41,889 nt of DNA, from the NCBI GenBank assembly GCA_015063645.1, contig SVTS01000016.1, forward strand, positions 1-41,889, in the 5' to 3' direction. This document shows, piece after piece, positions 1 to 41,889 of the stretch; position 1 is the stretch's first letter, and every line of letters begins with the position of its first letter. The notes below the pieces were generated by a model that saw only the letters and a list, made by a program, of their open reading frames with translations, was not told the origin of the DNA and ran no database searches. The stretch comes from Oscillospiraceae bacterium. Its GTDB lineage: Bacteria; Bacillota; Clostridia; Oscillospirales; CAG-272. A program made the position numbers and the translations under genes.

Positions 1-122
1 TGCTTTACCGCACCGGTACAAATGGCAGAGACAGTAGGCGGACGGATTCCGGTACGTTCCGCTAACTCCTTCTGCGTCATCTCTCTTTTGGCAAGCATAA
101 CTTTTACGGTAAATTTTATCAT
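1..122 (-). CDS. XRE/Cro-CI family repressor, partial (N-terminus only)
   Basis: The reverse strand encodes about 40 residues from ATG at 122, starting MIKFTVKVMLAKREMTQKEL and continuing AERTGIRPPTVSAI. This is the first half of a Cro/CI-type helix-turn-helix, with the usual TQxELAxxTG...TVSxI signature. AGGAG lies just upstream (complement of about 131-136). The gene runs off the left edge, so its full length and any C-terminal domain are unknown. It is divergent from a small mobile-element gene across a palindrome-rich region with two back-to-back promoters, so it is probably the repressor of that switch. The 63-aa plus-strand ORF at 22-213 is only its shadow. Confidence 0.85.
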   Translation of the reverse strand, partial: MIKFTVKVMLAKREMTQKELAERTGIRPPTVSAICTGAVK

Positions 123-146
123 AAAATCAGCTCCTTTCCACTCTGT

Positions 147-175
147 ATTATACCACGGATTTCGTTATAAATCAA
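147..175 (-). promoter_or_regulatory. Promoter of the XRE repressor gene
   Basis: Read on the minus strand: TTGATT, 17-nt spacer, TATAAT. The spacer contains a TAACGAAA half-site that resembles the palindrome between the two divergent promoters. Confidence 0.7.
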
Positions 176-248
176 TACGCAAATCGAAAAAATATTTCTA
201 TTTTCGTAAATAAATTACGAAAAACGTATTGACAAACTACGAATTTCG
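160..248. promoter_or_regulatory. Multi-site operator between divergent promoters
   Basis: A perfect 9-bp inverted repeat, TTTTCGTAA (201-209) and TTACGAAAA (215-223) with a 5-nt centre, lies midway between the divergent promoters. Related half-sites occur as TTTCGTTA (160-167) in the spacer of the minus promoter and TACGAATTTCG (238-248) in the spacer of the plus promoter. Three sites around two promoters is the layout of a phage-type repressor switch. Binding by the adjacent XRE protein is inferred. Confidence 0.6.
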
Positions 249-257
249 CGGTATAAT
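229..257 (+). promoter_or_regulatory. Consensus sigma-A promoter for the mobile-element genes
   Basis: TTGACA (229-234), 17-nt spacer, TATAAT (252-257), about 48 nt before the ATG at 306. A full consensus match suggests strong transcription when not repressed. Confidence 0.85.
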
Positions 258-305
258 AATATCATCAAAGGGAACACAACCCAAACAAAAAAGGAGCACA
301 ACACC

Positions 306-584
306 ATGTCCAAATCCGAACTGCTTGCGAAAATCGAGTTGCTGAACGAATACGAGGCGATGCTGGAAGAACTCCGTATCGAAACCGAGGCCATCCGGGA
401 CGAAATCAAAACAGAGATGACAGCGCAGAACACCGAGGAAATGACCGTGGGCAAATACATCGTCCGCTGGACTTCAATTCTCTCGAACCGCTTCGATTCC
501 ACCGCTTTCAAGAAAGTCATGCCGGAGATCTACAAAGCCTACACCAAGCAAATCTCCAGCCGCCGATTCACCATCAGCGCATAA
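306..584 (+). CDS. Conserved hypothetical protein of mobile elements (92 aa)
   Basis: A 92-residue protein with a good AAGGAG site. Residues 1-45 are charged and probably form a coiled coil (LLAKIELLNEYEAMLEELR). The C-terminal half holds a compact stretch around VGKYIVRWTSI and SSRRFTIS. From memory, similar small proteins accompany recombination genes in Clostridia prophages and integrative elements, but I cannot assign a function. It is the first gene after the strong repressor-controlled promoter, so it is probably part of the element's early or maintenance operon with the SprT-like and recombinase genes. No membrane segment or signal peptide is visible. Confidence 0.7.
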   Translation: MSKSELLAKIELLNEYEAMLEELRIETEAIRDEIKTEMTAQNTEEMTVGKYIVRWTSILSNRFDSTAFKKVMPEIYKAYTKQISSRRFTISA

Positions 585-710
585 AGAAAGCCCCTTGCCT
601 ATCCGCCGACCAAAGCAAAAGGCAAAGAGCCTGACCGCCACCGAGCGGGAGCGGACAACAATATTATAAACTGTCCGCTCCCGAATGTCAATTGATAAGG
701 GAGAAAAACG

Positions 711-1343
711 ATGAAAGAACTCACCACCTACAACCGAGCCGCCGGGTATCTCAATCACATCTTCGACTTGCTGAACGAGAGATTTTTTGAAAGTGCACTT
801 TCAAGACCGATTATCACCATTCAATCCACGCCAAGAGCCTACGGACATTATACGCTATACGATGCATGGAGTGTAGACGGAGCAAAAGGTTTCCGCGAAA
901 TCAACATAGGAGCCGGAACACTGTCCCGACCGATTGAGGAAGTCACGGCGACCTTGCTTCATGAGATGGTGCATTATCACAACGACGCACACGGCATAAA
1001 GGACTGCAGCCGGGGCAATACCTACCACAACAAAAACTTCCGGCTTCTGGCTGAAAAATGCGGCCTCTGCATCGAACATCACCCCACCTATGGCTGGTCC
1101 ATCACCAAGCCCGGCGATGAGCTGCTGACCTTCTGTATAGACAATGACCTACGCGATATCCGCCTGAACCGCACAGATGAATTTTCCATTCGGATTCCCG
1201 GTGCTTCCGCTTTTGGAGGGAATAACCGCAAATCTTCCAGCCGGAAATATATCTGCCCTCTCTGCGGAATGAGCATCCGGGCAACAAGAGACGTGCGGAT
1301 TCTCTGTATGGACTGCGATACGCAGATGAGGTGCGGGGCATGA
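711..1343 (+). CDS. SprT-like zinc metalloprotease-domain protein
   Basis: This 210-aa protein has the SprT-like signature. An HEMVH motif (HExxH, near residue 85) is followed by a zinc ribbon at the C-terminus (CPLCG ... CMDCD). In the family, the HExxH site binds the catalytic zinc. SprT-like proteins process DNA-associated proteins, and small versions are frequent on Firmicutes mobile elements. A GGGAG ribosome site lies 8-9 nt before ATG 711. The stop codon overlaps the start of the recombinase gene (ATGA), so the two are translationally coupled. Substrate and protease activity are not shown by the sequence. The 126-nt gap upstream contains no gene that I can see. Confidence 0.85.
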   Translation: MKELTTYNRAAGYLNHIFDLLNERFFESALSRPIITIQSTPRAYGHYTLYDAWSVDGAKGFREINIGAGTLSRPIEEVTATLLHEMVHYHNDAHGIKDCSRGNTYHNKNFRLLAEKCGLCIEHHPTYGWSITKPGDELLTFCIDNDLRDIRLNRTDEFSIRIPGASAFGGNNRKSSSRKYICPLCGMSIRATRDVRILCMDCDTQMRCGA

Positions 1344-1924
1344 CATACGGCTACGCACGGTGCTCCACGAGCGAAACAAGGCAGGATATCAACCGCCAAG
1401 TGCGGGAGCTGAAATCCGCAGGCGCGGAGGAAATCTTTCTGGAATACGAACACGGCGACAGCAAAATCAAATCCCAGCAGACCGCTATGCTGAACGCCGC
1501 ACAGCCGGGGGACACCGTCATCACGCTGGAAGTCCCCCGCCTTGCCAGAAGCACACAACAATTATGCGAGATTATTGATGTGATACGGGAAAAGCGTCTG
1601 CGGCTGGTGATTGTTGGCAGTATTACGCTGGACTGCCGCACAGGACAGACAGACCCGATGAGTGAGGCGTTTCTCCAGATGGCGGGGGTATTCAGTCAGC
1701 TGGAACTCGCAATGATACGGGCACGGGTGCGATCTGGGATGGAGAATGCCCGGGCGAAAGGCGCGGCGATTGGGCGACCGAGGAGCACGGCAGAGGATAT
1801 TCCTGCGGTGTTTCTGCGGCATTATGCGGCGTATAAGGAGGGACGGATGAATGTGAGTGAGCTGGCGAGGATAACCCAGCTTTCACGGGGGACGGTGTAT
1901 AAGTATTTGCGGCTGTTGGGGTAG
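1340..1924 (+). CDS. Serine recombinase (resolvase/invertase type)
   Basis: About 194 aa, a complete small serine recombinase. The N-terminal catalytic domain starts YGYARCSTSETRQD with the nucleophile serine in the Y-x-R-x-S context. The long E-helix region (SQLELAMIRARVRSGMENA) follows, then a GRP hinge and a C-terminal helix-turn-helix (VSELARITQLSRGTVYKYL). I prefer ATG 1340 over the GTG at 1331 in the ORF track: the ATG overlaps the SprT stop as ATGA and has GAGGTG about 6 nt upstream. The length fits resolvases and invertases, not large serine integrases, so it probably resolves or inverts DNA of the element. Confidence 0.92.
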   Translation: MTYGYARCSTSETRQDINRQVRELKSAGAEEIFLEYEHGDSKIKSQQTAMLNAAQPGDTVITLEVPRLARSTQQLCEIIDVIREKRLRLVIVGSITLDCRTGQTDPMSEAFLQMAGVFSQLELAMIRARVRSGMENARAKGAAIGRPRSTAEDIPAVFLRHYAAYKEGRMNVSELARITQLSRGTVYKYLRLLG

Positions 1925-1930
1925 AGATAT

Positions 1931-1962
1931 AGGGAGTGCTTTTTGTGGCACTCCCTGTTTCT
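1931..1962 (+). terminator. Intrinsic terminator after the recombinase
   Basis: Perfect 9-bp hairpin AGGGAGTGC / GCACTCCCT with an 8-nt loop, followed by GTTTCTTATTT. It lies 7 nt after the recombinase stop. Confidence 0.8.
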
Positions 1963-2002
1963 TATTTCAGTTTCGCTAAAGTGCCATCTCATTTCTGCTT
2001 TC

Positions 2003-2031
2003 TTGTATACGTCACAGCCGTATGATATAAT
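2003..2031 (+). promoter_or_regulatory. Promoter of the XRE-TPR/MoxR operon
   Basis: TTGTAT, 17-nt spacer, TATAAT (2026-2031), followed by GGAGGT and ATG at 2062. Confidence 0.75.
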
Positions 2032-2061
2032 ATATACAGAACAATACGGAGGTACGCACAT

Positions 2062-3153
2062 ATGAGCATTGGGGAGAAGATCCGGCTTCTGCGGATGGAG
2101 AAGAATCTTACACAGGAACAGCTTGCCGCAGCTTTTGATATTTCCGTATCGGCGGTTTCCCAATGGGAATCGGGCAGAACTACGCCGGATATTTCCATGG
2201 TAGTGCCGCTGGCGGATTTTTTCGGGGTTTCGCTGGATGAGTTGTTCGGGTATCGCTCCGAAAAGCAGACCGAGGAAGTGAACGAATACGGCAGGCGTGC
2301 CATTGCCTGTATAGAGAAGCGGGATTTTGAGAGCGGTATTCTGCTCTGGCGGGAAGCATTGCGGAAATACCCCGGTAATTTTACCTGCTGTTACTGCCTT
2401 GCGAGTATGCTTCTCTATTCCATTGATCCAGCAAAATCCGCGGAAGAAAACAACAAAAGGGCACAGGAAATCATTGCGCTGTGTGAAAAACTCCTGCGGG
2501 ACTGCCCGGATATCCGTACAAAAGAGAATGCTGTAAAAACGTTGGTTAGTGTATATTCCCACCCGCTCCTTGCAATTGCCGATGAGGAAAAGGCGGTAGA
2601 GTATGCCCACATGGCCGTATCTTCCTCGAGTCTTCTGGAGCACGCATATTTTACGGAAGAAAACAGACCGAAAGCGATCCGACAGAGACAGCAGAATATT
2701 CTGCATCAGATCGGGCATATCACCCGCAGTCTGCGTCTGATTACCTTGAAAGAATCCCCCGAGGAGCAAATCCGTGCCTGCCGTGCCGGGCTTACAATGT
2801 GGGAAACACTGATTGATGACGGTAATTATCTGGCATATCATCGGGATATCGCCGATCTCTGGTGGAATATTGCCTGTGCCAACGCCTCCATGCAGAAGCG
2901 TGAAGAGACACTGGACGCACTTCGGAAGGTGTTCCGGCATCTCCGTCTCTATGATGCACTTCCTGCAGGGGATCATTGTTTTAGTTGTTCATTTCTCCGA
3001 GAGGCGAAAGTGCACGTACCGGATTTTTCCAGCCGGAATCTGATGCAGCTATACACAAATCGCTTGCGCTATACAGTGTTTGATTTTCTGCGGGACGATG
3101 CGGCGTTTTCCGGTATTGCTGCCTCATCGGAAAGTGAGGGAGACATTCAATGA
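2062..3153 (+). CDS. XRE-family regulator with TPR-like C-terminal domain
   Basis: 363 aa. Residues 1-62 are a typical helix-turn-helix (IRLLRMEKNLTQEQLAAAFD, then SVSAVSQWESGRTTPD and LADFFGVSLDELFGY). The rest is helical and TPR-like, with repeated patterns such as LLWREALRKYPGN and WWNIACANASMQKREETLDAL. That architecture is common in Firmicutes regulators that sense a peptide or protein partner. It is the first gene of an operon in which each later gene overlaps or nearly touches the previous one, so it probably autoregulates expression of MoxR and its partners. The inducing signal is unknown. Confidence 0.85.
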   Translation: MSIGEKIRLLRMEKNLTQEQLAAAFDISVSAVSQWESGRTTPDISMVVPLADFFGVSLDELFGYRSEKQTEEVNEYGRRAIACIEKRDFESGILLWREALRKYPGNFTCCYCLASMLLYSIDPAKSAEENNKRAQEIIALCEKLLRDCPDIRTKENAVKTLVSVYSHPLLAIADEEKAVEYAHMAVSSSSLLEHAYFTEENRPKAIRQRQQNILHQIGHITRSLRLITLKESPEEQIRACRAGLTMWETLIDDGNYLAYHRDIADLWWNIACANASMQKREETLDALRKVFRHLRLYDALPAGDHCFSCSFLREAKVHVPDFSSRNLMQLYTNRLRYTVFDFLRDDAAFSGIAASSESEGDIQ

Positions 3154-4100
3154 CTGAAACAATGCAGAAACTGGCACAAAAGCTGGAAGCCAGCATTTCT
3201 TCCGTTATTCTCGGCAAGGAACAGCAGATTCGACTGATCATCACATCATTTTTCAGCGGGGGACATGTGCTTCTGGACGATATCCCCGGCACGGGGAAAA
3301 CCACGCTGGCACGCGCCCTCGCCGCATCCGTGGACGGAAAATTGGGAAGAATCCAGTTCACACCGGATCTGCTTCCGGCAGATGTGACGGGGATTCAGTA
3401 TTATGACATGAACAGCGGGAAATTCATTCTGAAAAAAGGGCCGGTCTTCACCAACATCGTTCTGGCGGATGAGATCAACCGGGCAACTCCCCGTACACAG
3501 TCCGCCATGCTGGAATGTATGGGAGAAGCTCAGGTTACGCTGGACGGGACAACTTATCCCCTTCCACAGCCTTTTTTCGTGATTGCCACACAGAATCCCG
3601 TGGAGTTTGAGGGGACATTTCCGCTTCCGGAAGCGCAGACAGACCGTTTCTTTATGCGTCTTTCCCTGGGTTATCCCGAACGGGAAGCCGAGATTTCCAT
3701 GATGGAGCGATACAAAGCGGATGCGGACGTACCGCTTTCCTCTGTTCGTCCCGTCTGCAGCTGCGAGGATATACTTGCCGTCCGGAATGCGGTTCAGCAG
3801 ATCACGGTAAGCCGCAAAATCCGGGAATATATCGCCGATATCGTACAGGCAACCCGGGAGGATACACGCCTCACATTGGGGGTCAGTCCCCGGGGAACGC
3901 TGGCTCTCATGCGCGGAGCACAGGCGTATGCCGGCATACAGGGACGGGATTTCGTTCTGCCGGATGATGTAAAAGCGGTTGCTGTGCCGATTCTTGCTCA
4001 CCGCATCATTACCGGGGTACAGAACCGTCTTCGCCTGTCCTCCAGCGGTGAGGAAATTATCTCTTCCATTCTGGAAAAACTGCCCTCTCCGGTGGACTGA
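3150..4100 (+). CDS. MoxR-family AAA+ ATPase
   Basis: 316 aa. Visible AAA+ elements in order are Walker A (DDIPGTGKTTLARA, near residues 40-52), Walker B (NIVLADEINRA), the sensor strand (VIATQNPVE) and the arginine region PLPEAQTDRFFMRL. MoxR ATPases act as chaperones with von Willebrand or DUF58 partners and are usually encoded beside them, as here. The start ATG overlaps the TGA of the XRE gene (ATGA), and the DUF58 gene starts 2 nt after its stop. Substrate is unknown; proposed family roles include complex assembly and envelope stress. Confidence 0.95.
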   Translation: MTETMQKLAQKLEASISSVILGKEQQIRLIITSFFSGGHVLLDDIPGTGKTTLARALAASVDGKLGRIQFTPDLLPADVTGIQYYDMNSGKFILKKGPVFTNIVLADEINRATPRTQSAMLECMGEAQVTLDGTTYPLPQPFFVIATQNPVEFEGTFPLPEAQTDRFFMRLSLGYPEREAEISMMERYKADADVPLSSVRPVCSCEDILAVRNAVQQITVSRKIREYIADIVQATREDTRLTLGVSPRGTLALMRGAQAYAGIQGRDFVLPDDVKAVAVPILAHRIITGVQNRLRLSSSGEEIISSILEKLPSPVD

Positions 4101-4101
4101 T

Positions 4102-5463
4102 ATGGATACTATGCAGATTCGCGGAATCCTGTTTGCCGCGGCAGCACTGTTCTCTCTTGCTATGGCTGTCTGGCCTCATCCCGGTAAACTGCGCTATATA
4201 GTCTGGGAAGGAAGTGCTATTCTCTGCGCGTCATTCGCAGTGATTTTCTTTGTACGGAGCGGTCAGCCTCCCACATCACAGGATATTCTGTGGCTGATCT
4301 CTTTTGGCACGGCAGTACTTATCGGATATCCGTATCTGCACCGGGTACTCTTTCAAAGTGCTGCCGATGCCCTCACCTGCCAAATCACCCTCCATACAGA
4401 GGAAGTCTATGAGGGAGATTCGTTTACATTTACGGCACTTCTGACAAACACATCCCGCATCCCGTTTCACTGTATTCGCATCACTGTTTCCTTACCGGAG
4501 GGAATTCTATTTGATGATGAGGAAAAGCAAACTTATACTTTTTTCAGCGAGATCTTTTCCATGCCCGGCGGATCACAGAAGGAAATCCGTCTCCGAATGC
4601 GAGCAGGACGGCGCGGTCTGTATACGCTGAACGATATCACGGTTCTGTACCGGGATCTTCTTGGTTTCGGTACCCGCACGATACGTTTTTCGCCGGAAAT
4701 CTCCCGGAAAAATACAGTCACAGTTTATCCGATGCCTCTGCGGCTGGAAGAGCATTTCCGAACCCGCCGTCATTCTCCCGGCAGTGTGCCAGTATCTGCA
4801 AGTTCCGTCACGGATCCGCTTTTGTTTTCCGGCATCCGTCCGTATAACGGCGACTCCCTCTCCCGCATCAACTGGAAACAGAGCGCTGTCCACGGAGAAC
4901 TGCTGGTCAATACCGAAACAGCCAGCGAAAAGCTGGATCTGACCCTTGTGCTCAATCTGCAGTCCCGTTCCGTACAGCGGGCGGATCGGGATCTTTCCAG
5001 CAGAGAACTGTCGGAGATGGCTGTCGCAGTTGCCGCGGCAGTGGTGGATCTGGCATCCGGGGATAATACACCGCTGCGGATCATCACAAACGGAGAAACG
5101 GACTTTGCTGTAGAGGAAATCTATCCCTGTACGGAAACGGAACGGCTGCTCATTTCCGCCCAAAGCAGAAGTAGAGGGGAATACTTCGCCTTGCTTCGGT
5201 TTCTTGCCCGTATGAAAATGCATCTGACGAGCAGTGCCGCCGGTATGTTTGATACGCTCTCCGGGGATCCTTCTCTGTTTCGGGGAGGAAGTGTTGTGGT
5301 GGTGTCGCCGTATTTCAATGCTGTACTCCGGGATTTTTATAATGCACTGCACCACAGGGGGATCCGCTGTGTGTTTTACATTACTACACTGTACAACGAT
5401 TTCAGTGATATTCCCGAGGATATTCCCATCTATTTCCGAACACACCGAGGTGACAGCGTATGA
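4102..5463 (+). CDS. DUF58 membrane protein, MoxR partner
   Basis: 453 aa from ATG 4102; the ORF track's 3979 start lies inside moxR. Two membrane segments at the N-terminus (ILFAAAALFSLAMAV; an AILCASFAVIFFV stretch with a later LISFGTAVLIGY) precede an extracellular-type beta domain. The DUF58 core follows, seen as GIRPYNGDSLSRINWKQSA, the family's GxRxYxxGDxxxxIxWK motif. The C-terminus is vWA-like (RGGSVVVVSPYF). DUF58 proteins work with MoxR ATPases. The stop overlaps the next gene's ATG as ATGA. Gene order MoxR, DUF58, DUF4129-like is a known conserved arrangement. Confidence 0.93.
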   Translation: MDTMQIRGILFAAAALFSLAMAVWPHPGKLRYIVWEGSAILCASFAVIFFVRSGQPPTSQDILWLISFGTAVLIGYPYLHRVLFQSAADALTCQITLHTEEVYEGDSFTFTALLTNTSRIPFHCIRITVSLPEGILFDDEEKQTYTFFSEIFSMPGGSQKEIRLRMRAGRRGLYTLNDITVLYRDLLGFGTRTIRFSPEISRKNTVTVYPMPLRLEEHFRTRRHSPGSVPVSASSVTDPLLFSGIRPYNGDSLSRINWKQSAVHGELLVNTETASEKLDLTLVLNLQSRSVQRADRDLSSRELSEMAVAVAAAVVDLASGDNTPLRIITNGETDFAVEEIYPCTETERLLISAQSRSRGEYFALLRFLARMKMHLTSSAAGMFDTLSGDPSLFRGGSVVVVSPYFNAVLRDFYNALHHRGIRCVFYITTLYNDFSDIPEDIPIYFRTHRGDSV

Positions 5464-6356
5464 CTGTAGTCGGAATCTGTCTTCTGGCCGTTTTGGCTGG
5501 AACCGTATTCGGCGGATGCTGTATTCTTATGTCGATGAGTATCCGCACGTCGCTGGATGTTCCTCATACAAAAACGGACAAGCAGGAACAGCTTCGCATC
5601 CGTATGAGCGGACTTCTGACGCTGATTCCATTTTTCAGTATAATCGGCGGACTGTCTGTAGTGATTTTCCTGATTCTGAACGGACTCCGGGTACTTTTTC
5701 GCGCCGTACTTTTCTTTGCGGTGAAAGAGGAAGGGGAGCGGTTTGTTCTGACGGTTCTTGGCAGCGGCCGTACAAAAGCAGGAAGTATTATTTCGCTGTT
5801 GTTTCTTTTCCTGCTGTTTCTTTCGGTGCTTATGTTTTTCCTTCTTGCCAATACTCTGCGCCGATGGTCATTTTTCCAGACGCTGCAGGAGTATCTGTGG
5901 CGGATTTTTCTGCGCATCCGTACATTTTTGGAATCTTTTTTACGGTATCGTAAAAAGAAGGATCCTCCCCGCCACCGCTATGGCCGCCCCGATAACCGGC
6001 GAAAAACACAGAATGCGTGGATTGTTCCCTATACTCCGCCCGACAATGCGGCAGATTCTTATGAAAACTTTCTGCGTCAACTCTCCCGCATTCCCGATGC
6101 CGATACACAAATCGGCTATGCCTATCGGACAATCTGTCGCCTGTATAAACGGAATGGTGTTGCGCTGAAGCTGTCCGATACACCACATGAGATCGTCCGC
6201 GCCGTGCGGCGATCCGGAAAATTCCGTGAGGAGGAAGCAGATGTTATCCGTGATGCGGTGGAATCAGTGAAATTTCGCGAAACGGTTCTTACAGAGAAGC
6301 AGAAGAAAGACATTTTGAATACGCTGTGTATTGCTGTGCAGAGGTATATGGGGTAA
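5460..6356 (+). CDS. DUF4129-like membrane protein of the MoxR operon
   Basis: 298 aa, starting at the ATGA overlap with the DUF58 gene. An N-terminal membrane segment (VGICLLAVLAGTVFGGCCIL), a second hydrophobic pair (LTLIPFFSIIGGLSVVIFLIL) and a third (IISLLFLFLLFLSVLMFFLL) are visible. A basic stretch follows, then a soluble C-terminal helical domain of about 100 residues (IGYAYRTICRLYKRNGV ... LSDTPHEIVRAVRR). That domain matches the DUF4129 pattern usually found at the end of MoxR/DUF58 operons, often fused to transglutaminase domains; no transglutaminase domain is present here. The family name is assigned by pattern and position, so it is less certain than its neighbours. Confidence 0.8.
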   Translation: MTVVGICLLAVLAGTVFGGCCILMSMSIRTSLDVPHTKTDKQEQLRIRMSGLLTLIPFFSIIGGLSVVIFLILNGLRVLFRAVLFFAVKEEGERFVLTVLGSGRTKAGSIISLLFLFLLFLSVLMFFLLANTLRRWSFFQTLQEYLWRIFLRIRTFLESFLRYRKKKDPPRHRYGRPDNRRKTQNAWIVPYTPPDNAADSYENFLRQLSRIPDADTQIGYAYRTICRLYKRNGVALKLSDTPHEIVRAVRRSGKFREEEADVIRDAVESVKFRETVLTEKQKKDILNTLCIAVQRYMG

Positions 6357-6467
6357 TTGTACGGTGTGTTTTTTTGATAATCATTTTTGAGTGAATTATC
6401 GCGGTGCTGTATAGCATTCCCGCCGCATCTGTGCTACAATATATACATCACCAAAAGGAGGCTCACC

Positions 6468-7586
6468 ATGCCCTCTCCCATCAAAAACAGCGACCAAGGC
6501 GGCAGACGCGAAGGCCAGAAGTACAAGTCCCTTCTGGTCTGGCAGTACCTCCTGCGGAATTCGGACGAGAATCACGCTGTGAAAAGCGAGGATATCCGGA
6601 AATTTCTCAACCGTCACGGCATCTCCGCCGACCGTCACTCCGTTGTGCGCGATATACAGGCGATACAGGATCTGTTCGAAAGAAGTATGAACGTCGATTC
6701 CGTTGGTGAAATTGATGAGGACGATGTGGATGACTATGACGCTGCAGAAGAGTTCCGGTATGAGGTTGTATACGATGCCGCCGCGCACGGCTATAAAATA
6801 ATCTCCCGTCCCTATGACTTTGATGATCTGCGTCTGCTGGCGGAATGTATCAACGCCACCCGCTTTCTCACGGAAAGTCAGGCAAACCGCCTGAAATTGC
6901 TGATTGGTGAGTTTTGCAGCAAGTATCAGGAGGAAGAACTGGATAATGAAGTCTATCTGGTTGGGCGAGTGAAATCCTCCAATAAATACCTTTTCCGATC
7001 TATGGAAAAAATAAATGAAGCTGTCCGCACAAAAAAGCAGATCAGCTTCAAGTATCTGAAACACACCCTGCAATCCGGCTCCGAACAGGTGGAACGGAAG
7101 CACGGCGGCGTGTATATAGTCAGTCCGCATCAGTTGATTATCAACGAGGGAAACTATTATCTTCTCTCCTATGACAGCAAGCGGGACGCAATGCGTACCT
7201 ATCGCCTTGACCGCATGAAAGAAGTGAAGATTCTGGATGTACCAAGCGAAGGACGGGATAAATTTGCCGAAATCGATATGCATACATATACCCAGCGCGT
7301 TTTCTCCATGTTCGGCGGTGAACAGAAACGTGTGCGGATTCGCTTCACAAACGATATGCTGGATACAGTGATTGACCGATTCGGCACCAAAAGCGGTGCA
7401 ACATATCTTGCGGATGGAAAATCTCATTTCATTGTTTCCGCTGACGTTGAGATCAGCAATCCGTTCTACTCATGGATCTGCGGATTCCGAAAGAAAGCAA
7501 CCATCATCAGCCCTCCGGAAGCGGTGGAAGGAATGAAACAGTTTCTCGCAGATATTGCGGCGAGATATGAAAGTGAAGTAAAGTAA
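6468..7586 (+). CDS. WYL-domain transcriptional regulator
   Basis: 372 aa from ATG 6468, which has AAAAGGAGG upstream; the ORF track's 6387 start has no ribosome site. The N-terminus is a winged helix (LLVWQYLLRNSDENHAVKS ... SVVRDIQAIQDLF). The WYL domain follows around QISFKYLKH and YIVSPHQLIINEGNYYLLSY, with the RTYRLDRM motif. A C-terminal WCX-like extension ends the protein. WYL regulators often control defence or DNA-repair genes through nucleic-acid or nucleotide ligands. The next gene is a candidate defence effector preceded by a repeat with an internal palindrome, so the WYL protein may bind there. That link is inferred from position. Confidence 0.92.
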   Translation: MPSPIKNSDQGGRREGQKYKSLLVWQYLLRNSDENHAVKSEDIRKFLNRHGISADRHSVVRDIQAIQDLFERSMNVDSVGEIDEDDVDDYDAAEEFRYEVVYDAAAHGYKIISRPYDFDDLRLLAECINATRFLTESQANRLKLLIGEFCSKYQEEELDNEVYLVGRVKSSNKYLFRSMEKINEAVRTKKQISFKYLKHTLQSGSEQVERKHGGVYIVSPHQLIINEGNYYLLSYDSKRDAMRTYRLDRMKEVKILDVPSEGRDKFAEIDMHTYTQRVFSMFGGEQKRVRIRFTNDMLDTVIDRFGTKSGATYLADGKSHFIVSADVEISNPFYSWICGFRKKATIISPPEAVEGMKQFLADIAARYESEVK

Positions 7587-7590
7587 TCAT

Positions 7591-7646
7591 TTTTGAAGTG
7601 AAGTTTTCAAAAGTTGATACCGTAGATTGATTTGCATGGAACAGCA
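7591..7646 (+). repeat. 56-bp direct repeat, copy A
   Basis: Matches 9087-9142 at 54 of 56 positions. It begins 4 nt after the WYL stop. It contains the inverted repeat TTTTGAA (7591-7597) / TTCAAAA (7606-7612). A promoter follows about 40 nt downstream. Confidence 0.9.
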
Positions 7647-7687
7647 AGTTTTTAACATAATCTTACACAGATTTATGCTGGCTAGAA

Positions 7688-7716
7688 TTGCTTTGTTCAC
7701 GTAAAAATGGTATAAT
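7688..7716 (+). promoter_or_regulatory. Promoter of the candidate effector gene
   Basis: TTGCTT, 17-nt spacer, TATAAT (7711-7716). The transcript would have a leader of about 150 nt before ATG 7875. The rest of the 7587-7874 gap is AT-rich with no gene visible. Confidence 0.6.
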
Positions 7717-7874
7717 ACGAGTAAGAAATTCTTGCGCAACGATTACTGATATCTGTAACATTCGTTTACATAGATGGACAAGCAACTGCCAGATCTATTT
7801 GCCAGAATACCAATTAAATTGGAATAATTATTTGTAGCCTATAGTTTAAATACAATCCAGGGGGGGATTGAGAT

Positions 7875-8873
7875 ATGACCACGAATACAACAAATTGTCC
7901 TTGTTGTAATGCAGAGAACGCACAAGTTACAAGAGAAAGCATTCATAAATCATTTGTTGAATGTTCTGTTTGCGGGAGATTTCAATATCATGATTTTTAT
8001 TTCAACGAAAAATCGTGTAAAGATGAATATGCAGCATATTTTTATTATGCTAATAATGAATATCACAATGAGAATTCAAGCTTCTCATATTTTTTTATCG
8101 GAGATAGAGAAGAATATCAAAAAGAATATGCCTTATCTCCAGAATGTCATTATATCACAGAAGATGAAGTAAGGGCTTTTTACCCTAAAAAATTTACAGA
8201 GAAGCTCAACAAGATTCTATGTGAAATTGCACGAAGAACTTCATATCTCGGTGAAGTAATATCTTTTCCCACAGAACAATTAATTAGTGCGTGTTTTATA
8301 AAAAGGTATGATGGAGCAAATAGATTATTAGCTTCTCGGGAGATAGACTACCAACTTAAAAAAACATTGAGATATTTGAATGATAATAATTATATTAAAC
8401 TCGAATATACTTCACAACAAGTCAATATTATGTTGGAACCTGAAGGCTGGAAGCGTGTAGATGAGATCCAGCAATACCAAGAAATAAGTTCAAAGAATGT
8501 TTTTGTCGCTATGTCTTTTGCTCCTGAAATGTACGAAACCCGTGAAACCATCAAAAAAGCTATTACTGAAAACGGTTTAGTACCTCGAATCATGGATGAA
8601 ATTGAACATAACCATCAGATAGTCCCTGAAATGTTATATGAGATACGAAATTCACGGTTTGTTATTGCTGAATTAACAGGGCACAACAATGGAGCATACT
8701 TTGAAGCCGGTTATGCATTGGGAGTTGGAAAAGAGGTAATACAAGTCTGTAACAAGATAAAATTTGGTGAAGACGGTCATTTTGATGTGAAGCAAATCAA
8801 TACTGTTATGTGGGAGAATCAAGAAGACCTCTATTCTCGACTCTGTGCGCGTATTCAAGCTACTATTGGTTAA
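7875..8873 (+). CDS. Zinc-ribbon, helical, deoxyribosyltransferase/TIR-like protein; candidate defence effector
   Basis: 332 aa and clearly more AT-rich than its neighbours, which suggests transfer. Residues 8-33 form a zinc ribbon (CPCC ... CSVC). The middle part has a winged-helix-like stretch (LRYLNDNNYIKLEY ... LEPEGWKRVDEI). The last 120 residues start VFVAMSFAPEMYETRETIKK and contain IAELTGHNNGAYFEAGYALG followed by KEVIQVC. This matches the nucleoside 2-deoxyribosyltransferase/TIR-like fold, where the Glu of the NxGxxFExGYA motif is the expected catalytic residue in NAD- or nucleotide-cleaving relatives. A G-rich ribosome site precedes ATG 7875. The defence role is inferred from fold, base composition, the WYL neighbour and position at an island edge. 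Confidence 0.75.
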   Translation: MTTNTTNCPCCNAENAQVTRESIHKSFVECSVCGRFQYHDFYFNEKSCKDEYAAYFYYANNEYHNENSSFSYFFIGDREEYQKEYALSPECHYITEDEVRAFYPKKFTEKLNKILCEIARRTSYLGEVISFPTEQLISACFIKRYDGANRLLASREIDYQLKKTLRYLNDNNYIKLEYTSQQVNIMLEPEGWKRVDEIQQYQEISSKNVFVAMSFAPEMYETRETIKKAITENGLVPRIMDEIEHNHQIVPEMLYEIRNSRFVIAELTGHNNGAYFEAGYALGVGKEVIQVCNKIKFGEDGHFDVKQINTVMWENQEDLYSRLCARIQATIG

Positions 8874-9086
8874 AGGATAAGATAGAATAATGTTAGCCTT
8901 TCTCAGAACTGGTCACCTGCAACAATGGAATTGTAGTTATTTCAAGACGATTCCAAATTATTGTAACACCCAAAAGTAAAGGGAACGCGGTTCCTGCAGG
9001 TATTAGTTCATCGTTTCTTTACAGGTGCCGCACAATGTCAACATCATCAATCTTTCAAAAGTTGCGAAGAGGATGGAAACAGTTCA
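8874..9086. other. AT-rich intergenic stretch without a recognised gene
   Basis: No ORF or known RNA is recognised. A short hairpin GGGAAC/GGTTCC occurs near 8978. No clear terminator follows the effector gene. Confidence 0.5.
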
Positions 9087-9142
9087 TTTTGAAGTGAAGT
9101 TTTCAAAAGTTGATACGGTGGATTGATTTGCATGGAACAGCA
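9087..9142 (+). repeat. 56-bp direct repeat, copy B
   Basis: Second copy of the repeat at 7591-7646 (two mismatches), 1.5 kb downstream and after the effector gene. Weaker similarity continues downstream (AGATTT ... GCT ... TTGC ... TATAAT in both copies), so the duplicated unit includes a promoter. Confidence 0.9.
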
Positions 9143-9160
9143 TAGATTTGCACCAGCTTA

Positions 9161-9189
9161 TTGCGTTTTGCATCGATTTATGTTATAAT
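9161..9189 (+). promoter_or_regulatory. Promoter downstream of repeat copy B
   Basis: TTGCGT, 17-nt spacer, TATAAT (9184-9189), pointing to the right. No protein gene with a ribosome site follows before the terminator at 9374-9409. Confidence 0.6.
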
Positions 9190-9327
9190 AAATCAGTCAA
9201 AATCAAGCGTACATGAAGCGGAAAAGTAAACCGTGTACGCGTTACCGGACAGGCGAAAACTCCAGTGTTTTCAAGGGTTTTCGGCTATTGGTACAGTGTC
9301 CTTTCAGCCTCCGATTTTCGGAGGCAA

Positions 9328-9372
9328 ATGGCATTCAAGAGGTCACCGGTTCGATCCCGGTTATCTCCACCA
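9328..9372 (+). pseudogene. tRNA-Ala(GGC) 3' half (integration scar)
   Basis: From 9328 the sequence reads as a tRNA from the anticodon loop onward. It has loop ATGGCAT (anticodon GGC), anticodon-stem 3' strand TCAAG, AGGTC variable loop, T arm ACCGG-TTCGATC-CCGGT, acceptor 3' strand TATCTCC, discriminator A and encoded CCA. T at position 70 fits the alanine G3:U70 identity pair. Upstream there is no matching CTTGA stem, D arm or GGGGATA acceptor strand; unrelated hairpin DNA begins exactly at the loop. Anticodon loops are common crossover points for tyrosine integrases, so this is most likely an att site left by an integrated element. Confidence 0.8.
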
Positions 9373-9373
9373 A

Positions 9374-9409
9374 AGAGACCTGAAATCAAACGATTTCAGG
9401 TCTCTTTAT
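9374..9409 (+). terminator. Intrinsic terminator of the tRNA locus
   Basis: 13-bp hairpin AGAGACCTGAAAT / ATTTCAGGTCTCT followed by TTATATA, directly after the encoded CCA. Confidence 0.85.
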
Positions 9410-9434
9410 ATATAGGGCAATGTAGAAAAGAAAC

Positions 9435-9584
9435 ATGTTATTCTCTGACTATTTTAATTATAACTGTTTTTCAAACCTCACCCTGAGGGCGGCGGACTTT
9501 CCTCTGCTCATGCACATGGATGACATCCTCGCCGGCAGAAGAGCGGTGGATATTCCACAGGAAATGTTTATGTTTGAAGCATAA
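9435..9584 (+). pseudogene. C-terminal gene fragment
   Basis: An open frame of 49 codons runs into TAA at 9582. The last 30 codons (from about 9490: AADFPLLMHMDDILAGRRAV and on to the end) are GC-rich and look like real coding sequence. The first 17 codons are AT-rich and look noncoding. No ribosome site precedes the ATG at 9435. It is probably the tail of a chromosomal gene cut off when the neighbouring tRNA-linked island moved in. I do not recognise the family. Confidence 0.35.
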
Positions 9585-9594
9585 GAGAGACACC

Positions 9595-9695
9595 GGGGGA
9601 GCTTTTTGGAAAAAGCCCCGTACCCCTCAAAAACTTTTATACATATTCAAAAATCAAGTACAGCGGAAATTTTCCAAATAAATTCCGCTGTACTT
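9595..9695. repeat. Multi-hairpin intergenic element, copy 1
   Basis: G-rich hairpin with GCTTTTT/AAAAAGC core and GGGG/CCCC base (9595-9619), then CAAAAACTTTTATACA, then a 13-bp hairpin AAGTACAGCGGAA / TTCCGCTGTACTT (9656-9695). It sits at a convergent junction. It resembles the elements at 31376-31535 and 37570-37753. Confidence 0.6.
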
Positions 9696-9741
9696 CTTAT
9701 AAATTCCTGTGAAATTGTGCAGGGGATCGGAACATCGGGAA

Positions 9742-11355
9742 TCAGTTCAGACGGAATTCTTCCGCAATATTCAGATAGGCACAACCGGATATGCGAACAT
9801 CGCAGGCGGTATGCACATCGACACCAACCTCAGAATTCTTGAAAACGCAGTCATGGATGCGGATGTTGTGATTGACCGGTGTCGTGAATCCACGGGAGTT
9901 GATACCGATACATCCCACGGTTTTATACCGTGCCAGAAAGCCGCAGTTATCAAAAATACAGTCGCGGATAACTGCGTCCTCACAGTGTCCGCCCTCAAAA
10001 TGATACGTAAATTCATCTCCCAGCATAATGCCTGCGTTCATCATGTTGGTATATGTACAGTTTTCGATACGGACACAGGGAGTCCGCAGAAGGTGTCCCG
10101 CTCCCGCCACGTTGCGGAAATGTGAGTCGCGGCAGTGGTATACTGTCGGTGAAAAATAGAGTGCCAGCACTGTGGTAGGCGCGGCAGCATCTACGTCTTT
10201 CGGCAGAGCGTCAAAAGTCATACGGTATGTCTGTACCGTGAGTTTTTCTTCGGACAGCGTGGAGAGATGCTCCGCCTTGAGGAGCGTTGCCTGACCGATG
10301 TTTTTTTCATTGCGGAAGAATGCAAAGCCGCCATCCTCCGTACCGGTACGGAATTCTGTGCGGGAATTGCGCGCTTCTACGATCAGTTCCGTATCGGACA
10401 GACACTCACGGACAAACATGTAGTTGTTGTGAACATTCTGACCGTCCATGCGCACGCCCTCGACGCAGAGACGGGAGACTTCCACATTTCCGCTGCATTT
10501 ATGCAGTTTCCATGCGTCGCGCGGTGCGGTGAAGTACATGCCTTCCCTCTCCGGTTTGAAAACAACGCGGTCGGCGGTGAGATTGTGTACGTCAAATGCG
10601 ATCATGGCAAAGCCGTTGGCGTTGACAGTGCGCAGATTTTTGAGTGTCAGATCGGAGGATTTGCCGAAATAACACTGAAAATCCGTCCGAGCTCCCTGAT
10701 GCCACGTCAGGATATCGTCCTTTTCCACAGCACCAATGAGTTTTTCGGATTCCACCTCAAGAAGATGATCTCCGATAAGACGGAAGTTTACACCAAGACC
10801 GGCACCGTAGGACAGACTTGCGCCGTTCAATGTTGTACCGTCGGGCGTGAAGCGGTTCATGCAGTAGGTTCCCATGTTGTCGTGACAGACATTTCCGTCA
10901 AAGACGCGTACACGGATACGACCGTTGTCAGCCTCTTCTACCCGACCTGCCGAGCCGAATTCGGGTGCGCGGGTGAATTTGAGATTCATCACCGTGATGT
11001 TTTCGCAGTATTCACACCAGAGAACAGACGGCTGAAGCGAGTGAAGTTCCAGCGTGTTGGTACCGACAAGGAGTGTAGCAGGTTCGCCATTCTCATCAAC
11101 GGCACCGCGCACAGTAAAGTTTTTGAAGCCGACAATGGGGATGAGCACCTCCTTGGTCGGCTGCAGAATCCCCCCGGCATCATGGGCGGTCTGGTCAGTC
11201 TCATAGGTGATAGGGGTTTTCAGATTGTATACACCGGATTCGAAACGGATTTCGTCAGCATTCTGTACCCTGGCTTCTTCAAAGGCACGGCGGATACCTT
11301 AGGACGCATCATCACAGGGGAGGGAAACATAATCGCGAATCTCAATAATTTTCAT
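9742..11355 (-). pseudogene. Right-handed beta-helix (pectate-lyase-like) gene with premature TAA
   Basis: The full frame from ATG 11355 (AAAGGA upstream) gives 537 codons but carries TAA at codon 19 (11299-11301), between DDAS and GIRRAFEEARVQ. The frame after the stop is clearly the normal N-terminal continuation of this fold (AxRxAFEEA ... FxSGVYNL). The ORF track's GTG start at 11148 overlaps its own AAGGAGG and is not credible. The rest shows repeated beta-helix rungs (for example VRIENCTYTNMMNAGI and IRIHDCVFKNSEVGV), as in polysaccharide lyases, GH28 and GH110-like enzymes. No signal peptide is seen. It is either a recent nonsense mutant or a sequencing error. Confidence 0.75.
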
Positions 11356-11435
11356 AAACGGTTCATTCCTTTATTCAAAAATCAACGTCCCAACGGAGGT
11401 CCCGAAGAATTTGTTTATTCTTCCATATATCGAAA

Positions 11436-11485
11436 CCGCACGGTAGTCTCAAGGGAGAGAGTTCCCCTCTGAAACTATCGTGCGG
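11436..11485 (-). terminator. Terminator after the Na+-pump operon
   Basis: Long hairpin CCGCACGGTAGTCTC / GAAACTATCGTGCGG (13 of 15 paired) with a 20-nt loop that can itself fold; in minus orientation it is followed by TTTCGATAT. It separates the pump genes from the broken beta-helix gene. The remaining 11356-11435 stretch shows nothing clear. Confidence 0.6.
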
Positions 11486-11522
11486 CTCTCACTTGACATA
11501 ATGAGATATACTCAGCGGTTAC

Positions 11523-11819
11523 TTATTTCTTTTTTGCCGTAACTTTGTTCAGAACGATGGTAACGCCGATCAGAACGCCGATTACGATGATGATGCAGAG
11601 CATGCCGACGCCCATGTATTTCAGATTCTTGATGAAATTCATGGGTTCAAAGCCGCTGTGCTCTTCGACAGCTTCTTCTTCATCGGAAGCGTCTTCCACT
11701 GCTTCGGCAGCTGCGGCAGCAGTTGTTTCAGCCTCAGCCTCAGCGAATACGGACACGGAGAACAGGGAGAACATCAGAACCAGTGCAAACAGCACGGAAA
11801 GAATTTTTACGTTTTTCAT
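11523..11819 (-). CDS. OadG-like small subunit of a Na+-translocating decarboxylase
   Basis: 98 aa with a signal-like N-terminus (ILSVLFALVLMFSLFSVSVFA), a very acidic Ala/Glu-rich linker of about 30 residues, and a membrane helix (GVGMLCIIIVIGVLIGVTIV) ending LNKVTAKKK. OAD-gamma subunits are small single-helix proteins with a charged, variable region. The helix region NLKYMGVGML and position 15 nt after the beta-subunit gene support that role. The order signal sequence, acidic linker, helix is unusual for the family and gives a two-helix hairpin or a processed exported form. GGAGGGTG precedes the ATG. Confidence 0.65.
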   Translation of the reverse strand: MKNVKILSVLFALVLMFSLFSVSVFAEAEAETTAAAAAEAVEDASDEEEAVEEHSGFEPMNFIKNLKYMGVGMLCIIIVIGVLIGVTIVLNKVTAKKK

Positions 11820-11834
11820 CAGTCACACCCTCCG

Positions 11835-12971
11835 TCACATAAAGAAGCTCAGAATCAGACCGCCGGCAATAACGGATGCGATCTGACCGGATACGTTGAC
11901 GCCGATGGAATGCATCAGCAGGAAGTTCTGGGGATCCTCTGCCAGACCCATCTTATGCACGACACGACCGGACATCGGGAATGCAGAGATACCTGCAGCA
12001 CCGATCATCGGGTTGATCTTCTGCTTGAGGAACAGGTTGAGGAGCTTAGCGAACAGAACGCCGCCGGCAGTATCGAAGATGAATGCAACCAGACCCAGAC
12101 CCAGGATCAGGAGAGTATCCAGCTGGAGGAACTCATCCCATACCATGCGGGTAGCGATGGTGATGCCAAGGAAGATGGTGATCAGGTTAGCCAGCACCTT
12201 CTGTGCAGTCTCGGAGAGAGAATTCAGCACGCCGCACTCACGGAGCAGGTTACCGAACATAAGGAAACCAACCAGAGAAACGGATGCGGGTGCGATCAGA
12301 CCTGCGATCACGGTGATCACGATGGGGAAGAGGATGCGGGTAGTTCTGGTAACTTCAGCCTGCGCATAGGGCATACGGATCATACGCTCTTTCTTGGTGG
12401 TCAGGAGCTTGATTACCGGGGGCTGAATGATCGGAACCAGAGCCATATAGGAGTAAGCGGCAACCATGATGGCGCCCAGATACTTGGAGCCCAGCTTATT
12501 GGCAACGACGATGGAAGTCGGGCCGTCAGCGGCACCGATGATACCGATGGAAGCGGCATCGTTGATATCAAAGAAGATGGAGGCGAGGCACAGGGTAAAG
12601 AAGATACCGAACTGTGCGGCTGCGCCGAAGATCATCAGCTTGGGATTGGAGAGGATCGGACCGAAGTCGATCATCGCACCGATACCGATGAAGAGGATCA
12701 GCGGGAAGAGTTCGTTTGCAATACCGGCGTTGAAGAGCGTGGTGAGCGCGCCTTCCTCTTCGCCGATAATGTTGCCGAGGTTATCGGTAACAAACTGGGT
12801 AATCGCGCCGGAATTCGGCAGGTTTACAAGAATCGCGCCGAAGCCCATGGGAAGCAGGAGCGTAGGCTCCATGTCCTTCTTGATCGCAAGGTAGATCAGC
12901 AGACCGCCGATGATCCACATCACGATCATCTGCCAGTTGATCTGAAGCAGATTTTCGTAGAGAATTTCCAT
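11835..12971 (-). CDS. oadB: Na+-translocating decarboxylase beta subunit
   Basis: 378 aa from ATG 12971 (AGAAAGGG upstream); the 14 extra residues in the ORF track are upstream leader. This is a polytopic membrane protein with the OadB/GcdB/MmdB pattern, starting NLLQINWQMIVMWIIGGLLI and containing GIGAMIDFGPIL, IGIIGAADGPTSIVVANKL and KMGLAEDPQNFLLMHSIGVN. The GAADGPT region with its Asp is the conserved sodium/proton site of the family. These subunits pump Na+ out while freeing CO2 from a biotin carrier. No alpha or biotin-carrier gene is in the window. The symbol is generic; the substrate (oxaloacetate, glutaconyl-CoA or methylmalonyl-CoA) cannot be told. Confidence 0.93.
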   Translation of the reverse strand: MEILYENLLQINWQMIVMWIIGGLLIYLAIKKDMEPTLLLPMGFGAILVNLPNSGAITQFVTDNLGNIIGEEEGALTTLFNAGIANELFPLILFIGIGAMIDFGPILSNPKLMIFGAAAQFGIFFTLCLASIFFDINDAASIGIIGAADGPTSIVVANKLGSKYLGAIMVAAYSYMALVPIIQPPVIKLLTTKKERMIRMPYAQAEVTRTTRILFPIVITVIAGLIAPASVSLVGFLMFGNLLRECGVLNSLSETAQKVLANLITIFLGITIATRMVWDEFLQLDTLLILGLGLVAFIFDTAGGVLFAKLLNLFLKQKINPMIGAAGISAFPMSGRVVHKMGLAEDPQNFLLMHSIGVNVSGQIASVIAGGLILSFFM

Positions 12972-13011
12972 GATAGACCCTTTCTGAAAAAAATAAAAAT
13001 TGTGGGAGGGC

Positions 13012-13051
13012 AAAAAAAAACCTTTATTACGGGCTTTCGTCGCAATAAAAG
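13012..13051 (-). terminator. Leader terminator before oadB
   Basis: 11-bp hairpin (CTTTTATTGCG / CGTAATAAAGG with G-U pairs) followed by nine T, about 40 nt before the oadB start. The 5' strand overlaps the end of the aptamer-like segment, so ligand binding could switch it. Confidence 0.8.
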
Positions 13052-13137
13052 TCTCGCCGATAAAGCAGTACCGGGCATAAACTGCCGGGATGACGATACT
13101 GCGCGGGAGGGAATCCCGCCGGCTACTCCCTCTTAAA
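13050..13137 (-). promoter_or_regulatory. Riboswitch-like leader, yybP-ykoY-like
   Basis: In minus orientation the leader reads GAGGGAGTAGCC, a GCGGGA/TCCCGC hairpin, a long arm GCAGTA ... TACTGC holding GTCATC and a GGCA/TGCC hairpin, then TATCGGCGAGACTTTTATT. GGGAGTAG near the 5' end, GTCATC in the arm and GGCGAGAC at the 3' end are the hallmarks I associate with the yybP-ykoY (Mn2+) aptamer. AAGAG can pair with CTTTT to close it. The match is by eye; another cation aptamer is possible because the gene is a sodium pump. Confidence 0.5.
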
Positions 13138-13145
13138 TCGGAAAG

Positions 13146-13174
13146 ATTATACCATAAAATGCGCCGATATGCAA
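13146..13174 (-). promoter_or_regulatory. Promoter of the oadB leader
   Basis: Minus strand TTGCAT, 17-nt spacer, TATAAT. It gives a leader of about 165 nt. Confidence 0.75.
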
Positions 13175-13248
13175 GAGGAAACGGCTTTTTTCTTCACAGA
13201 AAATTAATTTTTACCGTATTTATTCCCTTTCCCGCGGCAGATTCACTC

Positions 13249-13277
13249 TTGACAGAAGCGAAAAACTGTGATACCAT
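13249..13277 (+). promoter_or_regulatory. Promoter of the DUF896 gene
   Basis: TTGACA, 17-nt spacer, TACCAT, divergent from the oadB promoter. Confidence 0.7.
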
Positions 13278-13308
13278 ATGAACATTGAATACGGAAAGGA
13301 AAGCAGAT

Positions 13309-13524
13309 ATGGATCAGGCGAAACTGGATCGGATCAACGAACTGGCAAGAAAATCCAAAACAACGGAGTTGAGCGCAGAGGAAAAAGCGGAACAGCAGAA
13401 ACTCCGTGCGGCATATATAGAGGAATACCGCGCATCCCTCAGAGGTATTCTGGAGAATACCGTCATCCAGAGACCCGACGGGACAAAGGAAAAACTGAAG
13501 CGGAAAGACAAGCCGCTAAGCTGA
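13309..13524 (+). CDS. DUF896 protein (YnzC-like)
   Basis: 71 aa from ATG 13309 with GGAAAGGAAAG upstream; the longer starts in the ORF track have no ribosome site. The sequence follows the DUF896/YnzC family: LDRINELARKSKT, LSAEEKAEQQKLRAAYIEEY, RASLRGILENTVI. This is a two-helix coiled hairpin with a charged tail. Small Firmicutes proteins of this kind have no firm function; some are SOS-linked, but no LexA box is visible here. It is a single-gene unit with its own promoter and terminator. Confidence 0.93.
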   Translation: MDQAKLDRINELARKSKTTELSAEEKAEQQKLRAAYIEEYRASLRGILENTVIQRPDGTKEKLKRKDKPLS

Positions 13525-13528
13525 AAAA

Positions 13529-13559
13529 ACGGCACGGAATATATCCGTGCCGTTTTTTT
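13529..13559 (+). terminator. Intrinsic terminator after DUF896
   Basis: Hairpin ACGGCACGGA / TCCGTGCCGT with loop ATATA and seven T. It follows the stop by about 5 nt. Confidence 0.9.
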
Positions 13560-13590
13560 CTTTGAATTCAGGAAGATATCCGGAATCTGT

Positions 13591-13844
13591 TTACTTCTCT
13601 TTGCGGAACAATTCAATCGCCATTAAGATTATGCCAAGCACTATAAACAAAGCAGAGAGGAGAAACAGAAACATCAGATCCATCTCTATTACAGTTGACC
13701 ATAATCTTCCGAGCCTGCTATTCCAAGAGGTAACGAGATTATTTCCTGCAAAAAAACAATCGCTAACGACCATATACTGCCTATCAGTGAAAGAAATCCA
13801 CCTATCACCGCTTTTTTCGTGCAAGGAGGCTCCTCAACAAATTC
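13591..13844 (-). pseudogene. Frameshifted small membrane protein
   Basis: Two overlapping minus-strand frames each read like part of one small membrane protein. The first gives KKAVIGGFLSLIGSIWSLAI and ends shortly after GIAGSEDYGQL at a TAA. The other supplies MDLMFLFLLSALFIVLGIIL and ends FRKEK. No single frame contains both hydrophobic segments with a good start, so a frameshift near 13690 probably split a two-to-four-helix protein. The 77-aa ORF in the track mixes the wrong frame upstream with the right one downstream. Family not recognised. Confidence 0.4.
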
Positions 13845-13927
13845 TTATGTATCAAAAATGCGTTTTCACTGCGCGGAAACAGAAAACCGAATCGGACTTT
13901 TCCGAAAAGGATCACGCCTTGTCTATC

Positions 13928-16900
13928 TTACTGCACCTCACCGGCATCCAGAATGCCTGCAGGGCGGAGCACATAACTGTCGGTCCAGCCGGGCGTGCCG
14001 TGGGTACGCCAGCTGTTGGGGCCCCAGTACACATAACCCGGGCAGCAGTTGTGTACAGCACCGAATCCGTTGACGCGCGTGCCGTAGAGGCGGATGTCGA
14101 TCTTATGCGTGCCGACGCTCAGCTTGCCCAGCGATACGCAGTAGGGCGGATACGGGCAGAGCATCTCTTCGCCGCCGTCCACCGTTACGGAGAACAGCGC
14201 ACCGCCGAAGCGTGCACAGCGGAGAATGCGCTCCACGCCGCCTTCCTTTTCGTCCAGCGTGCAGTGATAGACGATGTTGCCGGTGTAGAACGGCAGGGTC
14301 TGCGTCGTGATATCGCCGAAGGCAAGGGTATCGGCGCGCTTGACGATGCATGCATGCGCACCGGTCAGGCGGACACCGAAATCACCAAGCAGGTAGCACC
14401 ACTCGGTGCAGCTGCGGAGCGTGAAGGGCTGCTCAATCTCGATCACGGATTTTCCTGCGGGAATCTCGGGCAGGACGACGGTCTGCAGGCATTTATCCAC
14501 ATACCATCCGTCCGCGACGGCGGCAACTGCCGCGCCGTTCAGCGTGATCTTTGTCTCGCAGGGCATCTCCAGCGCCAGCTTCGCACCGCTGACGGGAATC
14601 TCGGACTGGATGGTGAAACGGCGTTTTACCGTATGCGGCGGCAGATTCCGGATCTCCTCCGGAACGGGAACCCACGGCTGTACGTTGCGCTGACCCTGAT
14701 GCTCACGGAAATAGCGGGCACGGCCGATGTCGGAGATCAGCAGGGAGTCGATTTCTTCCGCATACTCTTCACCGTCAAAGGCAAAGGCGGCGCGGTCCAG
14801 CAGCAGAGCGTTGGGCTCTTCCAGTGTATAGGATACAGGATCCGCCAGCTTCACGGGCAGTTTGACTAACTTGCCGGTTATTTTGGAGCTTGCGGCGGTG
14901 ATATCCGGAGCCGGACCGGGCACAGGACGCTTGTAGCCGTCGCCGGCGACAGCGGTATCCTCACCCGCATAGGGGGTCAGATACAGAAGCAGGCTGTCTG
15001 CCGCATAGAATCTGCGTTCCAGAACGGTGTAATTGCCGCTGATCTTATGAGCAGGCGTACGGATGGCACCGGTGAGGGTATCGTACTCCTTGACAGTCCA
15101 TCTGCCTTTCAGGCGGATGCGGATGTTTTCGTTTGTCAGGCCGGGCATATACAGCGACTTGTTTTCCACAGGTTTGCCGTGGCAGAAGAATATCCACTTG
15201 CCCTCGCCGTCATCGCGGACCTGGTGCAGGAAGTTGCCCGCACGGGAGGCGGTTCCCAGATCCAGCAGTTCCGCAAAGCGGTAGGGGGACAGCGCATCGA
15301 CAAGCGCGTTGTAATCCACGTCCAGCTGTGTCCATTTTCCGGCGGCAGTCAGCACGTCGGAGGAGGGAATCGCATCCACCATATAGGGCGGCGTACCGAG
15401 GACGATCACCTGACCGCCGGCTTCGGCGAATGCTTTCAGCCGATCCAGCGTCGTGCGGCGCATGGTCTCCATGACCGGGACGACAACCACGTCATACGCC
15501 ATCTCGCCGACCTTGAGCGGATTGCCTGCCGTCTCACACTGGGAGGGCAGCAGGGATTCGGAGATGAAGTCGAAATCCAGCCCGCCGTAGAGGAGGGAGG
15601 AGGTCAGCGTCTGGAACTGATTATCCAGATAATCGCGGATAGCGGTGGTCTTGTCGCTGGGACCGCAGTGAAGCCAGTAGGATTCCACGGGATGGATCAC
15701 ACCGATGCGGACAGAAGGTTTTCCGCGCGTAAGGGCGGTATTCAGGCGGGCGAAGTGATCCTCCACCGCGCTGTATTTCTTATACCACGGGGACTGATAG
15801 CCGATGGAAGCGGGATAGTCGCGCTTTGCCTCACCGTTCATGGAAACCCATGTCAGATGATGCACGCGGACGGTCACACCCAGTGCCGCCTGCCAGTCAC
15901 CCTGCTCCTTGTGGGAGCGGAAATCGTAATCCCAGCCGGTAACGCCGTACAACTCGGAGAGCATGCCCTCGCGGCCGTACTGATGGACGGCGGACTGGGT
16001 CTGCTTGGCGGTAGTCAGCTCCACACGGGCGCAGAGCATATCGATACCCGGCAGCTGGAAGCCGCGGTAAGCGCGCATTGCCTCGCCGATGGCGGCACTC
16101 TGGGAGCGGAGCGTGGGCTCCTCCATCATGTGACCGGTGAACGCAATGCCGTGCTCCTCGCACCATGCGCCGACCTGATCACCGAAGGCGGCGGTGAAAC
16201 GTTCGCACAGGTGATCCGCATAGCGATAACGGGCAGCGGACAGATTTCCGGCAGGCAACTCCCACACCAGCTCCGGCAGTTTTGCAAGAAGGGATTCGCC
16301 GTAAGCGGCGGTGTATGTTTCATCAAAATCGTCTGTCCAGGGGAAAGACACGGCGCCGCGCTCCGTGGAGATGCGGTAGAACTGGCGGCGGGCAAACTGC
16401 GGCTCATCGGTGAAGATGGCGGGAATGGTTTTGCCGAATTCATCGCCGACCACTTCCGCGTAGCGGTCATAGGTAACCTCGATGAATTTCTTCACAGCGG
16501 CGGGGCTCAGCGTATCCAGATACGCCTCGTTGTTGTACCATGCGGCATCGCCTGCCACGCGGACGAAGCAGTAGAAATCCGCTCCCTCGGCACCGACGGG
16601 CAGCTTCTCATAGGAAGAGAGGAAACCCTCCTCATCCAGAACCACGCGGAAAGAAGCGATCATATAGCCGTGAGGCTTCTCACCGCGATCCAGAGCGGCA
16701 TTGAAAACGTCACGGTCCGCAAGGATCTTCGCATCCTTCACACGGGGATCGGCGGCGTCGATCCAGAGGGTACGCTGACGCCAGCGGTAATCCTTTGTGA
16801 TAATGCCGCCGGCGGCGCCGGAGGGCCAGCGGTCCTCATCATACAGCCAGCAGAGCATATTCTCTTTTTTCGCCTTTTCACAGCAGGCGGTGACAAGGCT

Positions 16901-17119
16901 CATAAAATCATCGGAAAGATAGGAAGTTGCCATGCCGGAGCGGGAGTGCATATGGAAACCGCCGATACCCATCTCCTTGAAGATGTCGATCTGTCTTTCC
17001 AGCTCTTCCTTTTCCAGTTTGGTATTCCATGCCCAGAAGGGCGCGCCGCGGTATTCCGCGCCGGGATTTGCGAACAATTCGGGCGTCAGAGACGCAGCGG
17101 TACTCTGTTTATACAGCAT
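13928..17119 (-). CDS. GH106-like glycoside hydrolase (probable alpha-L-rhamnosidase)
   Basis: 1063 aa, AAGGAG before the ATG. The N-terminus matches large GH106-type proteins: AEYRGAPFWAWN, LERQIDIFKEMGIGGFHMHS, then LCWLYDEDRWPSGAAGG. The middle has an alpha/beta barrel region with GKTIPAIFTDEPQF and HGIAFTGHMMEEPTL, where the Glu residues are candidate catalytic groups. The C-terminal 300 residues are beta-sandwich-like. No signal peptide is present, so it probably acts inside on imported oligosaccharides. GH106 members cut alpha-L-rhamnose from pectic or other glycans; actual specificity is unproven. It lies downstream of the HAD gene, about 130 nt apart. Confidence 0.85.
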   Translation of the reverse strand: MLYKQSTAASLTPELFANPGAEYRGAPFWAWNTKLEKEELERQIDIFKEMGIGGFHMHSRSGMATSYLSDDFMSLVTACCEKAKKENMLCWLYDEDRWPSGAAGGIITKDYRWRQRTLWIDAADPRVKDAKILADRDVFNAALDRGEKPHGYMIASFRVVLDEEGFLSSYEKLPVGAEGADFYCFVRVAGDAAWYNNEAYLDTLSPAAVKKFIEVTYDRYAEVVGDEFGKTIPAIFTDEPQFARRQFYRISTERGAVSFPWTDDFDETYTAAYGESLLAKLPELVWELPAGNLSAARYRYADHLCERFTAAFGDQVGAWCEEHGIAFTGHMMEEPTLRSQSAAIGEAMRAYRGFQLPGIDMLCARVELTTAKQTQSAVHQYGREGMLSELYGVTGWDYDFRSHKEQGDWQAALGVTVRVHHLTWVSMNGEAKRDYPASIGYQSPWYKKYSAVEDHFARLNTALTRGKPSVRIGVIHPVESYWLHCGPSDKTTAIRDYLDNQFQTLTSSLLYGGLDFDFISESLLPSQCETAGNPLKVGEMAYDVVVVPVMETMRRTTLDRLKAFAEAGGQVIVLGTPPYMVDAIPSSDVLTAAGKWTQLDVDYNALVDALSPYRFAELLDLGTASRAGNFLHQVRDDGEGKWIFFCHGKPVENKSLYMPGLTNENIRIRLKGRWTVKEYDTLTGAIRTPAHKISGNYTVLERRFYAADSLLLYLTPYAGEDTAVAGDGYKRPVPGPAPDITAASSKITGKLVKLPVKLADPVSYTLEEPNALLLDRAAFAFDGEEYAEEIDSLLISDIGRARYFREHQGQRNVQPWVPVPEEIRNLPPHTVKRRFTIQSEIPVSGAKLALEMPCETKITLNGAAVAAVADGWYVDKCLQTVVLPEIPAGKSVIEIEQPFTLRSCTEWCYLLGDFGVRLTGAHACIVKRADTLAFGDITTQTLPFYTGNIVYHCTLDEKEGGVERILRCARFGGALFSVTVDGGEEMLCPYPPYCVSLGKLSVGTHKIDIRLYGTRVNGFGAVHNCCPGYVYWGPNSWRTHGTPGWTDSYVLRPAGILDAGEVQ

Positions 17120-17149
17120 AGTGGATCTCCTTTTGGTATGTAAAATTAT

Positions 17150-17176
17150 AAGGGGGTGCAGGGGGATCCCCCCCTT
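17150..17176. repeat. G/C-run hairpin between HAD and GH106 genes
   Basis: AAGGGGGTGCA followed by GGGGGATCCCCCCCTT can fold into a strong hairpin. It resembles the outer hairpins of the multi-hairpin intergenic elements but lacks their central stem. A second hairpin GGGACG/CGTCCC lies near 17208-17229. Confidence 0.5.
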
Positions 17177-17251
17177 GGACTAACGTACGTTTTTTACTTT
17201 ATGTAACGGGACGTCGATGGCGCCGTCCCCTACGGGAATGTGGAGGATTCC

Positions 17252-17920
17252 TCACAGAACACGCAGCACATCCATCGGTTCCGCAAGGCATGCAAACTCC
17301 GGCTGTTCTCGAATCGGGGACGGCATGGCACTGATGTACCACAGAGCGCGCTGCGGCTTCATGCCCGCCTCAGCGGCACCGTACAGTTCCCGGCTGCCTC
17401 CGTCGCCGATAAAGAGGCACTCCTCACACGAAACATGCAGTGATTCGGCGGCAAGTTCATAGATCCTGCGCTCCGGTTTGCACACGCCCGTTTCGTGGGA
17501 GAGAATAATCGCATCCATAAACGGCGCGAGAACACTTCCTCTTACGGCTTCCACTTCCTCATCGGAACAGTTGGACAATATCGCCGTGCGGTATCCGCGC
17601 TCTTTCAGCACGGCAAGCATCGGCAGAATATCCGGATGCAGGTCCGCAAAGCACGCGGCTTTGGTCGCCCGCCGTTTTTCCGTCACCCGACGGACCGCCT
17701 CCTCCGATACATCCGCACCGACAGTGCGGCAGACGGAGAGCAGACTCTCCTCATAGGTAATCTGCCCGCGGTACTGTGCCTCATGCAGAAGTTCCATTTC
17801 GGCGGAAAACGCTTCATACGGCACGCCCAGCATGGCGGCAGTTTTCCGTTTGGTCAGCTTTTCGTGCCCCCATTCGGTGACAAGAGTCTCAAACAGATCG
17901 AAGATCACGGCTCGGATCAT
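17252..17920 (-). CDS. HAD-family hydrolase (phosphatase-like)
   Basis: 222 aa. HAD motifs are visible in order: motif I VIFDLFETLV, where the usual DxDxT/V becomes DLFET; motif II AILSNCSDEE; motif III region ETGVCKPERRIYELA with Lys; motif IV LFIGDGGSRELYGAAEAG. The cap is helical (type IA subfamily). Such enzymes dephosphorylate small sugars or nucleotides. In motif I the second Asp of DxD is replaced by Phe, so it may act on other substrates or be a weak phosphatase. The start overlaps the YczE-like gene's stop (ATGA), so it is part of the mgsA operon. Confidence 0.88.
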   Translation of the reverse strand: MIRAVIFDLFETLVTEWGHEKLTKRKTAAMLGVPYEAFSAEMELLHEAQYRGQITYEESLLSVCRTVGADVSEEAVRRVTEKRRATKAACFADLHPDILPMLAVLKERGYRTAILSNCSDEEVEAVRGSVLAPFMDAIILSHETGVCKPERRIYELAAESLHVSCEECLFIGDGGSRELYGAAEAGMKPQRALWYISAMPSPIREQPEFACLAEPMDVLRVL

Positions 17921-18558
17921 GCTTCCAGCTTCCTTTCGATAAACCGTTTTACGGAACTGAGGATCGGGGCGATAAAGAACGCCATCACAGCGGTAACAAT
18001 GCCGATATCCGCGCCGGTGAGAAATCCGCCCAGCACGCAGAGCAGATCGATCGTCAGACGCACAGCAGTAAAAGGCAGACGAGGAAACGCCTCAGCAATG
18101 ATATGCGGCAAGGCATCAAAGGGGGACATCCCCACATCCGCCGCCATATAGCATGCGGCGGCAATGACGAACATTGCCAGCACGGGGAACACAATGGACC
18201 AGCGCACTGCCGGCACAAGGAAAATCCCCTCGGGGAGAAGAATCCCCCAGATCCAGCGGAAGAAATCACTGATGTATCCGACGCAGATCATATTGGCGAG
18301 GGTGCCGAAGCTGATGTATTTCCTGCCGCGCCAGAGTGTCAGCAGGAAGAGGATGCTGTGGACGATCACCACGGTGGTGCCGTGGCTCAGTCCCAGAACG
18401 CCTGCCACACCAAGAAAGCAGGTATTGAACGGATCGGAACCGAGGCGCAGTTCCACAAGAAACGAGAGAAAGAATCCCATGAAGAACACGCCTGCCGCCA
18501 TGATGATCATCCGTGCCCGGAAGCGTGGGATTCGGGTGGAAAACATAGCTCCGTTCAC
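17917..18558 (-). CDS. YczE/YyaS/YitT-like membrane protein
   Basis: 213 aa with five or six membrane segments (MIIMAAGVFFMGFFLSFLVE, VVIVHSILFLLTLW, FLVPAVRWSIVFPVLAMFVIAA, ADIGIVTAVMAFF). The family signatures GSDPFNTCFLGVAG and ADVGMSPFDALPHIIAE are present, two copies of the G(S/M)(D/S)PF loop. Function of the family is unclear. Both ends overlap neighbouring genes by four bases (ATGA), so it is coexpressed with the beta-helix and HAD genes. Confidence 0.85.
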   Translation of the reverse strand: MNGAMFSTRIPRFRARMIIMAAGVFFMGFFLSFLVELRLGSDPFNTCFLGVAGVLGLSHGTTVVIVHSILFLLTLWRGRKYISFGTLANMICVGYISDFFRWIWGILLPEGIFLVPAVRWSIVFPVLAMFVIAAACYMAADVGMSPFDALPHIIAEAFPRLPFTAVRLTIDLLCVLGGFLTGADIGIVTAVMAFFIAPILSSVKRFIERKLEA

Positions 18559-19589
18559 TCTTTTGAGGCGGAGCCGATGTTGCCTGTCGTGACAATGTTT
18601 TTGCAGTCGTCCGCAATGTCAATCAGCGTCTCCGTTGCACCGCGGTGCATGGCGTTGGAGGAGATAATGCACTCCTCGCTTGCGCGGATAATGATGCCGT
18701 TTTGCGGACAGCGGCTGTGATCGTGATAATCCTCGTCCTTGCCGCCGACGAAGGTATTGCCCGTGATGGAGAGATTGCGGCATTTTTCCAGCAGCATATG
18801 ACTGCTGTCATCGTCTTTCTGTCCCACGCCGCTGCGGTAGAATACGTTGCCGGATACGGCAAGGTTATTGCCGTTTGTCATGCGCATGGCGACGCCGTAG
18901 GTGCAGTCGAAATAGTTGCCGGTGATGTTCCAGCAATCGGAGCAGGCAGAGATGATGCCGGCGATATCGTTGCACTCGATGCGGTTGCCCGTAAGGGTGA
19001 GAGAGGATGCGTAGGGCGTGCTGCGCAGACCGCCCTTCTTGTTGGCGGAGAACCAGTTGTCAAGAATAAATCCGTCCCATCCGTCGATGAACAGTCCCGC
19101 GCCGCTGTTATAACAGAGCATATTGTGCCGCACGGAGAAGCACCAGCCGTGGGAGAGATGGATGGCATCGCCGGAGAAATTGCCGATGCGGCAGTCGTCA
19201 ATGGAGGGGGTGTCCTCCTCTTCCCCGCCGTTGTATTTATCCCAGTGCAGATAAATACCGTGGACATTCTCGCCCAGATCACGGCCGTTGAGACTCATGC
19301 CGGAGATAGCGACGCCGAACGCGCCGGTGATATCCAGCATACAGCCCTCCGAGGCATCCCGCAGGATGAATTCGGACGTACCGAAGGAGGTAAAGGACCA
19401 GCCGCTTCTGCCTTCCAGACGGACACCGCGCTCCAGCTTGATTCTTCCCGTCACATAGCGTCCCGGAGGGACGGCGATCACGCCGCGGCATTTCCCCGCT
19501 TCGGCGGCGGCAGCACGGATGGCTTCGGTATCGTCGGCAACACCGTCGCCGACAGCGCCGAATTCTCTTATATCAAAAACATTCTGCAT
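18555..19589 (-). CDS. Pectate-lyase-superfamily beta-helix protein
   Basis: 344 aa from ATG 19589 (GAGGT upstream); the extra 47 residues in the ORF track have no ribosome site. It starts with the Pectate_lyase_3 signature FDIREFGAVGDGVADDTEAI and VIAVPPGRYVTGRI, then shows repeated N-[IV]-x-x-x-x-G-N rungs (WNITGNYFD, LAVSGNVFY, LSITGNTFVGG). No signal peptide or membrane segment, so it is probably cytoplasmic. It may be a glycosidase or lyase acting on short pectic or other oligosaccharides. The operon partner is methylglyoxal synthase. Confidence 0.85.
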   Translation of the reverse strand: MQNVFDIREFGAVGDGVADDTEAIRAAAAEAGKCRGVIAVPPGRYVTGRIKLERGVRLEGRSGWSFTSFGTSEFILRDASEGCMLDITGAFGVAISGMSLNGRDLGENVHGIYLHWDKYNGGEEEDTPSIDDCRIGNFSGDAIHLSHGWCFSVRHNMLCYNSGAGLFIDGWDGFILDNWFSANKKGGLRSTPYASSLTLTGNRIECNDIAGIISACSDCWNITGNYFDCTYGVAMRMTNGNNLAVSGNVFYRSGVGQKDDDSSHMLLEKCRNLSITGNTFVGGKDEDYHDHSRCPQNGIIIRASEECIISSNAMHRGATETLIDIADDCKNIVTTGNIGSASKE

Positions 19590-19645
19590 AGCTGTATACC
19601 TCGTATCAGTGAAATATGATTTGTCAGGGGATTTTCCCGCGGCGC

Positions 19646-20020
19646 TCAGATCGCCTTTTCGCGCAGAGCACGGAACATGATTTCCGCGGAGCGGGCATTG
19701 GTAGCAAGAGGTATGGACTGCACGTCGCACAGGCGGAGCAGTGCGGAGACATCCGGCTCGTGAGGCTGTGCGGTCAGCGGATCACGCAGGAAAATAACCA
19801 GATCCATTTTTCCCTCGGCGATCATGGAGCCGATCTGCTGGTCACCGCCCAGAGGACCGCTCTTCATACGGGTGATGGGCAGAGCCGTTTCCCCCATGAC
19901 CAGAGTACCGGTAGTACCGGTAGCGAAGAGTTCATGCTCGGCGAGAACATCGCGGTAGCGGACTGCCAGAGCGATCATATCATCCTTTTTCTTATCGTGT
20001 GCGATCAGGGCTATTCTCAT
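19646..20020 (-). CDS. mgsA: Methylglyoxal synthase
   Basis: 124 aa from ATG 20020 with GGAGGT; the 75 extra residues in the ORF track are leader. It has the family motifs [37 protein letters not shown] and [17 protein letters not shown]. The Asp in GGDQQ and the one in RDPL are the conserved catalytic and phosphate-site residues. The enzyme turns dihydroxyacetone phosphate into methylglyoxal, a bypass that relieves triose-phosphate build-up. DHAP is formed during rhamnose and fucose breakdown, which fits the sugar genes around it. The operon runs mgsA, beta-helix, YczE-like, HAD. Confidence 0.96.
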
Positions 20021-20037
20021 AGAATACCTCCGTGGGT

Positions 20038-20069
20038 AGAATATATGTTGATTAGAATATATGTTGATT
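20038..20069. repeat. 16-bp perfect tandem duplication in the mgsA leader
   Basis: AGAATATATGTTGATT occurs twice in direct succession just downstream of the mgsA promoter. It may be a slippage duplication or an operator pair. Confidence 0.85.
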
Positions 20070-20095
20070 ATATCATATCGGAACGTATTTCGCAA
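20067..20095 (-). promoter_or_regulatory. Promoter of the mgsA operon
   Basis: Minus strand TTGCGA, 17-nt spacer, TATAAT. The -10 element borders the tandem duplication. The 20096-20245 stretch up to the divergent promoter shows no gene. Confidence 0.75.
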
Positions 20096-20245
20096 GATAC
20101 TTTCGGAATATTTTACCGGAATCGCGCCGGAGATGTCCGTGCTGCACAGGAAAAGGCAAAAAAGGCATCGAAAAGTCTGTTTTTCAGAAGATCCCCCTGT
20201 ATAAACAGCATAAAAACAACCACGCATCTTTGTTGGAAACGCCAA

Positions 20246-20274
20246 TTGATTTGTATTTTATTTTGTGATACACT
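20246..20274 (+). promoter_or_regulatory. Promoter of the secreted LamG-like protein
   Basis: TTGATT, 17-nt spacer, TACACT. Confidence 0.6.
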
Positions 20275-20364
20275 ATATATTACCATGGAAATGTGGTTTT
20301 TCATCGCAGCAGATACCGCTGTACTCTCCGAAATCTTTATTTGTCGCTATGAAAGGAACTTCTC

Positions 20365-21333
20365 ATGAAAAAGAAAACTATTCTCTCCCTTTGCAGTGCC
20401 GCTCTCTGCGCGGCTATGCTTGCTCTGCCTGCATCCGCCGAGGTGCTGATCAAGGCAGGGACAGTCCCTTCCTCTCTTCCCGCAGGCACGCTGATCTATC
20501 AGGAAGATTTTGAAGGCATCACCGAAAAGGATTCCGCCAAGGCTCTGAAGGCACTGGGATACACCGCCGCAGAGGGCACTACTGCCAAGTATTCGGTAGA
20601 AAACGGCGTTTTCTCCGCAAAAAACAACGCAGACGGTGCTTCCGATTCTTATCTGACGATCGTACCCGAATCCATCATGAAGGAATTTTCCAAGCGTGAT
20701 TTTACGGTTCAGTATGATCTGATTTACCGCGGTGCCGCAAACCTGACCCGTTATGCCGCTGTAATCACCCACTTCAACGGTGGATATAAGTACTACTGCC
20801 CCTATCTCCGTATCGGCGGCGAGGGCTATCTCTCCATCCACAGCGACGATATCTGGAAGAACCTCAGTGCCACAGACTGCATCATGAGCTCCAAGAACGA
20901 AAACTCCGCCATTACCAAGCTGTTCGGTGAAAAGTATGATGCTTCCAAGGCACAGTGGCAGGATCGCAAGGTCACCATACGTATCGAGATGAATCTGGAA
21001 AAGGGTCCGCAGGTATTCATGAACGATGTTCTCGTTGCTGAAATGGCAGCCAATCAGGATCTGTGGGGCAGCCTGACCTCCTCCGCTGTCGGCATCAAGA
21101 TCGGCAAGCTGGTTGATGCCGATCTCGATAACATCATGGTCTGGACCGGTCTGTCCGACGATCCCATCAAGCCGGCTCCCGAAACGACCGCCGCATCCAC
21201 CACCGCTGCTACATCCAAGGCTCCCGCTGTAAAGCCCACCGCTCCTCAGACCTTTGATATGAGCGTTGTTCTGGCAGCTGCCGCCGCCGTATCCGCCGCT
21301 GCAGGTACGGTTGTATACAGAAAGAAGAAATAA
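20365..21333 (+). CDS. Secreted, C-terminally anchored LamG-like protein
   Basis: 322 aa. Signal peptide KKKTILSLCSAALCAAMLALPASA, then a jelly-roll-like domain (IYQEDFEG; FTVQYDLIYRGAANLTRYAA; KVTIRIEMN; VFMNDVLVAE; VGIKIGKLVDADLDNIMVW) resembling DUF1080 or LamG carbohydrate-binding folds. A Thr/Ala/Pro-rich linker leads to APQTFD, a hydrophobic helix and YRKKK. The tail has the layout of a sortase sorting signal, with TFD in place of TG. The same tail occurs in the 35638-36309 protein. It is probably a surface protein that binds or displays carbohydrate. AAAGGAAC precedes the ATG. Confidence 0.75.
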   Translation: MKKKTILSLCSAALCAAMLALPASAEVLIKAGTVPSSLPAGTLIYQEDFEGITEKDSAKALKALGYTAAEGTTAKYSVENGVFSAKNNADGASDSYLTIVPESIMKEFSKRDFTVQYDLIYRGAANLTRYAAVITHFNGGYKYYCPYLRIGGEGYLSIHSDDIWKNLSATDCIMSSKNENSAITKLFGEKYDASKAQWQDRKVTIRIEMNLEKGPQVFMNDVLVAEMAANQDLWGSLTSSAVGIKIGKLVDADLDNIMVWTGLSDDPIKPAPETTAASTTAATSKAPAVKPTAPQTFDMSVVLAAAAAVSAAAGTVVYRKKK

Positions 21334-21387
21334 TCCCTGATGACATGCGGCTCCGGAGAGTACGGCAGCAGCTGTGACGTATCCCAT

Positions 21388-21430
21388 AAAAATACCGCAG
21401 AGCAAACATTGTTTGCCCTGCGGTATTTTT
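21388..21430. terminator. Bidirectional terminator
   Basis: AAAAATACCGCAG ... CTGCGGTATTTTT with an inner GCAAAC/GTTTGC stem, between convergent genes. It reaches the first base of the stop codon of the 813-aa gene. Confidence 0.9.
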
Positions 21431-23871
21431 CATTTGCTTTCATCCAGATCCACAATTTCCACATTGCGGAACATGAACGTGTTGGGGGACAGATTCCACT
21501 TTTTGCCGGAGACGGAGGTGAATCCGGAAATGGTGAGTTTCTCGGTGATGTGGTAGGGATAGCCCTGCATCTGCACCTTCAGCTCGTAGTTTTCACTGGT
21601 GTTCTGCGAGGTGATATTGCCGAAGAGGTAAATACCCTTGTAGCTGGCGTTCGCCTTGGAGTCATCGATATGCAGCCCCTCAATGGTGATATTGGCAGGC
21701 ATGTAGCAGGGATAACCGAAATCGTGGAATCCGCTGTAGCTGCCGCCGATCACCGCATAGGTACCGCCGGAGAGGGTATTCCCCTTGTTGGGAACCCATG
21801 TGCAGTTTTTGATCACTACATCGCCCTCCCAGGTGGAGCCGTAGTCGGAGCGGAGGTTGATGAAGGAGTTGCCGTAGAGGGTGGTTCCCTCCACGCGGAG
21901 CGTACCGCAGCCGATGGCATTCAGGCACTGGTGTCCCAGTTTGGAATTCAGGATCGTCACATTGGCAACGCCCTGATGTGCGTCGAAGCGGGAGAATTCG
22001 CATCCGTCCACTACGATGTTCTTGCAGAAGTTGGAGCCCATGATGCCCCAACGGGAGGTATCCAGAATATCGTTGGTCTGCTTGCAGTTTTTGAAGGTCA
22101 GGTTGATCACCTTGGCGGGACCGATATCGTAGGTGCCCATGGATACCTTGGTGCCGGCGGCGCCGATGGTGCTGTAGGTCTTATGACCGGTGAACGTACA
22201 ATTCTGCACGGTGATGTTGGCACAGTTCTGGATCACCAGAATGCCGGAGTACGGCGCACCGTGATCGCCCTCTCCGGTAACGTAATGCACCAGACCGTCC
22301 ACGACGGTATTGGAGCGGGCGATGCGGATGCCGCGGTTGTAATAGTTATAGGCGGATTCCGCCCGGTTGGCGATGGTGGTAAACTCGCCGCCCTTGATGG
22401 TCAGCGTTTCGGTATCCATCGGCGTGACGCTGACAGAGGTGATATTGGTATAATCCCAGATCAGGGGGGCATTCATGTCGATGGAGCCGTCCTTTGACAC
22501 CACAATGATATCCGTCTGGTCGGAGCCGTCATTCTGGTTGGCGCCCTCGCGGATGTAGCGCTTAGTACCCGCCTCGGTCAAAATCACGATGGAATCCTCC
22601 GGCAGGGTGATGCCCAGATTGGTGGCATCCCGCTTTATGGCTTTGAGGTCAGGATTGTTCAGTGCATAGGATTTCTTGGAGGAAGCGACGTTGAAAATAT
22701 GCACACCGCGCTTGTCCACGCCCACCTCGGAGTCATCAATGATGAACTTTGCCCCCGTCCAGTCGGTGTCAGTCTGGATGGTCGCGCCGGAATCGGCGGC
22801 GGAGATGTAATACGTTGCGCCCTTATCCGCCTTAACGGGGATGCCGTTGGCGTTGGCATAGTTGTGGGTGGCGATGATAGCGGCGATATCGTTGGTCTTT
22901 CCGTCACCCTTGGCGCCGAATTCGCTGTAGGAGACACTGGCACCGATATCCGCATCGTATTTATAGGATGCGTCCAGCGCAAATGCACCGCTCTTGCCGT
23001 CGATCTGTTCTCTGAAGAAGAAGCGGATGCCCCGCAGATGACCGTCGGTGAGGTCGGATTTCATCATCAGGTTGCCGTTTTCCACGGATACCTCAAAATG
23101 TTTTGCCTTTTTCAGCCCTTTGCCGGTGAGAATGAGGGAAGGACCGTCCCAGGTATCGGTCTTCGGAACGATTTCCAGCCACACACCGCATGTGGAGTAG
23201 AACATCTCCTGCACGGTCTTAGCGTTATTACGCACATTCAGATCGGTGGAATCCACCACGATCCGGTACTCACTCAGATCCTTGCCCGCAACGGTAAAGG
23301 AGGTGATGTCGTAATTCTGTTTTTCGATCACGCTGTAATCGCCGGGGATCACCACATCGGTGACGGGAGATGCGGTTTCCGGATCGCCGGCATAGCCGAA
23401 GAATTCCGTCAGAAATACCTCCACGGCTTTCATCAGCGCGTCATCGGAGCCGCCGCCGATATAGATGCGCGTACCGGCAGTATAGCAGAAATATCCTCTC
23501 TCACCAACGGAATGAGGATCCATAGTATTGCCCTGCTCTGCGCTGCGGAGGGTATCGCCGATAACGATTTCATAATCGGATACGGGATTCTTCTCCCAGT
23601 CGGTGGTGATGCTGAGCTTGACGCCGCATTTCTGCATGTAGTTGCGCAGCAGCACGGCGGCTTTGGTTTCACTGTCCGGTGCCGTATCGCTGCGGACGAC
23701 GATATATTCGGTAGTGCCGCCGCTGACCAGGGGGATATCCGCCGCAGGCGCGGCAGTCCCGGATTCTTCACCGGTGGAGTCGGCAGGTGTACCGCCGTCA
23801 CATGCGCTCAGCGTAAGCAGAACGAGCAGTACACTCAGAAGGATGAGCCATGTTTTCTTCATTTTCTTCAT
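21430..23871 (-). CDS. Lipoprotein with glycosidase N-domain and beta-helix
   Basis: 813 aa. Signal peptide with lipobox LTLSACDGG (Cys near residue 24) predicts a membrane lipoprotein. Residues 50-320 hold two stretches like the N-terminal domains of GH67-type enzymes (TKAAVLLRNYMQKCGVKL, YEIVIGDT; later NAKTVQEMFYSTCGVWLEIV, SLILTGKG). From about residue 325 (FGAKGDGKTNDIAAIIA) a pectate-lyase-type beta-helix runs to the end with rungs such as ITVQNCTFTG and VVIKNCTWVP. The helix domain is closely related, rung by rung, to the next gene upstream. It probably degrades or binds polysaccharide at the cell surface. AGGAG precedes the ATG. Confidence 0.85.
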   Translation of the reverse strand: MKKMKKTWLILLSVLLVLLTLSACDGGTPADSTGEESGTAAPAADIPLVSGGTTEYIVVRSDTAPDSETKAAVLLRNYMQKCGVKLSITTDWEKNPVSDYEIVIGDTLRSAEQGNTMDPHSVGERGYFCYTAGTRIYIGGGSDDALMKAVEVFLTEFFGYAGDPETASPVTDVVIPGDYSVIEKQNYDITSFTVAGKDLSEYRIVVDSTDLNVRNNAKTVQEMFYSTCGVWLEIVPKTDTWDGPSLILTGKGLKKAKHFEVSVENGNLMMKSDLTDGHLRGIRFFFREQIDGKSGAFALDASYKYDADIGASVSYSEFGAKGDGKTNDIAAIIATHNYANANGIPVKADKGATYYISAADSGATIQTDTDWTGAKFIIDDSEVGVDKRGVHIFNVASSKKSYALNNPDLKAIKRDATNLGITLPEDSIVILTEAGTKRYIREGANQNDGSDQTDIIVVSKDGSIDMNAPLIWDYTNITSVSVTPMDTETLTIKGGEFTTIANRAESAYNYYNRGIRIARSNTVVDGLVHYVTGEGDHGAPYSGILVIQNCANITVQNCTFTGHKTYSTIGAAGTKVSMGTYDIGPAKVINLTFKNCKQTNDILDTSRWGIMGSNFCKNIVVDGCEFSRFDAHQGVANVTILNSKLGHQCLNAIGCGTLRVEGTTLYGNSFINLRSDYGSTWEGDVVIKNCTWVPNKGNTLSGGTYAVIGGSYSGFHDFGYPCYMPANITIEGLHIDDSKANASYKGIYLFGNITSQNTSENYELKVQMQGYPYHITEKLTISGFTSVSGKKWNLSPNTFMFRNVEIVDLDESK

Positions 23872-23900
23872 AATAGTCTCCTGTATGGATGAAATCGCCT

Positions 23901-25403
23901 TCAGCAGTCGCCGTCCACGATTTCGGTATTACGGTACATAAACGGATTCAGGCTGATTTTCCACTTGTTTCCGCTGAAGGACGTGTAGCCGGAGACAGAC
24001 AGCTTCTTTGTGACCTCGTAGGGATAGCCCTCCGCTTTCACCTTTGCTTCGTATGCCTCATCCGTCCATTCGCTTACAATATTATTGAACAGATAGATAC
24101 CGCTTCCGTCCGGACTCATCCTGGAATCGTCCACGTGGAGATTCTCAATGGTGATCGTATGCGGCATATAGCATTTGTAGCCGAAATCGTGGAACGTATT
24201 GCAGCTGCCGCCGATCATGGCTGCCCAGGCAAAATGCTTACCCTGGCGCGGGATCCATGTGCAGTTGCGGATGATCACATCGCCCTCCCAGGTGGAGCCG
24301 TAATCGGCACGGAGGTTGACCATGGTAATGCCGTAAAGGGTACTGTTCTCCACACGGACGGTCCCGAAACCGATGGCGTTCAGGCACTGATGCCCCAGGG
24401 TGGAATTCAGCACCGTCACATTCGCTACACCCTGATGCGCGTCAAAGCGGGAGAATGAACAGCCGTCCAGCGTGATATTCTTGCAGAAATTGGAGCCCAT
24501 GACACCCCAGTAGCGGGTATCCAGAATGTCGACGGTCTGGGTGCAGTTTTCAAAGGTCAGATTCGCCGTGCGGGCAGGGGTGATATCGTATGTACCCTGC
24601 GTGCGGTCCACGCCCTTGGCGTTTACATACCGGAAGGTGATATGAGGCGTGAACGTACAGTTCTTCACCAGAATATCCGCGCAGTTGCGGATGGTCAGAA
24701 TGCCGCCGTAGGGGGCGCCATTCACGGGATGCTCGTTTGTCACATAGTGGGTCAGTCCGTCAATAACCACATTGGAACGCATGAGGCAGATGCCGCGCTG
24801 ATAATAGTTGGGCTTCAGAATATCCGGATGCGTCACCGTGGTGAAGGTACCGCCTTTGACGGTCACGGTTTCGGGATCCATCGGAATCACCTGCGCGCCC
24901 GTCACCTGCTCATAATCCCAGGTAATCGGCGTGGCGGCATCCACCGTTCCGTCCTTGCGCACCACGATGATCTCCTGCTGATCGGATCCCATATTGGCGT
25001 TGGGACCGAAGCGGATGTAACGTTTGGTGTTCGCATCCGTCAGCACCACCACGGAATCCTCCGGCAAACGCACGCCCAGATGGGGCTGTGCTTTTTTCAG
25101 CGATGTCAGCCCCTCCAGCATATAGGGAGCCTTATCTGCAATGATGGTAAAGATCGACACGCCGCGCTCGTGCAGCGGAACTTCGGTGTCGTCCAGGATA
25201 AAGGATGCTCCCGTCCAGTCTGTATCTGTCTTGATTACGGCACCCTTTGCGGCATTGCCGATATAATAGGTCGCCCCCGCATGGGCGATGACGGGCAGCT
25301 TATGTGCATTCGCATAGTCATGTGCGGCGATAATGGCGGCGATATCGTTGGTCTTGCCGTCACCTTTTGCGCCGAACAGTTCATAGGTAATATAAGCCTG
25401 CAT
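23901..25403 (-). CDS. Beta-helix protein, cytoplasmic paralogue
   Basis: 500 aa, no signal peptide. It starts YELFGAKGDGKTNDIAAIIA and follows the helix domain of the 813-aa lipoprotein along its whole length, with long near-identical stretches (GVMGSNFCKNITLDGC, SRFDAHQGVANVTVLNS, LGHQCLNAIGFGT, DYGSTWEGDVIIRNCTW). It is first in a two-gene operon; only 29 nt separate it from the lipoprotein gene. AGGAG precedes the ATG. A cytoplasmic/surface pair suggests the same glycan is handled outside and, after import, inside. The exact reaction is not known. Confidence 0.85.
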   Translation of the reverse strand: MQAYITYELFGAKGDGKTNDIAAIIAAHDYANAHKLPVIAHAGATYYIGNAAKGAVIKTDTDWTGASFILDDTEVPLHERGVSIFTIIADKAPYMLEGLTSLKKAQPHLGVRLPEDSVVVLTDANTKRYIRFGPNANMGSDQQEIIVVRKDGTVDAATPITWDYEQVTGAQVIPMDPETVTVKGGTFTTVTHPDILKPNYYQRGICLMRSNVVIDGLTHYVTNEHPVNGAPYGGILTIRNCADILVKNCTFTPHITFRYVNAKGVDRTQGTYDITPARTANLTFENCTQTVDILDTRYWGVMGSNFCKNITLDGCSFSRFDAHQGVANVTVLNSTLGHQCLNAIGFGTVRVENSTLYGITMVNLRADYGSTWEGDVIIRNCTWIPRQGKHFAWAAMIGGSCNTFHDFGYKCYMPHTITIENLHVDDSRMSPDGSGIYLFNNIVSEWTDEAYEAKVKAEGYPYEVTKKLSVSGYTSFSGNKWKISLNPFMYRNTEIVDGDC

Positions 25404-25457
25404 GAGAATTCTCCTGTTTTGTCAGTTTTTTCTGTAAAGAAACAGTAATACAGTTTA

Positions 25458-25486
25458 ATTATAGCACCGCCGGGTGCGTTTGTCAA
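25458..25486 (-). promoter_or_regulatory. Consensus promoter of the beta-helix pair
   Basis: Minus strand TTGACA, 17-nt spacer, TATAAT. Confidence 0.85.
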
Positions 25487-25559
25487 CGAAAGAATCCCCC
25501 TTTTTCCCGCTCAATCGGCACCGCGGGCAAAACTTCACAAAAAAACCCCCGCATCCCCC

Positions 25560-25588
25560 TTGATTTTCCCGAAAGTTTCCGTTATAAT
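25560..25588 (+). promoter_or_regulatory. Promoter of the M23-like gene
   Basis: TTGATT, 17-nt spacer, TATAAT, divergent from the beta-helix promoter. Confidence 0.75.
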
Positions 25589-25639
25589 ATATGTATCATG
25601 GAATTCGTATCGGTATAACCGCAGAAAGGAACTCGGCGC

Positions 25640-27265
25640 ATGAAAAACAAAATCATAATGCTCGTGCTCGCCGTGGCGATTTTCATTCCGTCAATCGTCG
25701 CCATCATCTCCTATAACAACACCAACGCCGCGCCCGTCTCGGAAAAGAACGTCCGGACGCTGACTGTGGCGGATCTCGCAGGAAACACCTTCTCCTTCGA
25801 TAAGGACGAGAAGGATCAGAGCGATATGATCGATTTCTTCTTCTCGATGAACAGTGCTTCCTCCAAGGTAGCTTCCCTGCCCGAGCCTCTGATCGGCACC
25901 GCATTCTTCAAGGTCACTATGTCCTCCTCCCAGAAGAATGCCGATTATCAGTATTATTTCTCCACGGATGCCTCCCAGGCATACTTCATTGATCCGGCGG
26001 GACAGGCTTATGCCATCCCCGAGGATTACGCCGCCAGCTTCATTGAGAGCCGCTACGCGGTCAGCCTCTATGTAAACGCGGTCGTTCCGACGCTTGCCGT
26101 ATCCTCCTCCGCCGTTCTGCCGAGCAGTGCCGCATGGATGTACAAGAATTCTGCCGGTGTATATGTGGAATGTGATACGCAGACCGCCGCCAACGCCCAG
26201 AAGGTTTCTCTGGAAGGCGGACTGGAGCTGCTCTTCTCCCTGAATCCGGATCATTTCAACGTAAAGCTCACCGATACCGCAAACGGCAAGGTGGTCTTCA
26301 ACGATCAGTATGACAAGATCTCCTCCCTCTCCATCGACAAATCCGTTGTCCTCAGCGTGGAAATCGATGCCAAGTGGTATGAGGATGCCGCCCGGGACTA
26401 TTTCGGCGAGATGCATTACGCATTTACCGCCGACATCGCTGCTCCGGCTGAATTCTTCCTGGCACACAGCACCCGCGAGAACGGCCAGTTCACCTCCATC
26501 TCCGCACTCAACATTGCCGATCTCACAAAGATCCAGTTCACCTCCACGCCGGATATCGGCTACACGCCCACCTTCTTCCGTGACGGTGATTATGCCGTGG
26601 CTCTTCTGCCCATCTCCTGCGATGTTCCCGCCGGCACCTACACGCTGTCCCTCAAGTACGGCGGTGTAAGTGAGGATATCACGCTGGAAGTCAAGCAGCG
26701 CAACGTCCGTTACTTCAACTACTCCATCAGCGCAGCAATCCTGAACGCCACCCGCACCGATGCCACCATCAAGGCATTCAATGATGCGATGGCAGATCTG
26801 AACAAGAGCGGCTCGGAGAAGAAGTACTGGGAAGGTCTGTTTGCTGAACCCGTCGTCAAGGCAAGCTCTTATGACGGCGTCATCACCACCGGTTTCGGTC
26901 ATCTGCGCAAGATCAACGGCACGGATATCAGCTACACCCACGAAGGTGTTGACTACATCCGCTCCAAGGGTTCTGAAGTATTTGCCGGCAATAACGGCGT
27001 AGTCGTCTTCGCCGGATACACCGAGCTGGGCGGCAATACCGTTGTCATCGAGCACGGCTACGGTCTGAAGACCTGGTACAGCCACCTGAGCGAGCTGAAG
27101 GTCGCCGTAGGCAATGAAGTCAAGAAAGGCGACGCCATCGGTCTCGTCGGTGCTACCGGCTTCACCAACCAGAACGGCGTACATGCAGGTATGACCATCT
27201 TCGGTGTCCCCGTCAGCCCGTACTCCGCATGGTATGACGAAGAAATCAAAATCGTAAAGAAATAA
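25640..27265 (+). CDS. M23 (LytM) peptidase-like cell-wall protein, probably inactive
   Basis: 541 aa with an N-terminal membrane anchor or signal (IIMLVLAVAIFIPSIVAIIS), a long extracytoplasmic beta-rich region of about 350 residues, and an M23 domain from about residue 415. M23 positions visible: H434 and D438 (HEGVD), H482 (TWYSHLS), and QNGVHAGM where the family has GPHLHF. The last metal-ligand His is thus Gly517, so zinc binding should be lost and the protein may act as an amidase activator or structural factor, as other degenerate LytM proteins do. GAAAGGAA precedes the ATG. A hairpin after the stop ends the unit. Confidence 0.85.
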   Translation: MKNKIIMLVLAVAIFIPSIVAIISYNNTNAAPVSEKNVRTLTVADLAGNTFSFDKDEKDQSDMIDFFFSMNSASSKVASLPEPLIGTAFFKVTMSSSQKNADYQYYFSTDASQAYFIDPAGQAYAIPEDYAASFIESRYAVSLYVNAVVPTLAVSSSAVLPSSAAWMYKNSAGVYVECDTQTAANAQKVSLEGGLELLFSLNPDHFNVKLTDTANGKVVFNDQYDKISSLSIDKSVVLSVEIDAKWYEDAARDYFGEMHYAFTADIAAPAEFFLAHSTRENGQFTSISALNIADLTKIQFTSTPDIGYTPTFFRDGDYAVALLPISCDVPAGTYTLSLKYGGVSEDITLEVKQRNVRYFNYSISAAILNATRTDATIKAFNDAMADLNKSGSEKKYWEGLFAEPVVKASSYDGVITTGFGHLRKINGTDISYTHEGVDYIRSKGSEVFAGNNGVVVFAGYTELGGNTVVIEHGYGLKTWYSHLSELKVAVGNEVKKGDAIGLVGATGFTNQNGVHAGMTIFGVPVSPYSAWYDEEIKIVKK

Positions 27266-27270
27266 CAAAC

Positions 27271-27297
27271 AACGTCCGCCCCCCGTGGGCGGACGTT
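27271..27297 (+). terminator. Hairpin after the M23-like gene
   Basis: 11-bp stem AACGTCCGCCC / GGGCGGACGTT with loop CCCGT. The T tract is poor, so it may be a weak terminator before araB. Confidence 0.6.
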
Positions 27298-27321
27298 CTG
27301 GTAATTACGCGAGGTTATGAT

Positions 27322-28983
27322 ATGAAAAACTATTCTATTGGTATTGACTTCGGTACGCTTTCCGGGCGTGCCGTGCTCGTCCGCCACGCGGACGGAGCAG
27401 AACTCGCCTCCGCTGTTATGGATTATCCCCATGGGGTAATGGACCGCCGGCTCTGGGACGGAACACCCCTCCCGCCGGATTTTGCACTGCAGCACCCGCA
27501 GGATTATCTGGATGTTCTTGCCGATGTGGTGCCCCGTGTTCTTGCGGAAGCGGGCATCTCCGCCGAGGAGATCGCCGGTGTCTGCGTGGATTTCACCTCC
27601 TGCACCGTAATCCCCGCGCTTGCGGACGGAACGCCCCTCTGCTTCCTTGATACATTCGCCCACAATCCCCACGCCTATGTAAAGCTGTGGAAGCATCACG
27701 CCGCACAGCCCCAGGCGGACCGCATCAATGCCATCGCCGCACAGCGGGGTGAATCATGGCAGAAGCGGCTCGGCGGTAAAATCTCCCCCGAATTCATGCT
27801 GCCGAAGGTGATGGAGATTCTGGAATGCGCGCCTGAAGTATATGAAGCCGCCGAGCTCTTTATCGACGCCGGCGACTGGATCAATCTGCTTCTCACCGGT
27901 GAGGATCACCGTTCCGCCTGCGCCGCAGGCTACAAGGGACTCTGGCATCACGAAGAGGGATACCCCGTGGATTTCATCAAATCCCTGGATCCGCGGCTGG
28001 CGGATCTGATCGGGAAGAAGATTCCGGATTCCGTTGTATCCGTGGGTTCGTGCGTCGGCAGAATCACCGAAGCGGGCGCGAAGCTCTGCTCCCTTATCCC
28101 CGGCACAGCCGTGGGCGCGTCCATCATCGACGCACATGCCGCGCTCCCGTCCGTGGGCATCACCGATCCGGGCAAGCTGCTGCTGATCGTGGGTACCTCC
28201 GGCGTGCATATCGTCCTGGGCGATGAGGAACACGACGTACCCGGCATGTGCGGCGTCGTCCGCGACGGCGTGATCCCCGGCTATCTCGCCTATGAAGCGG
28301 GACAGGCGGCACTGGGCGATCATTTTGACTGGTTCGTGAAGAACTGCGTTCCCGCCCACTACACCGCCGAAGCGGAAAAGGCGGGGATGAATATCCATAA
28401 ATACCTCAGGGAGAAAGCGAAAAAACTCGCCATCGGCGAAAGCGGTCTGATCGCGCTGGACTGGTGGAACGGCAACCGCAGTGTGCTGATGAACACCGCG
28501 CTCACCGGCATGATGGTGGGCATGACGCTGACGACCACCCCCGAGGAGATCTACCGCGCACTGCTGGAAGCAACCGCATTCGGCACGCGGATGATCCTCG
28601 ACAATTTCACAGAGAACGGCGTGCCCGTGCATGAGATCATCGCCGCAGGCGGCATCGCCGTAAAGGATGAGCTGATGATGCAGATCTACGCCGACGTCAC
28701 CGGCAGGGAAATCCGCATCGCCGCCTCCACGCAGGCAGGCGCGCTGGGCAGCGCCATTCTCGGTGCCGCCGCCGCAGGCGCATTCCCATCCGTGAAAGAG
28801 GCTGCCGCCGCTATGAGCCGGGTGAAGGAGCAGAAATACATCCCCGATGCCGCGGCGCACGCGCAGTATGAAAAGCTGTACGCCGAATATGTATGTCTGC
28901 ACGATTATTTCGGACGCGGCGCGAATGACGTAATGAAACGCCTGAAGGATATCCGCCGCGAAGCCGCGGAACACAGGAAATAA
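27322..28983 (+). CDS. araB: L-ribulokinase
   Basis: 553 aa FGGY-family kinase. The ribulokinase signatures are clear: IGIDFGTLSGRAVLV, YPHGVMDRRLW, VDFTSCTVIPALADGTPLC, NPHAYVKLWKHHAAQPQADR, KISPEFMLPKVMEI, SACAAGYKGLW, AAGGIAVKDELMMQIYADV. These match AraB better than rhamnulokinase or xylulokinase. It phosphorylates L-ribulose to L-ribulose 5-phosphate in arabinose breakdown. GAGG lies upstream of the ATG. The GH106-like gene starts 10 nt after its stop, so the two form an operon. A class II aldolase-type gene, the family of AraD, converges just beyond it. No araA is in the window. Confidence 0.93.
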   Translation: MKNYSIGIDFGTLSGRAVLVRHADGAELASAVMDYPHGVMDRRLWDGTPLPPDFALQHPQDYLDVLADVVPRVLAEAGISAEEIAGVCVDFTSCTVIPALADGTPLCFLDTFAHNPHAYVKLWKHHAAQPQADRINAIAAQRGESWQKRLGGKISPEFMLPKVMEILECAPEVYEAAELFIDAGDWINLLLTGEDHRSACAAGYKGLWHHEEGYPVDFIKSLDPRLADLIGKKIPDSVVSVGSCVGRITEAGAKLCSLIPGTAVGASIIDAHAALPSVGITDPGKLLLIVGTSGVHIVLGDEEHDVPGMCGVVRDGVIPGYLAYEAGQAALGDHFDWFVKNCVPAHYTAEAEKAGMNIHKYLREKAKKLAIGESGLIALDWWNGNRSVLMNTALTGMMVGMTLTTTPEEIYRALLEATAFGTRMILDNFTENGVPVHEIIAAGGIAVKDELMMQIYADVTGREIRIAASTQAGALGSAILGAAAAGAFPSVKEAAAAMSRVKEQKYIPDAAAHAQYEKLYAEYVCLHDYFGRGANDVMKRLKDIRREAAEHRK

Positions 28984-28993
28984 GGAGAACACC

Positions 28994-31369
28994 ATGGATT
29001 TCAGAAACATTCCCGTAACCGCCCATCCGGCGTACGCATGGGTATGGAATACCGATATCACCCGCGAGGGCATCCGCGCTCAGCTGGACGATATGTACGA
29101 TCGTGGCATCCGCGCCGTGTATGTGCTGGGTGAAGCGAACAATTTCCGTCCCGAACGGTGCCGCACCCGGCTCTCCCCCGATTATCTGACGGACGAATAT
29201 GTGGAGCTGGTACATTACGCCTATACATATGCAAAAGAAAAGGGCATGCACACCTGGCTCTATAACGAAGGCGGATTCCCCTCCGGCATGGCAAGCGGCA
29301 GAATCCGCGCGGCGCATCCGGAACTGGCAATCAAAGCGGTAACGGGACGAAATGCCGCGCTGTCCGCCGGGACGGCATATGTTCCTGCCGGGGATATACT
29401 CGCCGCATTCGTGAACGGTGAGCGCATCCGGAAAGGCGATTCATTTGGAAATGATGTAACAGTACGGGAATACATCGCCGTGTCCGGCGGGGATCGGAAT
29501 GAGATCCGCACGGACAACGCCGACCGTCGCAACGTGGAGGAATTTCTCCGTCTGACCCACGAAGCATATCTCCGCCGCTTCGGCGATGCCATGGGCACGG
29601 ATGTCACACTGATGTTTGACGATGAGGCATACATGGGTACGTGGACAGCGGATATGGAGAAGATTTTCTATACCCGTTACGGATATGATCTGTGCGATTA
29701 CCTGCCGGTGATTGCCAAAGACCGCACGCCCTCCACGGAAAACGAATACCGCGCCCACAGCGATTACATCATGCTCTGCGGAGAACTGGTGCGTGCAAAT
29801 TATTTCATTCCCATGCGGGACTGGCTCCGCACCCACGGCATGCGTTCCACAGGACATCTGGACCGGGACAACGACACCATGGGATGCGTCGCCGTCCGCT
29901 ACGGCAACACGATGGAGACGCTGCGCGCCTTTGACGTGCCCGGCATCGACGTGATCTGGAGCCAGATCACCTATCCTGCGGCAGGAAAATCCTGCTCCGA
30001 GGGCAGTGAATTCTTCCCCCGCACCGCATCCTCCGCCGCCAGACAGTTGGGACACAACACCGCCATGAGCGAAAGTTTTGCCGTATTCGGTGCCCATGTG
30101 ACCCCCGAGGAGATGCGCTACGCGATCAACTATCAGGCGGTGCGCGGCATCAGCCTGTTCAATCCCATGGTGGTTTCCTATGACCGGAAGAGTGCCATGT
30201 GCCACCAGTACCGTCCCAATTTTATCGGAGAAAATCCGGGCATGGACTGCCTGTCCCAGATAAACACCTACACCGCCCGGCTCTCCCACATTCTGCAGAA
30301 CTGCCGTGCCGAAGTACATACGGCACTGTACTGTCCCTACCGCACTGTCAGCGCAGGCGGCGATATGATGAAGAAGGCCGCCGAGGCGTATGATGCGCTG
30401 GGCTGGGATCTGGAAAAAGCGGGCGTGGATTTCGACATTATTGATGAAGATTTCGTCGCCGGGGCGCGTCTTGCAAACGGCACGCTGATCGGCGAGCACG
30501 TCCGGTACGAAAACGTATTTATTCCCGACGTTCTAACGTTTGAGAAACCGGAGATTCTGGCGGTTCTCGCCGGAACAAAGGCGGAGATTGTCCCCGTGAT
30601 CACCCGGGTGAATCCGAAGCTGATCGCGCGGAAGCTGTTTGTCAGCCCCCACGAGGAAGCATATTTCATCGTGAACACCGACGGAGTCACCGTCAGCGAA
30701 ACGGTAACGCTTCCCACCGGGCGCGCACCGAGAGAACTGGATCTGCAGACCGGTGAGGAATGGGCGATGGAATGGGAGCTGGCGGACGGATGCATCCGTG
30801 TGCCGGTCACGCTTCACCGTGGCGAGGGAATCATGATCCTCTGCGGCGACGCACGAATCATGCCGCGTCCCCGCCCGAAATACAGAAAAATCGCCGAACT
30901 GACGGAGTTTGAGGGATGGATCAGCCGGGAATACACCCTGCTGCCCACCGACAATCCGGCAAACGGCGTAGTGAACACGTTCTTTGCCCGCGGAGAGCGT
31001 CCCGCGCAGGCGGAATGGGAGCCCGCATTCTCCGGTGAAGTGACATACGAAACAGTGCTGCCCGATGTGCCCGCAGGAGAACTGATGCTGGATCTGGGGG
31101 ATGTGCGCCACTTCGCCAAGATATACCGGAACGGCGAGAAGATCGCTGAAGCGACGATGCCGCCGTACCGCGTGCTCCTGCCTCACGCTGCCGCCGGTGA
31201 TTCCCTGACTGTCGTGATCGCCAACACCATCGCCAATGTGACCCGCGACGCGGAATTTTTTGATCTGCAGGCACCGTGTGATGTGGGACCCTATCATATA
31301 AGGATGAAAGAAGCGGAAAAATCCGCCCCGGCAGGCGGCTGGAGCGGGATTGTGGAGATATACGCCTGA
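28994..31369 (+). CDS. GH106-like glycoside hydrolase, shorter form
   Basis: 791 aa, AAGGAG before the ATG and only 10 nt after araB. The N-terminus resembles the large GH106-like protein (AYAWVWNTDITREGIRAQLD, MYDRGIRAVYVLGE, MHTWLYNEGGFPSGMASG). Further signs are DVTLMFDDEAYMGTW, MRSTGHLDRDNDTMG and ISLFNPMVVSYD. The C-terminal part is a beta-sandwich (WEPAFSGEVTYETVLPDV). No signal peptide. It probably removes a terminal sugar from imported oligosaccharides; pairing with araB hints at arabinose-containing rhamnogalacturonan side chains, an inference from position only. Confidence 0.8.
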   Translation: MDFRNIPVTAHPAYAWVWNTDITREGIRAQLDDMYDRGIRAVYVLGEANNFRPERCRTRLSPDYLTDEYVELVHYAYTYAKEKGMHTWLYNEGGFPSGMASGRIRAAHPELAIKAVTGRNAALSAGTAYVPAGDILAAFVNGERIRKGDSFGNDVTVREYIAVSGGDRNEIRTDNADRRNVEEFLRLTHEAYLRRFGDAMGTDVTLMFDDEAYMGTWTADMEKIFYTRYGYDLCDYLPVIAKDRTPSTENEYRAHSDYIMLCGELVRANYFIPMRDWLRTHGMRSTGHLDRDNDTMGCVAVRYGNTMETLRAFDVPGIDVIWSQITYPAAGKSCSEGSEFFPRTASSAARQLGHNTAMSESFAVFGAHVTPEEMRYAINYQAVRGISLFNPMVVSYDRKSAMCHQYRPNFIGENPGMDCLSQINTYTARLSHILQNCRAEVHTALYCPYRTVSAGGDMMKKAAEAYDALGWDLEKAGVDFDIIDEDFVAGARLANGTLIGEHVRYENVFIPDVLTFEKPEILAVLAGTKAEIVPVITRVNPKLIARKLFVSPHEEAYFIVNTDGVTVSETVTLPTGRAPRELDLQTGEEWAMEWELADGCIRVPVTLHRGEGIMILCGDARIMPRPRPKYRKIAELTEFEGWISREYTLLPTDNPANGVVNTFFARGERPAQAEWEPAFSGEVTYETVLPDVPAGELMLDLGDVRHFAKIYRNGEKIAEATMPPYRVLLPHAAAGDSLTVVIANTIANVTRDAEFFDLQAPCDVGPYHIRMKEAEKSAPAGGWSGIVEIYA

Positions 31370-31375
31370 AACACC

Positions 31376-31535
31376 GGGGGCGCCTTTGAAAAAGGCGTCC
31401 CCGGACCCCCGCGAAAGCTTCTGAGCATAAAACAGGATACAGTCGGGCGGTAATTACCGCTGAACTGTATCCTGTTCTTTTTATACAAGTTTTTGAAAGG
31501 GGCACGGGGGAATCTTTTTTCAAAAAGATTCCCCC
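31376..31535. repeat. Multi-hairpin intergenic element, copy 2
   Basis: G-rich hairpin CGCCTTT/AAAGGCG with GGGG/CCCC base (31376-31402), central palindrome with arms CAGGATACAG / CTGTATCCTG (31433-31474) and inner GCGGTAATTACCGC, then a second G-rich hairpin (31506-31535). Between convergent genes. Confidence 0.75.
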
Positions 31536-31545
31536 GCCGCATCCC

Positions 31546-32847
31546 TCAAAGATTGAATGCGACCTCGATGTCACGGATTTCCTTCGGGGAAATCGCCACG
31601 ATCTCCCGTCCCATCTTGATGGTATCCACCACGGCACGGGCACTGTATTCCATAACCTCAAGGCGGTCAAAGGCATTGAGCAGGGATGTGCCGCAGGCGA
31701 TGACGCAGTCGTTTTCGATGATGGCAATGGGCTCCTTCATGGACAGTTCCCTCGCCAGCATAGCGGGCTGCATGAAAGACGAACCGAAGGGGAACTTCCG
31801 CACGTTCTTCAGCATGATATAGCTCTCCGGGATCAGCTTCGCATCAAAGGGGACGTCCGTGATGGCGAACGCCATGATGTGCGGCGGCTCCGCCAGAATC
31901 ACACTGTTTATCTCCGGGGACTGGGCATAAATCGCCTGATGCAGGGGGAAGGAATGGCTGGGTGCCTTGCCGAACTCCGCCAGCCCGCCCTTGAAGAGCA
32001 CCAGATCCTCCGGCTCCAGATATTTGCGGTCCTTATCGTGAGGTGTGATCAAAAACGATCCGTCGGAGAGACGGCGGGAGAACGCACCCTGACTGCTGGT
32101 GAACAGATTGTTGTCATACGCGCGGTGAATCAGCTGGCACATCTCCTTGCGCGCCGACAATTCTTCGCTGGTACGGGTGGACGGCACAAAGCGATCCAGC
32201 TGCACATCCGCACTTTTCTCCCGATACAGTTCCATATGTTTTTCGGGGATCAGGCGGATACTGTCGGAGCCGGTGATGGAATGGGCGTTGATCTGAATCC
32301 GCGCCACATAATCCAGCGTTTCAAATTCCATGAACGCCGTGAACAGATCGTCCGAGCCGATTACCACGCCGTGGTTTTCCAGCATGACGATATCGTAATC
32401 CTTTTTGAATTCTTCCGCTATGTACGCGCCAAGTTCCTCACTGCCGGGTACAGCATATTTTGCCATGGCGACCTTCGGGCAGAGGATGCGGCAGTTGGGA
32501 ATAATATTGGTGGAGGGAATCTCGCGGATCAGGGAAAACGCCACCAGTGCCGGCGGATGCGCATGCAGCACAGCGCGCAGATCCGGGCGGGCACGGTAAA
32601 TCGCCAGATGGAAGGGATATTCCGAGGACGGCTTGTGCTGACCGATGATGGTGCCGTCGGGCATAACCTTCATGATATCCGCAGCGGTGAGATTTCCCTT
32701 GTCCACGCCGGACGGGCTGATCCACATGACGCCTTCGTCGTCCATAATGGACAGATTGCCGCCGGAAGTGGTGGTCATCTGGTAGCTGTACAGCCGTTTC
32801 ATGATCATCACGATCTGATCTGCGGGGTGAAGCATGGAAAAGTTCAT
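31546..32847 (-). CDS. Tandem class II aldolase/epimerase with degenerate second domain
   Basis: 433 aa from ATG 32847; GGAGG is 6 nt upstream, whereas ATG 32853 abuts it. Two class II aldolase (FucA/AraD) domains follow each other. Domain 1 has SGGNLS, SSEYPFH (E76), HAHPPA (H95, H97) and ENHGVV (H159), the expected catalytic Glu and zinc ligands. Domain 2 keeps the frame (SSQGAFS, PLHQAIY, AEPPHIM, ENDCVIA) but has Ser, Leu, Glu and Asp at the four positions, so it cannot bind the metal the same way. The substrate is likely a phosphorylated sugar such as L-ribulose 5-phosphate or L-fuculose 1-phosphate. Usual family length is about 210-230 aa. Confidence 0.88.
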   Translation of the reverse strand: MNFSMLHPADQIVMIMKRLYSYQMTTTSGGNLSIMDDEGVMWISPSGVDKGNLTAADIMKVMPDGTIIGQHKPSSEYPFHLAIYRARPDLRAVLHAHPPALVAFSLIREIPSTNIIPNCRILCPKVAMAKYAVPGSEELGAYIAEEFKKDYDIVMLENHGVVIGSDDLFTAFMEFETLDYVARIQINAHSITGSDSIRLIPEKHMELYREKSADVQLDRFVPSTRTSEELSARKEMCQLIHRAYDNNLFTSSQGAFSRRLSDGSFLITPHDKDRKYLEPEDLVLFKGGLAEFGKAPSHSFPLHQAIYAQSPEINSVILAEPPHIMAFAITDVPFDAKLIPESYIMLKNVRKFPFGSSFMQPAMLARELSMKEPIAIIENDCVIACGTSLLNAFDRLEVMEYSARAVVDTIKMGREIVAISPKEIRDIEVAFNL

Positions 32848-32858
32848 TTGCATCCTCC

Positions 32859-32971
32859 AAAAATGTGATAATATAGATAAATTAACATGTTTGTTTTAAC
32901 ATATAACATTATATCACATTTTTGCTTTGATTGCAACAATCAAATATCACAGGATTTATCTGTGATATTTG
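32859..32971. promoter_or_regulatory. Operator cluster with TGTGATA half-sites upstream of the aldolase
   Basis: Arms AAAAATGTGATAATAT (32859-32874) and ATTATATCACATTTTT (32908-32923) form one inverted repeat that overlaps the ribosome-site side and the -10 element. A second, perfect 12-bp inverted repeat CAAATATCACAG / CTGTGATATTTG (7-nt centre) lies at 32941-32971, upstream of the -35. All four arms share TGTGATA. A sugar-responsive regulator is inferred; it is not obviously encoded here. Confidence 0.65.
32908..32936 (-). promoter_or_regulatory. Promoter of the aldolase gene
   Basis: Minus strand TTGCAA, 17-nt spacer, TATAAT. The -10 and spacer fall inside the TGTGATA inverted repeat. Confidence 0.75.
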
Positions 32972-32984
32972 TGCCGTTTTGTGC

Positions 32985-33024
32985 AAAAAAGGAACACGGG
33001 GAAATCCACTCTTCGGATTTCCCC
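32985..33024 (-). terminator. Terminator after the CD3324-family gene
   Basis: 10-bp hairpin GGGGAAATCC / GGATTTCCCC with a 7-nt loop, followed in minus orientation by a T run (TTTTTT). Confidence 0.85.
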
Positions 33025-33029
33025 GCGCT

Positions 33030-33284
33030 TCAGATGATTTTCCGAATACTTTCCACGGAAAGGCAGAATTCCTTTGCAAGTTCTTCGACGCTTGCCTCCT
33101 CGGCGTATCGGCGGCGGATCTGTTTGTTCCGCTCCTCGTATTCCTGGCGGGTTCCGCATCTGGAACCCCACGCCGCCCGGTGCTCTTCCCGTTTCGGAAT
33201 GTAGATATTTTCGCCCTCCACGTACTTCCAGATCTGGCGAAGCAGCGCGTCAGGCAGCACTTCCCGTGCATTTTTGTATGCCAA
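33030..33284 (-). CDS. CD3324-family protein (Mor-like helix-turn-helix)
   Basis: 84 aa from TTG 33284, which has GGGAGG about 6 nt upstream; the ORF track's GTG 33299 overlaps no usable site. The sequence LAYKNAREVLPDALLRQIWK, YVEGENIYIPKRE, then RRRYAEEASVEELAKEFCLS and VESIRKII is the CD3324-family pattern. This is a small basic protein with a C-terminal helix-turn-helix like Mor/C phage activators. Targets are unknown. A long structured leader precedes it. Confidence 0.88.
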   Translation of the reverse strand: MAYKNAREVLPDALLRQIWKYVEGENIYIPKREEHRAAWGSRCGTRQEYEERNKQIRRRYAEEASVEELAKEFCLSVESIRKII

Positions 33285-33312
33285 ATGAACCTCCCACACT
33301 CACGCCCGACAG

Positions 33313-33336
33313 CCGTACATTCCGGAGAATGTACGG
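33313..33336 (-). promoter_or_regulatory. Leader hairpin of the CD3324 gene
   Basis: Perfect 10-bp stem CCGTACATTC / GAATGTACGG with a 4-nt loop, nested between CACAC and GTGTG arms that can pair around it. It lies 30 nt before the TTG start and could gate the ribosome site. Confidence 0.55.
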
Positions 33337-33383
33337 CCGCGGGTGTGCTACTATTTACGGAGCCGTGCGGGAGAGATTTCCCG

Positions 33384-33434
33384 TCAGCTCCGCGCCACCT
33401 CGGCGTTACGTTTATGGTTGAAATTACGGATCAT
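33384..33434 (-). CDS. Possible leader peptide (16 aa)
   Basis: MIRNFNHKRNAEVARS, ATG 33434 to TGA 33384, with AGGAGG 11 nt upstream. It is followed at once by a hairpin (GGAGC ... GCTCC with inner CGGGA/TCCCG). Spacing from the ribosome site is long. It may be a regulatory upstream ORF for the CD3324 gene. Evidence is only the strong AGGAGG, the position in a consensus-promoter leader and the following hairpins. Confidence 0.35.
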   Translation of the reverse strand: MIRNFNHKRNAEVARS

Positions 33435-33480
33435 GAAAATACATACCTCCTCTCGTCAATTCAGCGGCCGCTGTGCTTTT

Positions 33481-33509
33481 ATTATAGCGCGCAGCGGAGG
33501 AATTGTCAA
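33481..33509 (-). promoter_or_regulatory. Consensus promoter of the CD3324 leader
   Basis: Minus strand TTGACA, 17-nt spacer, TATAAT. The leader to TTG 33284 is about 190 nt. The 33510-33622 stretch toward the next promoter shows nothing clear. Confidence 0.85.
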
Positions 33510-33622
33510 GTGAGAGAATGAATAGAGAAATTCTCTACCTGCAGACGGAGAAAAAAAGCCTCCGGTTTTACCCGGCAAAAAATATTTCCGGGAAATTCCG
33601 GAAATATCTCTGAACAAGGCAA

Positions 33623-33651
33623 TTGATTCCTGCGCTTGTATATGGTATAAT
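33623..33651 (+). promoter_or_regulatory. Promoter of the sigma/LRR fusion gene
   Basis: TTGATT, 17-nt spacer, TATAAT: a housekeeping-type promoter rather than an obvious ECF-type one. Confidence 0.8.
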
Positions 33652-33686
33652 AGTATAAACCCAAATTACAGAAAAGGAGAACCGAC

Positions 33687-35582
33687 TTGCAGGATTATTC
33701 GGAACTGATCCACTGGGTCGGAGAGGCGAAATCGGGAAACGAAGAAGCCTTCGCCCATATATATAAAGCCACGCATCCGCTTGTTTACAATATCGGCTGT
33801 GTCTGTACAGAAGATCCGGAAAGAGCGAAAGATATTGTTTCCGAGGTGTTTATCCGGGTTTTCAAAAACCTGAATCAGCTGCGGGACAATCACTCCTTTG
33901 TCAATTGGCTGATTGTCATCACCAGACACGTCTGTGCAGATCATAAGCAGGAGGATGCGAAGGAGGAAGAAGCTCTTCTGTTCCTCAGCGACGGGAACAC
34001 GGACGATATTGAAGAATGGCATCGGCAGGAAGCCATGCAGTCCGTTGTGCAGAAGATTCTGAAACAACTGCCCGAAACGCAGCAGAGAGCGGTGCACTAC
34101 GTTTATTTCCGTCAGCTGTCCATCGGACAGGCTGCCGCGCTGGAAAACTGCTCCATCGGCACCCTCAAAAGCCGTCTGTTTTACGCCAGAGAAACACTGC
34201 GGAAAGCCATCAGCGCTGAGGAAAAACGAAGCGGCGATAAACTGCACATGCCGGCAGCGGTAGTAGCGCTGGCAGGTCTGGCGATGCTGCCGAATATGCC
34301 GTTTTCCCTCTCATCCGCGGAAGCGGCACAGATTTTTTCCACAATCATGGGCGCACTGCAGCTGCAGTATGCAGCAGACGCGGATGCACCGCGCATTATC
34401 CGGATAGAGAATGAGGAAAAAACTTCCCTCTTCAAGAAAAATTACCTGCTCCGTTTTTCCCCTGCGGCAGCCGCCGCGGCGATTACGGTGACAGTCGCCG
34501 TTGTGCTGTGCATCGGCATGATCACGATTCATGCGCTCTCTGATCAGTTATCCGGAGAAGACGGCAGCACGCCGCCGGATCCGAGGAATAATTCTGCCGG
34601 AATGGTTCTTGCTGAAACGGCATCTGCTGCGGCGGAAGCGGAAACCACAACTGCCCCCGTCACGGAAGTGGAATTCACCACCGCCCACGGTGCTGTGATC
34701 ACCGCCGTACTGACGGAGAACAACACAATGACCGTTCTCCGGGCAAAATGTGAGGTGGAAACGCTGATCATCCCTGATGACATCAACGATATTCCCGTGA
34801 CGGAAATTGCCGAGGGTGCGTTTGACGCGGACTGCGAAGCGGTAAAATACCTGCATCTGCACAACAATATGCAGATCATCTCCGGCAAAACCGTTGCCGC
34901 ACTGGAAAATCTGCAGTCGATCCACGTGCCGACCTCCTCCGCGTATCTTTCCTCTGCCGGGGAAATCCTGTACAGCAAGGACGGTTCCGTGCTGATCGCC
35001 TATCCCAATGACCGGCGCTCTTCAGAGTTCCGTATTCCTGCCTCCGTGCGCACCGTCGGTGCCTACGCCATAAACAGCCGCTGGCTGACGAAGCTGCATT
35101 TTTCACAGTACGGCGTGACAACCCTCGGGGAATACAGCCTGGCAGGCTGTGAAAAGCTGACGGAAGTCCGCATTCCCAATACGGTCAGTGAAATCGGCGA
35201 AAATGCCCTGGCATCCCCGTCGCTCACATACATATATGCCTATGCGGGCACGGAGCAGCACAACTGGTCCTGGAGCGGTGCTCTGCTCAGCTATGACAAG
35301 ACCCATCTGGTCCAGTATCCCGGCGGAAAACCGACGGAAACGTATACAATCCCGGAACCGATTCTGACAGTGGATGCCTATGCGTTCTCCGGCGCGGAGA
35401 ATCTGCGGGAGATCATCGTTCCCGAAACGGTCAGGGAACTGCACGCCAACGCTTTCACCGGATGCGATAATCTGGAGCGGGTCTGGTTCCGCGGAGAAGC
35501 CCCCGCCATTATCGGCGGAGACACCCTGCTGATGCCCAATGCGGTCTGCAGAACCGGTTACACCGACCGGGCTGAATCCTGA
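33687..35582 (+). CDS. Membrane-anchored ECF sigma factor fused to BspA-type leucine-rich repeats
   Basis: 631 aa from TTG 33687 (AAAAGGAGA 6 nt upstream). Residues 1-95 are sigma region 2 (EEAFAHIYKATHPLVYNIG, DIVSEVFIRVFKNL, FVNWLIVITRHVC) and about 120-180 region 4 (QQRAVHYVYFRQLSIGQAAA, SIGTLKSRLFYARETLRKA). A membrane helix follows at about 256-283 (AAAAAAITVTVAVVLCIGMI). From about 335 to the end come BspA-type leucine-rich repeats (EIAEGAFDAD, FRIPASVRTVGAYAI, VRIPNTVSEIGENAL, IIVPETVRELHANAF). The sigma part would be cytoplasmic and the repeats outside. No separate anti-sigma gene is adjacent. Confidence 0.88.
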   Translation: MQDYSELIHWVGEAKSGNEEAFAHIYKATHPLVYNIGCVCTEDPERAKDIVSEVFIRVFKNLNQLRDNHSFVNWLIVITRHVCADHKQEDAKEEEALLFLSDGNTDDIEEWHRQEAMQSVVQKILKQLPETQQRAVHYVYFRQLSIGQAAALENCSIGTLKSRLFYARETLRKAISAEEKRSGDKLHMPAAVVALAGLAMLPNMPFSLSSAEAAQIFSTIMGALQLQYAADADAPRIIRIENEEKTSLFKKNYLLRFSPAAAAAAITVTVAVVLCIGMITIHALSDQLSGEDGSTPPDPRNNSAGMVLAETASAAAEAETTTAPVTEVEFTTAHGAVITAVLTENNTMTVLRAKCEVETLIIPDDINDIPVTEIAEGAFDADCEAVKYLHLHNNMQIISGKTVAALENLQSIHVPTSSAYLSSAGEILYSKDGSVLIAYPNDRRSSEFRIPASVRTVGAYAINSRWLTKLHFSQYGVTTLGEYSLAGCEKLTEVRIPNTVSEIGENALASPSLTYIYAYAGTEQHNWSWSGALLSYDKTHLVQYPGGKPTETYTIPEPILTVDAYAFSGAENLREIIVPETVRELHANAFTGCDNLERVWFRGEAPAIIGGDTLLMPNAVCRTGYTDRAES

Positions 35583-35594
35583 AACCTGCATAAT

Positions 35595-35622
35595 AAAACG
35601 GCTGCACTGCTGCAGCCGTTTT
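35595..35622. terminator. Bidirectional terminator
   Basis: 12-bp stem AAAACGGCTGCA / TGCAGCCGTTTT with loop CTGC, between convergent genes. Confidence 0.9.
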
Positions 35623-35637
35623 AATTATATTATCCGA

Positions 35638-36309
35638 TTACTTTTTCTTTCTGCAGACCACTGCACCTGCCAGGGATACGCCTGCGCAGACAACAGCGAG
35701 GATACCTGCATCAAAGGTTGCGGGAGCGGAAGGAGTTGCGGGCTTTGCATTGGTCGTTGCGGCGGGCTTCTGGATATCGCCGGTCTTCTCATAGAAGAAA
35801 TCCTGGATGTACAGGGACTTAACCTTGGAGTTATCGAAATCGGCGGTCAGGGAGAACACAACCGTGTGCTTGCCGGCGGTCAGTTCCTGCTTGATACCGT
35901 AGAAGTAGTGCTTCTTGAGGTCATTGGCATCTGCATAGTCGTATTCCATGCGGTATACATCGCCCTTGCCATCAATCTGTACGTTGGTGGTACGCGGAAC
36001 ACCCTTCTTGTAACCCATCAGCATGAAACCGAATTCGTAGATGCCGGCTTCCTTAACTTCAAATTCAACAACAAAGTCGCCCTTTTTCTGATCTTTCAGG
36101 TAGATGTAGTCAAAGCCTTCACGGGTATTGTGCATGGCATTGGAAGCGCCGTCTTTCCAGACCTTGCTCAGCTGAATAGTGGTGGGATTCTTGAAAGCTG
36201 CGGGGAGAGTGTCAAACTGATTGCTCAGCTTTTTCTCTGCGGCAAACATGGGCATCACAGAGCAGAATGCCAGAAGAACAACCAGCGTCAGTGCAAGAAA
36301 TTTTTTCAT
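35638..36309 (-). CDS. Secreted protein with PxTFD/RKKK anchor tail
   Basis: 223 aa from ATG 36309 (AGAGAGGA upstream); the longer ORF start is leader. Signal peptide KKFLALTLVVLLAFCSVMPMFAA, then a beta-rich domain of about 150 residues (GDFVVEFEVKEAGIYEFGFM, TNVQIDGKGDVYRMEY, LTAGKHTVVFSLT) resembling carbohydrate-binding CBM6/CBM35-type jelly rolls. A Pro/Ala/Thr linker leads to PATFDAG, a hydrophobic helix and CRKKK. It shares the tail layout with the 20365-21333 protein. Probably cell-surface and carbohydrate-binding; the binding site is not evident. Confidence 0.75.
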   Translation of the reverse strand: MKKFLALTLVVLLAFCSVMPMFAAEKKLSNQFDTLPAAFKNPTTIQLSKVWKDGASNAMHNTREGFDYIYLKDQKKGDFVVEFEVKEAGIYEFGFMLMGYKKGVPRTTNVQIDGKGDVYRMEYDYADANDLKKHYFYGIKQELTAGKHTVVFSLTADFDNSKVKSLYIQDFFYEKTGDIQKPAATTNAKPATPSAPATFDAGILAVVCAGVSLAGAVVCRKKK

Positions 36310-36334
36310 AGCGGAAAATCCTCTCTGTATAAAT

Positions 36335-36356
36335 AATTTGGTTCTGCAACCAAATT
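36335..36356. promoter_or_regulatory. Operator or 5' stem-loop
   Basis: Perfect 9-bp inverted repeat AATTTGGTT / AACCAAATT with a 4-nt centre, immediately downstream of the -10 of the secreted-protein gene. It could be a repressor site at +1 or an mRNA 5' stabilising hairpin. Confidence 0.7.
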
Positions 36357-36357
36357 C

Positions 36358-36386
36358 ATTATAGCACCTTAACAATCCTGTGTCAA
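36358..36386 (-). promoter_or_regulatory. Consensus promoter of the secreted protein
   Basis: Minus strand TTGACA, 17-nt spacer, TATAAT. Confidence 0.85.
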
Positions 36387-36447
36387 TACCTGCCGACAGT
36401 TATTTATCTGAATTCCCGGCTATTCTGTAAAAATTCCCCATCGGTCA

Positions 36448-36476
36448 TTGACAGCGCCGGAAAAATGTGCTATGAT
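36448..36476 (+). promoter_or_regulatory. Promoter of the Gfo/Idh gene
   Basis: TTGACA, 17-nt spacer, TATGAT. Confidence 0.8.
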
Positions 36477-36514
36477 GATGGGGTAAAAATTTATCCGCCA
36501 AAGGAGAAATTACC

Positions 36515-37561
36515 ATGGATAAACCGATTCGCGTAGGTGTAGTTGGTCTGGGCCGCGCAGGCTCCGGCTTCCACAAATCCGAAATGAGCGCACGTCAGGA
36601 TAAGTTCGTATATCACGCAGTCTGCGACATCATCGAAGAGCGCACTGTTCCCTTCGTTGAAAAATTCGGCTGCAAGGCGTATACCGATTATGCGGAAATG
36701 CTGAAGGACGAAGAGATCGAGCTGGTGGACATCGCCACCCGTTCCTGCGATCACTACAAACACGCCAGGATGGCTCTGCTGGCAGGCAAGGACGTTATGC
36801 TGGAGAAGCCCTTCTGCATGCACCTCTCCGAGGTAAACGATCTGATCGCTCTCGGCTCCCAGCCCGGCGGTCCTCATCTGTACATCCGTCACAACCGCCG
36901 TTTTGAGTACGGCTTCTGCAAAGCAATGGAGATCATCAATTCCGGCAAGCTGGGCAGAGTATACGAAGTACGTCTTGCGCGCAACAGCTATCAGCGCCGC
37001 AACGACTGGCAGACCATAAACGAATTCGGCGGCGGTCAGCTCCTGAACTGGGGTCCCCACATTGTGGATCACTCCCTGCAGTTCTGCGGCGGCGCGTACA
37101 CGGAGATGTACTCCGCCATCCGTCAGGTAGCTGCCGCAGGTGACTGCGAGGATCACATCAAAATCGTCTTCACCGGCATCAACGGCTGCATCGTGGATAT
37201 GGAGATCTCCGGCGGCGTTGCCATTCCGGTTCCCACCTACCGCATCTACGGCACCAAGGGATCTCTGGTTTCCGAGGGGGACAATTTCCGTCTGAAGTAT
37301 CTGGATCCTGAAGTGGAACTGGCTCCCGTTGTGGCTAATCCCGAGACGCCTGTTCCGGGTTCCGGATTCGGCAACAGCGAGAAGCTGACGTGGGTAGAGG
37401 AAGTTGTTCCTGCCGGCAACAACGGCGGCGACCGCATCTGGGATGCACTATATGAGTCCATCCGCCACGGTGTGAAGTATCCCATCGCCCTCTCCGAAGC
37501 TGCCGCTGTCACGGAGGTTCTGGAAAAGGCAAAGATCGGCACGATTTTTGAGAATAAGTAA
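36515..37561 (+). CDS. Gfo/Idh/MocA-family oxidoreductase
   Basis: 348 aa with AAAGGAGAAA upstream. N-terminal Rossmann fold RVGVVGLGRAGSGFH (GxGxxG-type), then VDIATRSCDHYKHARMALLAGKDVMLEKPF with the family's EKP lysine. The C-terminal substrate domain has YIRHNRRFEYGFCKA, GRVYEVRLARNSYQRRNDW and GGGQLLNWGPHIVDHSLQF, the GGG...D.G.H..D motif. These enzymes oxidise or reduce sugars and cyclitols with NAD(P). The substrate is not clear; a single-gene unit close to sugar genes suggests a sugar or sugar acid. Confidence 0.93.
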   Translation: MDKPIRVGVVGLGRAGSGFHKSEMSARQDKFVYHAVCDIIEERTVPFVEKFGCKAYTDYAEMLKDEEIELVDIATRSCDHYKHARMALLAGKDVMLEKPFCMHLSEVNDLIALGSQPGGPHLYIRHNRRFEYGFCKAMEIINSGKLGRVYEVRLARNSYQRRNDWQTINEFGGGQLLNWGPHIVDHSLQFCGGAYTEMYSAIRQVAAAGDCEDHIKIVFTGINGCIVDMEISGGVAIPVPTYRIYGTKGSLVSEGDNFRLKYLDPEVELAPVVANPETPVPGSGFGNSEKLTWVEEVVPAGNNGGDRIWDALYESIRHGVKYPIALSEAAAVTEVLEKAKIGTIFENK

Positions 37562-37569
37562 AAGTTTTC

Positions 37570-37753
37570 GCGGGGGAACCTTTTAAAAAAGGTTCCCCCG
37601 CACCCCTTCCCAAAACTTTATATAAAAAAACAGGATACAGATAAGCGGAACTATACGGTATCGAACAATTACGCTTATCTGTATCCTGATTTATTGCATA
37701 AAAGTTTTCAGGAGGGGCGCGGGGAACCCCTTTTTCAAAAGGGGTTCCCCGCG
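37570..37753. repeat. Multi-hairpin intergenic element, copy 3
   Basis: Outer hairpin GCGGGGGAACC / GGTTCCCCCGC (37570-37601), central 17-bp stem CAGGATACAGATAAGCG / CGCTTATCTGTATCCTG (37631-37688), outer hairpin CGCGGGGAACCCC / GGGGTTCCCCGCG (37718-37753). The outer hairpins are bordered by AAAGTTTT-type sequence. Between convergent genes. Confidence 0.8.
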
Positions 37754-37765
37754 TTCCCTTTCGGC

Positions 37766-39847
37766 TCAGCGGCGTTTGCCTTTTTTATTTCCTTTGAAAT
37801 TCCGCTTGCCGTCATTTTTTCTGCCGCCGGCAGTTTTGCGGGAGGCACTGCGGGTATATTTATGGGAGAATTCCTTTTTCGGATACGGCTTGCCCGCTGT
37901 TTTATCGGCGAGGACTTTCTCTGCGGGGACAAAATCGATCTCGCCGGAGGGGACGTCCGCACGCTCAATACGGATGCGGAGTTTATCGCCCAGGCGGTAT
38001 ACACGATCACCTGCCCGGAGCGTCATGCGTTCCTCATCAAATTCCGTCCGTGCGCGGGGCGGGAACAACTCTTCCACATTGATCAGTCCTTCAAACAGCT
38101 TTTCCGTCCGGGCAAAGATACCGAAGGAGCACACGGAGGAAATCACTGCGTCGTACTCCTCACCGATATGGAAAGAGGCGTACTGCGCCATATAGATATC
38201 CTCGATCTCACGCTCCGCCGTAGTAGCGCGGATCTCCGCATCGGTCGTCACCCGTGCGCTTTCCGCCGGATGAGCGGGCAGACGGGTGCCGCTGAGCACG
38301 GATGTGATCGCCCGATGGACGAACAGATCGGGATAACGGCGGATGGGGGAAGTAAAGTGGCAGTACAGCTCCGATGCCAGCCCGAAGTGAGGTGCGGGCT
38401 TTTCGCTGTATTTCGCTTTTGCCAGACTGCGGAGCATCACGCCGGAAACGATCTCGCCGATGCCCTTTTCCTCCGCCTGTGCCAGAATCGCGCCGAGCAC
38501 GGCGGGATTCGCATCGTGGGGACGGAGTGCGGAGATATCCAGCCCCATATTATGGGCGAACACCGCAAAGGACTGCATCTTTTCGGGGCGGGGATCCTCG
38601 TGTACGCGGTACAGGCAGGGCAGTCCGCGGCTGTGGAGGAATTTTGCCGCCGCCACATTGGCGGCAAGCATGAACTGCTCAATCAGCATTTCACCGATGC
38701 CGCGGGAACGGGGAACGATATCGGTGGGCAGCCCCTTTTCATCCAGCTGGATATACGCCTCGGGACTTTCCATGGACAGTTGTCCGCGCTCATCTGCCGC
38801 ACGGCGGAGAGTCTCATACAGCGCCTTCATATCGAAGAGCATATCCAGCACCGCCTGATATTTGGTGGCAAAAACGGAATCTCTGCCATTGGCGAAAATA
38901 TCGTTGACCTCGCTGTACACGCCGCGGATATCGGAGCGGATCAGCGATTTTTTAAAGTCATAGCCGGTCATATTGCCGTTCTCGTCCAGATCGATCAGCG
39001 CGGAGAGCGCATAGCGATCCACGCCGCCGTTCAGGGAGCAGGCGCCGTTGGACAGCGCCACCGGCAGCATCGGCACCACTTTATCCACAAAATACACGGA
39101 CGTGCCGCGGGCATACGCCTCACGGTCCACCGCGCCGCCTTCGGGCACGTAATGGGAGACGTCGGCGATATGCACGCTCAGCTGCCAGCCATTCTCCGTC
39201 CGGGTAAGGGAGATAGCATCGTCCAGATCCTTGGCATCCGCGCCGTCGATGGTCAGCGTCAGCGTATCCCGCAGATCAGTGCGTCCCTCCGGGGTGATCG
39301 GGCGGGCTGCGGAATCCTCCGCTTCCCAGATCACATCGTCGGAAAACTCGGTGGGGATGCCATTTCTGTGCAGAACGGCGGCATAATTGGCTTCGCGGGT
39401 CTTCGCCTCGCCGAACACGGCGGTCACGTATCCCTCCAGGCGGAACACATCATCCCCGCGGCGGCGTTTTCCATAGTGAGTGATGCGCACGGAAACCTTA
39501 TCCCCCGTGCGGGCACTGCCGATATCGGCACCGGCGATACGCACTTCCGCGTGAAGTTTCTTTTCGTCGGGCATCACGATTCCCTCGGCGCCGACCATGC
39601 GGAACGTACCGATGATCTCCGGATTGCCCCGCTCGATGATCTTTGTGACCTCGCCTTCCTGTCCGCGGGTATAGCCGGATTCCCCGGCGCGCCACCGGCG
39701 CACAAGCACAAGATCGCCGGTCATGGCACCCATGGTGTCATCCGGAGCGATAAAAATATCGGGTGCGGAGCCGTCCGTCAGCTCAGCAAAGCCGAATCCG
39801 CGGCCGCTGTCGGAAAACCGGCAGGTAAGAAAAATTTCGTTTGACAT
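37766..39847 (-). CDS. rnr: Ribonuclease R
   Basis: 693 aa, GGAAAGGG before ATG 39847. Order: cold-shock-type N-terminal strands (GRGFGFAELTDG), second OB domain, then the RNB domain with DLRDTLTLTIDGADAKDLDDAI (the metal-binding Asp cluster), SVHIADVSHYVPEGGAVD, GTSVYFVDKVVPMLP and SPIRRYPDLFVHRAI, then an S1 domain (YDAVISSVCSFGIFA) and a Lys/Arg-rich tail (GGRKNDGKRNFKGNKKGKRR). It is a 3'-5' exoribonuclease that degrades structured RNA. secG lies just upstream, an arrangement common in Firmicutes; the terminator between them makes read-through partial. Slightly shorter than usual RNase R, so the N-terminal helix-turn-helix domain may be missing. Confidence 0.95.
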   Translation of the reverse strand: MSNEIFLTCRFSDSGRGFGFAELTDGSAPDIFIAPDDTMGAMTGDLVLVRRWRAGESGYTRGQEGEVTKIIERGNPEIIGTFRMVGAEGIVMPDEKKLHAEVRIAGADIGSARTGDKVSVRITHYGKRRRGDDVFRLEGYVTAVFGEAKTREANYAAVLHRNGIPTEFSDDVIWEAEDSAARPITPEGRTDLRDTLTLTIDGADAKDLDDAISLTRTENGWQLSVHIADVSHYVPEGGAVDREAYARGTSVYFVDKVVPMLPVALSNGACSLNGGVDRYALSALIDLDENGNMTGYDFKKSLIRSDIRGVYSEVNDIFANGRDSVFATKYQAVLDMLFDMKALYETLRRAADERGQLSMESPEAYIQLDEKGLPTDIVPRSRGIGEMLIEQFMLAANVAAAKFLHSRGLPCLYRVHEDPRPEKMQSFAVFAHNMGLDISALRPHDANPAVLGAILAQAEEKGIGEIVSGVMLRSLAKAKYSEKPAPHFGLASELYCHFTSPIRRYPDLFVHRAITSVLSGTRLPAHPAESARVTTDAEIRATTAEREIEDIYMAQYASFHIGEEYDAVISSVCSFGIFARTEKLFEGLINVEELFPPRARTEFDEERMTLRAGDRVYRLGDKLRIRIERADVPSGEIDFVPAEKVLADKTAGKPYPKKEFSHKYTRSASRKTAGGRKNDGKRNFKGNKKGKRR

Positions 39848-39871
39848 AAATACCCTTTCCTGTATCAGAAG

Positions 39872-39909
39872 AAAAAAGACGCTTTCGGGCAGTATTCCCC
39901 AAAAGCGCC
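39872..39909 (-). terminator. Terminator after secG
   Basis: Stem GGCGCTTT / AAAGCGTC with an inner GGG/CCC stem and a TTTTTTCTT tract in minus orientation. Confidence 0.75.
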
Positions 39910-39939
39910 TGCGTTATTTGTTTTCGCGTCTGAGGACGA

Positions 39940-40305
39940 TCAGCCCTCGGCTGCGGGTGCGGTGGTACCGTCCACACTTGCATCAGCAGCAGCGGTGGTA
40001 TCGGCAGTATCAACGGTATCAACAACCTCAGGAGTATCAACGGAATCAGCGATACCGGAGAAGTTGGAAGTATCCTGCATCAGATACATGATAACAACGA
40101 GTACAACAAAAACGATTGCAACGATCGTGGTCAGGCTGGAAAGCTTCTTGTCCAGAGAAGTGGAGCCGCTCTTGCCGAGGAAAGTATCGGAAGAGCCGCC
40201 GCCGATAGCGCCGGACAGATTGCGGTTCTTGCCTTCCTGCATGAGAACTGCGACGATCAGAAAGATGGATGCGAGAATCAGAATAATGCCGATTGCGATT
40301 TCCAT
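39940..40305 (-). CDS. secG: Protein translocase subunit SecG
   Basis: 121 aa, GGAGG before the ATG. Two membrane helices (IAIGIILILASIFLIVAVLM and LTTIVAIVFVVLVVIMYLM) flank the conserved loop QEGKNRNLSGAIGGGSSDTFLG, the SecG signature. A tail of about 40 residues rich in Thr, Asp, Val and Ala (VDTPEVVDTVDTADTT) is an extension beyond the usual 75-80 aa and is encoded by a degenerate GTATCAAC-type DNA repeat. SecG helps SecYE during protein export. It is followed by rnr. Confidence 0.95.
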   Translation of the reverse strand: MEIAIGIILILASIFLIVAVLMQEGKNRNLSGAIGGGSSDTFLGKSGSTSLDKKLSSLTTIVAIVFVVLVVIMYLMQDTSNFSGIADSVDTPEVVDTVDTADTTAAADASVDGTTAPAAEG

Positions 40306-40402
40306 AGTAAACCTCCGTGCCGGAATCCGGCGTAATCTCTATTATGTGTGCCTGCGCACCAAAAAAACACCGCCTGATTTGGAAAAATCATGATGCTTAA
40401 AT

Positions 40403-40431
40403 ATTGTAGCACATCCGTGCGAAAAATGCAA
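40403..40431 (-). promoter_or_regulatory. Promoter of secG
   Basis: Minus strand TTGCAT, 17-nt spacer, TACAAT. Confidence 0.75.
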
Positions 40432-40475
40432 TAGTTTTTTGAAAAAATAATTGGAATATTCTTTTTGCGGCGAAT

Positions 40476-41279
40476 TCAGCGCGGCTGGGCTGCGCGGTGT
40501 GCGCGGCGGTACTGCTGCGGGGCGTAGCCTGTTTCTCTTTTGAAATAGCGGGAGAAATTGCTCATATCCCCCACGCCCACACGGGCGGCGATCTCTCCAA
40601 CGGACAGATCCGTTGTCAGCAGCAGTTCCCTCGCCGCGGCGATCCGGCACAGAAGGCGGTAGCGTCCGATGGAATAGCCCGTCCGGGCACGGAACAGCCG
40701 CTCCAGATGATAGACGCTGATGTGGAACCGCTCCCCCAGTGCGGACAGCGGCAGTTTTTCCTCCAGATCATTCTCCAGCGCACGGCGCACCTGATCCGTC
40801 AGGGAATCGCTCTCACTCCGCGGCGGGAAGATCTCCGGTGCGTGGCGGTACAGACGGAGCAGGATCGTCTGCACCAGCGCATCCGACGCATCCGGAAAAT
40901 CTGACTGCGCCGCCTCCTCATCAAGCGCCGTGAACAGCACACGCATCTCCGACGCAGCTCTGTCATCCAGCGACAGCACGGGACACCGGTCTTCGCCGTG
41001 AGGCAGAAATACCCGCAGCAGCTGTTCGTCAATGACGCCCCTTGCCGCCTGCGGCGCGATGGTCACGCTGTATCGGTCGTATTCCTCCGTAATCCGGGAA
41101 AAGGAATGGGTCTCCAGATTGCCCAGCAGCATGATCGCCGGGGCGCGCACATGCCACGACTGACCGGCGCATGTGAGGCGCACTTCCCCGCCGGAAACGA
41201 AGATCATCTGATATTCGCCGTGGGAGTGGGGCGGATAATGCCGGGCACGGCTGAGGTGGCTGACGGATGTACAGGGCAT
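40476..41279 (-). CDS. AraC-family transcriptional regulator
   Basis: 267 aa. An N-terminal cupin-like sensor (ARHYPPHSHGEYQMIFVSGG, with HSHGEY, and VRAPAIMLLGN) precedes two C-terminal helix-turn-helix units (LPLSALGERFHISVYHLERL and LSVGEIAARVGVGDMSNFSR), ending in the YFKRETGYAPQQYRR signature. Cupin-sensor AraC proteins usually respond to sugars and activate neighbouring catabolic genes. It is divergent from the flavin oxidoreductase gene, whose promoter is flanked by a direct repeat typical of AraC sites. The start is ATG 41279; I do not see a strong ribosome site for it. Confidence 0.93.
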   Translation of the reverse strand: MPCTSVSHLSRARHYPPHSHGEYQMIFVSGGEVRLTCAGQSWHVRAPAIMLLGNLETHSFSRITEEYDRYSVTIAPQAARGVIDEQLLRVFLPHGEDRCPVLSLDDRAASEMRVLFTALDEEAAQSDFPDASDALVQTILLRLYRHAPEIFPPRSESDSLTDQVRRALENDLEEKLPLSALGERFHISVYHLERLFRARTGYSIGRYRLLCRIAAARELLLTTDLSVGEIAARVGVGDMSNFSRYFKRETGYAPQQYRRAHRAAQPR

Positions 41280-41295
41280 AATTTCACCTACTGAG

Positions 41296-41420
41296 CAAGA
41301 TTTACATAACGGAAGTCAATAAAAGTATTGCTTTTTCCCTGAAAACATTATATAATGTTTCTGATAGAATGTCCAGAGTATGGAACAAAATTTTCCTATG
41401 CAAATTTTACATACCGAAAG
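41296..41420. promoter_or_regulatory. Direct repeats flanking the oxidoreductase promoter (AraC-type sites)
   Basis: CAAGATTTACATAACGGAAG (41296-41315) and CAAATTTTACATACCGAAAG (41401-41420) match at 16 of 20 positions in the same orientation. One lies upstream of the -35 and the other downstream of the start of transcription. Confidence 0.6.
41328..41356 (+). promoter_or_regulatory. Promoter of the flavin oxidoreductase gene
   Basis: TTGCTT, 17-nt spacer, TATAAT. Confidence 0.75.
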
Positions 41421-41430
41421 GAGAACCGAT

Positions 41431-41889
41431 ATGCCCAGTGCAATTCCCCAGAACAAGGCGGCTTTTGAGAAGCTTTGTGCGGAAGCATCCGTGACTCTCC
41501 CCTACACCGAGGATACCTCGATTCTGAAGACCCCCGTTCAGCTCGGTTCCAGAACCGCGCCCAACCGCATCGCTTATCAGGCGATGGAGGGCTGTGACGG
41601 CACCCCCGCCGGTCTGCCGGACGAATTGACCATGCGCCGGTATCTGCGCTTCGCCCGCGGCGGCGCAGGCGTGATCTGGTTTGAGGCTACCGCCGTTGTG
41701 AACGAAGGCAGAGCCAATCCCCGCCAGCTGTACATCGATGAAAAGAACTACATGGAGTATGCGCCCGTTGTGGCACAGATCAAGGAAGCATGCCTGAAGG
41801 AAAACGGCTATGAGCCGCTGATCTTCATCCAGCTGACCCACTCCGGACGTTATTCCAAGCCCGAGGGCGTACCCTCCCCTGATTGCGTA
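41431..41889 (+). CDS. NADH:flavin oxidoreductase (Old Yellow Enzyme family), partial
   Basis: The first 153 codons, from ATG 41431 with AAAGGAG upstream, are in the window; the rest is cut off. The N-terminus shows the family pattern LKTPVQLGSRTAPNRIAYQA, the region TMRRYLRFARGGAGVIWFEA and the HSGRYSKPEG motif (usually H-x-GR). These FMN enzymes reduce enones, or in the larger 2-enoate/trimethylamine-dehydrogenase type carry an iron-sulfur cluster; which type cannot be told here. The start is followed by a 40-residue preface longer than in simple OYEs. Regulated, by position, by the divergent AraC protein. Confidence 0.88.
   Translation, partial: MPSAIPQNKAAFEKLCAEASVTLPYTEDTSILKTPVQLGSRTAPNRIAYQAMEGCDGTPAGLPDELTMRRYLRFARGGAGVIWFEATAVVNEGRANPRQLYIDEKNYMEYAPVVAQIKEACLKENGYEPLIFIQLTHSGRYSKPEGVPSPDCV

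Follow-up and report, generated by a model that had tools for sequence, protein, structure and literature searches.

The window, by which we mean the whole 41,889-nucleotide stretch analysed here (contig SVTS01000016.1 of an Oscillospiraceae bacterium), carries on its minus strand a candidate leader that ends in an intrinsic terminator and is followed by oadB and a gene for a small OadG-like membrane protein (Table 1). The first-pass annotation had taken oadB for the beta subunit of a Na+-translocating decarboxylase, and the TIGR01109 and PF03977 matches agree; our tree, however, places it apart from the OadB of decarboxylase operons, in a separate and usually stand-alone subfamily, designated B. 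The leader is preceded by a TATAAT promoter that a promoter scan of the window did not list, because just three of the six positions of its -35 hexamer match. The terminator hairpin is absent from the list of a generic terminator scan with a loop limit of 8, which is consistent with its 9-nt loop.

Table 1. Features of the oadB locus in the window.
Feature	Position	Strand	Basis
-35-like TTGCAT, weak, spacer 17	13169-13174	-	sequence reading
-10 box TATAAT, TG-G ahead (extended -10)	13151-13146	-	sequence reading
Candidate leader region	13140-13012	-	read from sequence; conserved among relatives
Predicted Mn2+-type (yybP-ykoY-like) aptamer	13043..13138	-	covariance model R1 and covariation
P1.1 5' strand UAAGAG	13135-13130	-	sequence reading
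Box GGGAGUAG	13130-13123	-	sequence reading
L1 5' strand GGAGUA	13124..13129	-	kept in 27/27 aligned oadB leaders
Box GUCAUC	13094-13089	-	sequence reading
L3 UCAUCCC, with candidate Mn2+-contacting adenosine 13091	13087..13093	-	aligned with L. lactis UCA41AU43UC (PMC6754395)
Box GGCGAGAC	13058-13051	-	sequence reading
P1.1 3' strand CUUUUA, common to terminator	13046..13051	-	RNA folds; overlap in 31/31 oadB leaders
Intrinsic terminator, 11-bp stem (arms 13051-13041 and 13031-13021), 9-nt loop, nine T (13020-13012)	13012..13051	-	sequence and RNAfold
oadB, subfamily B, Na+-translocating decarboxylase beta subunit (ATG at 12971-12969)	11835..12971	-	TIGR01109 419 bits; PF03977 500 bits; tree; alignment to PDB 6iva
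Small OadG-like membrane protein, 98 aa, TM segment near C-terminus	11523..11819	-	weak OAD_gamma match, under curated cut-off

The leader holds three boxes that had been described as placed as in the yybP-ykoY aptamer, and they do follow one another in that order on the minus strand; the ordered set occurs once in the window, with 0.025 occurrences expected per first-order Markov simulated window. The predicted aptamer is a three-way junction made of P1.1, L1, P1.2, P2, P3.1, L3 and P3.2. After the L1 strand come P1.2 (GCCG), the P2 hairpin, P3.1 (GCAGUAUCG), L3 (UCAUCCC) and P3.2 (GGC...GCC), and the 3' half runs through P3.1' (CGGUACUGC), P1.2' (CGGC), L1' (GAGA) and P1.1' (CUUUUA). The fold of the full leader beats those of all 200 shuffles (z = -3.6) and contains the terminator hairpin in the RNAfold prediction; when the leader is cut before the 3' arm of the terminator, P1 is formed in the predicted fold, which is then the aptamer. 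The overlap of the 3' end with an 11-bp terminator and nine T, claimed earlier, is borne out, the 5' arm of the terminator being the 3' strand of P1. Crystallised Mn2+ riboswitches have four helices, P4 included, whereas the predicted fold of the window leader has no P4 and we read none from the sequence of the leader ahead of mntP in that genome; three related leaders (L062, L067 and L080) have a P4-like hairpin, and P4 is thus variable within the set.

None of the 4227 models of Rfam 15 matched the window at its cut-off, and the Mn2+ model, RF00080, was not listed there even at relaxed thresholds. Taken alone, this RF00080 search, which the first-pass annotation had proposed, would mislead, since the model is insensitive in this bacterial family: it stays below the cut-off in all 59 of the family's genomes searched, while E. 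coli and B. subtilis-type controls do score with the same search. Its sub-threshold matches in the family include leaders ahead of P-type ATPases, and the argument that a silent Rfam means no riboswitch was rejected, RF00080 being equally weak in this family for leaders ahead of mntP and P-type ATPase genes. The current Rfam model misses Mn2+-type riboswitches in this bacterial group. The window leader differs from yybP-ykoY in that RF00080 gives it no score and in its target, a Na+-pump subunit. A match to a family with an unrelated ligand was not found: the sole end-to-end Rfam match to the window leader is SSRC10 (RF02617), at 22.6 bits against a cut-off of 56. The SSRC10 alignment spans the whole length of the oadB leaders and takes in the terminator, and in S. 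pyogenes SSRC10 sits ahead of a gene described as a "putative calcium transporter" (PMC3675131). It differs in being described as a Streptococcus small RNA and in a score far under the cut-off; SSRC10 is probably a misfiled entry that represents a Mn2+ riboswitch leader, ending in its terminator, ahead of a cation transporter gene.

The same leader is present at 31 of 80 loci of the closest OadB proteins, and at one of these 31 (L076) an exchanger gene lies between leader and oadB. A covariance model, R1, was built from 11 other oadB leaders; the window leader was left out of this first model because a simple MAFFT alignment misplaced its P2. R1 recovered the window leader with 69 bits (E 1.3e-15), and it also picks up weak sub-threshold RF00080 matches ahead of P-type ATPases. 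Across the 11 seeds, 96% of cells are paired and 13 of 25 pairs are changed on both sides, against just 34-47% pairing in slid controls; in 97 leaders, whose alignment was fitted to the model, pairing is 94.4% and both-side changes are seen at 23 of the 25 pairs. Covariation in P1, P2 and P3 lies well beyond both shuffles and slid controls, a strong outcome for the comparison of homologous oadB leaders that had been suggested as a check. In all 31 oadB leaders tested, the window's among them, the P1.1 3' strand is a terminator arm. At the level of computation these leaders are homologous, share one structure and one switch overlap, and, as described below, belong to a common regulon. The missing RF00080 match would suit an ordinary terminator with a chance resemblance to an aptamer; the probability of this is negligible, as the seed covariation and the independent recovery of the window by R1 (E 1e-15) refute it, and the conserved switch overlap and the shared regulon argue in the same direction.

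The two loops of the aptamer are the most telling parts for its class. L1 of the window, the internal loop between P1.1 and P1.2, reads GGAGUA / GAGA, in agreement with the GGAGUA / (A or G)AGA pattern of Mn2+ riboswitches; the 5' strand of L1 is kept at 95-100% per position ahead of genes other than oadB, and its presence in every aligned oadB leader is partly the result of selection, as the seeds were picked on GGGAGTA. L3 played no part in that choice, and its CA is present in 27 of 27 aligned oadB and 21 of 21 mntP leaders. L3 of the crystallised Mn2+ switches reads UCA41AU43UC in the L. lactis member and ACA48U49ACU52 in that of X. oryzae, and Mn2+ is contacted by N7 of the invariable L3 adenosine, A41 and A48, respectively (PMC6754395). 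Most oadB leaders have the L. lactis form, G-UCANNNC, and most mntP leaders the X. oryzae form, UCAACAUAC; both forms are seen ahead of P-type ATPases and CaCA exchangers. The L. lactis Mn2+ riboswitch resembles the window leader in its P1.1/L1/P1.2, P2 and P3 elements, its UCANNNC L3 with the invariant adenosine, and a P1.1 strand common to the terminator (PMC6754395, PMC11087558).

A distinct sensor, for example of Na+, had been offered as an alternative. Such a derived yybP-ykoY relative sensing another ion would match the Na+-pump target directly, and Na+-I riboswitches (the DUF1646 motif) are known ahead of oxaloacetate decarboxylase genes, where they act as ON switches via terminator overlap (PMC9337991), as we propose for the window; the prevalence of UCANNNC ahead of oadB and of UCAACAUAC ahead of most mntP genes could be read in its favour as well. 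However, both L3 forms come from crystallised Mn2+ switches, the adenosine responsible for Mn2+ selectivity shows no variation, and the Na+-I riboswitch as published is a two-helix motif that lacks the junction of the window leader. The suggested search with Na+ models was also negative, the Na+-I, Na+-II and Li+ models matching neither the window nor any of 20 leader-bearing loci. The leader class, moreover, stands ahead of manganese exporters, the wrong regulon for a Na+ sensor, and we consider Na+ sensing quite improbable. At 20 loci without the leader no other known riboswitch was seen.

The regulon was read from the genes behind the leader. In the window's own genome R1 found three places, ahead of oadB, mntP and a P-type ATPase. 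Across 146 genomes of the family it found 82 leaders in 63 genomes. When each leader is assigned to whichever of five reference proteins has the nearest match downstream, the first gene encodes a P-type cation ATPase in 26 cases, MntP in 21, a member of CaCA, the Na+/Ca2+-exchanger family, in 14, OadB in 12 and another protein in 9, so that 61 of the 82 leaders stand ahead of a P-type ATPase, MntP or CaCA gene. MntP is a manganese exporter family. These results show that the leader class marks a manganese/cation-export regulon of which oadB is a member. They also indicate that manganese regulons are under-annotated in these bacteria, given the yield of R1 against that of RF00080. P-type ATPases and CaCA exchangers, both frequent targets, also carry Ca2+, which would suit a Mn2+-type switch whose natural ligand is a related metal (Fe2+, Co2+, Cd2+ or Ca2+), as would the binding of Cd2+ to crystals of the L. 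lactis riboswitch (PMC6754395); with MntP among the commonest targets and the published class responding to Mn2+, we regard such a ligand as very unlikely. Among the "other" genes, two encode CitMHS/ArsB-type permeases (L119, L140), and leaders of the Mn2+ type also precede genes for an SPFH/flotillin-like protein (L182) and TetR-like regulators (L112, L160), all of which are possible further members of the manganese regulon.

The OadB proteins of these genomes fall into two clades, split with 100% SH-aLRT. Subfamily A shares 43-52% identity with the window OadB, and its genes adjoin those for a carboxyltransferase, a biotin carrier and OadA in the operons examined; subfamily B, at least 71% identical to the window protein, is mostly followed directly by a short OadG-like gene. 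The leader precedes 40 of 106 subfamily-B and none of 33 subfamily-A proteins, in a B sample partly drawn by likeness to the window protein, and in the remaining 66 B cases no leader was detected. Since the deepest B branches of the midpoint-rooted tree include leader-bearing oadB genes, the leader looks old in subfamily B, with several apparent losses. Compared with the OadABG pump, the window OadB is homologous over its full length and keeps D203, Y229, N373, G377, S382 and R389 in the alignment with 6iva, which we take, from the Klebsiella work, to be residues of Na+ coupling and decarboxylation; an OadG-like partner adjoins, which, unlike that of OadABG, ends soon after its TM segment. No OadA alpha subunit was matched in the window genome, a weak absence in a MAG that is 83% complete, and its PF01039 matches resemble separate AccD and AccA genes. 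That OadB lacks partners everywhere was considered and rejected: an OadA-like gene lies elsewhere, in a separate operon, in 10 of 12 leader-oadB genomes, Erysipelotrichaceae carry subfamily-B oadB inside oadA decarboxylase operons, and full-length OadA is present in 7 of the 13 genomes in which no OadB scored above the B range, an assignment made by score and not by tree. Leaderless subfamily-B oadB genes were also observed behind a biotin carrier gene (L081) and behind a membrane pyrophosphatase gene (L016, L249 and L250; Pfam-checked in L016 only).

Taking into consideration (i) the structure of the leader and (ii) the regulon in which it recurs, we would assign it to the Mn2+ type, as a putative member that lacks P4 and scores under the Rfam cut-off, and we hypothesize that it is an ON switch which places subfamily-B oadB in a manganese-overload regulon, supporting export. 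We give this reading a probability of about 0.8. The idea of a Mn2+-type riboswitch on an unexpected gene, raised in the first-pass annotation, is upheld as far as fold, core letters and regulon go, and by analogy the ligand would be Mn2+ and the direction of control ON. At low Mn2+, the CUUUUA strand would join the terminator hairpin and transcription would halt ahead of oadB. At high Mn2+, L1 and L3 would dock around the ion, contacted by adenosine 13091, and docking would allow P1.1 to form and block the terminator, so that oadB and the small OadG-like gene could be transcribed. The L. lactis switch is a homologous model for Mn2+ docking, P1.1 formation and terminator block (PMC11087558). 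OadB would then stand in a manganese-overload regulon beside mntP and the P-type cation ATPase.

What OadB does there is more conjectural. Most likely, in our view, it supports the export of Mn2+, or of Mn2+ and Ca2+, for example via the Na+ gradient used by Na+/cation exchangers, which fits the L076 operon, where leader, CaCA exchanger and oadB follow in that order. It is possible, though we would put it below even odds, that the switch senses Mn2+ and OadB serves ordinary metabolism instead, for example where Mn2+-dependent carboxylases raise the flux of oxaloacetate; the conserved pump residues, the Erysipelotrichaceae operons and the OadA-like genes found elsewhere in most leader-oadB genomes are consistent with this. 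The other main targets of the leader, however, are all cation exporters, oadB lies behind an exchanger in L076, and one genome that is 95% complete (G119) has leader and oadB without a match to full OadA, carboxyltransferase or biotin carrier. A stand-alone OadB that, with its OadG-like partner and without the alpha subunit, effects Mn2+ efflux directly or by powering Na+-driven export seems unlikely to us. Given the kept pump residues, the subfamily-B oadB genes in Erysipelotrichaceae decarboxylase operons and the one behind a biotin carrier in L081, a special Mn2+ role of the protein itself is a conjecture.

With oadB under a Mn2+-type switch, the likely manganese-overload regulon in a large group of gut Clostridia would gain a Na+-pump subunit, and this offers a testable lead on why a second oadB, apart from the one in the decarboxylase operon, is present in many of their genomes. 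In the literature searched we found no earlier report that links the yybP-ykoY or manganese riboswitch with decarboxylase genes; a passing mention in Dambach 2015 or Price 2015 is possible.

Two minor observations were made along the way. Elsewhere in the window's genome there is a weakly OadB-like fragment that contains an in-frame TAA (G000:C122:12502-12813). In the window, the plus-strand gene at 7875-8873 encodes a protein that is cysteine-rich at its start and nucleoside-deoxyribosyltransferase/TIR-like in its C-terminal part; PADLOC matches it as a TIR effector (E 2e-7), and it is possibly a defence protein.

Follow-up and report, generated by a model that had tools for sequence, protein, structure and literature searches.

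In the homotetramer formed by the class II aldolase FucA, the subunits are identical and single-domain, and each of the four active sites draws residues from two of them. In the E. coli enzyme, one subunit contributes Asn29, Ser71, Ser72, Glu73 and Phe131, and its neighbor contributes Tyr113', Met114', Val202' and Phe206' (PMC11274987; also PMC11841055). Similarly, Glu153' of the T. maritima RhaD is contributed by the next subunit (PMC11274987; also PMC11841055). Two rhamnulose-1-phosphate aldolases are known in the phosphorylated pathway, RhaD and RhaEW (PMC3870299). RhaEW, represented by YuxG of B. subtilis, is a non-orthologous replacement of RhaD and possesses two domains, of which the N-terminal one belongs to PF00596 (PMC3870299).

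The protein described here also possesses two domains. It is encoded in a stretch of 41,889 nucleotides from an Oscillospiraceae bacterium (contig SVTS01000016.1), hereafter the window, by a gene for 433 amino acids on the minus strand (31546..32847), as recognized from its open reading frame and translation and from two matches to PF00596. Overall, the evidence favors, with a probability of about 0.65, a class II aldolase of the FucA/RhaD kind that was duplicated and fused, whose halves hold complementary half-sites and whose substrate is likely L-rhamnulose-1-phosphate. Unless stated otherwise, all coordinates below are on the minus strand. The N-terminal domain (D1, residues 1-212, 32212..32847) carries an intact metal and phosphate site with the invariant residues N31, S74, E76, H95, H97 and H159, and the C-terminal domain (D2, residues 224-433, 31549..32178) has the class II aldolase fold without a metal site. 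They are joined by a linker (residues 213-223, 32179..32211) that is modeled with low confidence, pLDDT being below 50 at residues 205-223.

The ATG at 32847 is preceded at a distance of 6 nt by a GGAGG ribosome-binding site (32854..32858), and the homologues begin at the same position. An upstream ATG at 32853, which would add two residues, was rejected as the start on the same comparison and because GGAGG lies directly against it. The TGA stop codon (31546-31548) is included in the gene. A promoter-like element, TTGCAA-17-TATAAT with TG before the second hexamer, is located at 32908..32936; it scores 10/12 in a consensus scan, which alone is not evidence of function. Farther upstream, a strong terminator-like hairpin with a 16-pair stem and a T run (32993..33029) follows a CD3324-family gene and separates it from the aldolase gene. 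An antisense reading frame at 31879-32868 (plus strand) is a mechanical overlap with the aldolase gene, and there is no evidence that it is a gene. At 33687-35582 (plus strand), the window contains an open reading frame whose beginning resembles an ECF sigma factor and which continues with a hydrophobic stretch and leucine-rich-repeat-like sequence.

Both halves belong to the class II aldolase/adducin superfamily PF00596, which matches each separately, with 162.5 bits for D1 and 77.4 bits for D2 against a gathering score of 22.2. The two domains share 28% identity (E 4e-19) and match in a profile comparison with an E-value of 1e-34. The preliminary description of this locus had left room for the second half to be another fold. 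This was ruled out because D2 by itself retrieves structurally characterized class II aldolases (6vop, E 6e-7; FucA, about 1e-5; and also YgbL), and the profile of the D2 family matches FucA with an E-value of 1e-17. An AlphaFold2 single-chain model, built on an alignment of five rows and of moderate quality (pLDDT 75.5, pTM 0.63), has the same order of helices and strands in D1 and D2, and its best matches in the PDB are FucA and DrdA (4c24, 6btd).

With FucA from E. coli and S. pneumoniae and with DrdA, the fused protein shares the fold, the metal and phosphate residues of D1 and, as proposed below, sites formed by two adjacent subunits. It differs from FucA in that each half lacks part of the site, and its scores against FucA models are under the cut-offs (TIGR01086, 99.8 against 400; PRK06833, 145.8 against 264). 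Canonical RhaD has in common with it the superfamily, the probable reaction and, as proposed below, a glutamate from a neighboring subunit, which in T. maritima RhaD is Glu153'. However, RhaD is a single-domain protein and is not found in RhaA-bearing genomes that have the fused gene, and the RhaD model PRK03634 gives 64 bits on the fused protein against a cut-off of 170. In RhaEW the second domain is a short-chain dehydrogenase, whereas in the fused protein it has the aldolase fold; no dehydrogenase match was found in this second half, which is PF00596. The fused protein is neither RhaD nor RhaEW. The best NCBIfam match, the 3-oxo-tetronate 4-phosphate decarboxylase NF043034, is likewise under its cut-off (160.7 against 250), as is the epimerase AraD (TIGR00760, 61 against 389 bits), and D1 has Glu76 rather than Asp.

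The catalytic members of the class II aldolases possess three histidines and a Glu or Asp as metal ligands. All four are present in D1, whereas none is in D2. Among 71 fused homologues, the D1 ligand E76 (32620..32622), which aligns with FucA Glu73 and occupies the general base position, is Glu in every sequence. H95 and H97 (H95-A-H97, 32557..32565), which correspond to FucA His92 and His94 in the FucA/AraD alignment, are conserved in 70 of 71 each, and H159 (32371..32373), corresponding to FucA His155, is also conserved in 70 of 71. In D2, the position of the glutamate ligand is held by S299 (31951..31953), which is Ser in 53 of the 71 and Ala in 11 and is never acidic. L318-A-E320 (31888..31896) stands in place of the HxH motif; residue 318 is never His, and residue 320, a Glu here, is His in 51/71. 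The third histidine is replaced by D380 (31708..31710), with Asp in 62/71 and His in 1/71.

This distribution agrees with the preliminary description, which had assigned the four D1 ligands and the Ser, Leu, Glu and Asp of D2 exactly. The assignment holds whichever alignment method is used. Three modes of MAFFT and hhalign gave the same register between D1 and D2, and alignment of both halves to FucA and AraD confirmed the ligand positions. The possibility that the D2 ligands are conserved with a shift was ruled out, as all alignment methods agree. A search for other fused genes with the same decay had also been proposed. Loss of the glutamate and the first histidine is common to all 71 homologues, but loss at position 320 is not. 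Because the equivalent of H97 is still His in 51/71, the loss of all four ligands is a later step in the clade of the window gene, and represents the end of a process that had begun in the ancestor.

When the halves are analyzed phylogenetically, the D1 sequences form one clade and the D2 sequences another, with support of 99 and 100, and because of this both halves fit an origin in one old duplication and fusion. In the nearest single-domain relatives, which belong to the same order, the metal site occurs together with the PE motif discussed below, so the ancestor probably had both. In the order, 32 of 394 sampled genomes matched at the threshold used, some of them with single-domain proteins. 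In the class, 57 of 391 sampled genomes matched, and most of these contain the fused family. Another 8 genomes of the phylum also contain it, as do Persicobacter (Bacteroidota) plasmids, and viral contigs examined for more sequences yielded one useful partial fragment. Only one homologue, L018 (G052 contig 34), has broken D1 ligands, with YAY in place of the HxH motif and Gly for H159. It is also the sole fused homologue without the PE-x-Y motif of D2, and no RhaA was found in its genome; it is possibly a pseudoenzyme or a protein with a new function.

Single-domain proteins were also observed next to each other or next to the fused gene. Two single-domain class II aldolases that lie side by side at L030 (G009 contig 30, 666-2124, minus strand) have similar C-terminal tails that resemble microcompartment targeting peptides. 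Only one of them is intact; HAQ stands in place of HAH in the other, which lacks the third histidine as well but keeps the PE motif. This may be an independent, unfused pair of an active and a dead copy. At L118, which comes from a genus of complete genomes in another class, a 349-residue protein with a single aldolase domain (10445-11494, plus strand) starts 44 bases after the fused gene.

The residues that are conserved in only one of the two domains form a reciprocal pattern. Conservation was calculated from 68 full-length fused homologues, with an effective number of 43 at 80% identity. Among the positions conserved in D1 but not in D2 are N31, S74, E76, H95, H97 and H159, the metal and phosphate residues; P340, E341, Y343, D394 and F431 are among those conserved in D2 but not in D1. 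Specifically, P340-E341-S-Y343 (31819..31830) lies in the segment of FucA Tyr113' and Met114' and is kept only in D2 (P in 69/71, E in 70/71, Y in 69/71). The D1 counterpart of E341-x-Y343, N118-C-R120 (32488..32496), is variable, the commonest residues having weights of 0.41 and 0.19. F431 (31555..31557), which is aligned to FucA Phe206', is likewise kept only in D2 and is present in all 67 sequences that reach it; the conservation of its D1 counterpart is 0.30. Of the mapped residues, all four that a FucA subunit gives to its neighbor show the higher conservation in D2. Six of the seven own-site residues show it in D1, the exception being FucA Ser72. In rank tests over 206 aligned positions, the bias of the own-site residues toward D1 gave a p of 0.03 and that of the neighbor segments toward D2 a p of 4e-4, the latter being optimistic because the segments were chosen after the motif had been seen. 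In sequence alignments, E341 and Y343 are in the right segment, one to three residues away from RhaD Glu171, AraD Asp120 and FucA Tyr113. An exact match of E341 to AraD Asp120 or FucA Tyr113 was rejected for this reason, and equivalence is claimed for the segment only.

These patterns give substance to the suggestion that the second domain replaces a partner subunit, since the segments that a FucA subunit offers to its neighbor are retained in D2 but lost from D1. The most probable geometry, an inferred one, is a pseudo-tetramer at whose alternating interfaces D1 and D2 build a composite site, one for each chain. In this reading, duplication and fusion of a subunit from an ancestral homotetramer would have been followed by complementary losses from the active site in the two copies. 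The metal, the catalytic residue Glu76 and the residues that bind phosphate would come from D1, and the PE-x-Y segment and the C-terminal Phe, which would line and finish the site across the subunit interface, from D2. A ring of four domains, D1-D2-D1-D2, would result from the pairing of two chains; two of its sites, each composed of D1 and a D2, would work and the other two would be dead. In such a ring the metal site of D1 would face the segment and terminal Phe of D2, and the former site of D2 would face D1 and be dead. The chemistry of D1 would be that of FucA, with a metal-bound enediolate of DHAP and Glu76 as the base, and L-rhamnulose-1-phosphate would be split into DHAP and L-lactaldehyde. 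In this scheme we infer the ring, the catalytic role of E341, Y343 and F431 on the substrate of D1, and the substrate itself.

Three other explanations of D2 were weighed. That it is a decaying, non-functional copy is hardly credible, although all four ligands are absent from the member in the window. Mean conservation in the 68 homologues is 0.577 for D2 against 0.614 for D1, and in 14 close pairs the NG86 dN values are similar in the two domains; dS, in those cases that allowed an estimate, is many times larger, and dN/dS is low in both halves. Moreover, the pattern of loss is common to sequences from the Clostridia through Persicobacter. Taken together, these observations refute a decaying copy. 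Because D2, as these comparisons show, is under purifying selection like D1, decay, the term of the preliminary description, is the wrong word. It is also unlikely, though less remotely so, that D2 is a catalytically silent scaffold, whose only role is to complete the ring and hold D1, with no residue of its own taking part in the chemistry. The adducin fold does keep its tetramer after loss of the metal site (PMC12599920), and D2 has conserved residues outside both of the segments discussed above (R233, E291, D394). However, a scaffold has no need for an invariant Glu and Tyr in a segment that lines the neighbor's site, and it leaves the loss of the same residues from D1 without need as well. 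The residues that replace the ligands and their surroundings are not random, with Arg at 298 in 59/71 and Asp at 380 in 62/71, and could indicate a regulatory or ligand-binding domain that re-uses the old pocket through the conserved R298, R274 and D380. This is improbable, as it leaves unexplained both the loss of PE-x-Y from D1 and the invariant C-terminal Phe of D2, and no allosteric partner was seen in the neighborhood.

If the composite aldolase is accepted, its substrate has to be weighed separately. Genome context makes L-rhamnulose-1-phosphate the probable one. At 13 of 64 fused loci, a gene for rhamnose isomerase (rhaA or rhaI) or rhamnulokinase (rhaB) lies within 6 kb, or at 14 if a weaker kinase hit is counted. 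The order at these loci is often rhaB-rhaA-aldolase, and they come from several families and from Persicobacter. Among 60 relatives that bear RhaA, RhaD was found in none of the 16 with the fused gene versus 20 of the 44 without it (p 4e-4 in a test that ignores relatedness, or 4e-3 if a RhaD fragment in genome G046 counts). In the window genome, rhaA and rhaB are adjacent on a different contig, and RhaD was not found. In the window, the aldolase gene is outside any rha operon, and a gene of the GH106 family of alpha-L-rhamnosidases converges on it (28994..31369, plus strand; PF17132, E 8e-24). Directly upstream of the GH106 gene is a ribulokinase gene, araB (27322-28983, plus strand). No AraD was found in the window genome, which is incomplete. 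A rhamnose cluster of Caldicellulosiruptor is a lead only, with no tie found to the fused gene. The preliminary description had raised a possible change of oligomer or substrate range; the context points to an ordinary substrate of the family.

There remains a real, if lesser, chance that the composite aldolase acts on another ketose phosphate and that a RhaEW-like aldolase/dehydrogenase performs the rhamnulose-1-phosphate step. Such a fusion is encoded in the same genome at L126 (G000 contig 8, 106-2055) with intact-looking HVH and NHG motifs, at 300 bits against the TIGR02632 cut-off of 568, and a RhaEW-like gene adjoins the fused gene in L135 and other loci. The proximity of the window gene to a ribulokinase also fits another substrate, as does the finding that most of the 64 loci have no rhamnose genes nearby. 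Against this, strong matches to TIGR02632 (E <= 1e-60) occur in only 10 of 97 relatives, so most genomes with the fused gene lack such a match. In addition, D1 has Glu at the Glu73 position as do the aldolases, whereas the epimerase AraD has Asp, and the linkage to rhamnose recurs in unrelated lineages. The fusion at L126 adjoins a gene resembling a PHP-domain protein, and the same pair is near the fused aldolase in L118, L135, L155, L163 and L164.

The broader form of the argument, that there is a widespread family of fused half-enzymes in which only the hetero-interfaces work and which serves as a third, undescribed replacement of RhaD, is more tentative, at somewhat less than even odds. If true, it would be a natural case of complementary degeneration within one chain, in which the halves divide a site that was once common to identical subunits. 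A loosely annotated but common two-domain family would also gain a function, and a gap would be filled in the use of rhamnose, a plant sugar, by those gut and rumen anaerobes in which RhaA and RhaB are present without RhaD. No description of class II aldolases in tandem, whether with one dead half or with complementary halves, was found in a partial coverage of the literature, and one may still exist.

In other enzymes, inactive paralogues are known to assist an active one. The AdoMetDC-prozyme pair of trypanosomes is described as an active subunit that needs a catalytically dead paralogue (PMC6221367). There, however, the chains are separate and the fold is unrelated, so that the likeness to the fused aldolase is an analogy only. 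Closer in structure is the head domain of adducin, an alpha/beta heterotetramer, which like D2 has a class II aldolase fold without a metal site and yet keeps the tetramer. Adducin thus shows that a dead aldolase fold can stand in a tetramer. Adducin has only dead sites and serves to bind actin, whereas in the fused protein one half of each pair keeps a full metal site.
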